A stretch of DNA of 38,395 nt from the NCBI GenBank assembly GCA_947481635.1, contig CANKHJ010000020.1, forward strand, positions 1 through 38,395, written 5' to 3'. The translations under genes and the position numbers were made by a program. Under the pieces are notes generated by a model that was not told the origin of the DNA, did not search any database, and saw only the letters and a list, made by a program, of their open reading frames with translations. Below are positions 1 through 38,395 of the stretch, piece by piece. The stretch's first letter is position 1. Each line of letters starts with the position of its first letter. The stretch comes from Bradyrhizobiaceae bacterium (GTDB lineage: Bacteria; Pseudomonadota; Alphaproteobacteria; Rhizobiales; Xanthobacteraceae).

Positions 1-126
1 AGGGCCGAGCGCGAACGGCACCAGCGTCACGACGATCAGAAAAAACAGCACGCCGATCAGCGCGCCACCGCCCACGCGGATAGCAAGGCGCATGTCGCGG
101 ATGAGAAGGGCGGAGAGGGCGGTCAT
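1..126 (-). CDS. ccmB: Heme exporter protein CcmB, N-terminal fragment
   Basis: Only the first 42 codons lie in the window; the gene runs off the left edge. The visible N-terminus begins MTALSALLIRDMRLAIRVGG and continues into a hydrophobic segment (about residues 22-38), as expected for the first membrane helix of CcmB, the permease of the CcmAB heme export machinery used in cytochrome c maturation. The ATG (126-124) overlaps the TGA of ccmA (125-123) in an ATGA, so the two are translationally coupled. The identification rests mainly on the preceding ccmA and on the typical 'LLRRDLRLA'-like start, so it is fairly secure despite the short fragment. Confidence 0.85.
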   Translation of the reverse strand, partial: MTALSALLIRDMRLAIRVGGGALIGVLFFLIVVTLVPFALGP

Positions 127-749
127 TCGAGAACCGCCGGTTCGATCGCCTGATCGGCCAGATTCAGTTCGGGCGCGTCGTCCAGCCCGATCGGTCCATG
201 CACCGCCGCGAGGATGAGGCCGCCGCCCGAGCGGTGGGTTCGCATCAGGTCAGCCAGCATCGCCTGGGCGGCGGCATCAAGCCCGGCGGTGGGCTCGTCC
301 AGCAGCCAGACCGGTCGTGGGGCCGCCAGCAGCCTGGCGAGGGAGAGCCGCCGCTTCTGGCCGGCAGAGAGATAGGCCGCCGGTAGGCCGGCCAGCGCCC
401 CAACCCCGACCCGGTCGAGAGCCTGGCTGGCGGAACCGGCCTGCGATCCCAGGAACTCGGCCCAGAATTGAAGGTTTTCGAGGACGGTCAGCGCCGGTTT
501 AAGGGCGTCCTGGTGGCCGAGGTAATGCGTTTGCTCCGGCAGGGTCAGCTCCGGATCGCCGCCGTCCAGGCCGATTCGGCCGGTTTCGGGCCGCAGCAGA
601 CCGGCAATCAGGCGCAACAGCGAGGATTTTCCGGCCCCGTTGGGGCCCGTCACCGTCAATGCGCTGCCGGCCTCGACGGTAAATCCGACGCCGGCAAATA
701 CGCGCCGGCCGCCGCGGACACAGGCGAGATCGCTCGCAACCAGCCGCAT
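123..749 (-). CDS. ccmA: Heme ABC exporter ATP-binding protein CcmA
   Basis: A small ABC ATPase of 208 residues, the usual CcmA length. Walker A is GPNGAGKS at residues 35-42. The signature is LSAGQKRR near residues 127-134, followed by Walker B WLLDEP and the D-loop AGLD. The LSAGQ signature rather than LSGGQ is typical of CcmA. In the family it pairs with CcmB and powers release of heme-loaded CcmE during c-type cytochrome assembly at the inner membrane. It starts with ATG and is coupled to ccmB by a 4-base overlap. It diverges from acnA across a 255-base gap. An unspecific ABC ATPase is the only alternative, and the ccmB neighbour argues against it. Confidence 0.95.
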   Translation of the reverse strand: MRLVASDLACVRGGRRVFAGVGFTVEAGSALTVTGPNGAGKSSLLRLIAGLLRPETGRIGLDGGDPELTLPEQTHYLGHQDALKPALTVLENLQFWAEFLGSQAGSASQALDRVGVGALAGLPAAYLSAGQKRRLSLARLLAAPRPVWLLDEPTAGLDAAAQAMLADLMRTHRSGGGLILAAVHGPIGLDDAPELNLADQAIEPAVLE

Positions 750-858
750 CAGGGCACATCCAGAGGCCGATTGCCGCCGGATCGGGCCGCCGGCGCGGGG
801 AATTGGCGTGGGAGATTCAGCAATTTTGCAATCCTTGCCTGCCTGCCACCGGTTAAAC

Positions 859-887
859 TGGAAGCGCTCGCAAAAAGACCTTATAAG
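859..887 (+). promoter_or_regulatory. Candidate acnA promoter
   Basis: TATAAG at 882-887 matches a -10 box in five of six bases and stands out in an otherwise GC-rich gap. The hexamer 17 bases upstream (TGGAAG, 859-864) is a poor -35. It would give acnA a leader of roughly 110 bases. The call rests on base pattern alone. Confidence 0.25.
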
Positions 888-1004
888 CCGCCCGTCCGCG
901 CAAGTCGTTCAGCCTGCACGGATTCACCGGAGCCTTGGGGGCGTTCCGGGTAATAACTTACCTCTTTTACGACCCTGGTCCCCGGGCCGGTTGGACGCAC
1001 CGCC

Positions 1005-3713
1005 ATGACGTCGCTCGATAGCTTCAAGTCCTGCAAGACCCTCAAAGTCGGTACCAAGACCTACGCCTATTACAGCCTTCCGGCCGCAGAAAAGGCCGGC
1101 GTCAAAGGTGTCGCGCGGCTGCCTTTCTCACTCAAGGTGCTGCTGGAAAATCTGCTGCGCCACGAAGACGGGCGCTCGGTGCTCAAGGACGACATCAAGG
1201 GCTTCGGCGACTGGCTCAAGACCAAGTCCTCGGAACGCGAGATCGCCTTTCGTCCGGCGCGCGTGCTGATGCAGGATTTCACCGGCGTTCCCGCGGTGGT
1301 CGATCTCGCCGCGATGCGCGATGCGATGAAGCTGCTCGGCGGCGACCCGACCAAGATCAACCCGCTGGTGCCGGTCGACCTCGTCATCGACCATTCGGTG
1401 ATCGTGAATTTCTTCGGCAATGCCGGCGCGTTCAAGAAGAACGTCGACGAAGAATACAAACAGAACCAGGAACGCTACGAATTCCTGAAATGGGCGCAGA
1501 AGGCGTTCGATAATTTCCGTGTCGTTCCGCCCGGCACCGGCATCTGCCACCAGGTGAATCTCGAATACCTGTCGCAGACGGTGTGGACCAAGAAGGACAA
1601 GGTGGTCGCCGACGGCAAGGCCGCCACGCTGGAAGTGGCTTATCCGGATACGCTGGTCGGAACCGACTCGCACACCACCATGGTCAACGGCCTCTCCGTG
1701 CTCGGATGGGGCGTCGGCGGCATCGAGGCCGAAGCCGCGATGCTCGGCCAGCCGCTGTCGATGGTGATGCCGGAGGTGATCGGCTTCAAGCTCAGCGGCA
1801 AGCTCAAGGAAGGCGTTACCGCGACCGACCTGGTGCTGACCATTACGCAGATGCTGCGCGCGCGCGGCGTGGTCGGCAAGTTCGTGGAATTCTTCGGCGC
1901 CGGATTGAGCAACCTCTCGATCGCCGATCGTTCCACCATCAGCAACATGGCGCCGGAATACGGCGCGACCTGCGGCTTCTTCCCGATCGACGACGATACT
2001 CTGGCCTACCTGCGCGACACCGGCCGCAGCGCCGATCGCGTCGCACTGGTTGAGGCCTATGCCAAGGCGCAGGGCCTGTTCCGCACCAAGTCCACGCCCG
2101 ATCCGGTTTTCACCGATGTGCTCAAGCTTGAGCTCGCTGCCGTCGAGCCATCGCTCGCCGGTCCGAAGCGGCCGCAAGATCGCGTTGCGCTGAAGGACGT
2201 GAAGATGGGGTTCGCCGGCTCGATGGCGACCGAATTCAACAAGGCCGCGGAGGCCGACAGGCGCGTGCCGGTGCCGGGACGCAAGCACGACCTCGGCCAT
2301 GGCGACGTCGTGATTGCTGCGATCACGTCATGTACCAATACCTCGAATCCGAGCGTGATGATTGGCGCCGGCCTGGTTGCCCGCAAGGCGGCGGCGCTCG
2401 GTCTCACGGTGAAGCCGTGGGTGAAGACCTCGCTCGCCCCCGGCTCACAGGTGGTTGCCGAATATCTCGAGAAGTCGGGCCTGCAGGAAGATCTCGACAA
2501 GCTCGGCTTCAACCTGGTCGGTTTCGGCTGCACCACCTGCATCGGCAATTCCGGCCCGCTCCCAGCCGAGATTTCCAAGACCATCAGCGAGAATGATCTG
2601 GTCGCGGCCGCCGTGCTGTCGGGCAACCGTAATTTCGAAGGCCGTGTGAACGCGGACGTGCGCGCCAATTATCTTGCTTCGCCGCCGCTGGTCGTCGCCT
2701 ATGCGCTCGCGGGATCGATGCAGTTCGATCTGGTCAAGACCCCGCTGGGCACCGACAAGAACGGCAAGAAGATCTTTCTTAAGGACATCTGGCCGACCAC
2801 CAAGGAGATCGACGCGGTCATCAGCAAGACCATCACGCGTCAACTCTTCGCCAAGAAATACGCCGATGTGTTCAAAGGCGATGCGCATTGGCGCAAGATC
2901 GAAGTCAAGGGCGGCATGACTTATGGGTGGAACAACAAATCCACCTATGTGCAGAACCCACCCTATTTCAGCGGCATGAAACGCAATGCCGCGACGCTCA
3001 CCGATATCGTGGATGCGCGCGTGCTCGGCCTGTTCCTCGACTCGATCACCACCGACCACATCTCGCCGGCCGGGTCGATCAAGCTCGCGTCTCCGGCAGG
3101 CGAATATCTCGTCAAGAACAAGGTGAAGCCGGAGAATTTTAATCAATACGGAACGCGACGCGGCAATCATGAAGTGATGATGCGCGGCACGCTCGCGAAC
3201 ATCCGTCTCAAGAACCAGATGGTGCCCGGCGTCGAAGGCGGCGTGACGGTGCATTATCCGGGCAAGGAGAGGATGACGATCTATGACGCGGCGATGCGCT
3301 ACAAGGCCGCTCGCGTTCCGCTGGTGATCTTCGCCGGCAAGGAATACGGCTCGGGCTCGTCGCGCGATTGGGCCGCGAAGGGCGTCAACCTGCTCGGCGT
3401 GCGCGCCGTGGTCACTCAGTCATTCGAGCGCATCCATCGCTCGAATCTCGTCGGCATGGGCGTGCTGCCGCTGGTGTTCGAGGAAGGCACCTCGTGGCAG
3501 ACGCTCGGCCTCAAGGGCGACGAGCAGGTCACCATCCGCGGCCTTCACGGCGAATTGAAGCCGCGCCAGCGGCTGATAGCGGAGATCGTTGCCGCCGACG
3601 GTGGATTGCGTCGCGTTCCCCTGATCTGTCGCATCGATACGCTGGACGAGCTCGATTACTTCAAGAATGGCGGCATCCTGCACTACGTCTTACGTCACCT
3701 CGCGGCCGCGTGA
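1005..3713 (+). CDS. acnA: Aconitate hydratase AcnA
   Basis: Cytoplasmic aconitase of the AcnA/IRP1 type, converting citrate to isocitrate via cis-aconitate in the TCA cycle. It has 902 residues, the usual AcnA length. The [4Fe-4S] ligands are visible as Cys443 (in SCTNTSNPS), Cys509 and Cys512 (in GCTTCIGNSG); the 66-residue spacing matches IRP1/AcnA. DSHTTM lies early in the catalytic half. The C-terminal swivel domain carries DSITTDHISPAGSI and the substrate-binding GSGSSRDWAAKG. The ATG at 1005 has only a weak ribosome site (GGAC). The gene stands alone, divergent from ccmAB, an order recalled from Bradyrhizobium relatives. Confidence 0.98.
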   Translation: MTSLDSFKSCKTLKVGTKTYAYYSLPAAEKAGVKGVARLPFSLKVLLENLLRHEDGRSVLKDDIKGFGDWLKTKSSEREIAFRPARVLMQDFTGVPAVVDLAAMRDAMKLLGGDPTKINPLVPVDLVIDHSVIVNFFGNAGAFKKNVDEEYKQNQERYEFLKWAQKAFDNFRVVPPGTGICHQVNLEYLSQTVWTKKDKVVADGKAATLEVAYPDTLVGTDSHTTMVNGLSVLGWGVGGIEAEAAMLGQPLSMVMPEVIGFKLSGKLKEGVTATDLVLTITQMLRARGVVGKFVEFFGAGLSNLSIADRSTISNMAPEYGATCGFFPIDDDTLAYLRDTGRSADRVALVEAYAKAQGLFRTKSTPDPVFTDVLKLELAAVEPSLAGPKRPQDRVALKDVKMGFAGSMATEFNKAAEADRRVPVPGRKHDLGHGDVVIAAITSCTNTSNPSVMIGAGLVARKAAALGLTVKPWVKTSLAPGSQVVAEYLEKSGLQEDLDKLGFNLVGFGCTTCIGNSGPLPAEISKTISENDLVAAAVLSGNRNFEGRVNADVRANYLASPPLVVAYALAGSMQFDLVKTPLGTDKNGKKIFLKDIWPTTKEIDAVISKTITRQLFAKKYADVFKGDAHWRKIEVKGGMTYGWNNKSTYVQNPPYFSGMKRNAATLTDIVDARVLGLFLDSITTDHISPAGSIKLASPAGEYLVKNKVKPENFNQYGTRRGNHEVMMRGTLANIRLKNQMVPGVEGGVTVHYPGKERMTIYDAAMRYKAARVPLVIFAGKEYGSGSSRDWAAKGVNLLGVRAVVTQSFERIHRSNLVGMGVLPLVFEEGTSWQTLGLKGDEQVTIRGLHGELKPRQRLIAEIVAADGGLRRVPLICRIDTLDELDYFKNGGILHYVLRHLAAA

Positions 3714-3839
3714 TCCGCGTGTCACTGCGAAGTGAGTAGCAGGTGATGGTGGAACTCGGTATGAGCGTCCTGGTCCGGCGCGCTTGGGCATGAGGGCTCA
3801 AGACGGCAGACCAGGGTATCAGGGGGCGTGGAGATCGGC

Positions 3840-4604
3840 ATGAGTGCTCGACATCTCGCTTACATGCTCACCGCCTTCGGCGCCGCGCTGTCGCTGGCGC
3901 CTGCTCCAGTCCAGGCGGAGCCCCGCGCCGTCGTCGAACTCTTCACCAGCCAAGGCTGTTCGTCCTGTCCCGCGGCCGACAAATTGCTGGCCGAATTCAC
4001 CAAGGATCCGTCGCTGATCGCGCTGAGCCTGTCCGTCGATTACTGGGATTATCTCGGCTGGAAAGACACGCTCGCGCTTGCCGGCCATACCAAGCGCCAG
4101 CAGGCCTATGCCAAGTCGCGCGGCGACCGCGAGGTCTATACGCCGCAGATGGTCATCAACGGCATGCAGCACGTGCTCGGCAGCGACAAGGCCGCAATCG
4201 AACGCGCCGTGACACAGACACGACGTCAAGCGACCGTGCTCACCGTGCCGGTCACGCTCGCCGTCTCGAACGGCAAGGTCACCGTCAATGTGAATTCCAG
4301 CAAGGACGACCGCGGCACTGCCGAGGTGTGGCTGTGTCCGATAACGTCGCTCGCGACCGTCATGGTCGAACGCGGCGAGAACCGTGGCAACACCATGGCC
4401 TATCATAACGTCGTGCGACGCTGGCTGAAGGTCGGCAACTGGACCGGAAAGGCCGAAAGCTGGACCGTGCCGGTCGCCGACTTCTCCAACGACAAGGACG
4501 GAGTCCCGATCGACGCGATCGATTCGATCGCGGTGGTGGTGCAGGGCGGTGTCTCGACCAGTCCGGGCGTCATGCTCGGCGCCGCGATGATGCCGTTGCG
4601 CTGA
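3840..4604 (+). CDS. DUF1223 secreted thioredoxin-fold protein
   Basis: Read from the ATG at 3840 because GGAG (3830-3833) sits at ribosome-site distance; an in-frame GTG at 3828 would add four residues and has no such site. The 254-residue product has a signal peptide ending about residue 26 (PAPVQA). It is followed by VVELFTSQGCSSCPAAD, where Cys40 and Cys43 form a CxxC at the start of the thioredoxin-like domain that defines DUF1223. The later WDYLGW and YTPQMVINGM blocks are also family-like; the second resembles the cis-Pro region of a thioredoxin fold. A periplasmic redox role is an inference, since the biochemical function of the family is not established to my knowledge. Confidence 0.88.
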   Translation: MSARHLAYMLTAFGAALSLAPAPVQAEPRAVVELFTSQGCSSCPAADKLLAEFTKDPSLIALSLSVDYWDYLGWKDTLALAGHTKRQQAYAKSRGDREVYTPQMVINGMQHVLGSDKAAIERAVTQTRRQATVLTVPVTLAVSNGKVTVNVNSSKDDRGTAEVWLCPITSLATVMVERGENRGNTMAYHNVVRRWLKVGNWTGKAESWTVPVADFSNDKDGVPIDAIDSIAVVVQGGVSTSPGVMLGAAMMPLR

Positions 4605-4715
4605 TACCGCTGCAACGGACCGCGGCTTGCGGCTGGGCATCCTCGTCAAAGTTTTGTCGCGCGGACGAAATGCCGAGCATTCGGCGCGGACACTGACGCC
4701 GGGCGCGCGGCTCAC

Positions 4716-4747
4716 AAAAAAGCGGGCCAGTGTGAACACCGGCCCGC
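4716..4747 (-). terminator. Intrinsic terminator for minus-strand transcription
   Basis: GCGGGCC (4722-4728) pairs with GGCCCGC (4741-4747). Inside, GTG and CAC add three more pairs around a TGAA loop, with one A/C mismatch. On the minus strand the stem is followed directly by six T (A at 4716-4721). The plus strand has no T run after the stem, so this does not end the DUF1223 transcript. It implies a minus-strand transcript ending here, although no established minus-strand gene lies just upstream of it. Confidence 0.75.
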
Positions 4748-4779
4748 AAGACACTACTGGGGATTGAACTAACACCAAC

Positions 4780-5004
4780 TCAACGGGGTCCCTGAACTGA
4801 GGGCCCTGAACTTGAAGTACCTCCATTTGAGGTACCTGGCCCGGTCCGTCGCAAACCCCGGGGGGCTGGGGGGCTGAGGAATCCGGTGTTCGAAATCGAA
4901 CCGGGCACTGAGGCAACATCCTCAATATTGTCGGGCAGCTTGGCGTCGGCTTGGCCGAATTCTGTCCGTATTATGATTTGTTTAACGTCTTCGTGAAGCG
5001 TCAT
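4780..5004 (-). CDS. Candidate small protein, uncertain
   Basis: A 74-codon frame starting MTLHEDVKQIIIRTEFGQAD, with an acidic middle and a Gly/Ser/Pro-rich tail. Its stop lies 33 bases before the strong minus-strand terminator at 4716-4747, which is the main reason to list it. There is no convincing Shine-Dalgarno before the ATG. In-frame starts further upstream exist, including one giving about 100 residues. I recognise no family. The low-complexity tail coincides with a nested RNA-like fold, so the tail may be an accident of structured RNA rather than protein. Confidence 0.25.
   Translation of the reverse strand: MTLHEDVKQIIIRTEFGQADAKLPDNIEDVASVPGSISNTGFLSPPAPRGLRRTGPGTSNGGTSSSGPSVQGPR
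4784..4860 (-). ncRNA. Candidate structured RNA ahead of the terminator
   Basis: Three nested stems close on each other: 4784-4789 with 4855-4860 (six pairs), 4801-4805 with 4838-4842 (five pairs), and 4817-4823 with 4829-4835 (seven pairs, five-base loop). A further hairpin-like element, built on GTTCGA/TCGAAC, lies at about 4883-4904. With the downstream terminator at 4716-4747, this would fit a minus-strand small RNA of roughly 200 bases. The fold alone does not fix the strand; the terminator does. No known RNA family was recognised. The rest of the 4605-5108 gap shows nothing else firm; a weak plus-strand promoter-like pair (TTGGCC 4951-4956, TATGAT 4972-4977) has only 15 bases of spacing. 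Confidence 0.3.
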
Positions 5005-5108
5005 GGAATGCACGTCGGCGGCAAATTCGAATGGCAGTGGTGATGGACGCCTCTTGCGGGTTTTGCGGATCGGCGCAATCATGAAGCTGTCACACAAGGA
5101 GGCGCCGC

Positions 5109-5480
5109 ATGATCGGCGAGACCGAACCCAGCCAGCTTCACGGGGGCGAGCCCCGCGGCGGATCATCGCCGGCGCCCGCACCCCGCGTCACCTTCGACCG
5201 CCGCGAACTCGACCGCCTGCTCAATCTCTACGGCCGTATGGTCGCCGCCGGCGAATGGCGTGATTACGCCATCGACTTTCTCAAGGACCGCGCCGTATTT
5301 TCCGTGTTCCGGCGCTCCTCGGACTTCCCGCTCTATCGCATCGAGAAAGACCCGCGGCTGGCACGCCGGCAGGGCGCCTATAGCGTCATCTCGGCAACCG
5401 GTCTGATCGTGAAGCGGGGTCCTGAGCTCGACCGCGTGCTGCGCGCGATCGACAAATCGCTGAAGGTCGTGGCGGGCTGA
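5109..5480 (+). CDS. DUF2794 domain-containing protein
   Basis: A 123-residue cytoplasmic protein. After a Pro/Gly-rich N-terminal tail (residues 1-25) the domain runs from VTFDRRELDRLLNLYGRMVAAGEWRD to the end, including DYAIDFLKDRAVFSVFRR and PLYRIEKDP, which I recognise as the DUF2794 family of alphaproteobacteria. A near-perfect ribosome site, AAGGAGG (5097-5103), precedes the ATG and fixes the start. The function of the family is unknown to me. It ends 3 bases before the stop of the convergent acetyltransferase gene, with no terminator between them. Confidence 0.9.
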   Translation: MIGETEPSQLHGGEPRGGSSPAPAPRVTFDRRELDRLLNLYGRMVAAGEWRDYAIDFLKDRAVFSVFRRSSDFPLYRIEKDPRLARRQGAYSVISATGLIVKRGPELDRVLRAIDKSLKVVAG

Positions 5481-5483
5481 AGC

Positions 5484-6020
5484 CTATCTAACGCTCCCAG
5501 GCAGGCTTGCGTCGCCGTCACTCAGCGCACGCTGCATCAGCACGACATCGAGCCAGCGGCCGAACTTGAAGCCGCTCGCGCGCATCACGCCGATATCGGT
5601 AAAGCCCGCTGCGCGATGGACGGCAATCGATCCATGCTGCGCCGAATCGCCGATCACGGCGATCATCTGGCGAAAGCCGCGCGCTTCCGATTCGGTGATG
5701 AGCCGCGCGAGCAACGCCCGCCCGATGCCACCGCGTTGCGCATCGGGCGCGACGTAGATCGAATCCTCCAGGGTGTAGCGATAGGCGGCGCGCTCGCGGA
5801 ACGGCCCGGCATAGGCATAGCCGACCACGGCGCCGCTGCGTTCGGCGACCAGATACGGCATTCCCTTCTCGGTGATATTGGCGTAGCGCCGCGTCATCTC
5901 GGCCTCGCCGGGGGGCTCGAGCTCGAAGCTCGCGGTGCCGTGCAGCACAGCCTGCGCGTAGATGCGCGTGATCACGGGGAGGTCGGCGGGGGAAGCGGGG
6001 CGGATGAGCGCGGAATCCAT
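5484..6020 (-). CDS. GNAT family N-acetyltransferase, phosphinothricin acetyltransferase-like
   Basis: The 178-residue reading from the ATG at 6020 starts MDSALIRPASPADLPVITRI, the usual N-terminus of this GNAT branch; the frame stays open for 21 more codons, but GGGG before the inner ATG supports it. The acetyl-CoA loop is visible as RGGIGRALL in motif A. FELEPPGEAEMTRR, GYAYAGPFRERAAYRYT and the closing GFKFGRWLDVVLMQ block are characteristic of Pat/Bar-like acetyltransferases. Family members acetylate phosphinothricin, methionine sulfoximine or related small amines; the natural substrate here cannot be told. It follows the Bax-inhibitor gene on the same strand, but a hairpin terminator lies between them. 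Confidence 0.9.
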   Translation of the reverse strand: MDSALIRPASPADLPVITRIYAQAVLHGTASFELEPPGEAEMTRRYANITEKGMPYLVAERSGAVVGYAYAGPFRERAAYRYTLEDSIYVAPDAQRGGIGRALLARLITESEARGFRQMIAVIGDSAQHGSIAVHRAAGFTDIGVMRASGFKFGRWLDVVLMQRALSDGDASLPGSVR

Positions 6021-6045
6021 GGCCCCTTTTGCCGGACTGCGCCAG

Positions 6046-6077
6046 AAACAACAACGCCCCGGCGAACCGGGGCGTTG
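6046..6077 (-). terminator. Probable terminator of the Bax-inhibitor gene
   Basis: A perfect 11-pair stem, CAACGCCCCGG (6052-6062) with CCGGGGCGTTG (6067-6077), closed by a CGAA loop. It lies 25 bases after the stop of the 6102-6869 gene. The minus-strand tail after the stem is TTGTTTCT, a modest T run. It would separate that gene from the downstream acetyltransferase. Confidence 0.65.
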
Positions 6078-6101
6078 CACCATTCGAATGCGGGCGTGCG
6101 G

Positions 6102-6869
6102 TTACTTCCGGTCGCCGAAGAGCTGCAGCAGCATCAGGAACAGGTTGATGAAGTCGAGGTAGAGCCTCAACGCACCCATGATCGCTTTGCGGCCGGCAAC
6201 GGTGCCGTCGTCGTTGGCGTCATACATGTTCTTGATATCCTGCGTGTCGTAGGCGGTGAGACCGACGAAGATCAGCACGCCGACGCACGAGATCAGGAAT
6301 TGCAGCGCGGTGCTCTGCAGGAAGAAGTTCACCAGGCTCGCAACGATCAGGCCGATCAGGCCCATCATCAGGAACGAGCCCCACGCCGACAGATCGCGCT
6401 GCGTGGTGTAGCCGTAGAGGCTCATCGCGCCGAACGTGGCTGCCGAGATGAAGAACACCCGCGTGATCGACACGCCGGTATAGGTGAACAGGATCGACGA
6501 CAGCGACAGCCCGAGCAGAGCCGAATAGGCCGTGAACAGGGCAAAGGCCGTGGTCGGCGCGAGCCGGTCGATGCGGAAGCTGATGAAGAAAACGATGCCG
6601 AGTGTCACCAGCATCAGCAGGATCGGCGTGAACCCGGTGAAGATCGTCACGCCGAACGGCGTGAGACCCACGATGCCGCTCGCGGTTCTGCGGATCGCAT
6701 CGCCGCCCGCCGCCTGATAGGCGAACCAGGCGACCACGCCGGTCAGCGCCAGACCCAGGGTCATGTAATTGTAAACGCGGACCATGTAGGCGCGCAGGCC
6801 TGCATCGATCAGCGCGCGATCGGCACCGACGCTCCGGGCTGTCGCGTAGTTCCGGTCGAAGTCAGACAT
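6102..6869 (-). CDS. Bax inhibitor-1/YccA family membrane protein
   Basis: A 255-residue integral membrane protein with about seven hydrophobic helices, the BI-1 layout. The N-terminal RAYMVRVYNYMTLGLALTGVVAW and the internal AATFGAMSLYGYTTQRDLSAWGSFLMM block are typical of the alphaproteobacterial branch. The C-terminus, YDTQDIKNMY...DFINLFLMLLQLFGDRK, carries the family's conserved Asp and its 'LYLDFINLFLMLL' helix. Structurally studied bacterial members behave as pH-sensitive calcium leak channels, and others bind FtsH; which applies here is not known. GAGAGGAA precedes the ATG. The 267 bases upstream (6870-7136) hold only short GC-rich hairpins and no clear promoter. Confidence 0.93.
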   Translation of the reverse strand: MSDFDRNYATARSVGADRALIDAGLRAYMVRVYNYMTLGLALTGVVAWFAYQAAGGDAIRRTASGIVGLTPFGVTIFTGFTPILLMLVTLGIVFFISFRIDRLAPTTAFALFTAYSALLGLSLSSILFTYTGVSITRVFFISAATFGAMSLYGYTTQRDLSAWGSFLMMGLIGLIVASLVNFFLQSTALQFLISCVGVLIFVGLTAYDTQDIKNMYDANDDGTVAGRKAIMGALRLYLDFINLFLMLLQLFGDRK

Positions 6870-7136
6870 TGAGGTTTCCTCTCTCTACCCGGACGAGCCG
6901 GGATCGTTTGGCGCCTGCCCGCGGCAGACGCCCGATGGGTGGAATCTAATGCGGGTTTGGCGTTAGCGCCAGATGCCGTTCAAGCGTTCGGACGCCCTCG
7001 TTAATGCAGCTAACGGCGGAAGATAGCGGATTCAATCCGTGGAAATACGACGCGGGGGAGCCTGCCGGGTGGTAGCGACGACTTGTCGCGGTCCTGAGGC
7101 GCCGCCTGCGCTGCGCTTTGTGGATATCGATACGAG

Positions 7137-9704
7137 CTAAAGGTTGCGCAAAACCGGTGCGGGCTTCTGCCCGAGCGCCGAAAAAGTGCCGATCAGGCCC
7201 AGTGCCACGGTCACCAGGATCGCAGCCGCCGCCATCACGATATCGGGACCCGGAAGCCAGTAGAATGGTAGGTTCATGACTTGGCCGACCACATAGGCCG
7301 CGGCCACCGATCCCGCGGCGACGCCGAAAATGGCGGTCGCGAGCCCGAGCAGCAGATACTCGATGGCGTAGGCGGCGATCAGCCGGCCGCGCGTCGCGCC
7401 GAGGGTCTTCAGGATTACCGCGTCATAGACCCGGTGGCGATGTCCGGCGGCCAATGCGCCGCTCAGCACCAGGATCGAAGCAAGCAGCGTGATGCCCGAG
7501 GCGCCGCGGATGCCGAGGACCAAGTTCGTCACCAGTCCGCCGACCGCGTCGAGCGCCTCGCGCACCCGGACCGTGGTCACGGTTGGAAACGCGACCGCTG
7601 CAGCCTTGAGCAGGCGGATCTCTTCGTCGACGGAGCGTTCGCTGGGATAGGTCAGCGTTGCGATGTGGATGTGCGGCGCACCGCGAAAGGTATTGGGTGA
7701 AAAGATCAGGACGAAATTGATGCCAAGGCCCTGCCAGTCGAGGGTGCGGAGGTTGGCGATCTTGGCCTCGACGTTTCGTCCCAGCGCGTTGACGGTCAGC
7801 GAGTCGCCGATCTTGACGCCGAGTCCGTCGGCGATGCGCTTCTCCAGCGACAGCAGCGGCGGGCCGGCATAATCCGTCGGCCACCAGTCGCCTTCGGTCA
7901 CGCGTGAACCGGCCGGCGGCTCGTCCGCGTAGCTGATGCCGCGGTCGCTCTGCAGCACCCAGGCGGCCTGAGCGCTCGGGTTGAGGCTTTCGGCGCGCAC
8001 GCCGTTTACTGCCATGATACGGCCGCGCAGCATCGGCACGCGGTCGAGCGTTGCTTGCGGCGCCTCGTGCTGGATGAAGCTGTCGAAGCGTGTGGCATCG
8101 GCCGATTGGATGTCGACGAAATAGAATGACGGCGCCTTGTCCGGCAGCGAGGCCATGAACTGGCGGCGCAGATTGCCATCGACTTCCAACACCGTGACCA
8201 GCAACGCGAGCCCGAGCCCGAGCGACAGCACCACGCTTGGCGTCAGTGCTCCGGGCCGATGGATGTTGGACAGCGCTAGCCGCAACGCCGTCGAACGCGG
8301 CCGCGGCACGCGCCGCGCCACCGCCATCAGCAGCGTGGCGATCAGGCGTAGCGCGAGGAAGGTCACCGCCGCCGCCGCGACGAATGTCAGCGCGATGCGT
8401 TTGTCGTAGGAGAGCATTACCGCCAGTCCTGCGAGCAAGGCGAAGGCCGCGGCGGTGATGGCGACATAGGACCAGCGCACGCGCCGCTGTTCGCCCGCGA
8501 CCTCGTCGCGGAATAAAGCTGACGCCGGCACGTCGTGGGCGCGTCCAAGCGGCCACAGCGCGAAGGCGACGGCCGTCAGGATGCCATACATGAAGGCCAG
8601 TGCGAGATCGCCAGGATAGATCGCCGGCGCGATCGGCAGCGGAATCATGGCGCCGAAAGTCCAGGTGATGAGAAACGGCAGCGCCGCGCCCAATGCGAGG
8701 CCGGGAATCGCGCCGACCACGGCGAGCAGCGCGACTTGTGTCAGGTAGATCGCGAATACGCGCCGCCCGCTCGCGCCGAGTGATTTGAGGGTCGCAATGG
8801 CGTCGCGACGGCGGTCGAGATGGCTTTTCACCGCGTTGGCGACGCCGACGCCGCCGACCAACAGCGCGGTCAGGCCGACCATGGTGAGGAATTGCGTGAA
8901 GCGCTCGACGTTGCGCTCGAGCTGCGGCGAGGCATTGTTGCGGGTGCGGACTTCCCACCCGGCATCGGGCAATTGCCGCTCGGCGCGCGCGACCATGGCA
9001 TCGACCGACGCATCGCTTCCATCCGCAAGGCGCAGGCGATAGGTCCAGCGCACCAGACTGCCGGGCTGGAGCAGCCCGGTGGTGCGCAACGCATCCTCGC
9101 TCATCAGCAGGCGCGGCCCGAAGCCAAGACCGCTGCCGTATTTGTCCGGCTCAGTCACAAGCGTGGCGCGCAGTTCGATAGTCGCGGAGCCGACCATGAT
9201 CCGTGCGCCCGGCTGCAGCTCGAGCCGCGCCAGCAGGGCCGGGTCGGCGGCCGCACCGAACACGCCGTCGCGTTGCGCGAAAAGTTCGGCATTCGGCATT
9301 GCCGGCGTGGTGTCGAGCGCGCCGTAATGCGGATAGGCGGCATCGACCGCCTTGATCTCGACCAGCGCGGTCCGTCCGTCGGCGGTGCTCGACACCGCGC
9401 GCAAAGTCGCCGCGACCGAGAGCCAGCCTTGCTCCGCAAGATATGCGCGTTCGACATCGGTCGCTTCGCGTTGGATCAGGGAGAAGGCGGCGTCGCCGCC
9501 GAGGATCACGCGGCCCTCGCGTGCAAGCCCACCGCCCAGAGCGGCCGCGAATGAATTGACGCCGGCAATCGCCATCACGCCGAGCGCGATGCAGGCAACG
9601 AACACGGCAAAGCCGCGCAATCCGCCGCGCATTTCGCGCAACGCGAAGCGCAGCGGCAACCAGTTTGTCATACGCGCGGATGCGGCGGATGCCAGCGCGG
9701 TCAT
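7137..9704 (-). CDS. FtsX-like ABC transporter permease, YbbP type
   Basis: An 855-residue permease: N-terminal helix (FAVFVACIALGVMAIAG), a long periplasmic region, then a core of three helices around residues 265-390. A second half repeats the pattern, with its last helices near the C-terminus (TLLASILVLSGALAAGHRHRVYDAVILKTLGATRGRL). Two FtsX domains and this length match E. coli YbbP. The ATG overlaps the TGA of the ATPase gene in ATGA, so the two are coupled. Systems of this kind act on the envelope (mechanotransmission or lipoprotein handling) rather than classical import; the substrate is unknown. The neighbouring divergent GDSL esterase gives the same cluster as E. coli ybbP-ybbA/tesA. 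Confidence 0.92.
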   Translation of the reverse strand: MTALASAASARMTNWLPLRFALREMRGGLRGFAVFVACIALGVMAIAGVNSFAAALGGGLAREGRVILGGDAAFSLIQREATDVERAYLAEQGWLSVAATLRAVSSTADGRTALVEIKAVDAAYPHYGALDTTPAMPNAELFAQRDGVFGAAADPALLARLELQPGARIMVGSATIELRATLVTEPDKYGSGLGFGPRLLMSEDALRTTGLLQPGSLVRWTYRLRLADGSDASVDAMVARAERQLPDAGWEVRTRNNASPQLERNVERFTQFLTMVGLTALLVGGVGVANAVKSHLDRRRDAIATLKSLGASGRRVFAIYLTQVALLAVVGAIPGLALGAALPFLITWTFGAMIPLPIAPAIYPGDLALAFMYGILTAVAFALWPLGRAHDVPASALFRDEVAGEQRRVRWSYVAITAAAFALLAGLAVMLSYDKRIALTFVAAAAVTFLALRLIATLLMAVARRVPRPRSTALRLALSNIHRPGALTPSVVLSLGLGLALLVTVLEVDGNLRRQFMASLPDKAPSFYFVDIQSADATRFDSFIQHEAPQATLDRVPMLRGRIMAVNGVRAESLNPSAQAAWVLQSDRGISYADEPPAGSRVTEGDWWPTDYAGPPLLSLEKRIADGLGVKIGDSLTVNALGRNVEAKIANLRTLDWQGLGINFVLIFSPNTFRGAPHIHIATLTYPSERSVDEEIRLLKAAAVAFPTVTTVRVREALDAVGGLVTNLVLGIRGASGITLLASILVLSGALAAGHRHRVYDAVILKTLGATRGRLIAAYAIEYLLLGLATAIFGVAAGSVAAAYVVGQVMNLPFYWLPGPDIVMAAAAILVTVALGLIGTFSALGQKPAPVLRNL

Positions 9705-10420
9705 GCGACGGCCGTTTCGCGCGGTTGCTCGCTCTCGATGCGTCCTGAGCGCAGCCGCACGATCCGGTCGCAGCGTGCCGCCAGCGAGGCATCATGGGTC
9801 ACCAGGATCAGCGTCGTGCCGCGCTCGACGTGGCCTGCGAACATCAGGTCGACGATCTGACGTCCGGTCGATTCATCGAGATTTCCGGTCGGCTCGTCGG
9901 CGATCAGGATCGCGGGATTGGGCGCCAATGCGCGTGCCAGGGCGACGCGTTGCTGCTCACCGCCTGACAATTGCGCGGGATAATGGTGGTGCCGTTCACC
10001 GAGCCCAACCAACGCGAGTTCGCGCGCGGCGCGCTCAAAAGCATCCGCCTCGCCTGCAAGCTCCAGCGGCACCGCGACGTTTTCCAGCGCGGTCATGGTC
10101 GGGATCAGGTGAAATGACTGGAACACGATGCCGACATTGCGGCCACGGAACCGCGCCAGCGCGTCTTCGCCCAGCTTGGTCAGTTCTTCGCCGGCCACAT
10201 TGACCGAGCCGGTATCGGCGCGCTCCAGCCCAGCCGTGACCATCAACAATGTGGATTTGCCGGAACCGGACGGGCCGACCAAGCCAATCGCCTCCCCACG
10301 TCCTATATGCAGATCGACGTCTTTGAGGATATGAACGCGCGCCGCGCCGCGGCCCAGCGACAGGTTGACGCCACGAAGCGCAACCGCCGTCGCGCGAGGA
10401 GACACCATCGTGTCGGTCAT
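9701..10420 (-). CDS. ABC transporter ATP-binding protein, YbbA/LolD type
   Basis: 239 residues with Walker A GPSGSGKS (49-56), Q-loop [15 protein letters not shown] (from 101), signature [15 protein letters not shown] (151-165), and Walker B with D-loop [12 protein letters not shown] (171-182). The '[10 protein letters not shown]' and 'DEPTGNLD' wording is that of the MacB/LolD/YbbA group. It drives the coupled permease encoded at 7137-9704. Two start codons are possible: ATG at 10420, whose complement forms the CATG used by the divergent esterase, and an ATG four codons inside at 10408. The promoter must therefore lie inside or beyond the esterase reading frame. Confidence 0.93.
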
Positions 10421-11159
10421 GAAATTGAACTTTCCCCCGCTGCGGGCTGTTTCGGCCCGGTTTCGGCCTCGGTCGTCCCGGTCATATGGTGGCTTCGCGC
10501 GCCGGGTCCAGAAACTTTACATCCAGTACACATTCGCGGTGCTGGCAATTCTGGCCGGCGCCGTCCTGCCGGCCGCTGCGGCCGACCGGCCGGTCAAGCT
10601 CGTCGCCTTCGGCGATTCGCTCACCGCCGGCTACGGCCTGCCGGCCGGCCAAGCCTTTCCGGTGAAGCTCGAACAGGCGCTCAAAGCCAAAGGCCTTGCG
10701 GTCGAAATCGCCAATGCCGGCGTGTCGGGCGATACCGCGACCGATGGCCTGTCCCGCATCGACTGGTCGGTTCCGGACGGCGTCGATGGCGTGATCCTGG
10801 AGCTTGGCGCCAACGACGCGTTGCGCGGCCTCGATCCCAAGATCACCCGCGACGCACTCGATAAGCTGCTGGCGCGGTTCAAGGCGCGCGGCATACCGGT
10901 GTTGCTGACAGGAATGCGAGCGCCACCGAACATGGGCGCGGATTACGTGGCGCGCTTCGACGCGATCTTCCCCGATCTCGCCAAGGCGCATGACGTGCCG
11001 CTTTATCCATTTTTTCTCGATGGGGTTGCGGCGTTGCGCGACCTCAATCAGCGCGACGGAATTCACCCCACCGCCGCGGGCGTCGATTTGATCGTGGCGC
11101 GCATCGCGCCGATGGTGGAAGACTTCGTGGCCGGGATTCGCGCGCGCCGTCCCGGCTAA
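10419..11159 (+). CDS. Secreted GDSL/SGNH-hydrolase (arylesterase, TesA-like)
   Basis: SGNH hydrolase with all four blocks, numbered from the ATG at 10419 (246 residues): FGDSLTAGYGL (Ser67), NAGVSGDTATDG (Gly104), ELGANDALRG (Asn132), and DGIHPTAAG with Asp213 and His216. A hydrophobic stretch at about residues 36-55 ending AAAAD looks like a signal peptide or anchor, preceded by an unusually long basic N-terminus. The true start could be a nearby GTG (10410) or an ATG further upstream at 10365. E. coli TesA, encoded next to ybbA, hydrolyses acyl-CoA, lysophospholipid and aryl esters; a similar periplasmic role is inferred. Confidence 0.92.
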   Translation: MKLNFPPLRAVSARFRPRSSRSYGGFARRVQKLYIQYTFAVLAILAGAVLPAAAADRPVKLVAFGDSLTAGYGLPAGQAFPVKLEQALKAKGLAVEIANAGVSGDTATDGLSRIDWSVPDGVDGVILELGANDALRGLDPKITRDALDKLLARFKARGIPVLLTGMRAPPNMGADYVARFDAIFPDLAKAHDVPLYPFFLDGVAALRDLNQRDGIHPTAAGVDLIVARIAPMVEDFVAGIRARRPG

Positions 11160-11177
11160 GGTTCTTGAGCTCTTGCC

Positions 11178-11717
11178 ATGCCTCGTCTCTTCACCGGCCT
11201 CGAAATTCCGGACAATGTCGGTCAATCGTTGTCGCTGCTGCGCGGTGGGCTGCCCGGCGCGCGCTGGATCGATCCGGAGAATTATCACGTGACGCTGCGC
11301 TTCATCGGCGACATCGATGATGTGTCTGCGCGGGAAGTCGCATCGGTGCTCGGCCGCGTGAGTCGCGGGTCGTTCTCGTTGCAGCTCGGCGGCCTGACGT
11401 CGTTTGGCGGGCGCAAGCCGCGCGCCGTGGTGGCCGCGGTCGAACCGAACCGGCCGCTGATGGAATTGCAGGCGGAGCAGGAGCGGTTGCTGCAGCGAAT
11501 CGGATTGGAGCCGGAAGGGCGCAAATACACGCCGCATGTCACGCTTGCGCGAATCCGCGACGGCTCGAATCGCGACGTCGCCGATTACCTCGCGATGCGC
11601 GGCGGATTCCACACGGCATCATTTCCGGTCGACCGCTTCGTGCTGTTCTCTTCGCGCGCTTCGGTCGGCGGTGGTCCCTATGTCATCGAGGCGGCCTATC
11701 CGCTGCTGGCAGCCTGA
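11178..11717 (+). CDS. thpR: RNA 2',3'-cyclic phosphodiesterase ThpR
   Basis: A 179-residue member of the 2H phosphoesterase superfamily with the two catalytic HxTx motifs: YHVTLRFIG (His37, Thr39) and YTPHVTLARI (His120, Thr122). The start MPRLFTGLEIPDNV is typical. The family opens 2',3'-cyclic phosphates on RNA ends and can also join tRNA halves with 2'-5' bonds in vitro; the cellular role is unsettled. The gene follows the esterase by 18 bases and its TGA overlaps the ATG of zapE by one base (TGATG), suggesting an esterase-thpR-zapE transcript. Confidence 0.95.
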   Translation: MPRLFTGLEIPDNVGQSLSLLRGGLPGARWIDPENYHVTLRFIGDIDDVSAREVASVLGRVSRGSFSLQLGGLTSFGGRKPRAVVAAVEPNRPLMELQAEQERLLQRIGLEPEGRKYTPHVTLARIRDGSNRDVADYLAMRGGFHTASFPVDRFVLFSSRASVGGGPYVIEAAYPLLAA

Positions 11718-12892
11718 TGGCTGACGGAATCGCCGCACGTTATGATGCTCAAGTCGCCACCGGCGAGATTGAGCGCGATCCCGCCCAGCAGATCGTTGTC
11801 CGTGAACTCGCGGCGTTGCAGGCGCGGCTGGCGGAGCATCGGCTCACGCGCAAATCGTCTTCGCTCGGTTGGCTGTTCGGCGCCCGCGAGAAGCTTGCAC
11901 CGATCAAGGGCGTCTACATGTTCGGCGAGGTCGGCCGCGGCAAGACCATGCTGATGGATCTGTTCTTCGAGACCGTGCGAATCCAGCGCAAACGCCGCGT
12001 GCATTTCCATGAATTCATGGCCGACGTGCACGAGCGGGTGCATGCCTTTCGCGAGAAAGACAAGGCCGGCGCCGCGAAGGACAACCCGGTTCAACGCGCC
12101 GCCGCAGCGATTGCCGAGGAGTCCTGGCTACTGTGCTTCGACGAGTTTCATGTGACCGACATCGCCGATGCGATGATCCTGGGCCGCCTGTTCACCCGGC
12201 TATTCGAGCTTGGCGTCGTGGTGGTCGCGACCTCGAATGTGGAGCCCGCCGAACTCTACCGGGACGGGCTCAACCGCGCGCTATTCCTGCCTTTCATCGC
12301 GCTGATGGAGCAGCAGATGGAGGTGGTGCGGCTCGATGCACGCACCGACTATCGGCTCGAAAAGCTTAGCATCGCGCCGGTCTGGTATGCGCCAGCCGAC
12401 GAGGAAGCCTATGCGGCGCTCGACATGGCCTGGGAGCGCCTGACCGGCACCTTCTCAGGTCTGCCGCAGGACATCGCGCTCAAGGGGCGCGTCATCCATG
12501 TGCCGCAGGCGGCGATGGGGGTCGCGCGATTCTCGTTTCATCAGCTTTGCGAGCAGCCGCTCGGCGCGGTGGATTATCTGCGCATCGCGCATGAATTCCA
12601 CACCATCCTGATCGATCGGATTCCGGTGATGAATTATGATCGGCGCAATCACGCCAAGCGCTTCATCATCCTGATCGACATGCTTTACGACCATGCCGTG
12701 AAGCTGGTCGCATCGGCCGAAGCCGAGCCCGACCGGCTTTATGTCGCGAGTGAAGGCTTCGAGTCGCGCGAATTCGCCCGGACCGCCTCACGTCTGATCG
12801 AGATGCGCTCCGAGAGCTACCTGGCTCTGCCGCATGGCGGACGCAGCGGGACGACAGTGACCGGTTCGACCGAAGGCATCGTCGAGACCTGA
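11717..12892 (+). CDS. zapE: Cell division protein ZapE (AFG1-like ATPase)
   Basis: A 391-residue P-loop ATPase of the AFG1/ZapE family. Walker A is GEVGRGKT (residues 70-77), in the family context GVYMFGEVGRGKTMLMDLFFE. Walker B is LLCFDEFHVTDIADAMIL (Asp142, Glu143). VVATSNVEPAELYRDGLNR is the sensor region and FHQLCEQPLGAVDYL follows in the C-terminal part. In E. coli ZapE associates with the division ring; mitochondrial AFG1 links ATP hydrolysis to membrane-protein turnover. The start overlaps the thpR stop. Its end is 2 bases from the stop of the convergent Bug gene, with no terminator between them. Confidence 0.95.
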   Translation: MADGIAARYDAQVATGEIERDPAQQIVVRELAALQARLAEHRLTRKSSSLGWLFGAREKLAPIKGVYMFGEVGRGKTMLMDLFFETVRIQRKRRVHFHEFMADVHERVHAFREKDKAGAAKDNPVQRAAAAIAEESWLLCFDEFHVTDIADAMILGRLFTRLFELGVVVVATSNVEPAELYRDGLNRALFLPFIALMEQQMEVVRLDARTDYRLEKLSIAPVWYAPADEEAYAALDMAWERLTGTFSGLPQDIALKGRVIHVPQAAMGVARFSFHQLCEQPLGAVDYLRIAHEFHTILIDRIPVMNYDRRNHAKRFIILIDMLYDHAVKLVASAEAEPDRLYVASEGFESREFARTASRLIEMRSESYLALPHGGRSGTTVTGSTEGIVET

Positions 12893-12894
12893 TT

Positions 12895-13863
12895 CTATTC
12901 CGGCTGCAGCCCGGCGGCTTTGATGATCGGCGGCCAGCGGACCAGTTCGCTTTCGAGGAAGGTTGCGAGTTGCGCAGGCGTCAATGGCTTCAGATCGAAG
13001 CCGAGCTTGTCATAAGCCGATTTGACGTCCGGCAGGGCCAGGATGGCGGTGAAGTCGGCGTTGAGCCGATTGACGATCGCATCCGGCGTCTTGGCCGGCG
13101 CGAAGATGGCGAGCCATGAATCGGGATTGAAGGTGAGCTGCGGCAGTCCGCTTTCGGTCATTGTCGGCACGTCTGGAAGCTCCGCAAACCGCGTGGCGCG
13201 GGTCGTCGCGATGGCGCGCACCTTGTCGCTGCGGACCAGCGGCAGCAGCGTCGCCACGGTCCCGAAATTCAAATGGATGCGGTCACCAAGCATGTCGGCC
13301 ACCGCCTGCGCGCCGCCGCGATAGGGAATTGAATTGATCTCGGTCTTGGTGGCGAGCTTGAACATTTCGCCGAGCACCTGCGGCGTGGTGCCGAGGCCAT
13401 ATCCGAAATTGACCTTGCCGGGGTTTGCTTTGGCATAGGCGGCGAATTCAGGGACGGTCTTTGCCGGAACGCTCGGGGCAATGATCATCAAGTGCGACCA
13501 CGAGGCGAGGCCGGCCACCGGAGCGAGGTCCTTTTGTGGATCAAACCCGGCATTGGGGTAGAGCGCGACAATGTTGGCGAAGGTGCTGCCGCCGATCAGC
13601 AGCGTGTAGCCGTCCGGGTCGGCCTGTGCGACTGCCTTGCTGCCGAGGCTGGTGCCTGCGCCAGCCCGGTTCTCGATGATCACCGGTTGTCCGATCCTGG
13701 TGCTGAGATGCGCCGCGATCAGCCGGCCAAGCACGTCGACGGGCGATCCGGTGGTGAAGGGCACCACGATTTTCACCACCCGGTCGGGATAGGTGCTCTG
13801 TGCGTGCGCGCTGGTCGCACCGAGCAAGGCGATCAATCCGGCCAGAATCCGAAGCCCCGTCAC
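12895..13863 (-). CDS. Bug-type tripartite tricarboxylate transporter substrate-binding protein
   Basis: Read from GTG at 13863 (322 residues), because TCCTCCC on the plus strand at 13868-13874 gives GGGAGGA just upstream and the next residues form a clean signal peptide (LRILAGLIALLGATSAHA). The open frame extends 57 codons further with no signal-peptide sense. Mature domain: YPDRVVKIVVPFTTGSPVDVLGRLIA, ENRAGAGTSLGSKAVAQADPDGYTLLIG, and IPYRGGAQAVADMLGDRI, all hallmarks of the Bug (TctC) family. Family members bind carboxylates such as citrate, succinate or aromatic acids in the periplasm. No TctA/TctB membrane partners are nearby, so it is an orphan binding protein. A pair of palindromes (13972-14002) lies upstream. 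Confidence 0.93.
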   Translation of the reverse strand: MTGLRILAGLIALLGATSAHAQSTYPDRVVKIVVPFTTGSPVDVLGRLIAAHLSTRIGQPVIIENRAGAGTSLGSKAVAQADPDGYTLLIGGSTFANIVALYPNAGFDPQKDLAPVAGLASWSHLMIIAPSVPAKTVPEFAAYAKANPGKVNFGYGLGTTPQVLGEMFKLATKTEINSIPYRGGAQAVADMLGDRIHLNFGTVATLLPLVRSDKVRAIATTRATRFAELPDVPTMTESGLPQLTFNPDSWLAIFAPAKTPDAIVNRLNADFTAILALPDVKSAYDKLGFDLKPLTPAQLATFLESELVRWPPIIKAAGLQPE

Positions 13864-13867
13864 GTCG

Positions 13868-13874
13868 TCCTCCC
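13868..13874 (-). promoter_or_regulatory. Ribosome binding site fixing the Bug GTG start
   Basis: GGGAGGA on the minus strand, four bases before the GTG at 13863-13861. It decides in favour of the GTG over ATGs further upstream in the same frame. Confidence 0.75.
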
Positions 13875-13971
13875 GCGTCGTCAGACCGCTTTCAGGCATG
13901 CTAGTCCTGGGCCGACCGGTTTCCCAGTTGAATGGAAAACCCTGCACCACCCCGACGAGCCGCATGACCGC

Positions 13972-14002
13972 TGATATATCAACGCTAAGCTCTGATATAT
14001 CA
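13972..14002. promoter_or_regulatory. Paired TGATATATCA palindromes, probable operator
   Basis: The 10-base palindrome TGATATATCA occurs twice, at 13972-13981 and 13993-14002. The centres are 21 bases apart, two turns of the helix, so dimers bound to each would face the same side. The second copy extends to CTGATATATCAG. The pair lies in the 269-base gap between the divergent Bug gene (start 13863) and mdh (start 14133), about 110-140 bases from each, so either or both could be controlled. The short AT-rich palindromes resemble GntR-type sites, but the regulator is not in the window and this assignment is a guess. Confidence 0.7.
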
Positions 14003-14081
14003 GCGCTGGCGGCCGGCATCCGCATACCGACCACGCTCTGCCCACCCGCTGCTTGAACGGCGGCACAAAAAGGGTCTATGA

Positions 14082-15098
<1,017 letters not shown>

Positions 15099-15143
15099 CG
15101 CCTGGGACATCGGACTGGGACGTCGTTGAGAATAAAATGACGG

Positions 15144-15169
15144 ATGCGCGGACGGCTTCGCCCGCGCAT
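15144..15169. repeat. Intergenic palindromic repeat, copy 1
   Basis: ATGCGCGG (15144-15151) pairs with CCGCGCAT (15162-15169) between mdh and sucC. On the minus strand it reads GTCATGCGCGGGC...CCGCGCATCCGTC, the GTCAT-stem-loop-stem-ATCC pattern shared with copies near 20406, 21754 and 36307. Confidence 0.55.
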
Positions 15170-15198
15170 GACCGCGATATGGGGCTGCGGGAGCGTTC

Positions 15199-16368
15199 AT
15201 GAACATCCACGAATACCAGGGCAAATTGCTGTTGCGCGACTTCGGCGTTCCAGTCGCGCATGGCATCCCGGCCTTCAGCGTCGATGAGGCGGTGAAGGCC
15301 GCGGAGCAGCTCGGGGGCCCGGTGTGGGTGGTCAAGGCGCAGATCCACGCCGGCGGCCGCGGCAAGGCCGGTGGCGTCAAGGTCGTGAAATCGATCGACG
15401 ACGTGCGCAAGGAATCGCAGCGCATTCTCGGCTCCACTCTGGTGACGCACCAGACTGGCCCGCAGGGCAAGCAGGTCAACCGCCTCTACATCGAGGAAGG
15501 CTCGGCGATCGACAAGGAATTCTACCTGTCGATGCTGGTGGATCGCGAGACCGCGCGCATCGCCTTTGTGGTGTCGACCGAAGGCGGCATGAATATCGAG
15601 GAAGTGGCGCACGACACGCCGGAAAAGATCATCACTTTCTCGATCGATCCCGCGACCGGCGTCATGCCGCATCACGGCCGCCGCGTGGCCCAGGCGCTCA
15701 AGCTCACCGGCGATCTCGCCAAGCAGGCCGAGAGCATGGTGACCAAGCTCTACGCCGCCTTCACCGGCAAGGACATGGCGCTACTCGAGATCAACCCGCT
15801 GGTCGTCACCAAGGGCGGGCAATTGCTCTGCCTCGATGCCAAGGTCGGCTTCGACGACAATGCACTCTATCGTCATCCCGACGTTGCGGCGTTGCGTGAC
15901 GAGAGCGAAGAGGACTCGAAGGAGATCGAGGCTTCGAAATACGACCTCAATTATGTCGCGCTCGACGGCTCGATCGGCTGCATGGTGAATGGCGCGGGTC
16001 TCGCGATGGCGACCATGGACATCATCAAGCTCTACGGCATGGAGCCGGCGAACTTCCTCGATGTCGGCGGCAGTGCGTCGAAGGACAAAGTCGCCGCCGC
16101 GTTCAAGATCATTACCGCCGATCCGAAGGTGAAGGGCATCCTGGTCAACATCTTCGGCGGCATCATGAAATGCGATGTCATCGCCGAGGGCGTGGTCGCC
16201 GCGGTGAAGGAAGTCGGGTTGCAAGTGCCGCTGGTGGTGCGTCTCGAAGGCACCAATGTCGAACTCGGCAAGAAGATCATCGCCGAGTCCGGCCTCAACG
16301 TGGTGTCGGCCAACGATCTCGATGACGCCGCGCAGAAAGTCGTCGCGGCAGTGAAGAAAGTGGCCTGA
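15199..16368 (+). CDS. sucC: Succinyl-CoA synthetase (ADP/GDP-forming) beta subunit
   Basis: 389 residues with an N-terminal ATP-grasp domain beginning [19 protein letters not shown] and the nucleotide-binding [43 protein letters not shown] supplies the metal ligands. The C-terminal half contains [30 protein letters not shown] and [15 protein letters not shown], typical of SucC. The complex makes ATP or GTP from succinyl-CoA. GGGAG precedes the ATG. The TGA overlaps the ATG of sucD by one base (TGATG), coupling production of the two subunits. Confidence 0.98.
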
Positions 16369-17252
16369 TGTCCATTCTCATCGACAAGAACACCAAGGTC
16401 ATCTGCCAGGGCTTTACCGGCAAGAATGGCACCTTCCATTCCGAGCAGGCGATTGCCTACGGCACCAAGATGGTCGGCGGCACCTCGCCCGGCAAAGGTG
16501 GCGCGACCCATCTCGGCCTGCCGGTGTTCGACACCGTCATGGAAGCGAAGGCCAAGACCGGCGCCGATGCGAGCGTGATCTACGTGCCGCCGCCCGGCGC
16601 GGCCGATGCGATCTGCGAGGCGATCGATGCCGAGATCGCGCTGATCATCTGCATCACCGAAGGCATTCCAGTGCTCGACATGGTACGCGTCAAGCGCTCC
16701 CTCGCAGCGTCGAAGTCGCGCCTGATCGGCCCGAATTGCCCGGGCGTCATGACCGCGGGCGAATGCAAGATCGGCATCATGCCGGCCTCGATCTTCAAGC
16801 CCGGCAAGGTGGGGATCGTGTCGCGCTCGGGGACGCTCACCTACGAAGCGGTGTTCCAGACTACGCAGGAAGGCCTCGGCCAGACCACGGCGGTCGGCAT
16901 CGGCGGCGATCCGGTGAAGGGCACCGAGTTCATCGACGTGCTTGAGATGCTGCTGGCCGACAAGGCCACCGAGGCGATCGTGATGATCGGCGAGATCGGC
17001 GGCTCGGCCGAGGAGGACGCCGCTCAATTCCTCAAGGACGAGGCGAAGCGCGGCCGCAAGAAGCCGATGGTGGGTTTCATCGCTGGGCGCACCGCCCCGC
17101 CCGGCCGCCGCATGGGCCATGCCGGCGCGATCATCTCCGGCGGCAAGGGCGATGCCGGCTCCAAGGTCGACGCCATGGAATCCGCTGGGATCAAGGTCTC
17201 CCCGTCGCCGGCGCGGCTCGGTAAGACGCTGGTCGAGGTCCTCAAGGGCTGA
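16368..17252 (+). CDS. sucD: Succinyl-CoA synthetase alpha subunit
   Basis: 294 residues. The CoA-binding Rossmann domain begins [20 protein letters not shown], the succinate region is [19 protein letters not shown], and the phosphorylated histidine is His251 in [22 protein letters not shown] carries the glutamate that interacts with the phosphohistidine loop. It is coupled to sucC by overlapping stop and start codons. The 183 bases downstream, before sucA, hold GC-rich hairpins (for example GGGCCG/CGGCCC around 17371-17384) but no T run, so readthrough into sucA is plausible. Confidence 0.98.
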
Positions 17253-17435
17253 TCGACCGGCGGCGCTGCCTAAGAAATGAACACAGATTCGCGTGTTTAG
17301 CGCTTTTGTAGCCGCGCAAACGTCTTAAATGAGGTACATGATCGCGCGCCCGCCGGGATTCGGGCGTAGGGGCCGTTCGGCCCGAGCCGCAAGAGGGGCA
17401 TAGCCCAGGTTTAAGCCCAGCCCAGGACACTCGGA

Positions 17436-20393
17436 ATGTCACGCCAGGACGCGAACGCCAATTTCGCTCTCACTTCATTTCTCGACGGCGGCAACGCCGG
17501 CTACGTCGAAGACCTCTACGCCCGCTACCAGGACGACCCGAATGCGGTCGACGCCGAGTGGCAGTCCTTCTTTCAGAGCCTGAAAGACGATCCCTCCCAC
17601 CTGAACGGCAGCGGCCGCGGGCCCTCCTGGCAGCGTTCGGGCTGGCCGATGGTCGCCCGGGACGATCTTCTGTCCGCGCTCGATGGCGGCTGGGCCGAGG
17701 CGGAAAAGGCCCCCACCGACAAGATCAAGGCCAAGGCGCAAGCGCGCGGCGTCGAGCTCTCGTCGGCGGAAGTGCAGCAGGCGGCGCGCGACTCGATCCA
17801 CGCACTGATGCTGATCCGCGCCTACCGCATGCGCGGCCATCTTCATGCCAAGCTCGATCCGCTCGGCCTTGAGCCGGCGCGCGACCATGAGGAGCTCGAT
17901 CCACGCTCCTACGGCTTCACGGATGCCGACCTCGATCGCAAGATCTTCCTCGACAAGGTGCTCGGCCTGGAATTCGGGACGCTGCGCCAGATCGTCGCCA
18001 TCTGCCAGCGCACCTATTGCCAGACGCTCGGCATCGAATTCATGCACATCTCGAACGGTGCGCAAAAGGGATGGCTGCAGGAACGCATCGAAGGGCCGGA
18101 CAAGGAAATCAGCTTCACGCGTGAGGGCAAGCGCGCGATTCTGTCCAAGCTGATCGAGGCGGAAGGCTTCGAGAAATTCTGCGACCTCAAGTTCACCGGC
18201 ACCAAGCGCTTCGGTCTCGACGGCGCCGAGTCGATGATCCCAGCGCTGGAACAGATCATCAAGCGCGGCGGCTCGCTCGGCGTGAAGGACATCATCATCG
18301 GCATGGCGCATCGCGGCCGGATGAATGTGCTCGCCCAGGTGATGGGCAAGCCGCACCGCGCGATCTTCCATGAGTTCAAGGGCGGCTCATCCAAGCCGGA
18401 GGATATCGAAGGCTCGGGCGACGTGAAGTATCACCTCGGTGCATCGTCGGACCGCGAGTTCGATGGCAACCAGGTGCACCTCTCGCTCACCGCCAATCCG
18501 TCGCATCTCGAGATCGTCAATCCGGTGGTGCTCGGCAAGGCGCGCGCCAAGCAGGACCAGCACGGCGCGACGCCTGAAGACCGCACCATGGTCATGCCGT
18601 TGCTGATTTCCGGCGACGCGGCGTTTGCCGGCCAAGGCGTGATCGCGGAATGCTTCGCGATGTCGGACGTGCGCGGCCACCGCATCGGCGGCTCGGTGCA
18701 TTTCATCGTCAACAATCAAATCGGCTTCACCACCTATCCGCGTTACAGCCGTTCTTCGCCTTATCCGTCCGACGTCGCGAAGATGATCGAAGCACCGATC
18801 TTCCACGTGAACGGCGACGATCCGGAAGCGGTGGTGTTTGCCGCCAAGGTCGCGACCGAGTTCCGGCAGAAATTCCAGAAGCCTGTCGTCATCGACATGT
18901 TCTGCTACCGGCGGCACGGCCATAACGAAGGCGACGAGCCGGCCTTCACCCAGCCGGTGATGTACAAGGCGATCCGCGCGCATCCCACGACGCAGGAGAT
19001 CTACGCCAAGAAGTTGGTCGCCGAAGGCGTCGTCACCGAAGGTGAAGTCGAGAAGATGCGCGCCGACTGGCGCGCGCGGCTCGATGCCGAGGTCGAGGCG
19101 AGCACCGGCTACAAGCCGAATAGCGCCGATTGGCTCGATGGCCGCTGGGCCAGCGTCAAGGCGGCGCTCGGCGAAGATGATCCGCGCCGCGGCGATACCG
19201 GCGTGCCGGCCGGCACGTTGCAGGAAATCGGCAAGGCGATCACGACGGTGCCGGCGGACTTCCACGTTCACCGCACCATCCAGCGTTTCCTCGACAACCG
19301 CCGCAAGGCGATCGAGACCGGCGAAGGCATCGACTGGGCGACCGGCGAAGCGCTGGCGATCTGCTCGCTGCTGCTCGAAGGACGCCGGGTGCGGCTCTCC
19401 GGTCAAGACAGCGAGCGCGGCACGTTCTCGCAGCGCCATTCGGTGCTGATCGATCAGGAAAACGAGAACCGCTATACGCCGTTCAATCATCTCGCCGAAA
19501 AGCAGACGCGCTATGAGGTGATCAACTCGCTGCTCTCGGAAGAGGCGGTGGTCGGGTTCGAGTATGGCTATTCGCTGGCGGAGCCGGATGCGCTGACGAT
19601 GTGGGAGGCGCAGTTCGGCGATTTCGCCAACGGCGCGCAGGTCGTGTTCGACCAGTTCATCTCATCGGGTGAGCGCAAATGGTTGCGCATGTCCGGCTTG
19701 GTCGCATTGCTGCCGCATGGCTACGAAGGGCAGGGCCCGGAGCATTCCTCCGCACGGCTCGAGCGCTTCCTGCAAATGTGCGCTGAAGACAACATGCAGG
19801 TTGCGAATTGCACGACGCCCGCGAATTATTTCCACATCCTGCGCCGACAATTGCGGCGCGAGATCCGCAAGCCGCTGATCCTGATGACGCCGAAGAGCTT
19901 GCTGCGCCACAAGCAGGCGGTGTCGCGAATCGAGGAAATGGCTGAAGGCACCAGCTTCCATCGCCTGCTCTGGGATGATGCGCAGCTGCGGCCGAACGAG
20001 AAGATCAAGCTGGTCGAGGACGCGAAAATCCGCCGCGTCGTGCTGTGCACCGGCAAGGTCTATTACGACCTCTATGAAGATCGCGAAAAGCGCGGGGTCG
20101 ATGACATCTACCTGCTGCGCCTGGAGCAGCTCTATCCGGTGCCGCTGAAGGCGCTGGTGCACGAATTGCAGCGCTTCAAGAATGCCGAAATGGTCTGGTG
20201 CCAGGAAGAGCCGCGCAACATGGGCGCGTGGCACTTCATCGAGCCTTATCTCGAATGGGTGCTGACCCAGGCCGGCACGAAGCACAAGCGCCCACGCTAT
20301 GCGGGACGCAACGCCTCGGCCGCCACCGCAACGGGACAGATGTCGAAGCATCTCCTGCAACTCAAGGACCTGCTCGACCAGGCCCTGGGCTGA
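17436..20393 (+). CDS. sucA: 2-oxoglutarate dehydrogenase E1 component
   Basis: A 985-residue thiamine-diphosphate enzyme, the normal OdhA/SucA size. The N-terminal FLDGGNAGYVEDLYARYQ block is the segment that binds E2. The E1 core shows GMAHRGRMNVLAQVMGKP (from about residue 289), LTANPSHLEIVNPVVLGKARAKQD, and the magnesium/ThDP loop GDAAFAGQGVIAEC...NNQIGFTT. HVNGDDPEAVVFAAK and CYRRHGHNEGDEP follow. The C-terminal pyrimidine-binding half has GFEYGYSLAEPDALTMWEAQFGDFANGAQVV. It decarboxylates 2-oxoglutarate and succinylates the lipoyl group of SucB, encoded 66 bases downstream. AGGA lies before the ATG at only a moderate match. Confidence 0.98.
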   Translation: MSRQDANANFALTSFLDGGNAGYVEDLYARYQDDPNAVDAEWQSFFQSLKDDPSHLNGSGRGPSWQRSGWPMVARDDLLSALDGGWAEAEKAPTDKIKAKAQARGVELSSAEVQQAARDSIHALMLIRAYRMRGHLHAKLDPLGLEPARDHEELDPRSYGFTDADLDRKIFLDKVLGLEFGTLRQIVAICQRTYCQTLGIEFMHISNGAQKGWLQERIEGPDKEISFTREGKRAILSKLIEAEGFEKFCDLKFTGTKRFGLDGAESMIPALEQIIKRGGSLGVKDIIIGMAHRGRMNVLAQVMGKPHRAIFHEFKGGSSKPEDIEGSGDVKYHLGASSDREFDGNQVHLSLTANPSHLEIVNPVVLGKARAKQDQHGATPEDRTMVMPLLISGDAAFAGQGVIAECFAMSDVRGHRIGGSVHFIVNNQIGFTTYPRYSRSSPYPSDVAKMIEAPIFHVNGDDPEAVVFAAKVATEFRQKFQKPVVIDMFCYRRHGHNEGDEPAFTQPVMYKAIRAHPTTQEIYAKKLVAEGVVTEGEVEKMRADWRARLDAEVEASTGYKPNSADWLDGRWASVKAALGEDDPRRGDTGVPAGTLQEIGKAITTVPADFHVHRTIQRFLDNRRKAIETGEGIDWATGEALAICSLLLEGRRVRLSGQDSERGTFSQRHSVLIDQENENRYTPFNHLAEKQTRYEVINSLLSEEAVVGFEYGYSLAEPDALTMWEAQFGDFANGAQVVFDQFISSGERKWLRMSGLVALLPHGYEGQGPEHSSARLERFLQMCAEDNMQVANCTTPANYFHILRRQLRREIRKPLILMTPKSLLRHKQAVSRIEEMAEGTSFHRLLWDDAQLRPNEKIKLVEDAKIRRVVLCTGKVYYDLYEDREKRGVDDIYLLRLEQLYPVPLKALVHELQRFKNAEMVWCQEEPRNMGAWHFIEPYLEWVLTQAGTKHKRPRYAGRNASAATATGQMSKHLLQLKDLLDQALG

Positions 20394-20405
20394 TTATTTT
20401 CGTCA

Positions 20406-20429
20406 TGGCCGGGACAAAGACTCCGGCCA
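20406..20429. repeat. Intergenic palindromic repeat, copy 2
   Basis: TGGCCGG (20406-20412) pairs with CCGGCCA (20423-20429), introduced by CGTCA, in the 66-base gap between sucA and sucB. It shares the CGTCATGGCCGGG start with the copy at 36307. Confidence 0.6.
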
Positions 20430-20459
20430 AGACGTCGCGAGTTTAAGAGGACCATTTCA

Positions 20460-21749
20460 ATGGCTGAAATCCGTGTACCCACGCTCGGCGAATCCGTCAC
20501 CGAGGCGACCATCGGCAAGTGGTTCAAGAAGCCGGGCGATCCGGTTGCCGTCGACGAGCCTTTGGTCGAGCTCGAAACCGACAAGGTGACCATCGAAGTC
20601 CCCGCGCCTGCCGCTGGAACGCTTGGCGAGATCGAAGCCAAGGACGGCGAAACGGTCGCGGTGGGCGCCTTGCTCGGCCAGATCAAGGAAGGCGCAGGCG
20701 CACCGGTCGCAAAGCCTGCGGCGGCGCCGGCCGGCCGGCCGGATCAGAAGACCTCGACCACGACCCCGATCAACGCGGCTGACGAAGAGCCCAAGCCACG
20801 CGTGCCGCCGAAGGCCGACGCACAGCCGAAGAGCAAGACCGTAGACGATGCGCCGCAGGCTCCTTCCGTGCGCAAGCTCTCAGCCGAAAGTGGCGTCGAT
20901 GCCACCGCGGTGCCGGGCAGCGGCAAGGACGGACGCGTCACCAAGGGTGACATGCTCGCCGCCATCGAGCGTGCGGCGGCCGCACCGACGCCGGTGGCGC
21001 AGCCCGCGGCTGCCGTGCAGGTGCGTGCACCGTCGCCGGCCGACGATGCCGCGCGCGAGGAACGCGTGAAGATGACACGGCTGCGCCAGACCATCGCGCG
21101 CCGGCTCAAGGAAGCGCAGAACACCGCCGCCATGCTGACGACCTTCAACGAGGTCGACATGAGCCACGTCATGGCGCTGCGCAATCAATACAAGGATCTG
21201 TTCGAGAAGAAGCACGGCAATAAGCTCGGCTTCATGGGTTTCTTCGTGCGCGCCTGCGTGCAGGCGCTGAAGGATATCCCGGCGGTCAACGCGGAGATCG
21301 ACGGCACCGACCTGATCTACAAGAATTATTATCATATCGGCGTTGCGGTCGGCACCGAGCGCGGCCTGGTCGTCCCGGTGGTGCGCGATTGCGACCAGAA
21401 GGGCCTGTCGCAGATCGAGAAAAAAATCGCCGAATTCGGCAAGCGCGCGCGTGACGGCGCGCTCAAGATCGAGGAGATGCAGGGCGGCACCTTCACGATT
21501 TCGAATGGCGGCGTCTATGGCTCGCTGATGTCGACGCCGATCCTCAATGCGCCGCAGTCCGGCATCCTCGGCATGCACAAGATCCAGGAGCGGCCGGTGG
21601 CTATCGCCGGCAAGGTCGAGATCAGGCCGATGATGTATCTCGCGTTGTCCTACGATCATCGCGTCGTCGATGGACAGCAGGCGGTGACGTTCCTGGTGCG
21701 CGTCAAGGAAGTGCTGGAAGATCCGGCGCGGCTGGTTTTGGATCTTTAA
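20460..21749 (+). CDS. sucB: 2-oxoglutarate dehydrogenase E2 (dihydrolipoyl succinyltransferase)
   Basis: 429 residues in the standard E2 order. A single lipoyl domain (1-77) carries the lipoylated Lys42 in ETDKVTIEV. An Ala/Pro/Lys-rich linker follows, then the peripheral subunit-binding domain (about 136-170, [30 protein letters not shown] split over its usual blocks). A second linker leads to the acyltransferase core from about 200. The active site is SYDHRVVDG, with His400 and Asp404. The core [13 protein letters not shown] block is that of the succinyl rather than acetyl enzyme. AGAGGA precedes the ATG. It is flanked on both sides by copies of the intergenic palindrome. Confidence 0.98.
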
Positions 21750-21753
21750 TTAT

Positions 21754-21790
21754 CCGTCATACCCGGCCTTGAGCCAGGCATCCGCGTCTT
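21754..21790. repeat. Intergenic palindromic repeat, copy 3
   Basis: CCGTCATACCCGGCC...GCCAGGCATCCGCGTCT, directly after the sucB stop. The stem has one mismatch (CCCGGC with GCCAGG) around a CTTGA loop. Same GTCAT-stem-stem-ATCC layout as the other three copies. The rest of the gap to lpd (21791-21841) shows nothing firm. Confidence 0.5.
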
Positions 21791-21841
21791 TGTTGACGTG
21801 TGACGTGGGTGCCGTGACGTCTGACTGCGGAGCAGTTTTTC

Positions 21842-23242
21842 ATGTCTTATGATCTCGTTGTCATCGGCACCGGCCCAGGCGGCTATGTCTGCGCCATCCG
21901 CGCTGCGCAGCTCGGCATGAAGGTGGCGGTGGTCGAGAAGGACCAGACCTTCGGTGGCACCTGTCTCAATGTCGGCTGCATTCCCTCCAAGGCGCTGTTG
22001 CACGCTTCGCACCTGTTCGAGGAGGCCGGCCACGGCTTCGAGGGCATGGGGATCAAGGTCGGCAAGCCGAAGCTCGATCTCGCCACGATGCAGAAGTTCA
22101 AGGACGAAGGCGTCGACGGCAACGTCAAGGGCGTCGCCTTCCTGTTCAAGAAGAACAAGATCGACGCCTTCATCGGCGCCGGGCGCGTTGTGGCCGCGGG
22201 CAAAGTCGAGGTTACCGGCGCGGACGGCAAGGCGCAGATGGTTGAGACCAAGAGCATCGTCATCGCCACCGGGTCGGCCGTGGCGCAGCTCAAGGGGATC
22301 ACGATCGATGAGCAGCGCGTGGTGTCGTCCACCGGCGCTCTGACACTCGACAAGGTGCCGGGCAAGCTGCTGGTCGTCGGCGCCGGCGTGATCGGGCTCG
22401 AGCTCGGCTCGGTCTGGCGCCGTCTTGGCGCGCAGGTCACGGTGGTCGAATTCCTCGATCGCGTTCTGCCGGGCATGGACAACGAGGTCGGCCGCCAGTC
22501 ACAGCGCCTGTTCGAGAAGCAGGGAATCACGTTCAAGCTGAAGGCGAAGGTCACCGGCATCGATTCGTCCGGCAAGACGCTCAAGGTCAGCGTCGAACCC
22601 GCCGATGGCGGCGCGGCCGAATCGATGGAAGCGGATGTGGTGCTGGTGGCGATCGGCCGCGTTCCTTATACCAAGGGCCTCGGCCTCGAAGGCGCGGGCG
22701 TTGCGTTGGACAATCGCGGGCGCATCGTCACCGACGCGCATTTCGCGACCAATGTGCCGGGCATCTATGCCATCGGTGACGTGATCACCGGGCCGATGCT
22801 GGCGCATAAAGCCGAAGACGAAGGCGTCGCGGTCGCGGAACTTCTCGCTGGCCAGGCCGGCCACGTGAATTACGACGTGATCCCGAACGTGATCTACACC
22901 TTCCCAGAGATCGCCTCGGTCGGCAAAAGCGAAGAGGAATTGAAGGCTGCGGGCGTCGCCTACAACGCCGGTAAGTTTCCGTTCACCGCCAATGGCCGCG
23001 CCAAGGTGAACCGCACCACCGATGGCTTTGTGAAGATCCTCGCCGACGCCAAGACCGATCGCGTGCTGGGCGTGCACATCGTGGGTGCGGATGCCGGCAC
23101 CATGATCGCGGAAGCGGCAATCGCAATGGAGATGGCGGCGTCAGCCGAGGACATGGCGCGCACCTGCCACGCGCATCCGACACTGTCGGAGGCGGTGAAG
23201 GAAGCGGCCTTCGCGGTCGCGAAACGCGCAATCCATATGTAA
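21842..23242 (+). CDS. lpd: Dihydrolipoyl dehydrogenase (E3)
   Basis: A 466-residue flavoprotein disulfide reductase. The FAD loop is [19 protein letters not shown] (8-26), and the redox disulfide is Cys41 and Cys46 in [16 protein letters not shown]. The NAD loop is [19 protein letters not shown], the second FAD motif is [22 protein letters not shown], and the C-terminal His445/Glu450 pair lies in [10 protein letters not shown]. It reoxidises the lipoyl groups of SucB. The position directly after sucAB implies service to the 2-oxoglutarate complex, though such E3 proteins may be shared. GGAG lies before the ATG. Confidence 0.97.
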
Positions 23243-23261
23243 CCTTTCGTCGGGAGTCGAA

Positions 23262-24029
23262 ATGGCCAGAGGTCACGCCGGAAAAGTCGCTGTCATCACC
23301 GGTGCGGCCAAAGGCATCGGCCAAGCCTTCGCGCTACGGCTGGCGGAAGACGGTGTCGACATCGTCGTCGCGGATCTCGATGCCGCCGACGAGACCGTCG
23401 CGCAGGTCAAGGCGTTCGGCCGCCGCGCGATCGGCATTCGTTGCGACGTCGCCTCGGAAGGTTCCGTCAAGGCGCTTGCGGGCGAGGTCGAGCAGCAATT
23501 CGGCCGCTGCGATATCCTGATCAATAATGCCGGCATCTATCCGGTGCAGGCGTTTGAAGAGATCAGCTTCGCCGACTGGCGCCGCCTGATGGCAATCAAC
23601 CTCGATGCCGCGTTCCTGACGGCGTCGGCGTTCATTCCGGGCATGAAGCGGCGCCGCTGGGGCCGTATCGTCAACATGGCGTCGAGCACTTTCGGTCTCG
23701 TGGTGCCGGGCTATGCGCATTACATCGCGAGCAAGGGCGGCGTGATCGGTTTGTCGCGCGCGCTTGCTTCTGAGTTCGGCAAGCACGGCATCACCGTCAA
23801 TGCGGTGGCGCCGAGCCTGACGCGCACCCCGGGCACGCTGTCGCGTGCGCCACGCGCAGCCTTTGCGAGCATGGATGACGAATTCGCCGCGCTCGCCGCG
23901 CGCCAGGCGGTCCCCCAGCCACAGACGCCGGCCGATCTCGTGGGGACGATTTCATTCCTCACCAGCGACGATTCCGCGTTCATCACCGGACAGACGCTCT
24001 ACGTCGATGGTGGGCTGGTCAGAAGCTGA
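23262..24029 (+). CDS. SDR family oxidoreductase
   Basis: A classical short-chain dehydrogenase of 255 residues. The cofactor loop is VITGAAKGIGQAFALRLAEDG, with Asp at the end of the second strand (DIVVADLDAAD) favouring NAD. LINNAGIYPV follows, then the catalytic Ser in NMASSTFG and YIASK as the Tyr/Lys pair. NAVAPSLTRTPG and the closing ITGQTLYVDGGLV are typical. The substrate is not predictable, although the fold matches the 3-oxoacyl-ACP-reductase-like group. GGGAG precedes the ATG, 19 bases after lpd, so it is probably co-transcribed with the TCA block. Whether it has a metabolic link to 2-oxoglutarate oxidation is unclear. Confidence 0.9.
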   Translation: MARGHAGKVAVITGAAKGIGQAFALRLAEDGVDIVVADLDAADETVAQVKAFGRRAIGIRCDVASEGSVKALAGEVEQQFGRCDILINNAGIYPVQAFEEISFADWRRLMAINLDAAFLTASAFIPGMKRRRWGRIVNMASSTFGLVVPGYAHYIASKGGVIGLSRALASEFGKHGITVNAVAPSLTRTPGTLSRAPRAAFASMDDEFAALAARQAVPQPQTPADLVGTISFLTSDDSAFITGQTLYVDGGLVRS

Positions 24030-24104
24030 GCTGTCGAAGCTGTGTCTTGCTTGGCATGGCGGTTGCTGCTTTGAAGCATCAAACGCCCTAACCGAGGATG
24101 TTCC

Positions 24105-25100
24105 ATGTTGAACACACCGATGATCACCCGCCGCATTGCGTTGACGGGGCTCGCCGCCACCGCGCTGTCCCCGTCATCTTCCTGGGCGCAGTCCGGCCTT
24201 CCGGCCGATTTCCCCAAGCGCCCGATGACCGTGATGTTGCCGCTTGCGCCTGGCGGACCGGTCGATGTGCTTGGTCGTCTGCTGGCGCAGGAGTTCCAGG
24301 CGCGCTCGGGTCAAGCGACGACGGTCGAAAACCGCACCGGCGGCGCCGGCAATATCGGCATCGAGGCGGTGAAACGCGCACCGCCGGACGGCTCGATGCT
24401 GCTGGTCATTCCGGCCGGCAACCTCACCATCAACCCGACGCTGATCCCGAATATCGGCTTTGACGTCGAGAAGGATTTCACGCCGATCACGATTCTCGGC
24501 ACCGCGCCGAACCTGTTCGTGGCGTCGCTCAAGGTCGGGGTGAAAACCATCCCTGAGCTGATCGCCAAGGCGAAAGTGGAAAAGCTGACCTACGGAACGC
24601 CCGGTGTCGGCAGCCAGCTTCACTTGGCGATGGAATTGTTCAAGCAGAAGACCGGCGTCGACATCACCCACGTGCCGTATCGCGGCACCGCGCTGGCGCT
24701 GACCGACCTGCTGGGCGGGCATATCGATCTGCTGGCGAGCAATCTCCCGGTTGCGCTGCCGGTGGTGAAGGACGGCAAGGCCGTGGCGCTGGCAATGACG
24801 ACCGCGGAGCGCAGCGCGCTGCTGCCCGATGTGCCAACGCTTGCCGAGGCCGGCGTGCCGGGCATCGACGTGACGTCCTGGTACGGCCTGCTGGCGCAGA
24901 AGGCCATGCCGAAGCCGATGGTCGACGCGATTTTTGCGGTGACTACCGACATCCTCAAATCGGCGGCCCTGAAGGAAAAGCTCGATGCGCAGGGCTTGAG
25001 CCTCAAGATCGAGACGCCCGATATATTCGCCGAGCGCATTCGCCGTGAATCGGCCGAGTGGAGCGCGCTCATCAAGGCGCGCAACATCACCGCGAACTGA
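24105..25100 (+). CDS. Bug-type substrate-binding protein, second copy
   Basis: 331 residues. The leader MLNTPMITRRIALTGLAATALS...SWAQ contains a twin-arginine-like TRRIALTG start, so export by Tat is possible; most Bug proteins use Sec. The mature part shows KRPMTVMLPLAPGGPVDVLGRLLA, ENRTGGAGNIGIEAVKRAPPDGSMLL, VPYRGTALALTDLLGGHID and LPDVPTLAEAGVPGIDVTSWYGLLA, all Bug/TctC hallmarks. GAGGA lies upstream of the ATG. It lacks nearby TctA/TctB genes. It differs substantially from the copy at 12895-13863, so it is not a recent duplicate. It may end the mdh-suc-lpd-SDR transcript at the terminator just downstream. Confidence 0.92.
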   Translation: MLNTPMITRRIALTGLAATALSPSSSWAQSGLPADFPKRPMTVMLPLAPGGPVDVLGRLLAQEFQARSGQATTVENRTGGAGNIGIEAVKRAPPDGSMLLVIPAGNLTINPTLIPNIGFDVEKDFTPITILGTAPNLFVASLKVGVKTIPELIAKAKVEKLTYGTPGVGSQLHLAMELFKQKTGVDITHVPYRGTALALTDLLGGHIDLLASNLPVALPVVKDGKAVALAMTTAERSALLPDVPTLAEAGVPGIDVTSWYGLLAQKAMPKPMVDAIFAVTTDILKSAALKEKLDAQGLSLKIETPDIFAERIRRESAEWSALIKARNITAN

Positions 25101-25105
25101 GCGTC

Positions 25106-25136
25106 TGATCCCTCCCCTCAAGAAGGGGAGGGATCA
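25106..25136. terminator. Hairpin terminator between convergent genes
   Basis: TGATCCCTCCCCT (25106-25118) pairs perfectly with AGGGGAGGGATCA (25124-25136) around a five-base CAAGA loop. It sits between the stops of the Bug gene (25100) and the DUF4337 gene (25142). There is no T run on either side, so termination may be inefficient or the stem may mainly protect 3' ends. Confidence 0.55.
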
Positions 25137-25141
25137 CTCAA

Positions 25142-25786
25142 TCAGAACAAATGCACGGCGTGCGGCGCGAATAGTCCGATCGCCATGAAGCCGATGCCCA
25201 GCACGCCAAGGCCGACCGCGAGATAGCTCAGCACCAGCATTCCGGTGATGACGGTCGCGGAGGCCAGTACGATTCCGATCTGGAATGCGGCCGATGCCAC
25301 CTCGTAGTGATGGTATCTCGCCAGCGCCGTGTCGCGTTTCTTTTCGGCGTCGAGGGCGCGTGCCATCAGTTGTTTGCGGCCTTCCGGCGGATCAGCCTCG
25401 TCCTCGTAGCGCGCGGCGGTGCCGAGCCAGCCCTCGATCTGCTTGGTCATCGCCGCCTTCAGCGCTTCGTCCGCGGCCACCGCTTGGATGTCGACCCGCC
25501 GGCCATCCACCGCGGTCCGCAGCGTGGTGATGCGGATGGTCTTGGCCTGGAAGAATGCCCAGAGATTCGATGCCTCGACATTGTAGCTCAGCCCACCGGT
25601 CTGGGCGCTCTTGCCCATGGTCTCGGAGAAGGCGAGAAACAGCGCAATCACGGCGATCAGCAACGCGACCTTTTTGTTGCGCGAGGCTTCGCTGCCCTTG
25701 CCGCCATCGTGGCCACCGCCGTGTTGACCGTCATGTTCGATCTTGTGCTGCACCTCGTGCTGCACCGCATGGACGCCGTGACTCAT
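25142..25786 (-). CDS. DUF4337 membrane protein with a histidine-ladder N-terminus
   Basis: Read from the ATG at 25786 (214 residues), preceded by a G-rich ribosome-site-like stretch; 16 more codons are open upstream. One membrane helix lies at about residues 36-57 (KKVALLIAVIALFLAFSETMG). A soluble helical region follows, with the family block SNLWAFFQAKTIR, and then two more helices at the C-terminus. This arrangement fits DUF4337. The N-terminal tail has histidines at 3, 6, 10, 14, 18, 22 and 26, a strict four-residue spacing from 6 on, which would line one face of a helix. Function unknown; metal binding by the tail is an inference. Confidence 0.85.
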   Translation of the reverse strand: MSHGVHAVQHEVQHKIEHDGQHGGGHDGGKGSEASRNKKVALLIAVIALFLAFSETMGKSAQTGGLSYNVEASNLWAFFQAKTIRITTLRTAVDGRRVDIQAVAADEALKAAMTKQIEGWLGTAARYEDEADPPEGRKQLMARALDAEKKRDTALARYHHYEVASAAFQIGIVLASATVITGMLVLSYLAVGLGVLGIGFMAIGLFAPHAVHLF

Positions 25787-25860
25787 ACCCCGCCCCCGTG
25801 ATGATTCGGACCGTAACGATGGGCTTGCGGCCATTCGGCGGCAAGACCAAAGACGGTTGA

Positions 25861-26847
25861 TTATGCGCGCGGGTGCGCGCTCCGATAGGCTTCGAGCAGG
25901 CGTTCGCTATCGACGGCGGTGTAGATCTGGGTCGTCGACAGCGACGAATGCCCAAGCAATTCCTGGATCGCGCGCAGATCGCCGCCACGCGCGAGCAGAT
26001 GTGTTGCAAACGAATGACGCAACGCATGCGGGGTCGCCGTGTCGGGCAGGCCGAGCGCGCCACGCAGCCGCGCCATCGCGAGCTGGATGATGCGCGGCGA
26101 CAATGGACCGCCTTTCGCGCCGACGAAAAGCGGGCCGTCTTCCGGCAGATCATAAGGGCAGAGCGCGACGTAATCCGCGGCGAGCTGCGAGACCTGCGGC
26201 AGCAGCGGCACCATCCGGGTCTTGTTGCCTTTGCCGAGCACGGTGATGGCGTCGGTGACGACGCCCCGTTGGCCCGGAGCCGGCATGTCGCGCCGTTTCA
26301 AGCCGAGCGCTTCCGAGATACGCAGTCCCGATCCATAAAGCAGCCCAAGCACGGCGGCATCGCGCGCCGCGATCCACGGCTCACTCTCGTCGCCGGCGCG
26401 CAGATCTGCATCGGCGATGCGCCGCGCCGCGGCGACCGGCAATGGCTTGGGCAAGGTTTTCGCGACCTTCGGAGCGCGGACCGCAGCCAGCGCGCCGACC
26501 TTGCCCTTGCCATTGCGTTCCAGGAAACGCGCGAAGGAGCGTGCGCCGGCAAGCCCACGCATCAGCGAGCGGCTGCCGACACCGTCGGCACGCCGCGACG
26601 CCATGAAAGCGCGCACGTCCATCGGCTCGAGCGCCGCAAGGTCCGTGAGCGACGGCGCGCCGCCGCGATGTCCGGCAAGGAAACCAAGGAACTGGCTGAC
26701 GTCGCGCTGATAGGCTTCGACGGTCTTGGGCGACATGCGTCGCTCGGCGCCGAGATGGGCGAGCCAGCGCATCACCTCGGCCGCAACGTCGGCGGCGAAC
26801 GGCATGAGCTCGCGATCGGCAGGGGCGCTTGACACGTGTGGGATCAT
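25861..26847 (-). CDS. xerC: Tyrosine recombinase XerC
   Basis: 328 residues. An N-terminal SAM-like DNA-binding domain (about 20-115, SPKTVEAYQRDVSQFLGFL) is followed by the catalytic domain with Arg176 (SGLRISEALGL), Lys206 (LGKGNKTRMVPL), His274 and Arg277 (HALRHSFATHLL), His300 (LLGHSSLSTTQIY) and nucleophile Tyr309. These recombinases resolve chromosome dimers at dif together with XerD at the FtsK-bound septum. XerC rather than XerD is favoured by the neighbouring priA, an order I recall from other Rhizobiales, and by the sequence 'KTRMVPL'; the two are hard to tell apart by eye. It diverges from priA over 54 bases. Confidence 0.88.
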   Translation of the reverse strand: MIPHVSSAPADRELMPFAADVAAEVMRWLAHLGAERRMSPKTVEAYQRDVSQFLGFLAGHRGGAPSLTDLAALEPMDVRAFMASRRADGVGSRSLMRGLAGARSFARFLERNGKGKVGALAAVRAPKVAKTLPKPLPVAAARRIADADLRAGDESEPWIAARDAAVLGLLYGSGLRISEALGLKRRDMPAPGQRGVVTDAITVLGKGNKTRMVPLLPQVSQLAADYVALCPYDLPEDGPLFVGAKGGPLSPRIIQLAMARLRGALGLPDTATPHALRHSFATHLLARGGDLRAIQELLGHSSLSTTQIYTAVDSERLLEAYRSAHPRA

Positions 26848-26901
26848 GGCCGGGCTTCCTTCACCCTTCCTTAAGCGGCCGGAATCGGCCAGACCTGACC
26901 C

Positions 26902-29085
26902 ATGTCCGAAAGCCTGTTTCCACGGCGGGTTGTTGATGTCCTGGTGCCGCTCGCGCTCGACCAGGCCTATTCCTACCGCGTGCCGCCCGGGATCGAGGTC
27001 GCGCCCGGTGATGTCGTGGTGGTGCCGCTCGGGCAGCGCGAATATACCGCCGTGGTCTGGGGCGAGGGCACGGCGCGGCCCGGTCTCGATAATCGGCTCA
27101 AGGACATCGTGGCCAAGCTCGACCTGCCGCCGCTAAAGACCGAGTTGCGCCAATTCATCGACTGGGTCTCCGACTATACGCTGGCGGCTCGCGGCACCGT
27201 TTTGCGCATGAGCCTGCGCATGGGCGAGCTCGGCCCCGAGAAGCCGCGCTACGCCGTCCGTCTCGCGGGCCCGCCGCCGCAACGCATGACGCCGGCGCGC
27301 GGTCGTGTGCTGGCGTTGATGCAGGACGCCCTTGCCCGCGCCAAGGCCGAGGTCGTGCAGGAAGCCGGCGTCAGTTCCGGCGTGATCGATGGGCTGGTCG
27401 ACGAAGGCACGCTGGAGACCGTCGAGCTTCCGCCGGCGCCGTTGGCGCAACCGCCAAACCCGGATTTCCTCGCGCCGGATTTCTCGCCGGCGCAACGCAG
27501 CGGCGCGGATACCTTGCGCGAGACCGTGGCGAAAAGCGGCTTCTCGGTCACGCTGGTCGATGGCGTCACCGGCTCGGGCAAGACCGAAGTCTATTTCGAG
27601 GCAGTCGCAGAGAATATCCGGCGCGGCCGGCAGACGCTGATCCTGATGCCTGAGATCGCGCTCACCGGCCAATTCCTCGACCGATTCGCGTTGCGCTTCG
27701 GCGTACGGCCGGCTGAGTGGCATTCGCAGCTGTCGCCGCGCAAGCGCGCGCGCACTTACGCCGGTGTCACGGCGAATGAAATATCCGTGGTGGTCGGCGC
27801 CCGCTCGGCGCTGTTTCTTCCCTATGCCGATCTCGGCCTGATCATCCTCGATGAGGAGCATGATCCCGCCTACAAGCAGGAGGATGGCGCACGCTATCAC
27901 GCGCGCGATATGGCGGTGGTGCGCGCGCGCGCCGCGCAGATCCCGATCCTGCTGGCGTCGGCGACACCGTCGGTCGAGACCGAAGTGAATGCACGGCGCA
28001 ATCGATATCGCCGGGTGCATCTGCCGGAGCGTTTCGGCGGTCAGCTTCAGCCGTCGATCGAGGCGATCGATCTCAAGCGCGAGGGCCCGGCGCGCGGCCG
28101 CTTCATCGCGCCGCGCCTGGCAGAGGCCGTGAAGATCGCGCTGGAACGCGGCGAGCAGGCCTTGCTGTTTCTCAACCGGCGCGGCTATGCGCCGCTGACC
28201 TTGTGCCGCTCCTGCGGCCACCGGCTGCAGTGTCCGAACTGTGACGCTTGGCTGGTCGATCACCGTTTCAAGCGGCGGCTGGTGTGTCATCTCTGCGGCT
28301 TCTCGATGCCACCGCCGAATGTGTGTGTGAAATGCGAGGCAGTGGATTCATTCGCCGCTGTCGGTCCCGGCGTCGAGCGGCTGGAAGAAGAGGTCGCCAC
28401 GCTGTTTCCCGCCAGCCGCGTGCTGGTGCTGTCGAGCGATCTGGTCGAGTCGATGGACCGGCTGCGCGCTGAACTGGATGATGTAGCGCAGGGCCGCTTC
28501 GACATCATCATCGGCACCCAACTGGTGGCGAAAGGGCATAACTTCCCCAAGCTGAACCTGGTCGGCGTGGTCGATGCCGATCTCGGCCTCGGCAATGGCG
28601 ACCCGCGCGCGACCGAGCGTACCTTCCAACTGCTGCATCAGGTGATTGGGCGCGCCGGCCGCAGCGAAGGCTTTGGCGCCGGATATCTCCAGACCCATCA
28701 GCCGGAGCATCCGGTGATGCGCGCGCTGATCGCGGCCGATCGGGAGGCATTCTATTCGAATGAAATCGAGTTGCGCGAGAAGAGCGCTTATCCGCCGTTC
28801 GGCAGGCTCGCGGGTGTCGTCGTGTCGGGCTCCGACAAGCACGCGACCGAGGCCTATGCACGCCGCTTCGCGGCGGCTGCGCCGCACGATACGCATGTGA
28901 AAGTGCTGGGCCCGGCAGAGGCGCCGCTGGCCGTGGTGCGCGGCCGCTTCCGCTTCCGTCTGCTCGCGAAATCACCGCGCAACTACGATCTCTCCGCCTA
29001 TCTGCGCGACTGGCGCGCTGCGGGGCCGAAGATCACCGGCAATCTCAAGCTCGAGATCGACGTCGACCCGCAGAATTTTTCTTGA
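26902..29085 (+). CDS. priA: Primosomal protein N' (replication restart helicase PriA)
   Basis: 727 residues. The N-terminal 3'-DNA-end binding domain begins VDVLVPLALDQAYSYRVP. The helicase core has Walker A GVTGSGKTEVY, GARSALFLPYADLGLIILDEEHD (DEEH box) and LLASATPSVET. Zinc-binding cysteines follow as CRSCGHRLQCPNC, then CHLCGF and CVKC, eight in all. Motifs V and VI are visible in GTQLVAKGHNFPKLNLVGVVDAD and LLHQVIGRAGRSEGFG. PriA reloads the replisome at stalled forks. A small hairpin (26877-26890, GGCCG/CGGCC) sits just before the start, and no strong ribosome site is seen. It ends 11 bases from the convergent transporter gene. Confidence 0.97.
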   Translation: MSESLFPRRVVDVLVPLALDQAYSYRVPPGIEVAPGDVVVVPLGQREYTAVVWGEGTARPGLDNRLKDIVAKLDLPPLKTELRQFIDWVSDYTLAARGTVLRMSLRMGELGPEKPRYAVRLAGPPPQRMTPARGRVLALMQDALARAKAEVVQEAGVSSGVIDGLVDEGTLETVELPPAPLAQPPNPDFLAPDFSPAQRSGADTLRETVAKSGFSVTLVDGVTGSGKTEVYFEAVAENIRRGRQTLILMPEIALTGQFLDRFALRFGVRPAEWHSQLSPRKRARTYAGVTANEISVVVGARSALFLPYADLGLIILDEEHDPAYKQEDGARYHARDMAVVRARAAQIPILLASATPSVETEVNARRNRYRRVHLPERFGGQLQPSIEAIDLKREGPARGRFIAPRLAEAVKIALERGEQALLFLNRRGYAPLTLCRSCGHRLQCPNCDAWLVDHRFKRRLVCHLCGFSMPPPNVCVKCEAVDSFAAVGPGVERLEEEVATLFPASRVLVLSSDLVESMDRLRAELDDVAQGRFDIIIGTQLVAKGHNFPKLNLVGVVDADLGLGNGDPRATERTFQLLHQVIGRAGRSEGFGAGYLQTHQPEHPVMRALIAADREAFYSNEIELREKSAYPPFGRLAGVVVSGSDKHATEAYARRFAAAAPHDTHVKVLGPAEAPLAVVRGRFRFRLLAKSPRNYDLSAYLRDWRAAGPKITGNLKLEIDVDPQNFS

Positions 29086-29096
29086 GTGGTGCGCGG

Positions 29097-30026
29097 TCAA
29101 CTGGCGATCACAGGCTCCGGCTTCGGCGGCGGCTGTAGCAGCACGCAGGCGGCGGCGCCGAGGATCAGCACGAAGCCGATCAGGTCCGGCGCAGTGGGGC
29201 GCTCACCGAGGATGATCATTGACCCGACGACGCCGATGAAGGGCGACCCCAGGATACCGAGCGATGCCGTCATGGCCGGCAGCCGCGTGATGATTTCGAA
29301 CCATAGAAAATACGACAGTCCGGAACCGATCACGCCGGTGAACAAGGTCGCCCACAACGCGGTCCAGCTCAGCGGCCAGAGATGCGGTACGCCTTCGATC
29401 GGAATGATCAGCAAACCCACCATCACGAAGGCGAACAGGAATTGCCAGGTTGCCAAGGTCAGCGGATCGATCGGCAGCTCGGCCCGCTTCACATAGATGA
29501 TGCCGACCGCCCAGCTCAGGCCGGCCAGGACGGCGAGCGTCATCCCCAGCAGCGTGCCGGCGCCCTCGTGCACCAGCGGGAATACCAGGACCGCAATGCC
29601 GACCACGCAGAGCGCGAGCGCGAGACTTCTGATCGGCGTGAGGCGCTCGCGGAGGAACAGGAAGGCGAGCAGCACGGTCCAGATCGGCATCGTATAGGCG
29701 AGAATGGCGACTCGTGAGGTGGCCGCACTGAGTTGGGCGAAGGTGGCGAGCAGGCCGAACCCGACGAGGTTGAACATGCCGGCGACCGCGACGTGCACCC
29801 AGACCATCGGCTTGCGAGGCAATGAAATGTTGCGCTGCCGCATGACGGCATAGAGGAACAGCATGATGCCGCCGAGGAATGTACTCGTCAGACGCAGGTC
29901 GAACGGCGTCAGCTCGCTGAGCGCGATCTTCATCGACACCCAGGTGGCGCCCCACGACAGGCTCAGCGCGACCAGCATGAGTCGCGCGATCAGGTATGAT
30001 GCTTTGGATGAAGGCTGGTCGGGCAC
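29097..30026 (-). CDS. EamA/DMT superfamily transporter
   Basis: 309 residues with about ten hydrophobic helices in two repeated EamA halves. The first half begins LMLVALSLSWGATWVSMKIAL; the second begins near LAVLAGLSWAVGIIYVKRAELPIDP. The end of the second half, GSGLSYFLWFEIITRLPAMTASLGILGSPFIGVVGSMIILGE, is the classic DMT signature. The start codon is GTG (30026-30024); the next ATG is 16 codons in, within the first helix, and would be too short. Family members export amino acids, nucleobases or metabolites; the substrate is not predictable. It is convergent with priA and divergent from the LLM gene across 123 bases. Confidence 0.92.
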   Translation of the reverse strand: MPDQPSSKASYLIARLMLVALSLSWGATWVSMKIALSELTPFDLRLTSTFLGGIMLFLYAVMRQRNISLPRKPMVWVHVAVAGMFNLVGFGLLATFAQLSAATSRVAILAYTMPIWTVLLAFLFLRERLTPIRSLALALCVVGIAVLVFPLVHEGAGTLLGMTLAVLAGLSWAVGIIYVKRAELPIDPLTLATWQFLFAFVMVGLLIIPIEGVPHLWPLSWTALWATLFTGVIGSGLSYFLWFEIITRLPAMTASLGILGSPFIGVVGSMIILGERPTAPDLIGFVLILGAAACVLLQPPPKPEPVIAS

Positions 30027-30149
30027 GCGAGTGTTTTACCGGAAGCGCTGCCCAGTACAACCGCTCCGGGTGAATGCCAGCCCGGCATCTTTCGGCATCG
30101 CGTGGTTTTCGGCTAGCGTGATCGGATAACCGGCACAGCGGATGGAAAC

Positions 30150-31169
30150 ATGAAATTCGGTTTGTTCGGCGGCGCGCGGTCGGCGGGCGAAGGGCCGGTC
30201 GGCGATAGCGTCGGCTATAAGAGCTTCATCGACCATGTCCTGCTCGCTGAGGAGCTCGGCTACGAAAGCGTATTCGTGGTCGAACATCATTTCACCGGTG
30301 TCGGACAGGTTTCCGCGTCGCTCAATCTGCTGAGCTATCTCGCCGGTCGCACCCGCCGGATCCGTCTCGGGACCGCCGTGGTGGTGCTGCCCTGGCACAA
30401 TCCGGTGCTGCTGGCGGAGCAGGTGGCCACACTCGATCTGCTCTCGAATGGACGGTTCGATTTCGGCGTAGGCAAAGGTTATCGCGAACAGGAGTTCGGC
30501 GGCTTCTGCATTCCGCTTGCCGAGGCGACCGAGCGCTTCGATGAGGCGATGGAGGTCTTGCGCAAGGCATGGGCCGGCGGCGCGCGGTTTTCGCATCACG
30601 GCAAGCGCTGGCATTTCGACAATGTCGTCGTGGAGCCGCGCCCGACACAGCAGCCGCATCCGCCATTTTGGATTGGCGCCGGCAACATCGATGCGATCGG
30701 TCGCGCCGGTCGCGATGGCTATAGCCTGCTGCTCGACCAGATCGCACCGGTCGAGCTGATCGTCGAACGGGTCAAGGTTTATCGCGACGCAGTCGCCGCG
30801 GCGGGTCATTCCAATCCTCAGGTCGCGGTGGCGCGTGCTCTGCTTGTCGCGAATACCGAGGAGGAGCGGCGCGCCGCCTATGCGACGCGTCGCAAGACAT
30901 TCCAATCCTTCGGCGCTTTGGCGCGCGGGCCCGGATCGGAACGCTATCTCGATCCCTCGAAACTGTCCGACGCCGACATCGCCAATGACAGCGCGGCGTT
31001 GCTCGGCAACGCGCAGGATATCATCGTGCGGCTGAAGCAGCTCGAGGCTGGCGGCGTGGACTACGTCATCCTGGTCGACCCGACCGGCTCACCGGACAAT
31101 CTGCGGATGTTCGCGCAGGACGTGATGCCGCAATTCAGAAATACGTCAGGCCGCCGCGCTGCGGAATGA
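30150..31169 (+). CDS. LLM class flavin-dependent oxidoreductase
   Basis: A 339-residue TIM-barrel enzyme of the bacterial luciferase-like family. Typical blocks are LAEELGYESVFVVEHHF, LSYLAGRTRRIRLGTAVVVLPWHNPVLLAEQVATLDLLSNGRFDFGVGKGY (in pieces), FDEAMEVLRKAW and PHPPFWIGAGN. These enzymes use reduced FMN with oxygen to hydroxylate or desulfurise small molecules; the substrate is not predictable from sequence. A GGA at ribosome-site distance precedes the ATG. No flavin reductase is encoded nearby. The 3' end overlaps that of the EVE gene by 24 bases. Confidence 0.92.
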   Translation: MKFGLFGGARSAGEGPVGDSVGYKSFIDHVLLAEELGYESVFVVEHHFTGVGQVSASLNLLSYLAGRTRRIRLGTAVVVLPWHNPVLLAEQVATLDLLSNGRFDFGVGKGYREQEFGGFCIPLAEATERFDEAMEVLRKAWAGGARFSHHGKRWHFDNVVVEPRPTQQPHPPFWIGAGNIDAIGRAGRDGYSLLLDQIAPVELIVERVKVYRDAVAAAGHSNPQVAVARALLVANTEEERRAAYATRRKTFQSFGALARGPGSERYLDPSKLSDADIANDSAALLGNAQDIIVRLKQLEAGGVDYVILVDPTGSPDNLRMFAQDVMPQFRNTSGRRAAE

Positions 31170-31583
31170 CTCCACGCCCATTGCACTCGCGATGATCTCG
31201 AAATCGGCTTCGCCGATCTCGACCAGGCCGAAGCGGAACACGGAACCCCAGGACTGCTTGTTGCGGATGAAGGATAATTGCTCGACCAGCGGCCGTATCG
31301 GCGCGTCCCGGCATGGCATGAAGGCGACGTCACGGCGCGACGGCACGAATCCGCCGCCCATGTCGAAAGCATAGGGCTCGCCGTCCTTGATGCGCCCGAT
31401 GGCGGTGAAGGCCTGCACCGGCTCACCGCCGCGCATCTCGGTCTTCGGCGAGTAATAGACGATCCAGTCACCCGGCGAGACGCGGCGCATCGCGGACGCC
31501 TTGCCATGACAGAGCTGGCAGAAGCCGCCTTCGACGCCCTTGTCCACATGGTCGCGCGAGGCGACGCCGATCCAGAAACGCAT
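31146..31583 (-). CDS. EVE domain-containing protein
   Basis: A 145-residue single-domain protein starting MRFWIGVASRDHVDKGVEGG. The block RRVSPGDWIVYYSPKTEMRGGEPVQAFTAIGRIKDGEPY is typical of EVE (PUA-like) domains, which bind modified bases such as methylated cytosine or adenine, or modified RNA. Cys22 and Cys25 in FCQLCHGK are seen in this subgroup. AGGAGG (31588-31593) precedes the ATG and fixes the start. The 3' end overlaps the convergent LLM gene by 24 bases. A 20-base perfect palindrome lies about 50 bases upstream and may be its operator. The ligand is not known. Confidence 0.9.
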   Translation of the reverse strand: MRFWIGVASRDHVDKGVEGGFCQLCHGKASAMRRVSPGDWIVYYSPKTEMRGGEPVQAFTAIGRIKDGEPYAFDMGGGFVPSRRDVAFMPCRDAPIRPLVEQLSFIRNKQSWGSVFRFGLVEIGEADFEIIASAMGVESFRSAAA

Positions 31584-31612
31584 GCCAACCTCCTGATGAT
31601 TGCGGCATGATG

Positions 31613-31653
31613 CTGATATCGGGATACGAATATCATATCAGGATCCTGATATG
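31613..31653. promoter_or_regulatory. Large palindromic operator upstream of the EVE gene
   Basis: CATATCAGGATCCTGATATG (31634-31653) is a perfect 20-base palindrome. An additional CTGATAT half-site lies at 31613-31619, so the region holds CTGATAT (31613), ATATCAG (31635-31641) and CTGATAT (31646-31652). It lies in the 83-base gap between the GH13 stop and the EVE start, with the left half-site only 30 bases before the start codon. Repression of the EVE gene is the simplest reading. The half-site is the same as in the pair at 13972-14002. Confidence 0.65.
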
Positions 31654-31666
31654 GCAGGACGGGGCT

Positions 31667-33364
31667 TCAGGGGTCCGAGCTCATCGCCACGCCTTCGTTG
31701 GCGCGCAGCCGCAGCGTCCCGGACAAAGATTCGCTGGCACGATCGAGATGGGTGGAGAGCAGGATGCGGCGCGCCTCAGTCGGCCGCAACGCGATCTCCT
31801 GCGCCTGTTCGCTGAAATTCAGCGCGACGGTAATCCAGCGGTCGGGATGATAGCGCCGATAGGTCAGCACCGGCCCGACGGTGCCGACGCTGACATGCGC
31901 GCCGACCGACAGCGCGAGTTCGCGCCGGCGCAGCGCGATCAATTCGCGATAGAGCGTGTGGATCGATCGCGGATCGGCGGCCTGGGTTTCGACATTCTCG
32001 CGCCGGTGGTCGGCAGCGAAGGGCAGCCACGGCACGCCGTCGGTGAAGCCGGCATTGACGCTCGCATCCCATTGCATCGGCGTGCGCTCGGGATCGCGTC
32101 CGAGGCCGAGCCCCGGCACGTTCCGCTCCCACGGATCCTGCACCCGATCCGCGGGGATCGGCACGTCGGCCATGCCGATCTCTTCGCCCTGATAGATCGT
32201 CGGCGTGCCGCGCAGCGTGAGCAGCAGCATCGCCGCGACCCGCGCCTGCTTGGCGCCGACGCGGCTCGCCACGCGCGACCGGTCGTGATTGCCCAGCACC
32301 CAGTTCGGCCAATGCTCGGGCGACAGATGCGATTCGTATTCTTCGATCAGCCGCGCGATCGCGTCCGGATCCCATGGCGTCTTGATGAGGTGGAAATTGA
32401 ACGGCAGGTGGAAGCCTGGCACATCGCTGCCGTAATAGGCCATCAACTGCTTGATCGGAAGCGATGCCTCGCCGATCAGAACCCGTTGGCCAGGATAGCT
32501 GTCGGCCACCGCGCGCATCGCGGCGATGGAGTGGTGTACTTCCTCGCGATCGAGATTGTAGATCCGCGTCTGGCTGCGCGCCGGAGATTGACCTGGCCGC
32601 CAGTCCGGGTTCGGCGGGTTGTCGCGCAGTTCTTCATCTTCGATCAGGTGATGGATCGCGTCGACGCGAAATCCATCGACGCCGCGGTCGAGCCAGAAGC
32701 GCATCACGCCGAGCATCGCGGTGCGCACGTCCGGATTGCGCCAATTGAGATCGGGCTGCTGCTTCAGGAAGGCGTGATAATAATACTGGCCGGTGGTGTC
32801 GTCATATTCCCATGCGCTGCCGCCGAATTCGCTGATCCAGTTATTCGGCACGGCGCCTTTCGCGGCCGGATCGCGCCACACATACCAGTCGCGCTTTGGA
32901 TTATCGCGCGACGACCGGCTCTCGAGAAACCACGGATGCTGGTCCGAGGTGTGGTTCGGCACGAAGTCGAGGATCACCCGGAGGCCGCGCCGATGCGCCG
33001 CGGCAAGCAGCCGGTCGAACGCAGCGAGATCGCCAAACCGCGCGTCGATGTCGGTGTAATCGGAAACGTCGTAACCGAAATCGGCCATCGGCGAGGGATA
33101 CATCGGCGACACCCAGATCGCGTCGACGCCGAGCGACACGAGATAGTCGAGCCGCTGGCAGATGCCATCGAGATCACCGATGCCGTCGCCATTCGAGTCC
33201 TTGAACGATCGCGGATAGATTTGATAGACAATGCCGCTCTGCCACCATGCGAAGCGGTCCAGCTTTGGATTGCGTGCGGACGCCGGCGCGTCACACGCCT
33301 CCGTCAACGGCGCGTGGGCTCGCGGTGCAGTTGATCGTTTAGCGGCTAAGCGTGTCGCTTGCAT
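31667..33364 (-). CDS. Alpha-glucosidase, glycoside hydrolase family 13
   Basis: Read from the ATG at 33364 (565 residues), with GGAG seven bases upstream; the frame is open 35 codons further but without a comparable site. The core starts [26 protein letters not shown], the hallmark of oligo-1,6-glucosidase and related GH13 enzymes. The nucleophile is Asp235 ([10 protein letters not shown]), the acid/base Glu299 (LIGEASLP) and the transition-state Asp361 (LGNHDRSR). [10 protein letters not shown] follows. No signal peptide is evident, so it likely acts on alpha-1,4/1,6-glucosides, sucrose or trehalose-type sugars in the cytoplasm; the exact substrate is open. About 30 basic residues precede the catalytic domain. 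Confidence 0.93.
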
Positions 33365-33560
33365 CAATCGGCTCCAGACGCGTTCCTCGCCGACGGCCGG
33401 AGGGATATTCGGGTTCCCTCGCGGGTTGAGCCGGTTCGACTCGATACATAACCACCGGTGTGGCCGCAACGGTGAGGCCGCGGCGCCTGTGGAGAGCCGG
33501 GATCAAGTGTGTCGGGGTTCGAAACTGCCGCCCGCATTGTCGAACGCATCACCGGAATGC

Positions 33561-33875
33561 TTATGCGACAAACTTCAACCCAATGATCCCGGCGAGAATG
33601 AGTCCGATGCAGCCGAGTCGAACGGCGGTAGCGGGCTCCGCAAACAGGATGATGCCGAGGATGACGGTGCCGACCGCGCCGATGCCGGTCCAGACTGCGT
33701 AGGCGGTGCCGACCGGCAGCGTCTTCAGCGCGAGCCCAAGGAAGGCCATGCTGAGGATCATCGCACCGATGGTGAGAACGGACGGCCAGAGGCGGGTGAA
33801 GCCTTCGGTATATTTCAGGCCGATCGCCCAGCAGATTTCAAGCAGTCCCGCGATCAGCAAAGAGAGCCAGGCCAT
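33561..33875 (-). CDS. gdx: Guanidinium exporter Gdx (SugE), SMR family
   Basis: A 104-residue, four-helix small multidrug resistance protein. Glu13 in [22 protein letters not shown] is the essential proton/substrate carboxylate. The [11 protein letters not shown] block is the signature of the SugE/Gdx branch, which exports guanidinium in exchange for protons, rather than of the EmrE drug-exporting branch. [22 protein letters not shown] is also Gdx-like. GGAGG (plus-strand CCTCC, 33881-33885) sits five bases before the ATG. The leader carries two ACGA-loop hairpins of the guanidine-II riboswitch class, which independently supports the substrate. It is divergent from the atp operon. Confidence 0.94.
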
Positions 33876-33892
33876 TGCCGCCTCCGTGAATT

Positions 33893-33943
33893 CGGAGGGT
33901 CGTCCCTGCCATGTCCGTTGGGAAATCGCGAGGTCGTCCCCGC
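33893..33943 (-). promoter_or_regulatory. Guanidine-II (mini-ykkC) riboswitch controlling gdx
   Basis: On the minus strand two hairpins carry ACGA loops: P1, GCGGGG-ACGA-CCTCGC (33943-33928, six pairs including one G-U), and P2, AGGG-ACGA-CCCT (33907-33896). They are joined by a 20-base linker. Paired short stems with ACGR loops define guanidine-II. The 3' arm of P2 overlaps CCTCCG (33898-33893), which can pair with the CGGAGG that includes the ribosome site of gdx (33886-33881). Guanidinium would stabilise P2, free the ribosome site and switch translation on. The structure was read by eye. Confidence 0.88.
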
Positions 33944-34214
33944 TGCCTTTAAGATAGGCATTCAGGCCGTGGACTCAACCTCCCGGGCCGCGGTTTTGGC
34001 TTGCCGCGGCGAATGGCCTTTGTGGGTTGTGAGCCTGCGCGATCACGCCGTGTTGCACCACGGTTTCCCGTGTGTTAGCAACCTCTCGATTTCCAGGGGC
34101 ATGCGCTCCCAGGCTCGCCCCGAAATCGGAATTCCCTCTTGGATTCCAATGGTTTGCGCCGCCACCCGACGCGACGGCGCTGACCTTGCGAGTAAGGCTT
34201 TTCACGAGTTCTCC
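33944..34214 (+). other. Leader region of the atp operon
   Basis: The 339-base gap between the gdx and atpH starts holds the riboswitch and its promoter on the left, and this atpH-proximal part. A plus-strand pair TTGCAC (34053-34058) and TAGCAA (34076-34081), with 17-base spacing, could be the atp promoter. A small hairpin, CACGG/CCGTG, lies in the spacer. The atpH frame is open through the whole stretch, but I see no protein family in it. Confidence 0.3.
33951..33978 (-). promoter_or_regulatory. Candidate promoter of the riboswitch-gdx transcript
   Basis: On the minus strand, TTGAGT (33978-33973) and TATCTT (33956-33951) are 16 bases apart. Transcription would begin at about 33943-33946, right at the base of riboswitch hairpin P1, which is where a guanidine-II leader should start. 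Confidence 0.45.
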
Positions 34215-36304
<2,090 letters not shown>

Positions 36305-36306
36305 TG

Positions 36307-36346
36307 CCGTCACGGCCGGGCTTGTCCCGGCCATCCATGACGACGG
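36307..36346. repeat. Intergenic palindromic repeat, copy 4 (within the atp operon)
   Basis: GGCCGGG (36314-36320) pairs perfectly with CCCGGCC (36326-36332) around a CTTGT loop. It is enclosed by CCGTCA on the left and TGACGACGG on the right, which can pair further. It lies between atpA and atpG and is the best-formed of the four copies. A transcribed stem here could influence the relative amounts of alpha and gamma mRNA. Confidence 0.65.
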
Positions 36347-36384
36347 AAAGAGTAGCGGCATAGCCGCAAGGGACTGAAGACGCG

Positions 36385-37257
36385 ATGGCCAGCCTCAAGG
36401 ACATGCGCAATCGCATCGCCTCCACCAAGGCGACGCAAAAGATCACCAAGGCCATGCAGATGGTCGCGGCGTCGAAGCTGCGCCGTGCGCAGGCTGCGGC
36501 GGAGATCGCGCGTCCCTATGCGGAGCGGATGGACCGCGTGTTCGCCAACATCGCCGCCGGCATGGCCGGCAGCGATTCCGCGCCGAAGCTCCTCGGCGGC
36601 ACCGGCCGCAACCAGGTCCACCTGCTGATCGTCGCGACCGGCGAGCGCGGCCTCGCGGGCGCGTTCAACTCGTCGATCGTCCGCCTCGCGCGCGACCATG
36701 CCAACCGCCTGATCGCGGAAGGCAAGGAGGTGAAAATCCTCACCGTCGGGCGCAAAGGCTACGAGCAGCTGCGCCGCAATTACGAGAAGAACATCGTCGA
36801 TCGGGTCGAGCTGCGCAGCGTGCGCGTGCTGGGCTTCGTCAATGCCCAGGAGATCGGCGAAAAGGTCACCGCGATGTTCGAGCGCGGTGAGTTCGACGTC
36901 GCGACGCTGTTCTACTCGCGCTTCAAGTCGGTGATCTCGCAGATCCCGACCGCGCAACAGCTGATACCTGCCGCACCGGCGGCCGATAGCGCCGCCCCGC
37001 AGGTCTATTACGAATTCGAGCCGGACGAGGAAGATATCCTCGCCGAGTTTCTGCCGCGCTATATCGCAACGCAGATTTTCCGCGCGCTGCTCGAGAATAA
37101 CGCGTCGTTCTACGGCTCGCAGATGAGCGCGATGGACAACGCGACGCGCAACGCGGGCGAGATGATCCGCAAGCAGACGCTGACCTATAACCGCACCCGC
37201 CAGGCGATGATCACGAAGGAACTGATCGAGATCATCTCCGGCGCCGAAGCGCTGTAA
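36385..37257 (+). CDS. atpG: F1 ATP synthase subunit gamma
   Basis: 290 residues. The N-terminal helix [36 protein letters not shown] and the C-terminal [50 protein letters not shown] form the antiparallel coiled coil of the rotor, here quoted in parts of the family consensus. The central domain includes [16 protein letters not shown]. Gamma rotates inside the alpha/beta head and couples it to the F0 ring. The start matches the family N-terminus, although no strong ribosome site is seen. Its stop lies 30 bases before atpD. Confidence 0.98.
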
Positions 37258-37275
37258 CCAGCGCTGAACGATTGA

Positions 37276-38395
<1,120 letters not shown>

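Follow-up and report, generated by a model that had tools for sequence, protein, structure and literature searches.

Guanidine-II riboswitches (Rfam family RF01068) combine two GC-rich hairpins with ACGR loops, separated by a linker of 7-40 nt (PMC7544219), and are found in Proteobacteria just before the ribosome site of efflux genes. Around 800 members near ribosome sites have been described (PMC5486947), a review of the class gives 611 examples (PMC12186494), and a match to RF01068 was listed in Mesorhizobium huakuii (PMC5596092). The control of the ribosome site described in these sources takes several forms. The anti-Shine-Dalgarno (anti-SD) sequence of Escherichia coli was put in the linker (PMC9300104, PMC9094411), whereas a P0 helix made of the flanking sequences was proposed for Pseudomonas aeruginosa, for which a ribosome assay gave a K1/2 of 2.2 mM (PMC9561414). 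In Gloeobacter violaceus, a potential stem-loop overlaps the second hairpin (P2) and the ribosome site, and excludes the riboswitch fold (PMC5486947).

The window analysed here, i.e., the whole stretch of 38,395 bases, carries a true member of this class directly before a gene encoding a Gdx-type exporter (Table 1). It is ordinary for the class in its two hairpins and its position, although it scores under the curated cut-off of the family and its P2 has only four pairs. We favour, with a probability of about 0.7, the reading that it is a translational ON riboswitch controlling a guanidinium exporter, the switching step included; the class and the identity of the gdx gene, taken alone, are close to certain. 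The aptamer and the translational ON logic would be those of the E. coli sugE and P. aeruginosa riboswitches, and sugE is also the same type of gene, but the anti-SD of the window is in the tail of P2 and not in the linker or in a helix of the flanks. In this respect the locus resembles the G. violaceus proposal, in which a possible hairpin over P2 and the ribosome site is mutually exclusive with the aptamer fold; it differs in the organism and in the distance from P2 to the site (6 there versus 9 nt to CGGAGG here). The initial annotation considered this instance of the switch worth recording, but the overlapping layout was already in print for G. violaceus (PMC5486947).

Table 1. Positions of the riboswitch elements, the gdx gene and its downstream neighbour in the window.
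Feature	Positions	Strand	Remarks
Candidate -10 element TATCTT	33951-33956	-	7 nt upstream of the P1 stem
P1 aptamer hairpin, GCGGGG-ACGA-CCTCGC	33943-33928	-	6 pairs, one of them G-U; within the RF01068 match
Linker, P1 to P2	33908-33927	-	20 nt
P2 aptamer hairpin, AGGG-ACGA-CCCT	33907-33896	-	4 pairs; within the RF01068 match
Anti-Shine-Dalgarno CCTCCG	33893-33898	-	CCT (33898-33896) common to the 3' arm of P2
Shine-Dalgarno CGGAGG	33881-33886	-	5 nt before the ATG (33875-33873)
gdx (sugE-type SMR transporter)	33561-33875	-	104 aa; NF008512, PF00893, 6wk5_B
GH13 alpha-amylase-family enzyme	31667-33469	-	directly downstream of gdx

The match to RF01068 runs along the minus strand from 33945 to 33895 and covers the entire model (positions 1-48 of 48) with 27.8 bits. 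Its E value is 0.0017 when a 701-base stretch is compared with 4227 Rfam families and 0.0027 over the organism's own 4.9 Mb genome, of which it is the best match. The Rfam gathering score of the family is 32 bits, and the riboswitch is therefore absent from a gathering-level scan; the covariance search suggested in the initial annotation thus yields a full-length match, but one below the cut-off. Four other matches in the same genome (13.4-17.8 bits, E 0.69-7.9) were taken as chance, as was a match to mir-598 inside the gdx coding region, far under its own cut-off. No guanidine-I riboswitch was found in the genome at E up to 0.001; for guanidine-III and guanidine-IV, coverage extended to the window alone, scanned at gathering level. 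RF01068 exceeds its cut-off in 16 of 61 genomes (the 61 including the window's own), and, besides the window's own, sub-threshold matches lie directly before a gdx match in five genomes (G007, G013, G014, G031, G059). Relatives also have strong matches away from the gdx matches, e.g., G013:C1:4995250-4995299 and G027:C37:76058-76106.

The positions initially assigned to the hairpins, to CCTCCG and to CGGAGG are all correct to the base. Both ACGA loops are intact, each closed by a G-C pair, the linker is within the range of the class, and 20 nt separate the end of P2 from the ATG of gdx. Folding calculations predict energies of -9.6 kcal/mol for P1 and -4.3 kcal/mol for P2. Together they form the sole tandem pair of G-ACGR-C hairpins at a spacing of 7-40 nt on either strand of the window, whether the minimum stem length is set at 3 or at 4 bp. 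Of 300 dinucleotide-shuffled versions of the window, 21 contain such a pair with the lower minimum and 5 with the higher one. The leader as a whole does not fold better than its shuffles (z -0.44), of which 53 in 200 fold equally well or better.

We gathered related loci by similarity to the gdx protein and by an RF01068 search, and 121 of the 144 loci have a gdx match (1e-15). Eleven gdx loci from the RNA search are copies of leaders already present, leaving 110 non-redundant leaders, the same number as the loci from the protein searches (L006-L115), that are therefore in effect selected by the gdx protein alone (one protein search contributes the best 80 of 585 relatives). Under a strict filter, 61 of these leaders have the tandem, 10 a single hairpin and 39 none, the count of 61 being a lower bound, as leaders with one imperfect hairpin (e.g., L096, L017) were scored as none or single. 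Some close relatives have gdx without the motif before it, e.g., L087 and L090. At E up to 0.001, 39 of the 61 genomes have SMR genes resembling gdx; the genomes compared with the window's own all belong to other genera.

The tandem filter had demanded only the inner three pairs of a stem; covariation was tested on the outer three. In P1 (61 leaders), 89.1% of the outer cells are paired versus 53.1% in shuffles, and 63 cells are changed on both sides versus 21.4; in P2 (46 distinct segments), the corresponding values are 85.5% versus 66.0% and 24 versus 6.4. None of 500 shuffles reached the number of double changes observed in either stem. The covariation scores, 0.881 for P1 and 0.645 for P2, were likewise unmatched in 500 shuffles and fall to at most 0.250 and 0.260 when the partners are slid by one to three columns. 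The number of pairs with any double change is saturated and uninformative, being attained in 496 (P1) and 364 (P2) of the 500 shuffles. Kinship among the sequences inflates covariation counts; the margin is large. The assignment to the guanidine-II class on the basis of two ACGA-loop hairpins is thus borne out by the family match and by the tandem in relatives, in which ACGR loops on covarying stems precede 61 of the 110 gdx genes, and the conservation of the loops that the initial annotation demanded of related genomes is found.

The gene had been recognised as a Gdx-type exporter from its E13, and this identification stands, export itself being predicted. The protein scores 142.3 bits with the NCBIfam SugE model NF008512 (cut-off 126), matches Pfam PF00893, and aligns without gaps over residues 1-102 with the PDB chain 6wk5_B (E 4e-33). 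We take PDB 6wk5, listed as "SMR family", to be the SMR guanidinium exporter Gdx-Clo. The protein has all of E13, W16, S42, Y59 and W62, which are named in the Gdx-Clo site, and W16 is conserved in Gdx, the Qac subtype having Gly or Ala instead (PMC9574504, PMC7695847). The pump probably removes guanidine. The genome has a single copy of gdx.

On the opposite strand, the ATP synthase delta gene begins at 34215, and on the other side gdx and the GH13 gene are possibly co-transcribed. The initial annotation had pointed out that gdx is divergent from the F1 ATP synthase operon; the arrangement is present here but at none of the other gdx loci compared, and the point was overstated. Neither ATP synthase delta nor the GH13 enzyme is matched (1e-8) in the flanks, up to about 3 kb, of other loci among the 144, the two loci that do match being copies of the window itself. 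Elsewhere in the window, at 4813-4997 on the minus strand, there is a BjrC174 sRNA (RF02355; 47.3 bits, cut-off 45), of a family named for Bradyrhizobiaceae.

The mRNA would start near P1 if the candidate TATCTT element were its -10 box. Of the 61 tandem leaders, window included, 28 have TATA, ATAT or TATC at a distance of 0-20 nt upstream of P1, versus 1-8 of 59-61 leaders in control windows of 20 nt placed at least 10 nt upstream, and this suggests a start near the first base of the aptamer. A stricter -10 hexamer precedes P1 in 22 of the 61 leaders; the window fits the loose pattern only, and a scan for the sigma-70 consensus gave no promoter at its leader.

From these elements we propose the following mechanism. 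When guanidinium is absent, CCTCCG would pair with the Shine-Dalgarno (SD) sequence CGGAGG and block the entry of the ribosome. Binding of guanidinium to both ACGA loops would let the two hairpins form and, by analogy, kiss. The SD would then be freed because P2 uses the CCT of the anti-SD, and Gdx would be made and pump guanidinium out of the cell.

The thermodynamic predictions agree with this scheme in part. CCTCCG is the exact complement of CGGAGG and the resulting 6-bp SD hairpin has a calculated energy of -9.9 kcal/mol; P1 plus this hairpin is predicted at -19.5 kcal/mol versus -13.9 for P1 plus P2. In a ligand-free leader ending just after the ATG, the predicted probabilities are 0.87-0.98 per pair for the SD hairpin and 0.01 for P2. 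Such a dominant hairpin would fit a switch that is OFF until guanidinium overcomes the pairing, and the calculated bias of 5.6 kcal/mol towards OFF looks large for a ligand acting at the millimolar level. Adding about 15 coding bases lowers the SD hairpin to 0.44-0.61 per pair and leaves P1 at about 0.25, whereas about 30 of them bring the hairpin back to a predicted 0.68-0.99 per pair. If P1 and P2 are forced in the presence of about 15 coding bases, four of the six SD bases stay paired; in the best fold, their partners lie in early codons. These figures weaken the switching step and have therefore lowered our confidence in the whole statement.

When the 59-nt leader is shuffled by dinucleotides 20,000 times, 3.0% of the products contain CCTCCG exactly. 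When only the tail is shuffled, with the aptamer and the SD core left in place, 9.5% of 200 products have an SD hairpin that overlaps P2 and has 6 or more effective pairs. A fold that excludes P2 is thus present but only weakly above chance, and is not statistically strong by itself. The initial claim of two mutually exclusive folds is supported, as the hairpin exists and is predicted to be stabler than P2, but the weight put on the SD/anti-SD overlap was overstated. Hairpins using the tail of P2 are found in 10 of the 61 tandem leaders (shuffles: mean 4.9, maximum 12), which is no clear enrichment; a P2-tail platform in the window is plausible, and the comparison gives no proof of it. An anti-SD in the linker, as in E. 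coli, was found in 0 of 61 leaders at p 0.02 and in 4 of 61 at p 0.1 (shuffles of the ribosome-binding site), in a test that is not decisive. Its P2 segment was clipped near the SD, and P2-tail hairpins were therefore tested separately.

Three other explanations of the locus have to be weighed. That the hairpins are chance products of a GC-rich intergenic stretch, with no riboswitch, could be argued from the sub-threshold RF01068 score, the leader folding z of only -0.44, and the RF01068 matches in control genomes, 11 of 14 of which have one when E values up to 10 are admitted and 3 of 14 when the limit is 0.1. Yet the tandem is unique in the window, its match has the genome-wide E value given above and lies exactly before gdx, and covarying tandem hairpins are found at a similar distance in related gdx leaders. 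Covariation and position together make chance hairpins very unlikely. A degenerate or non-functional riboswitch is improbable, if less so. It would account for the 27.8 bits and for a P2 of 4 bp where the tandem leaders of Bradyrhizobium have 6 bp, but both loops and their closing G-C pairs are intact, a 4-bp P2 is also present in the Citrobacter leaders L070 and L072 and in L131 (from a genome of the same family, with identical P2 letters), and a short P2 would suit a switch between P2 and the anti-SD.

The remaining alternative accepts a guanidine-II aptamer before gdx and concerns only the switch: the match between CCTCCG and CGGAGG would be incidental, and the SD would be controlled otherwise, either by pairing of the ribosome-binding site to early codons or elsewhere, or by co-transcriptional kinetics. 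We consider it rather unlikely, though much less so than the two preceding ones. The match has a probability of 0.03-0.095 by chance, the SD has other partners once coding bases are included, and the 61 tandem leaders divide, by the criteria used here, into 13 with complementarity to P1 (see below), 10 with a P2-tail hairpin and 38 with neither. Against an incidental match, the SD hairpin is predicted to dominate both when the leader is cut after the ATG and when about 30 coding bases are included, and the layout agrees with what was proposed for G. violaceus (PMC5486947). We keep the translational ON switch, P2 tail included, as the preferred reading.

Relatives show a different relation between aptamer and ribosome site. 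In 13 of the 61 tandem leaders, the ribosome site and its spacer show complementarity of at least 8 nt with the P1 loop and the arm on its 3' side (shuffle control: mean 5.5, maximum 12 in 200 rounds), whereas the ribosome sites of aptamer-free gdx leaders reach 8 nt with the same P1 segments in 0.3% of pairings. CGTC stands directly before the start codon in 12 of the 61 tandem leaders and in none of the 39 aptamer-free ones (Fisher p 0.003). A further 30 loci (L145-L174), among the matches listed, come from the genus of G023, a genome whose Gdx falls inside the Bradyrhizobium clade of the Gdx tree. The tandem is present in 24 of these 30 and six fail the tandem filter; complementarity to P1 extends over 8-12 nt in 23 of the 24 tandem leaders and over 10-12 nt in 19. 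The typical ribosome site plus spacer of Bradyrhizobium-type leaders is GGAGGGTYGTC. Complementarity over 8-12 nt is also seen in the Bradyrhizobium-type leaders of L012, L021, L022, L027, L031, L039, L044, L053, L078 and L124. The window itself does not have this complementarity, its longest run being 4 pairs.

The species with this complementarity are closely related, and when ribosome sites are swapped among the 61 tandem leaders, 16.8% of pairings reach 8 pairs versus 13 of 61 with their own site. Outside the Bradyrhizobium leaders, 3 of 47 reach 8 pairs with their own site versus 3.6% of swapped pairings, which is no clear advantage (permutation p 0.20). The complementarity is best regarded as a trait of the lineage that could plausibly serve a function, not as proof that it does. 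In such a loop-capture arrangement, the ribosome site itself would compete for the ligand-binding loop of P1. We recognised no description of this platform in the guanidine-II literature searched, which did not extend to the primary papers on the class. On a Gdx tree in which 48 of 106 inner branches are unresolved, the label of P1 capture has to change 9 times or more and that of the P2 tail 8 times or more. That related gdx riboswitches use several interchangeable platforms, the P2 tail in the window and loop capture in Bradyrhizobium-type leaders, is a tentative idea to which we give somewhat less than even odds.

Gathering-level Rfam scans probably undercount the guanidine-II class in these bacteria, because five other genomes have sub-threshold matches directly before gdx. 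The comparison of relatives suggests a stable aptamer combined with expression platforms that differ between lineages. The most interesting lead is then less the window itself than the complementarity found in its relatives, which is possibly a distinct platform.
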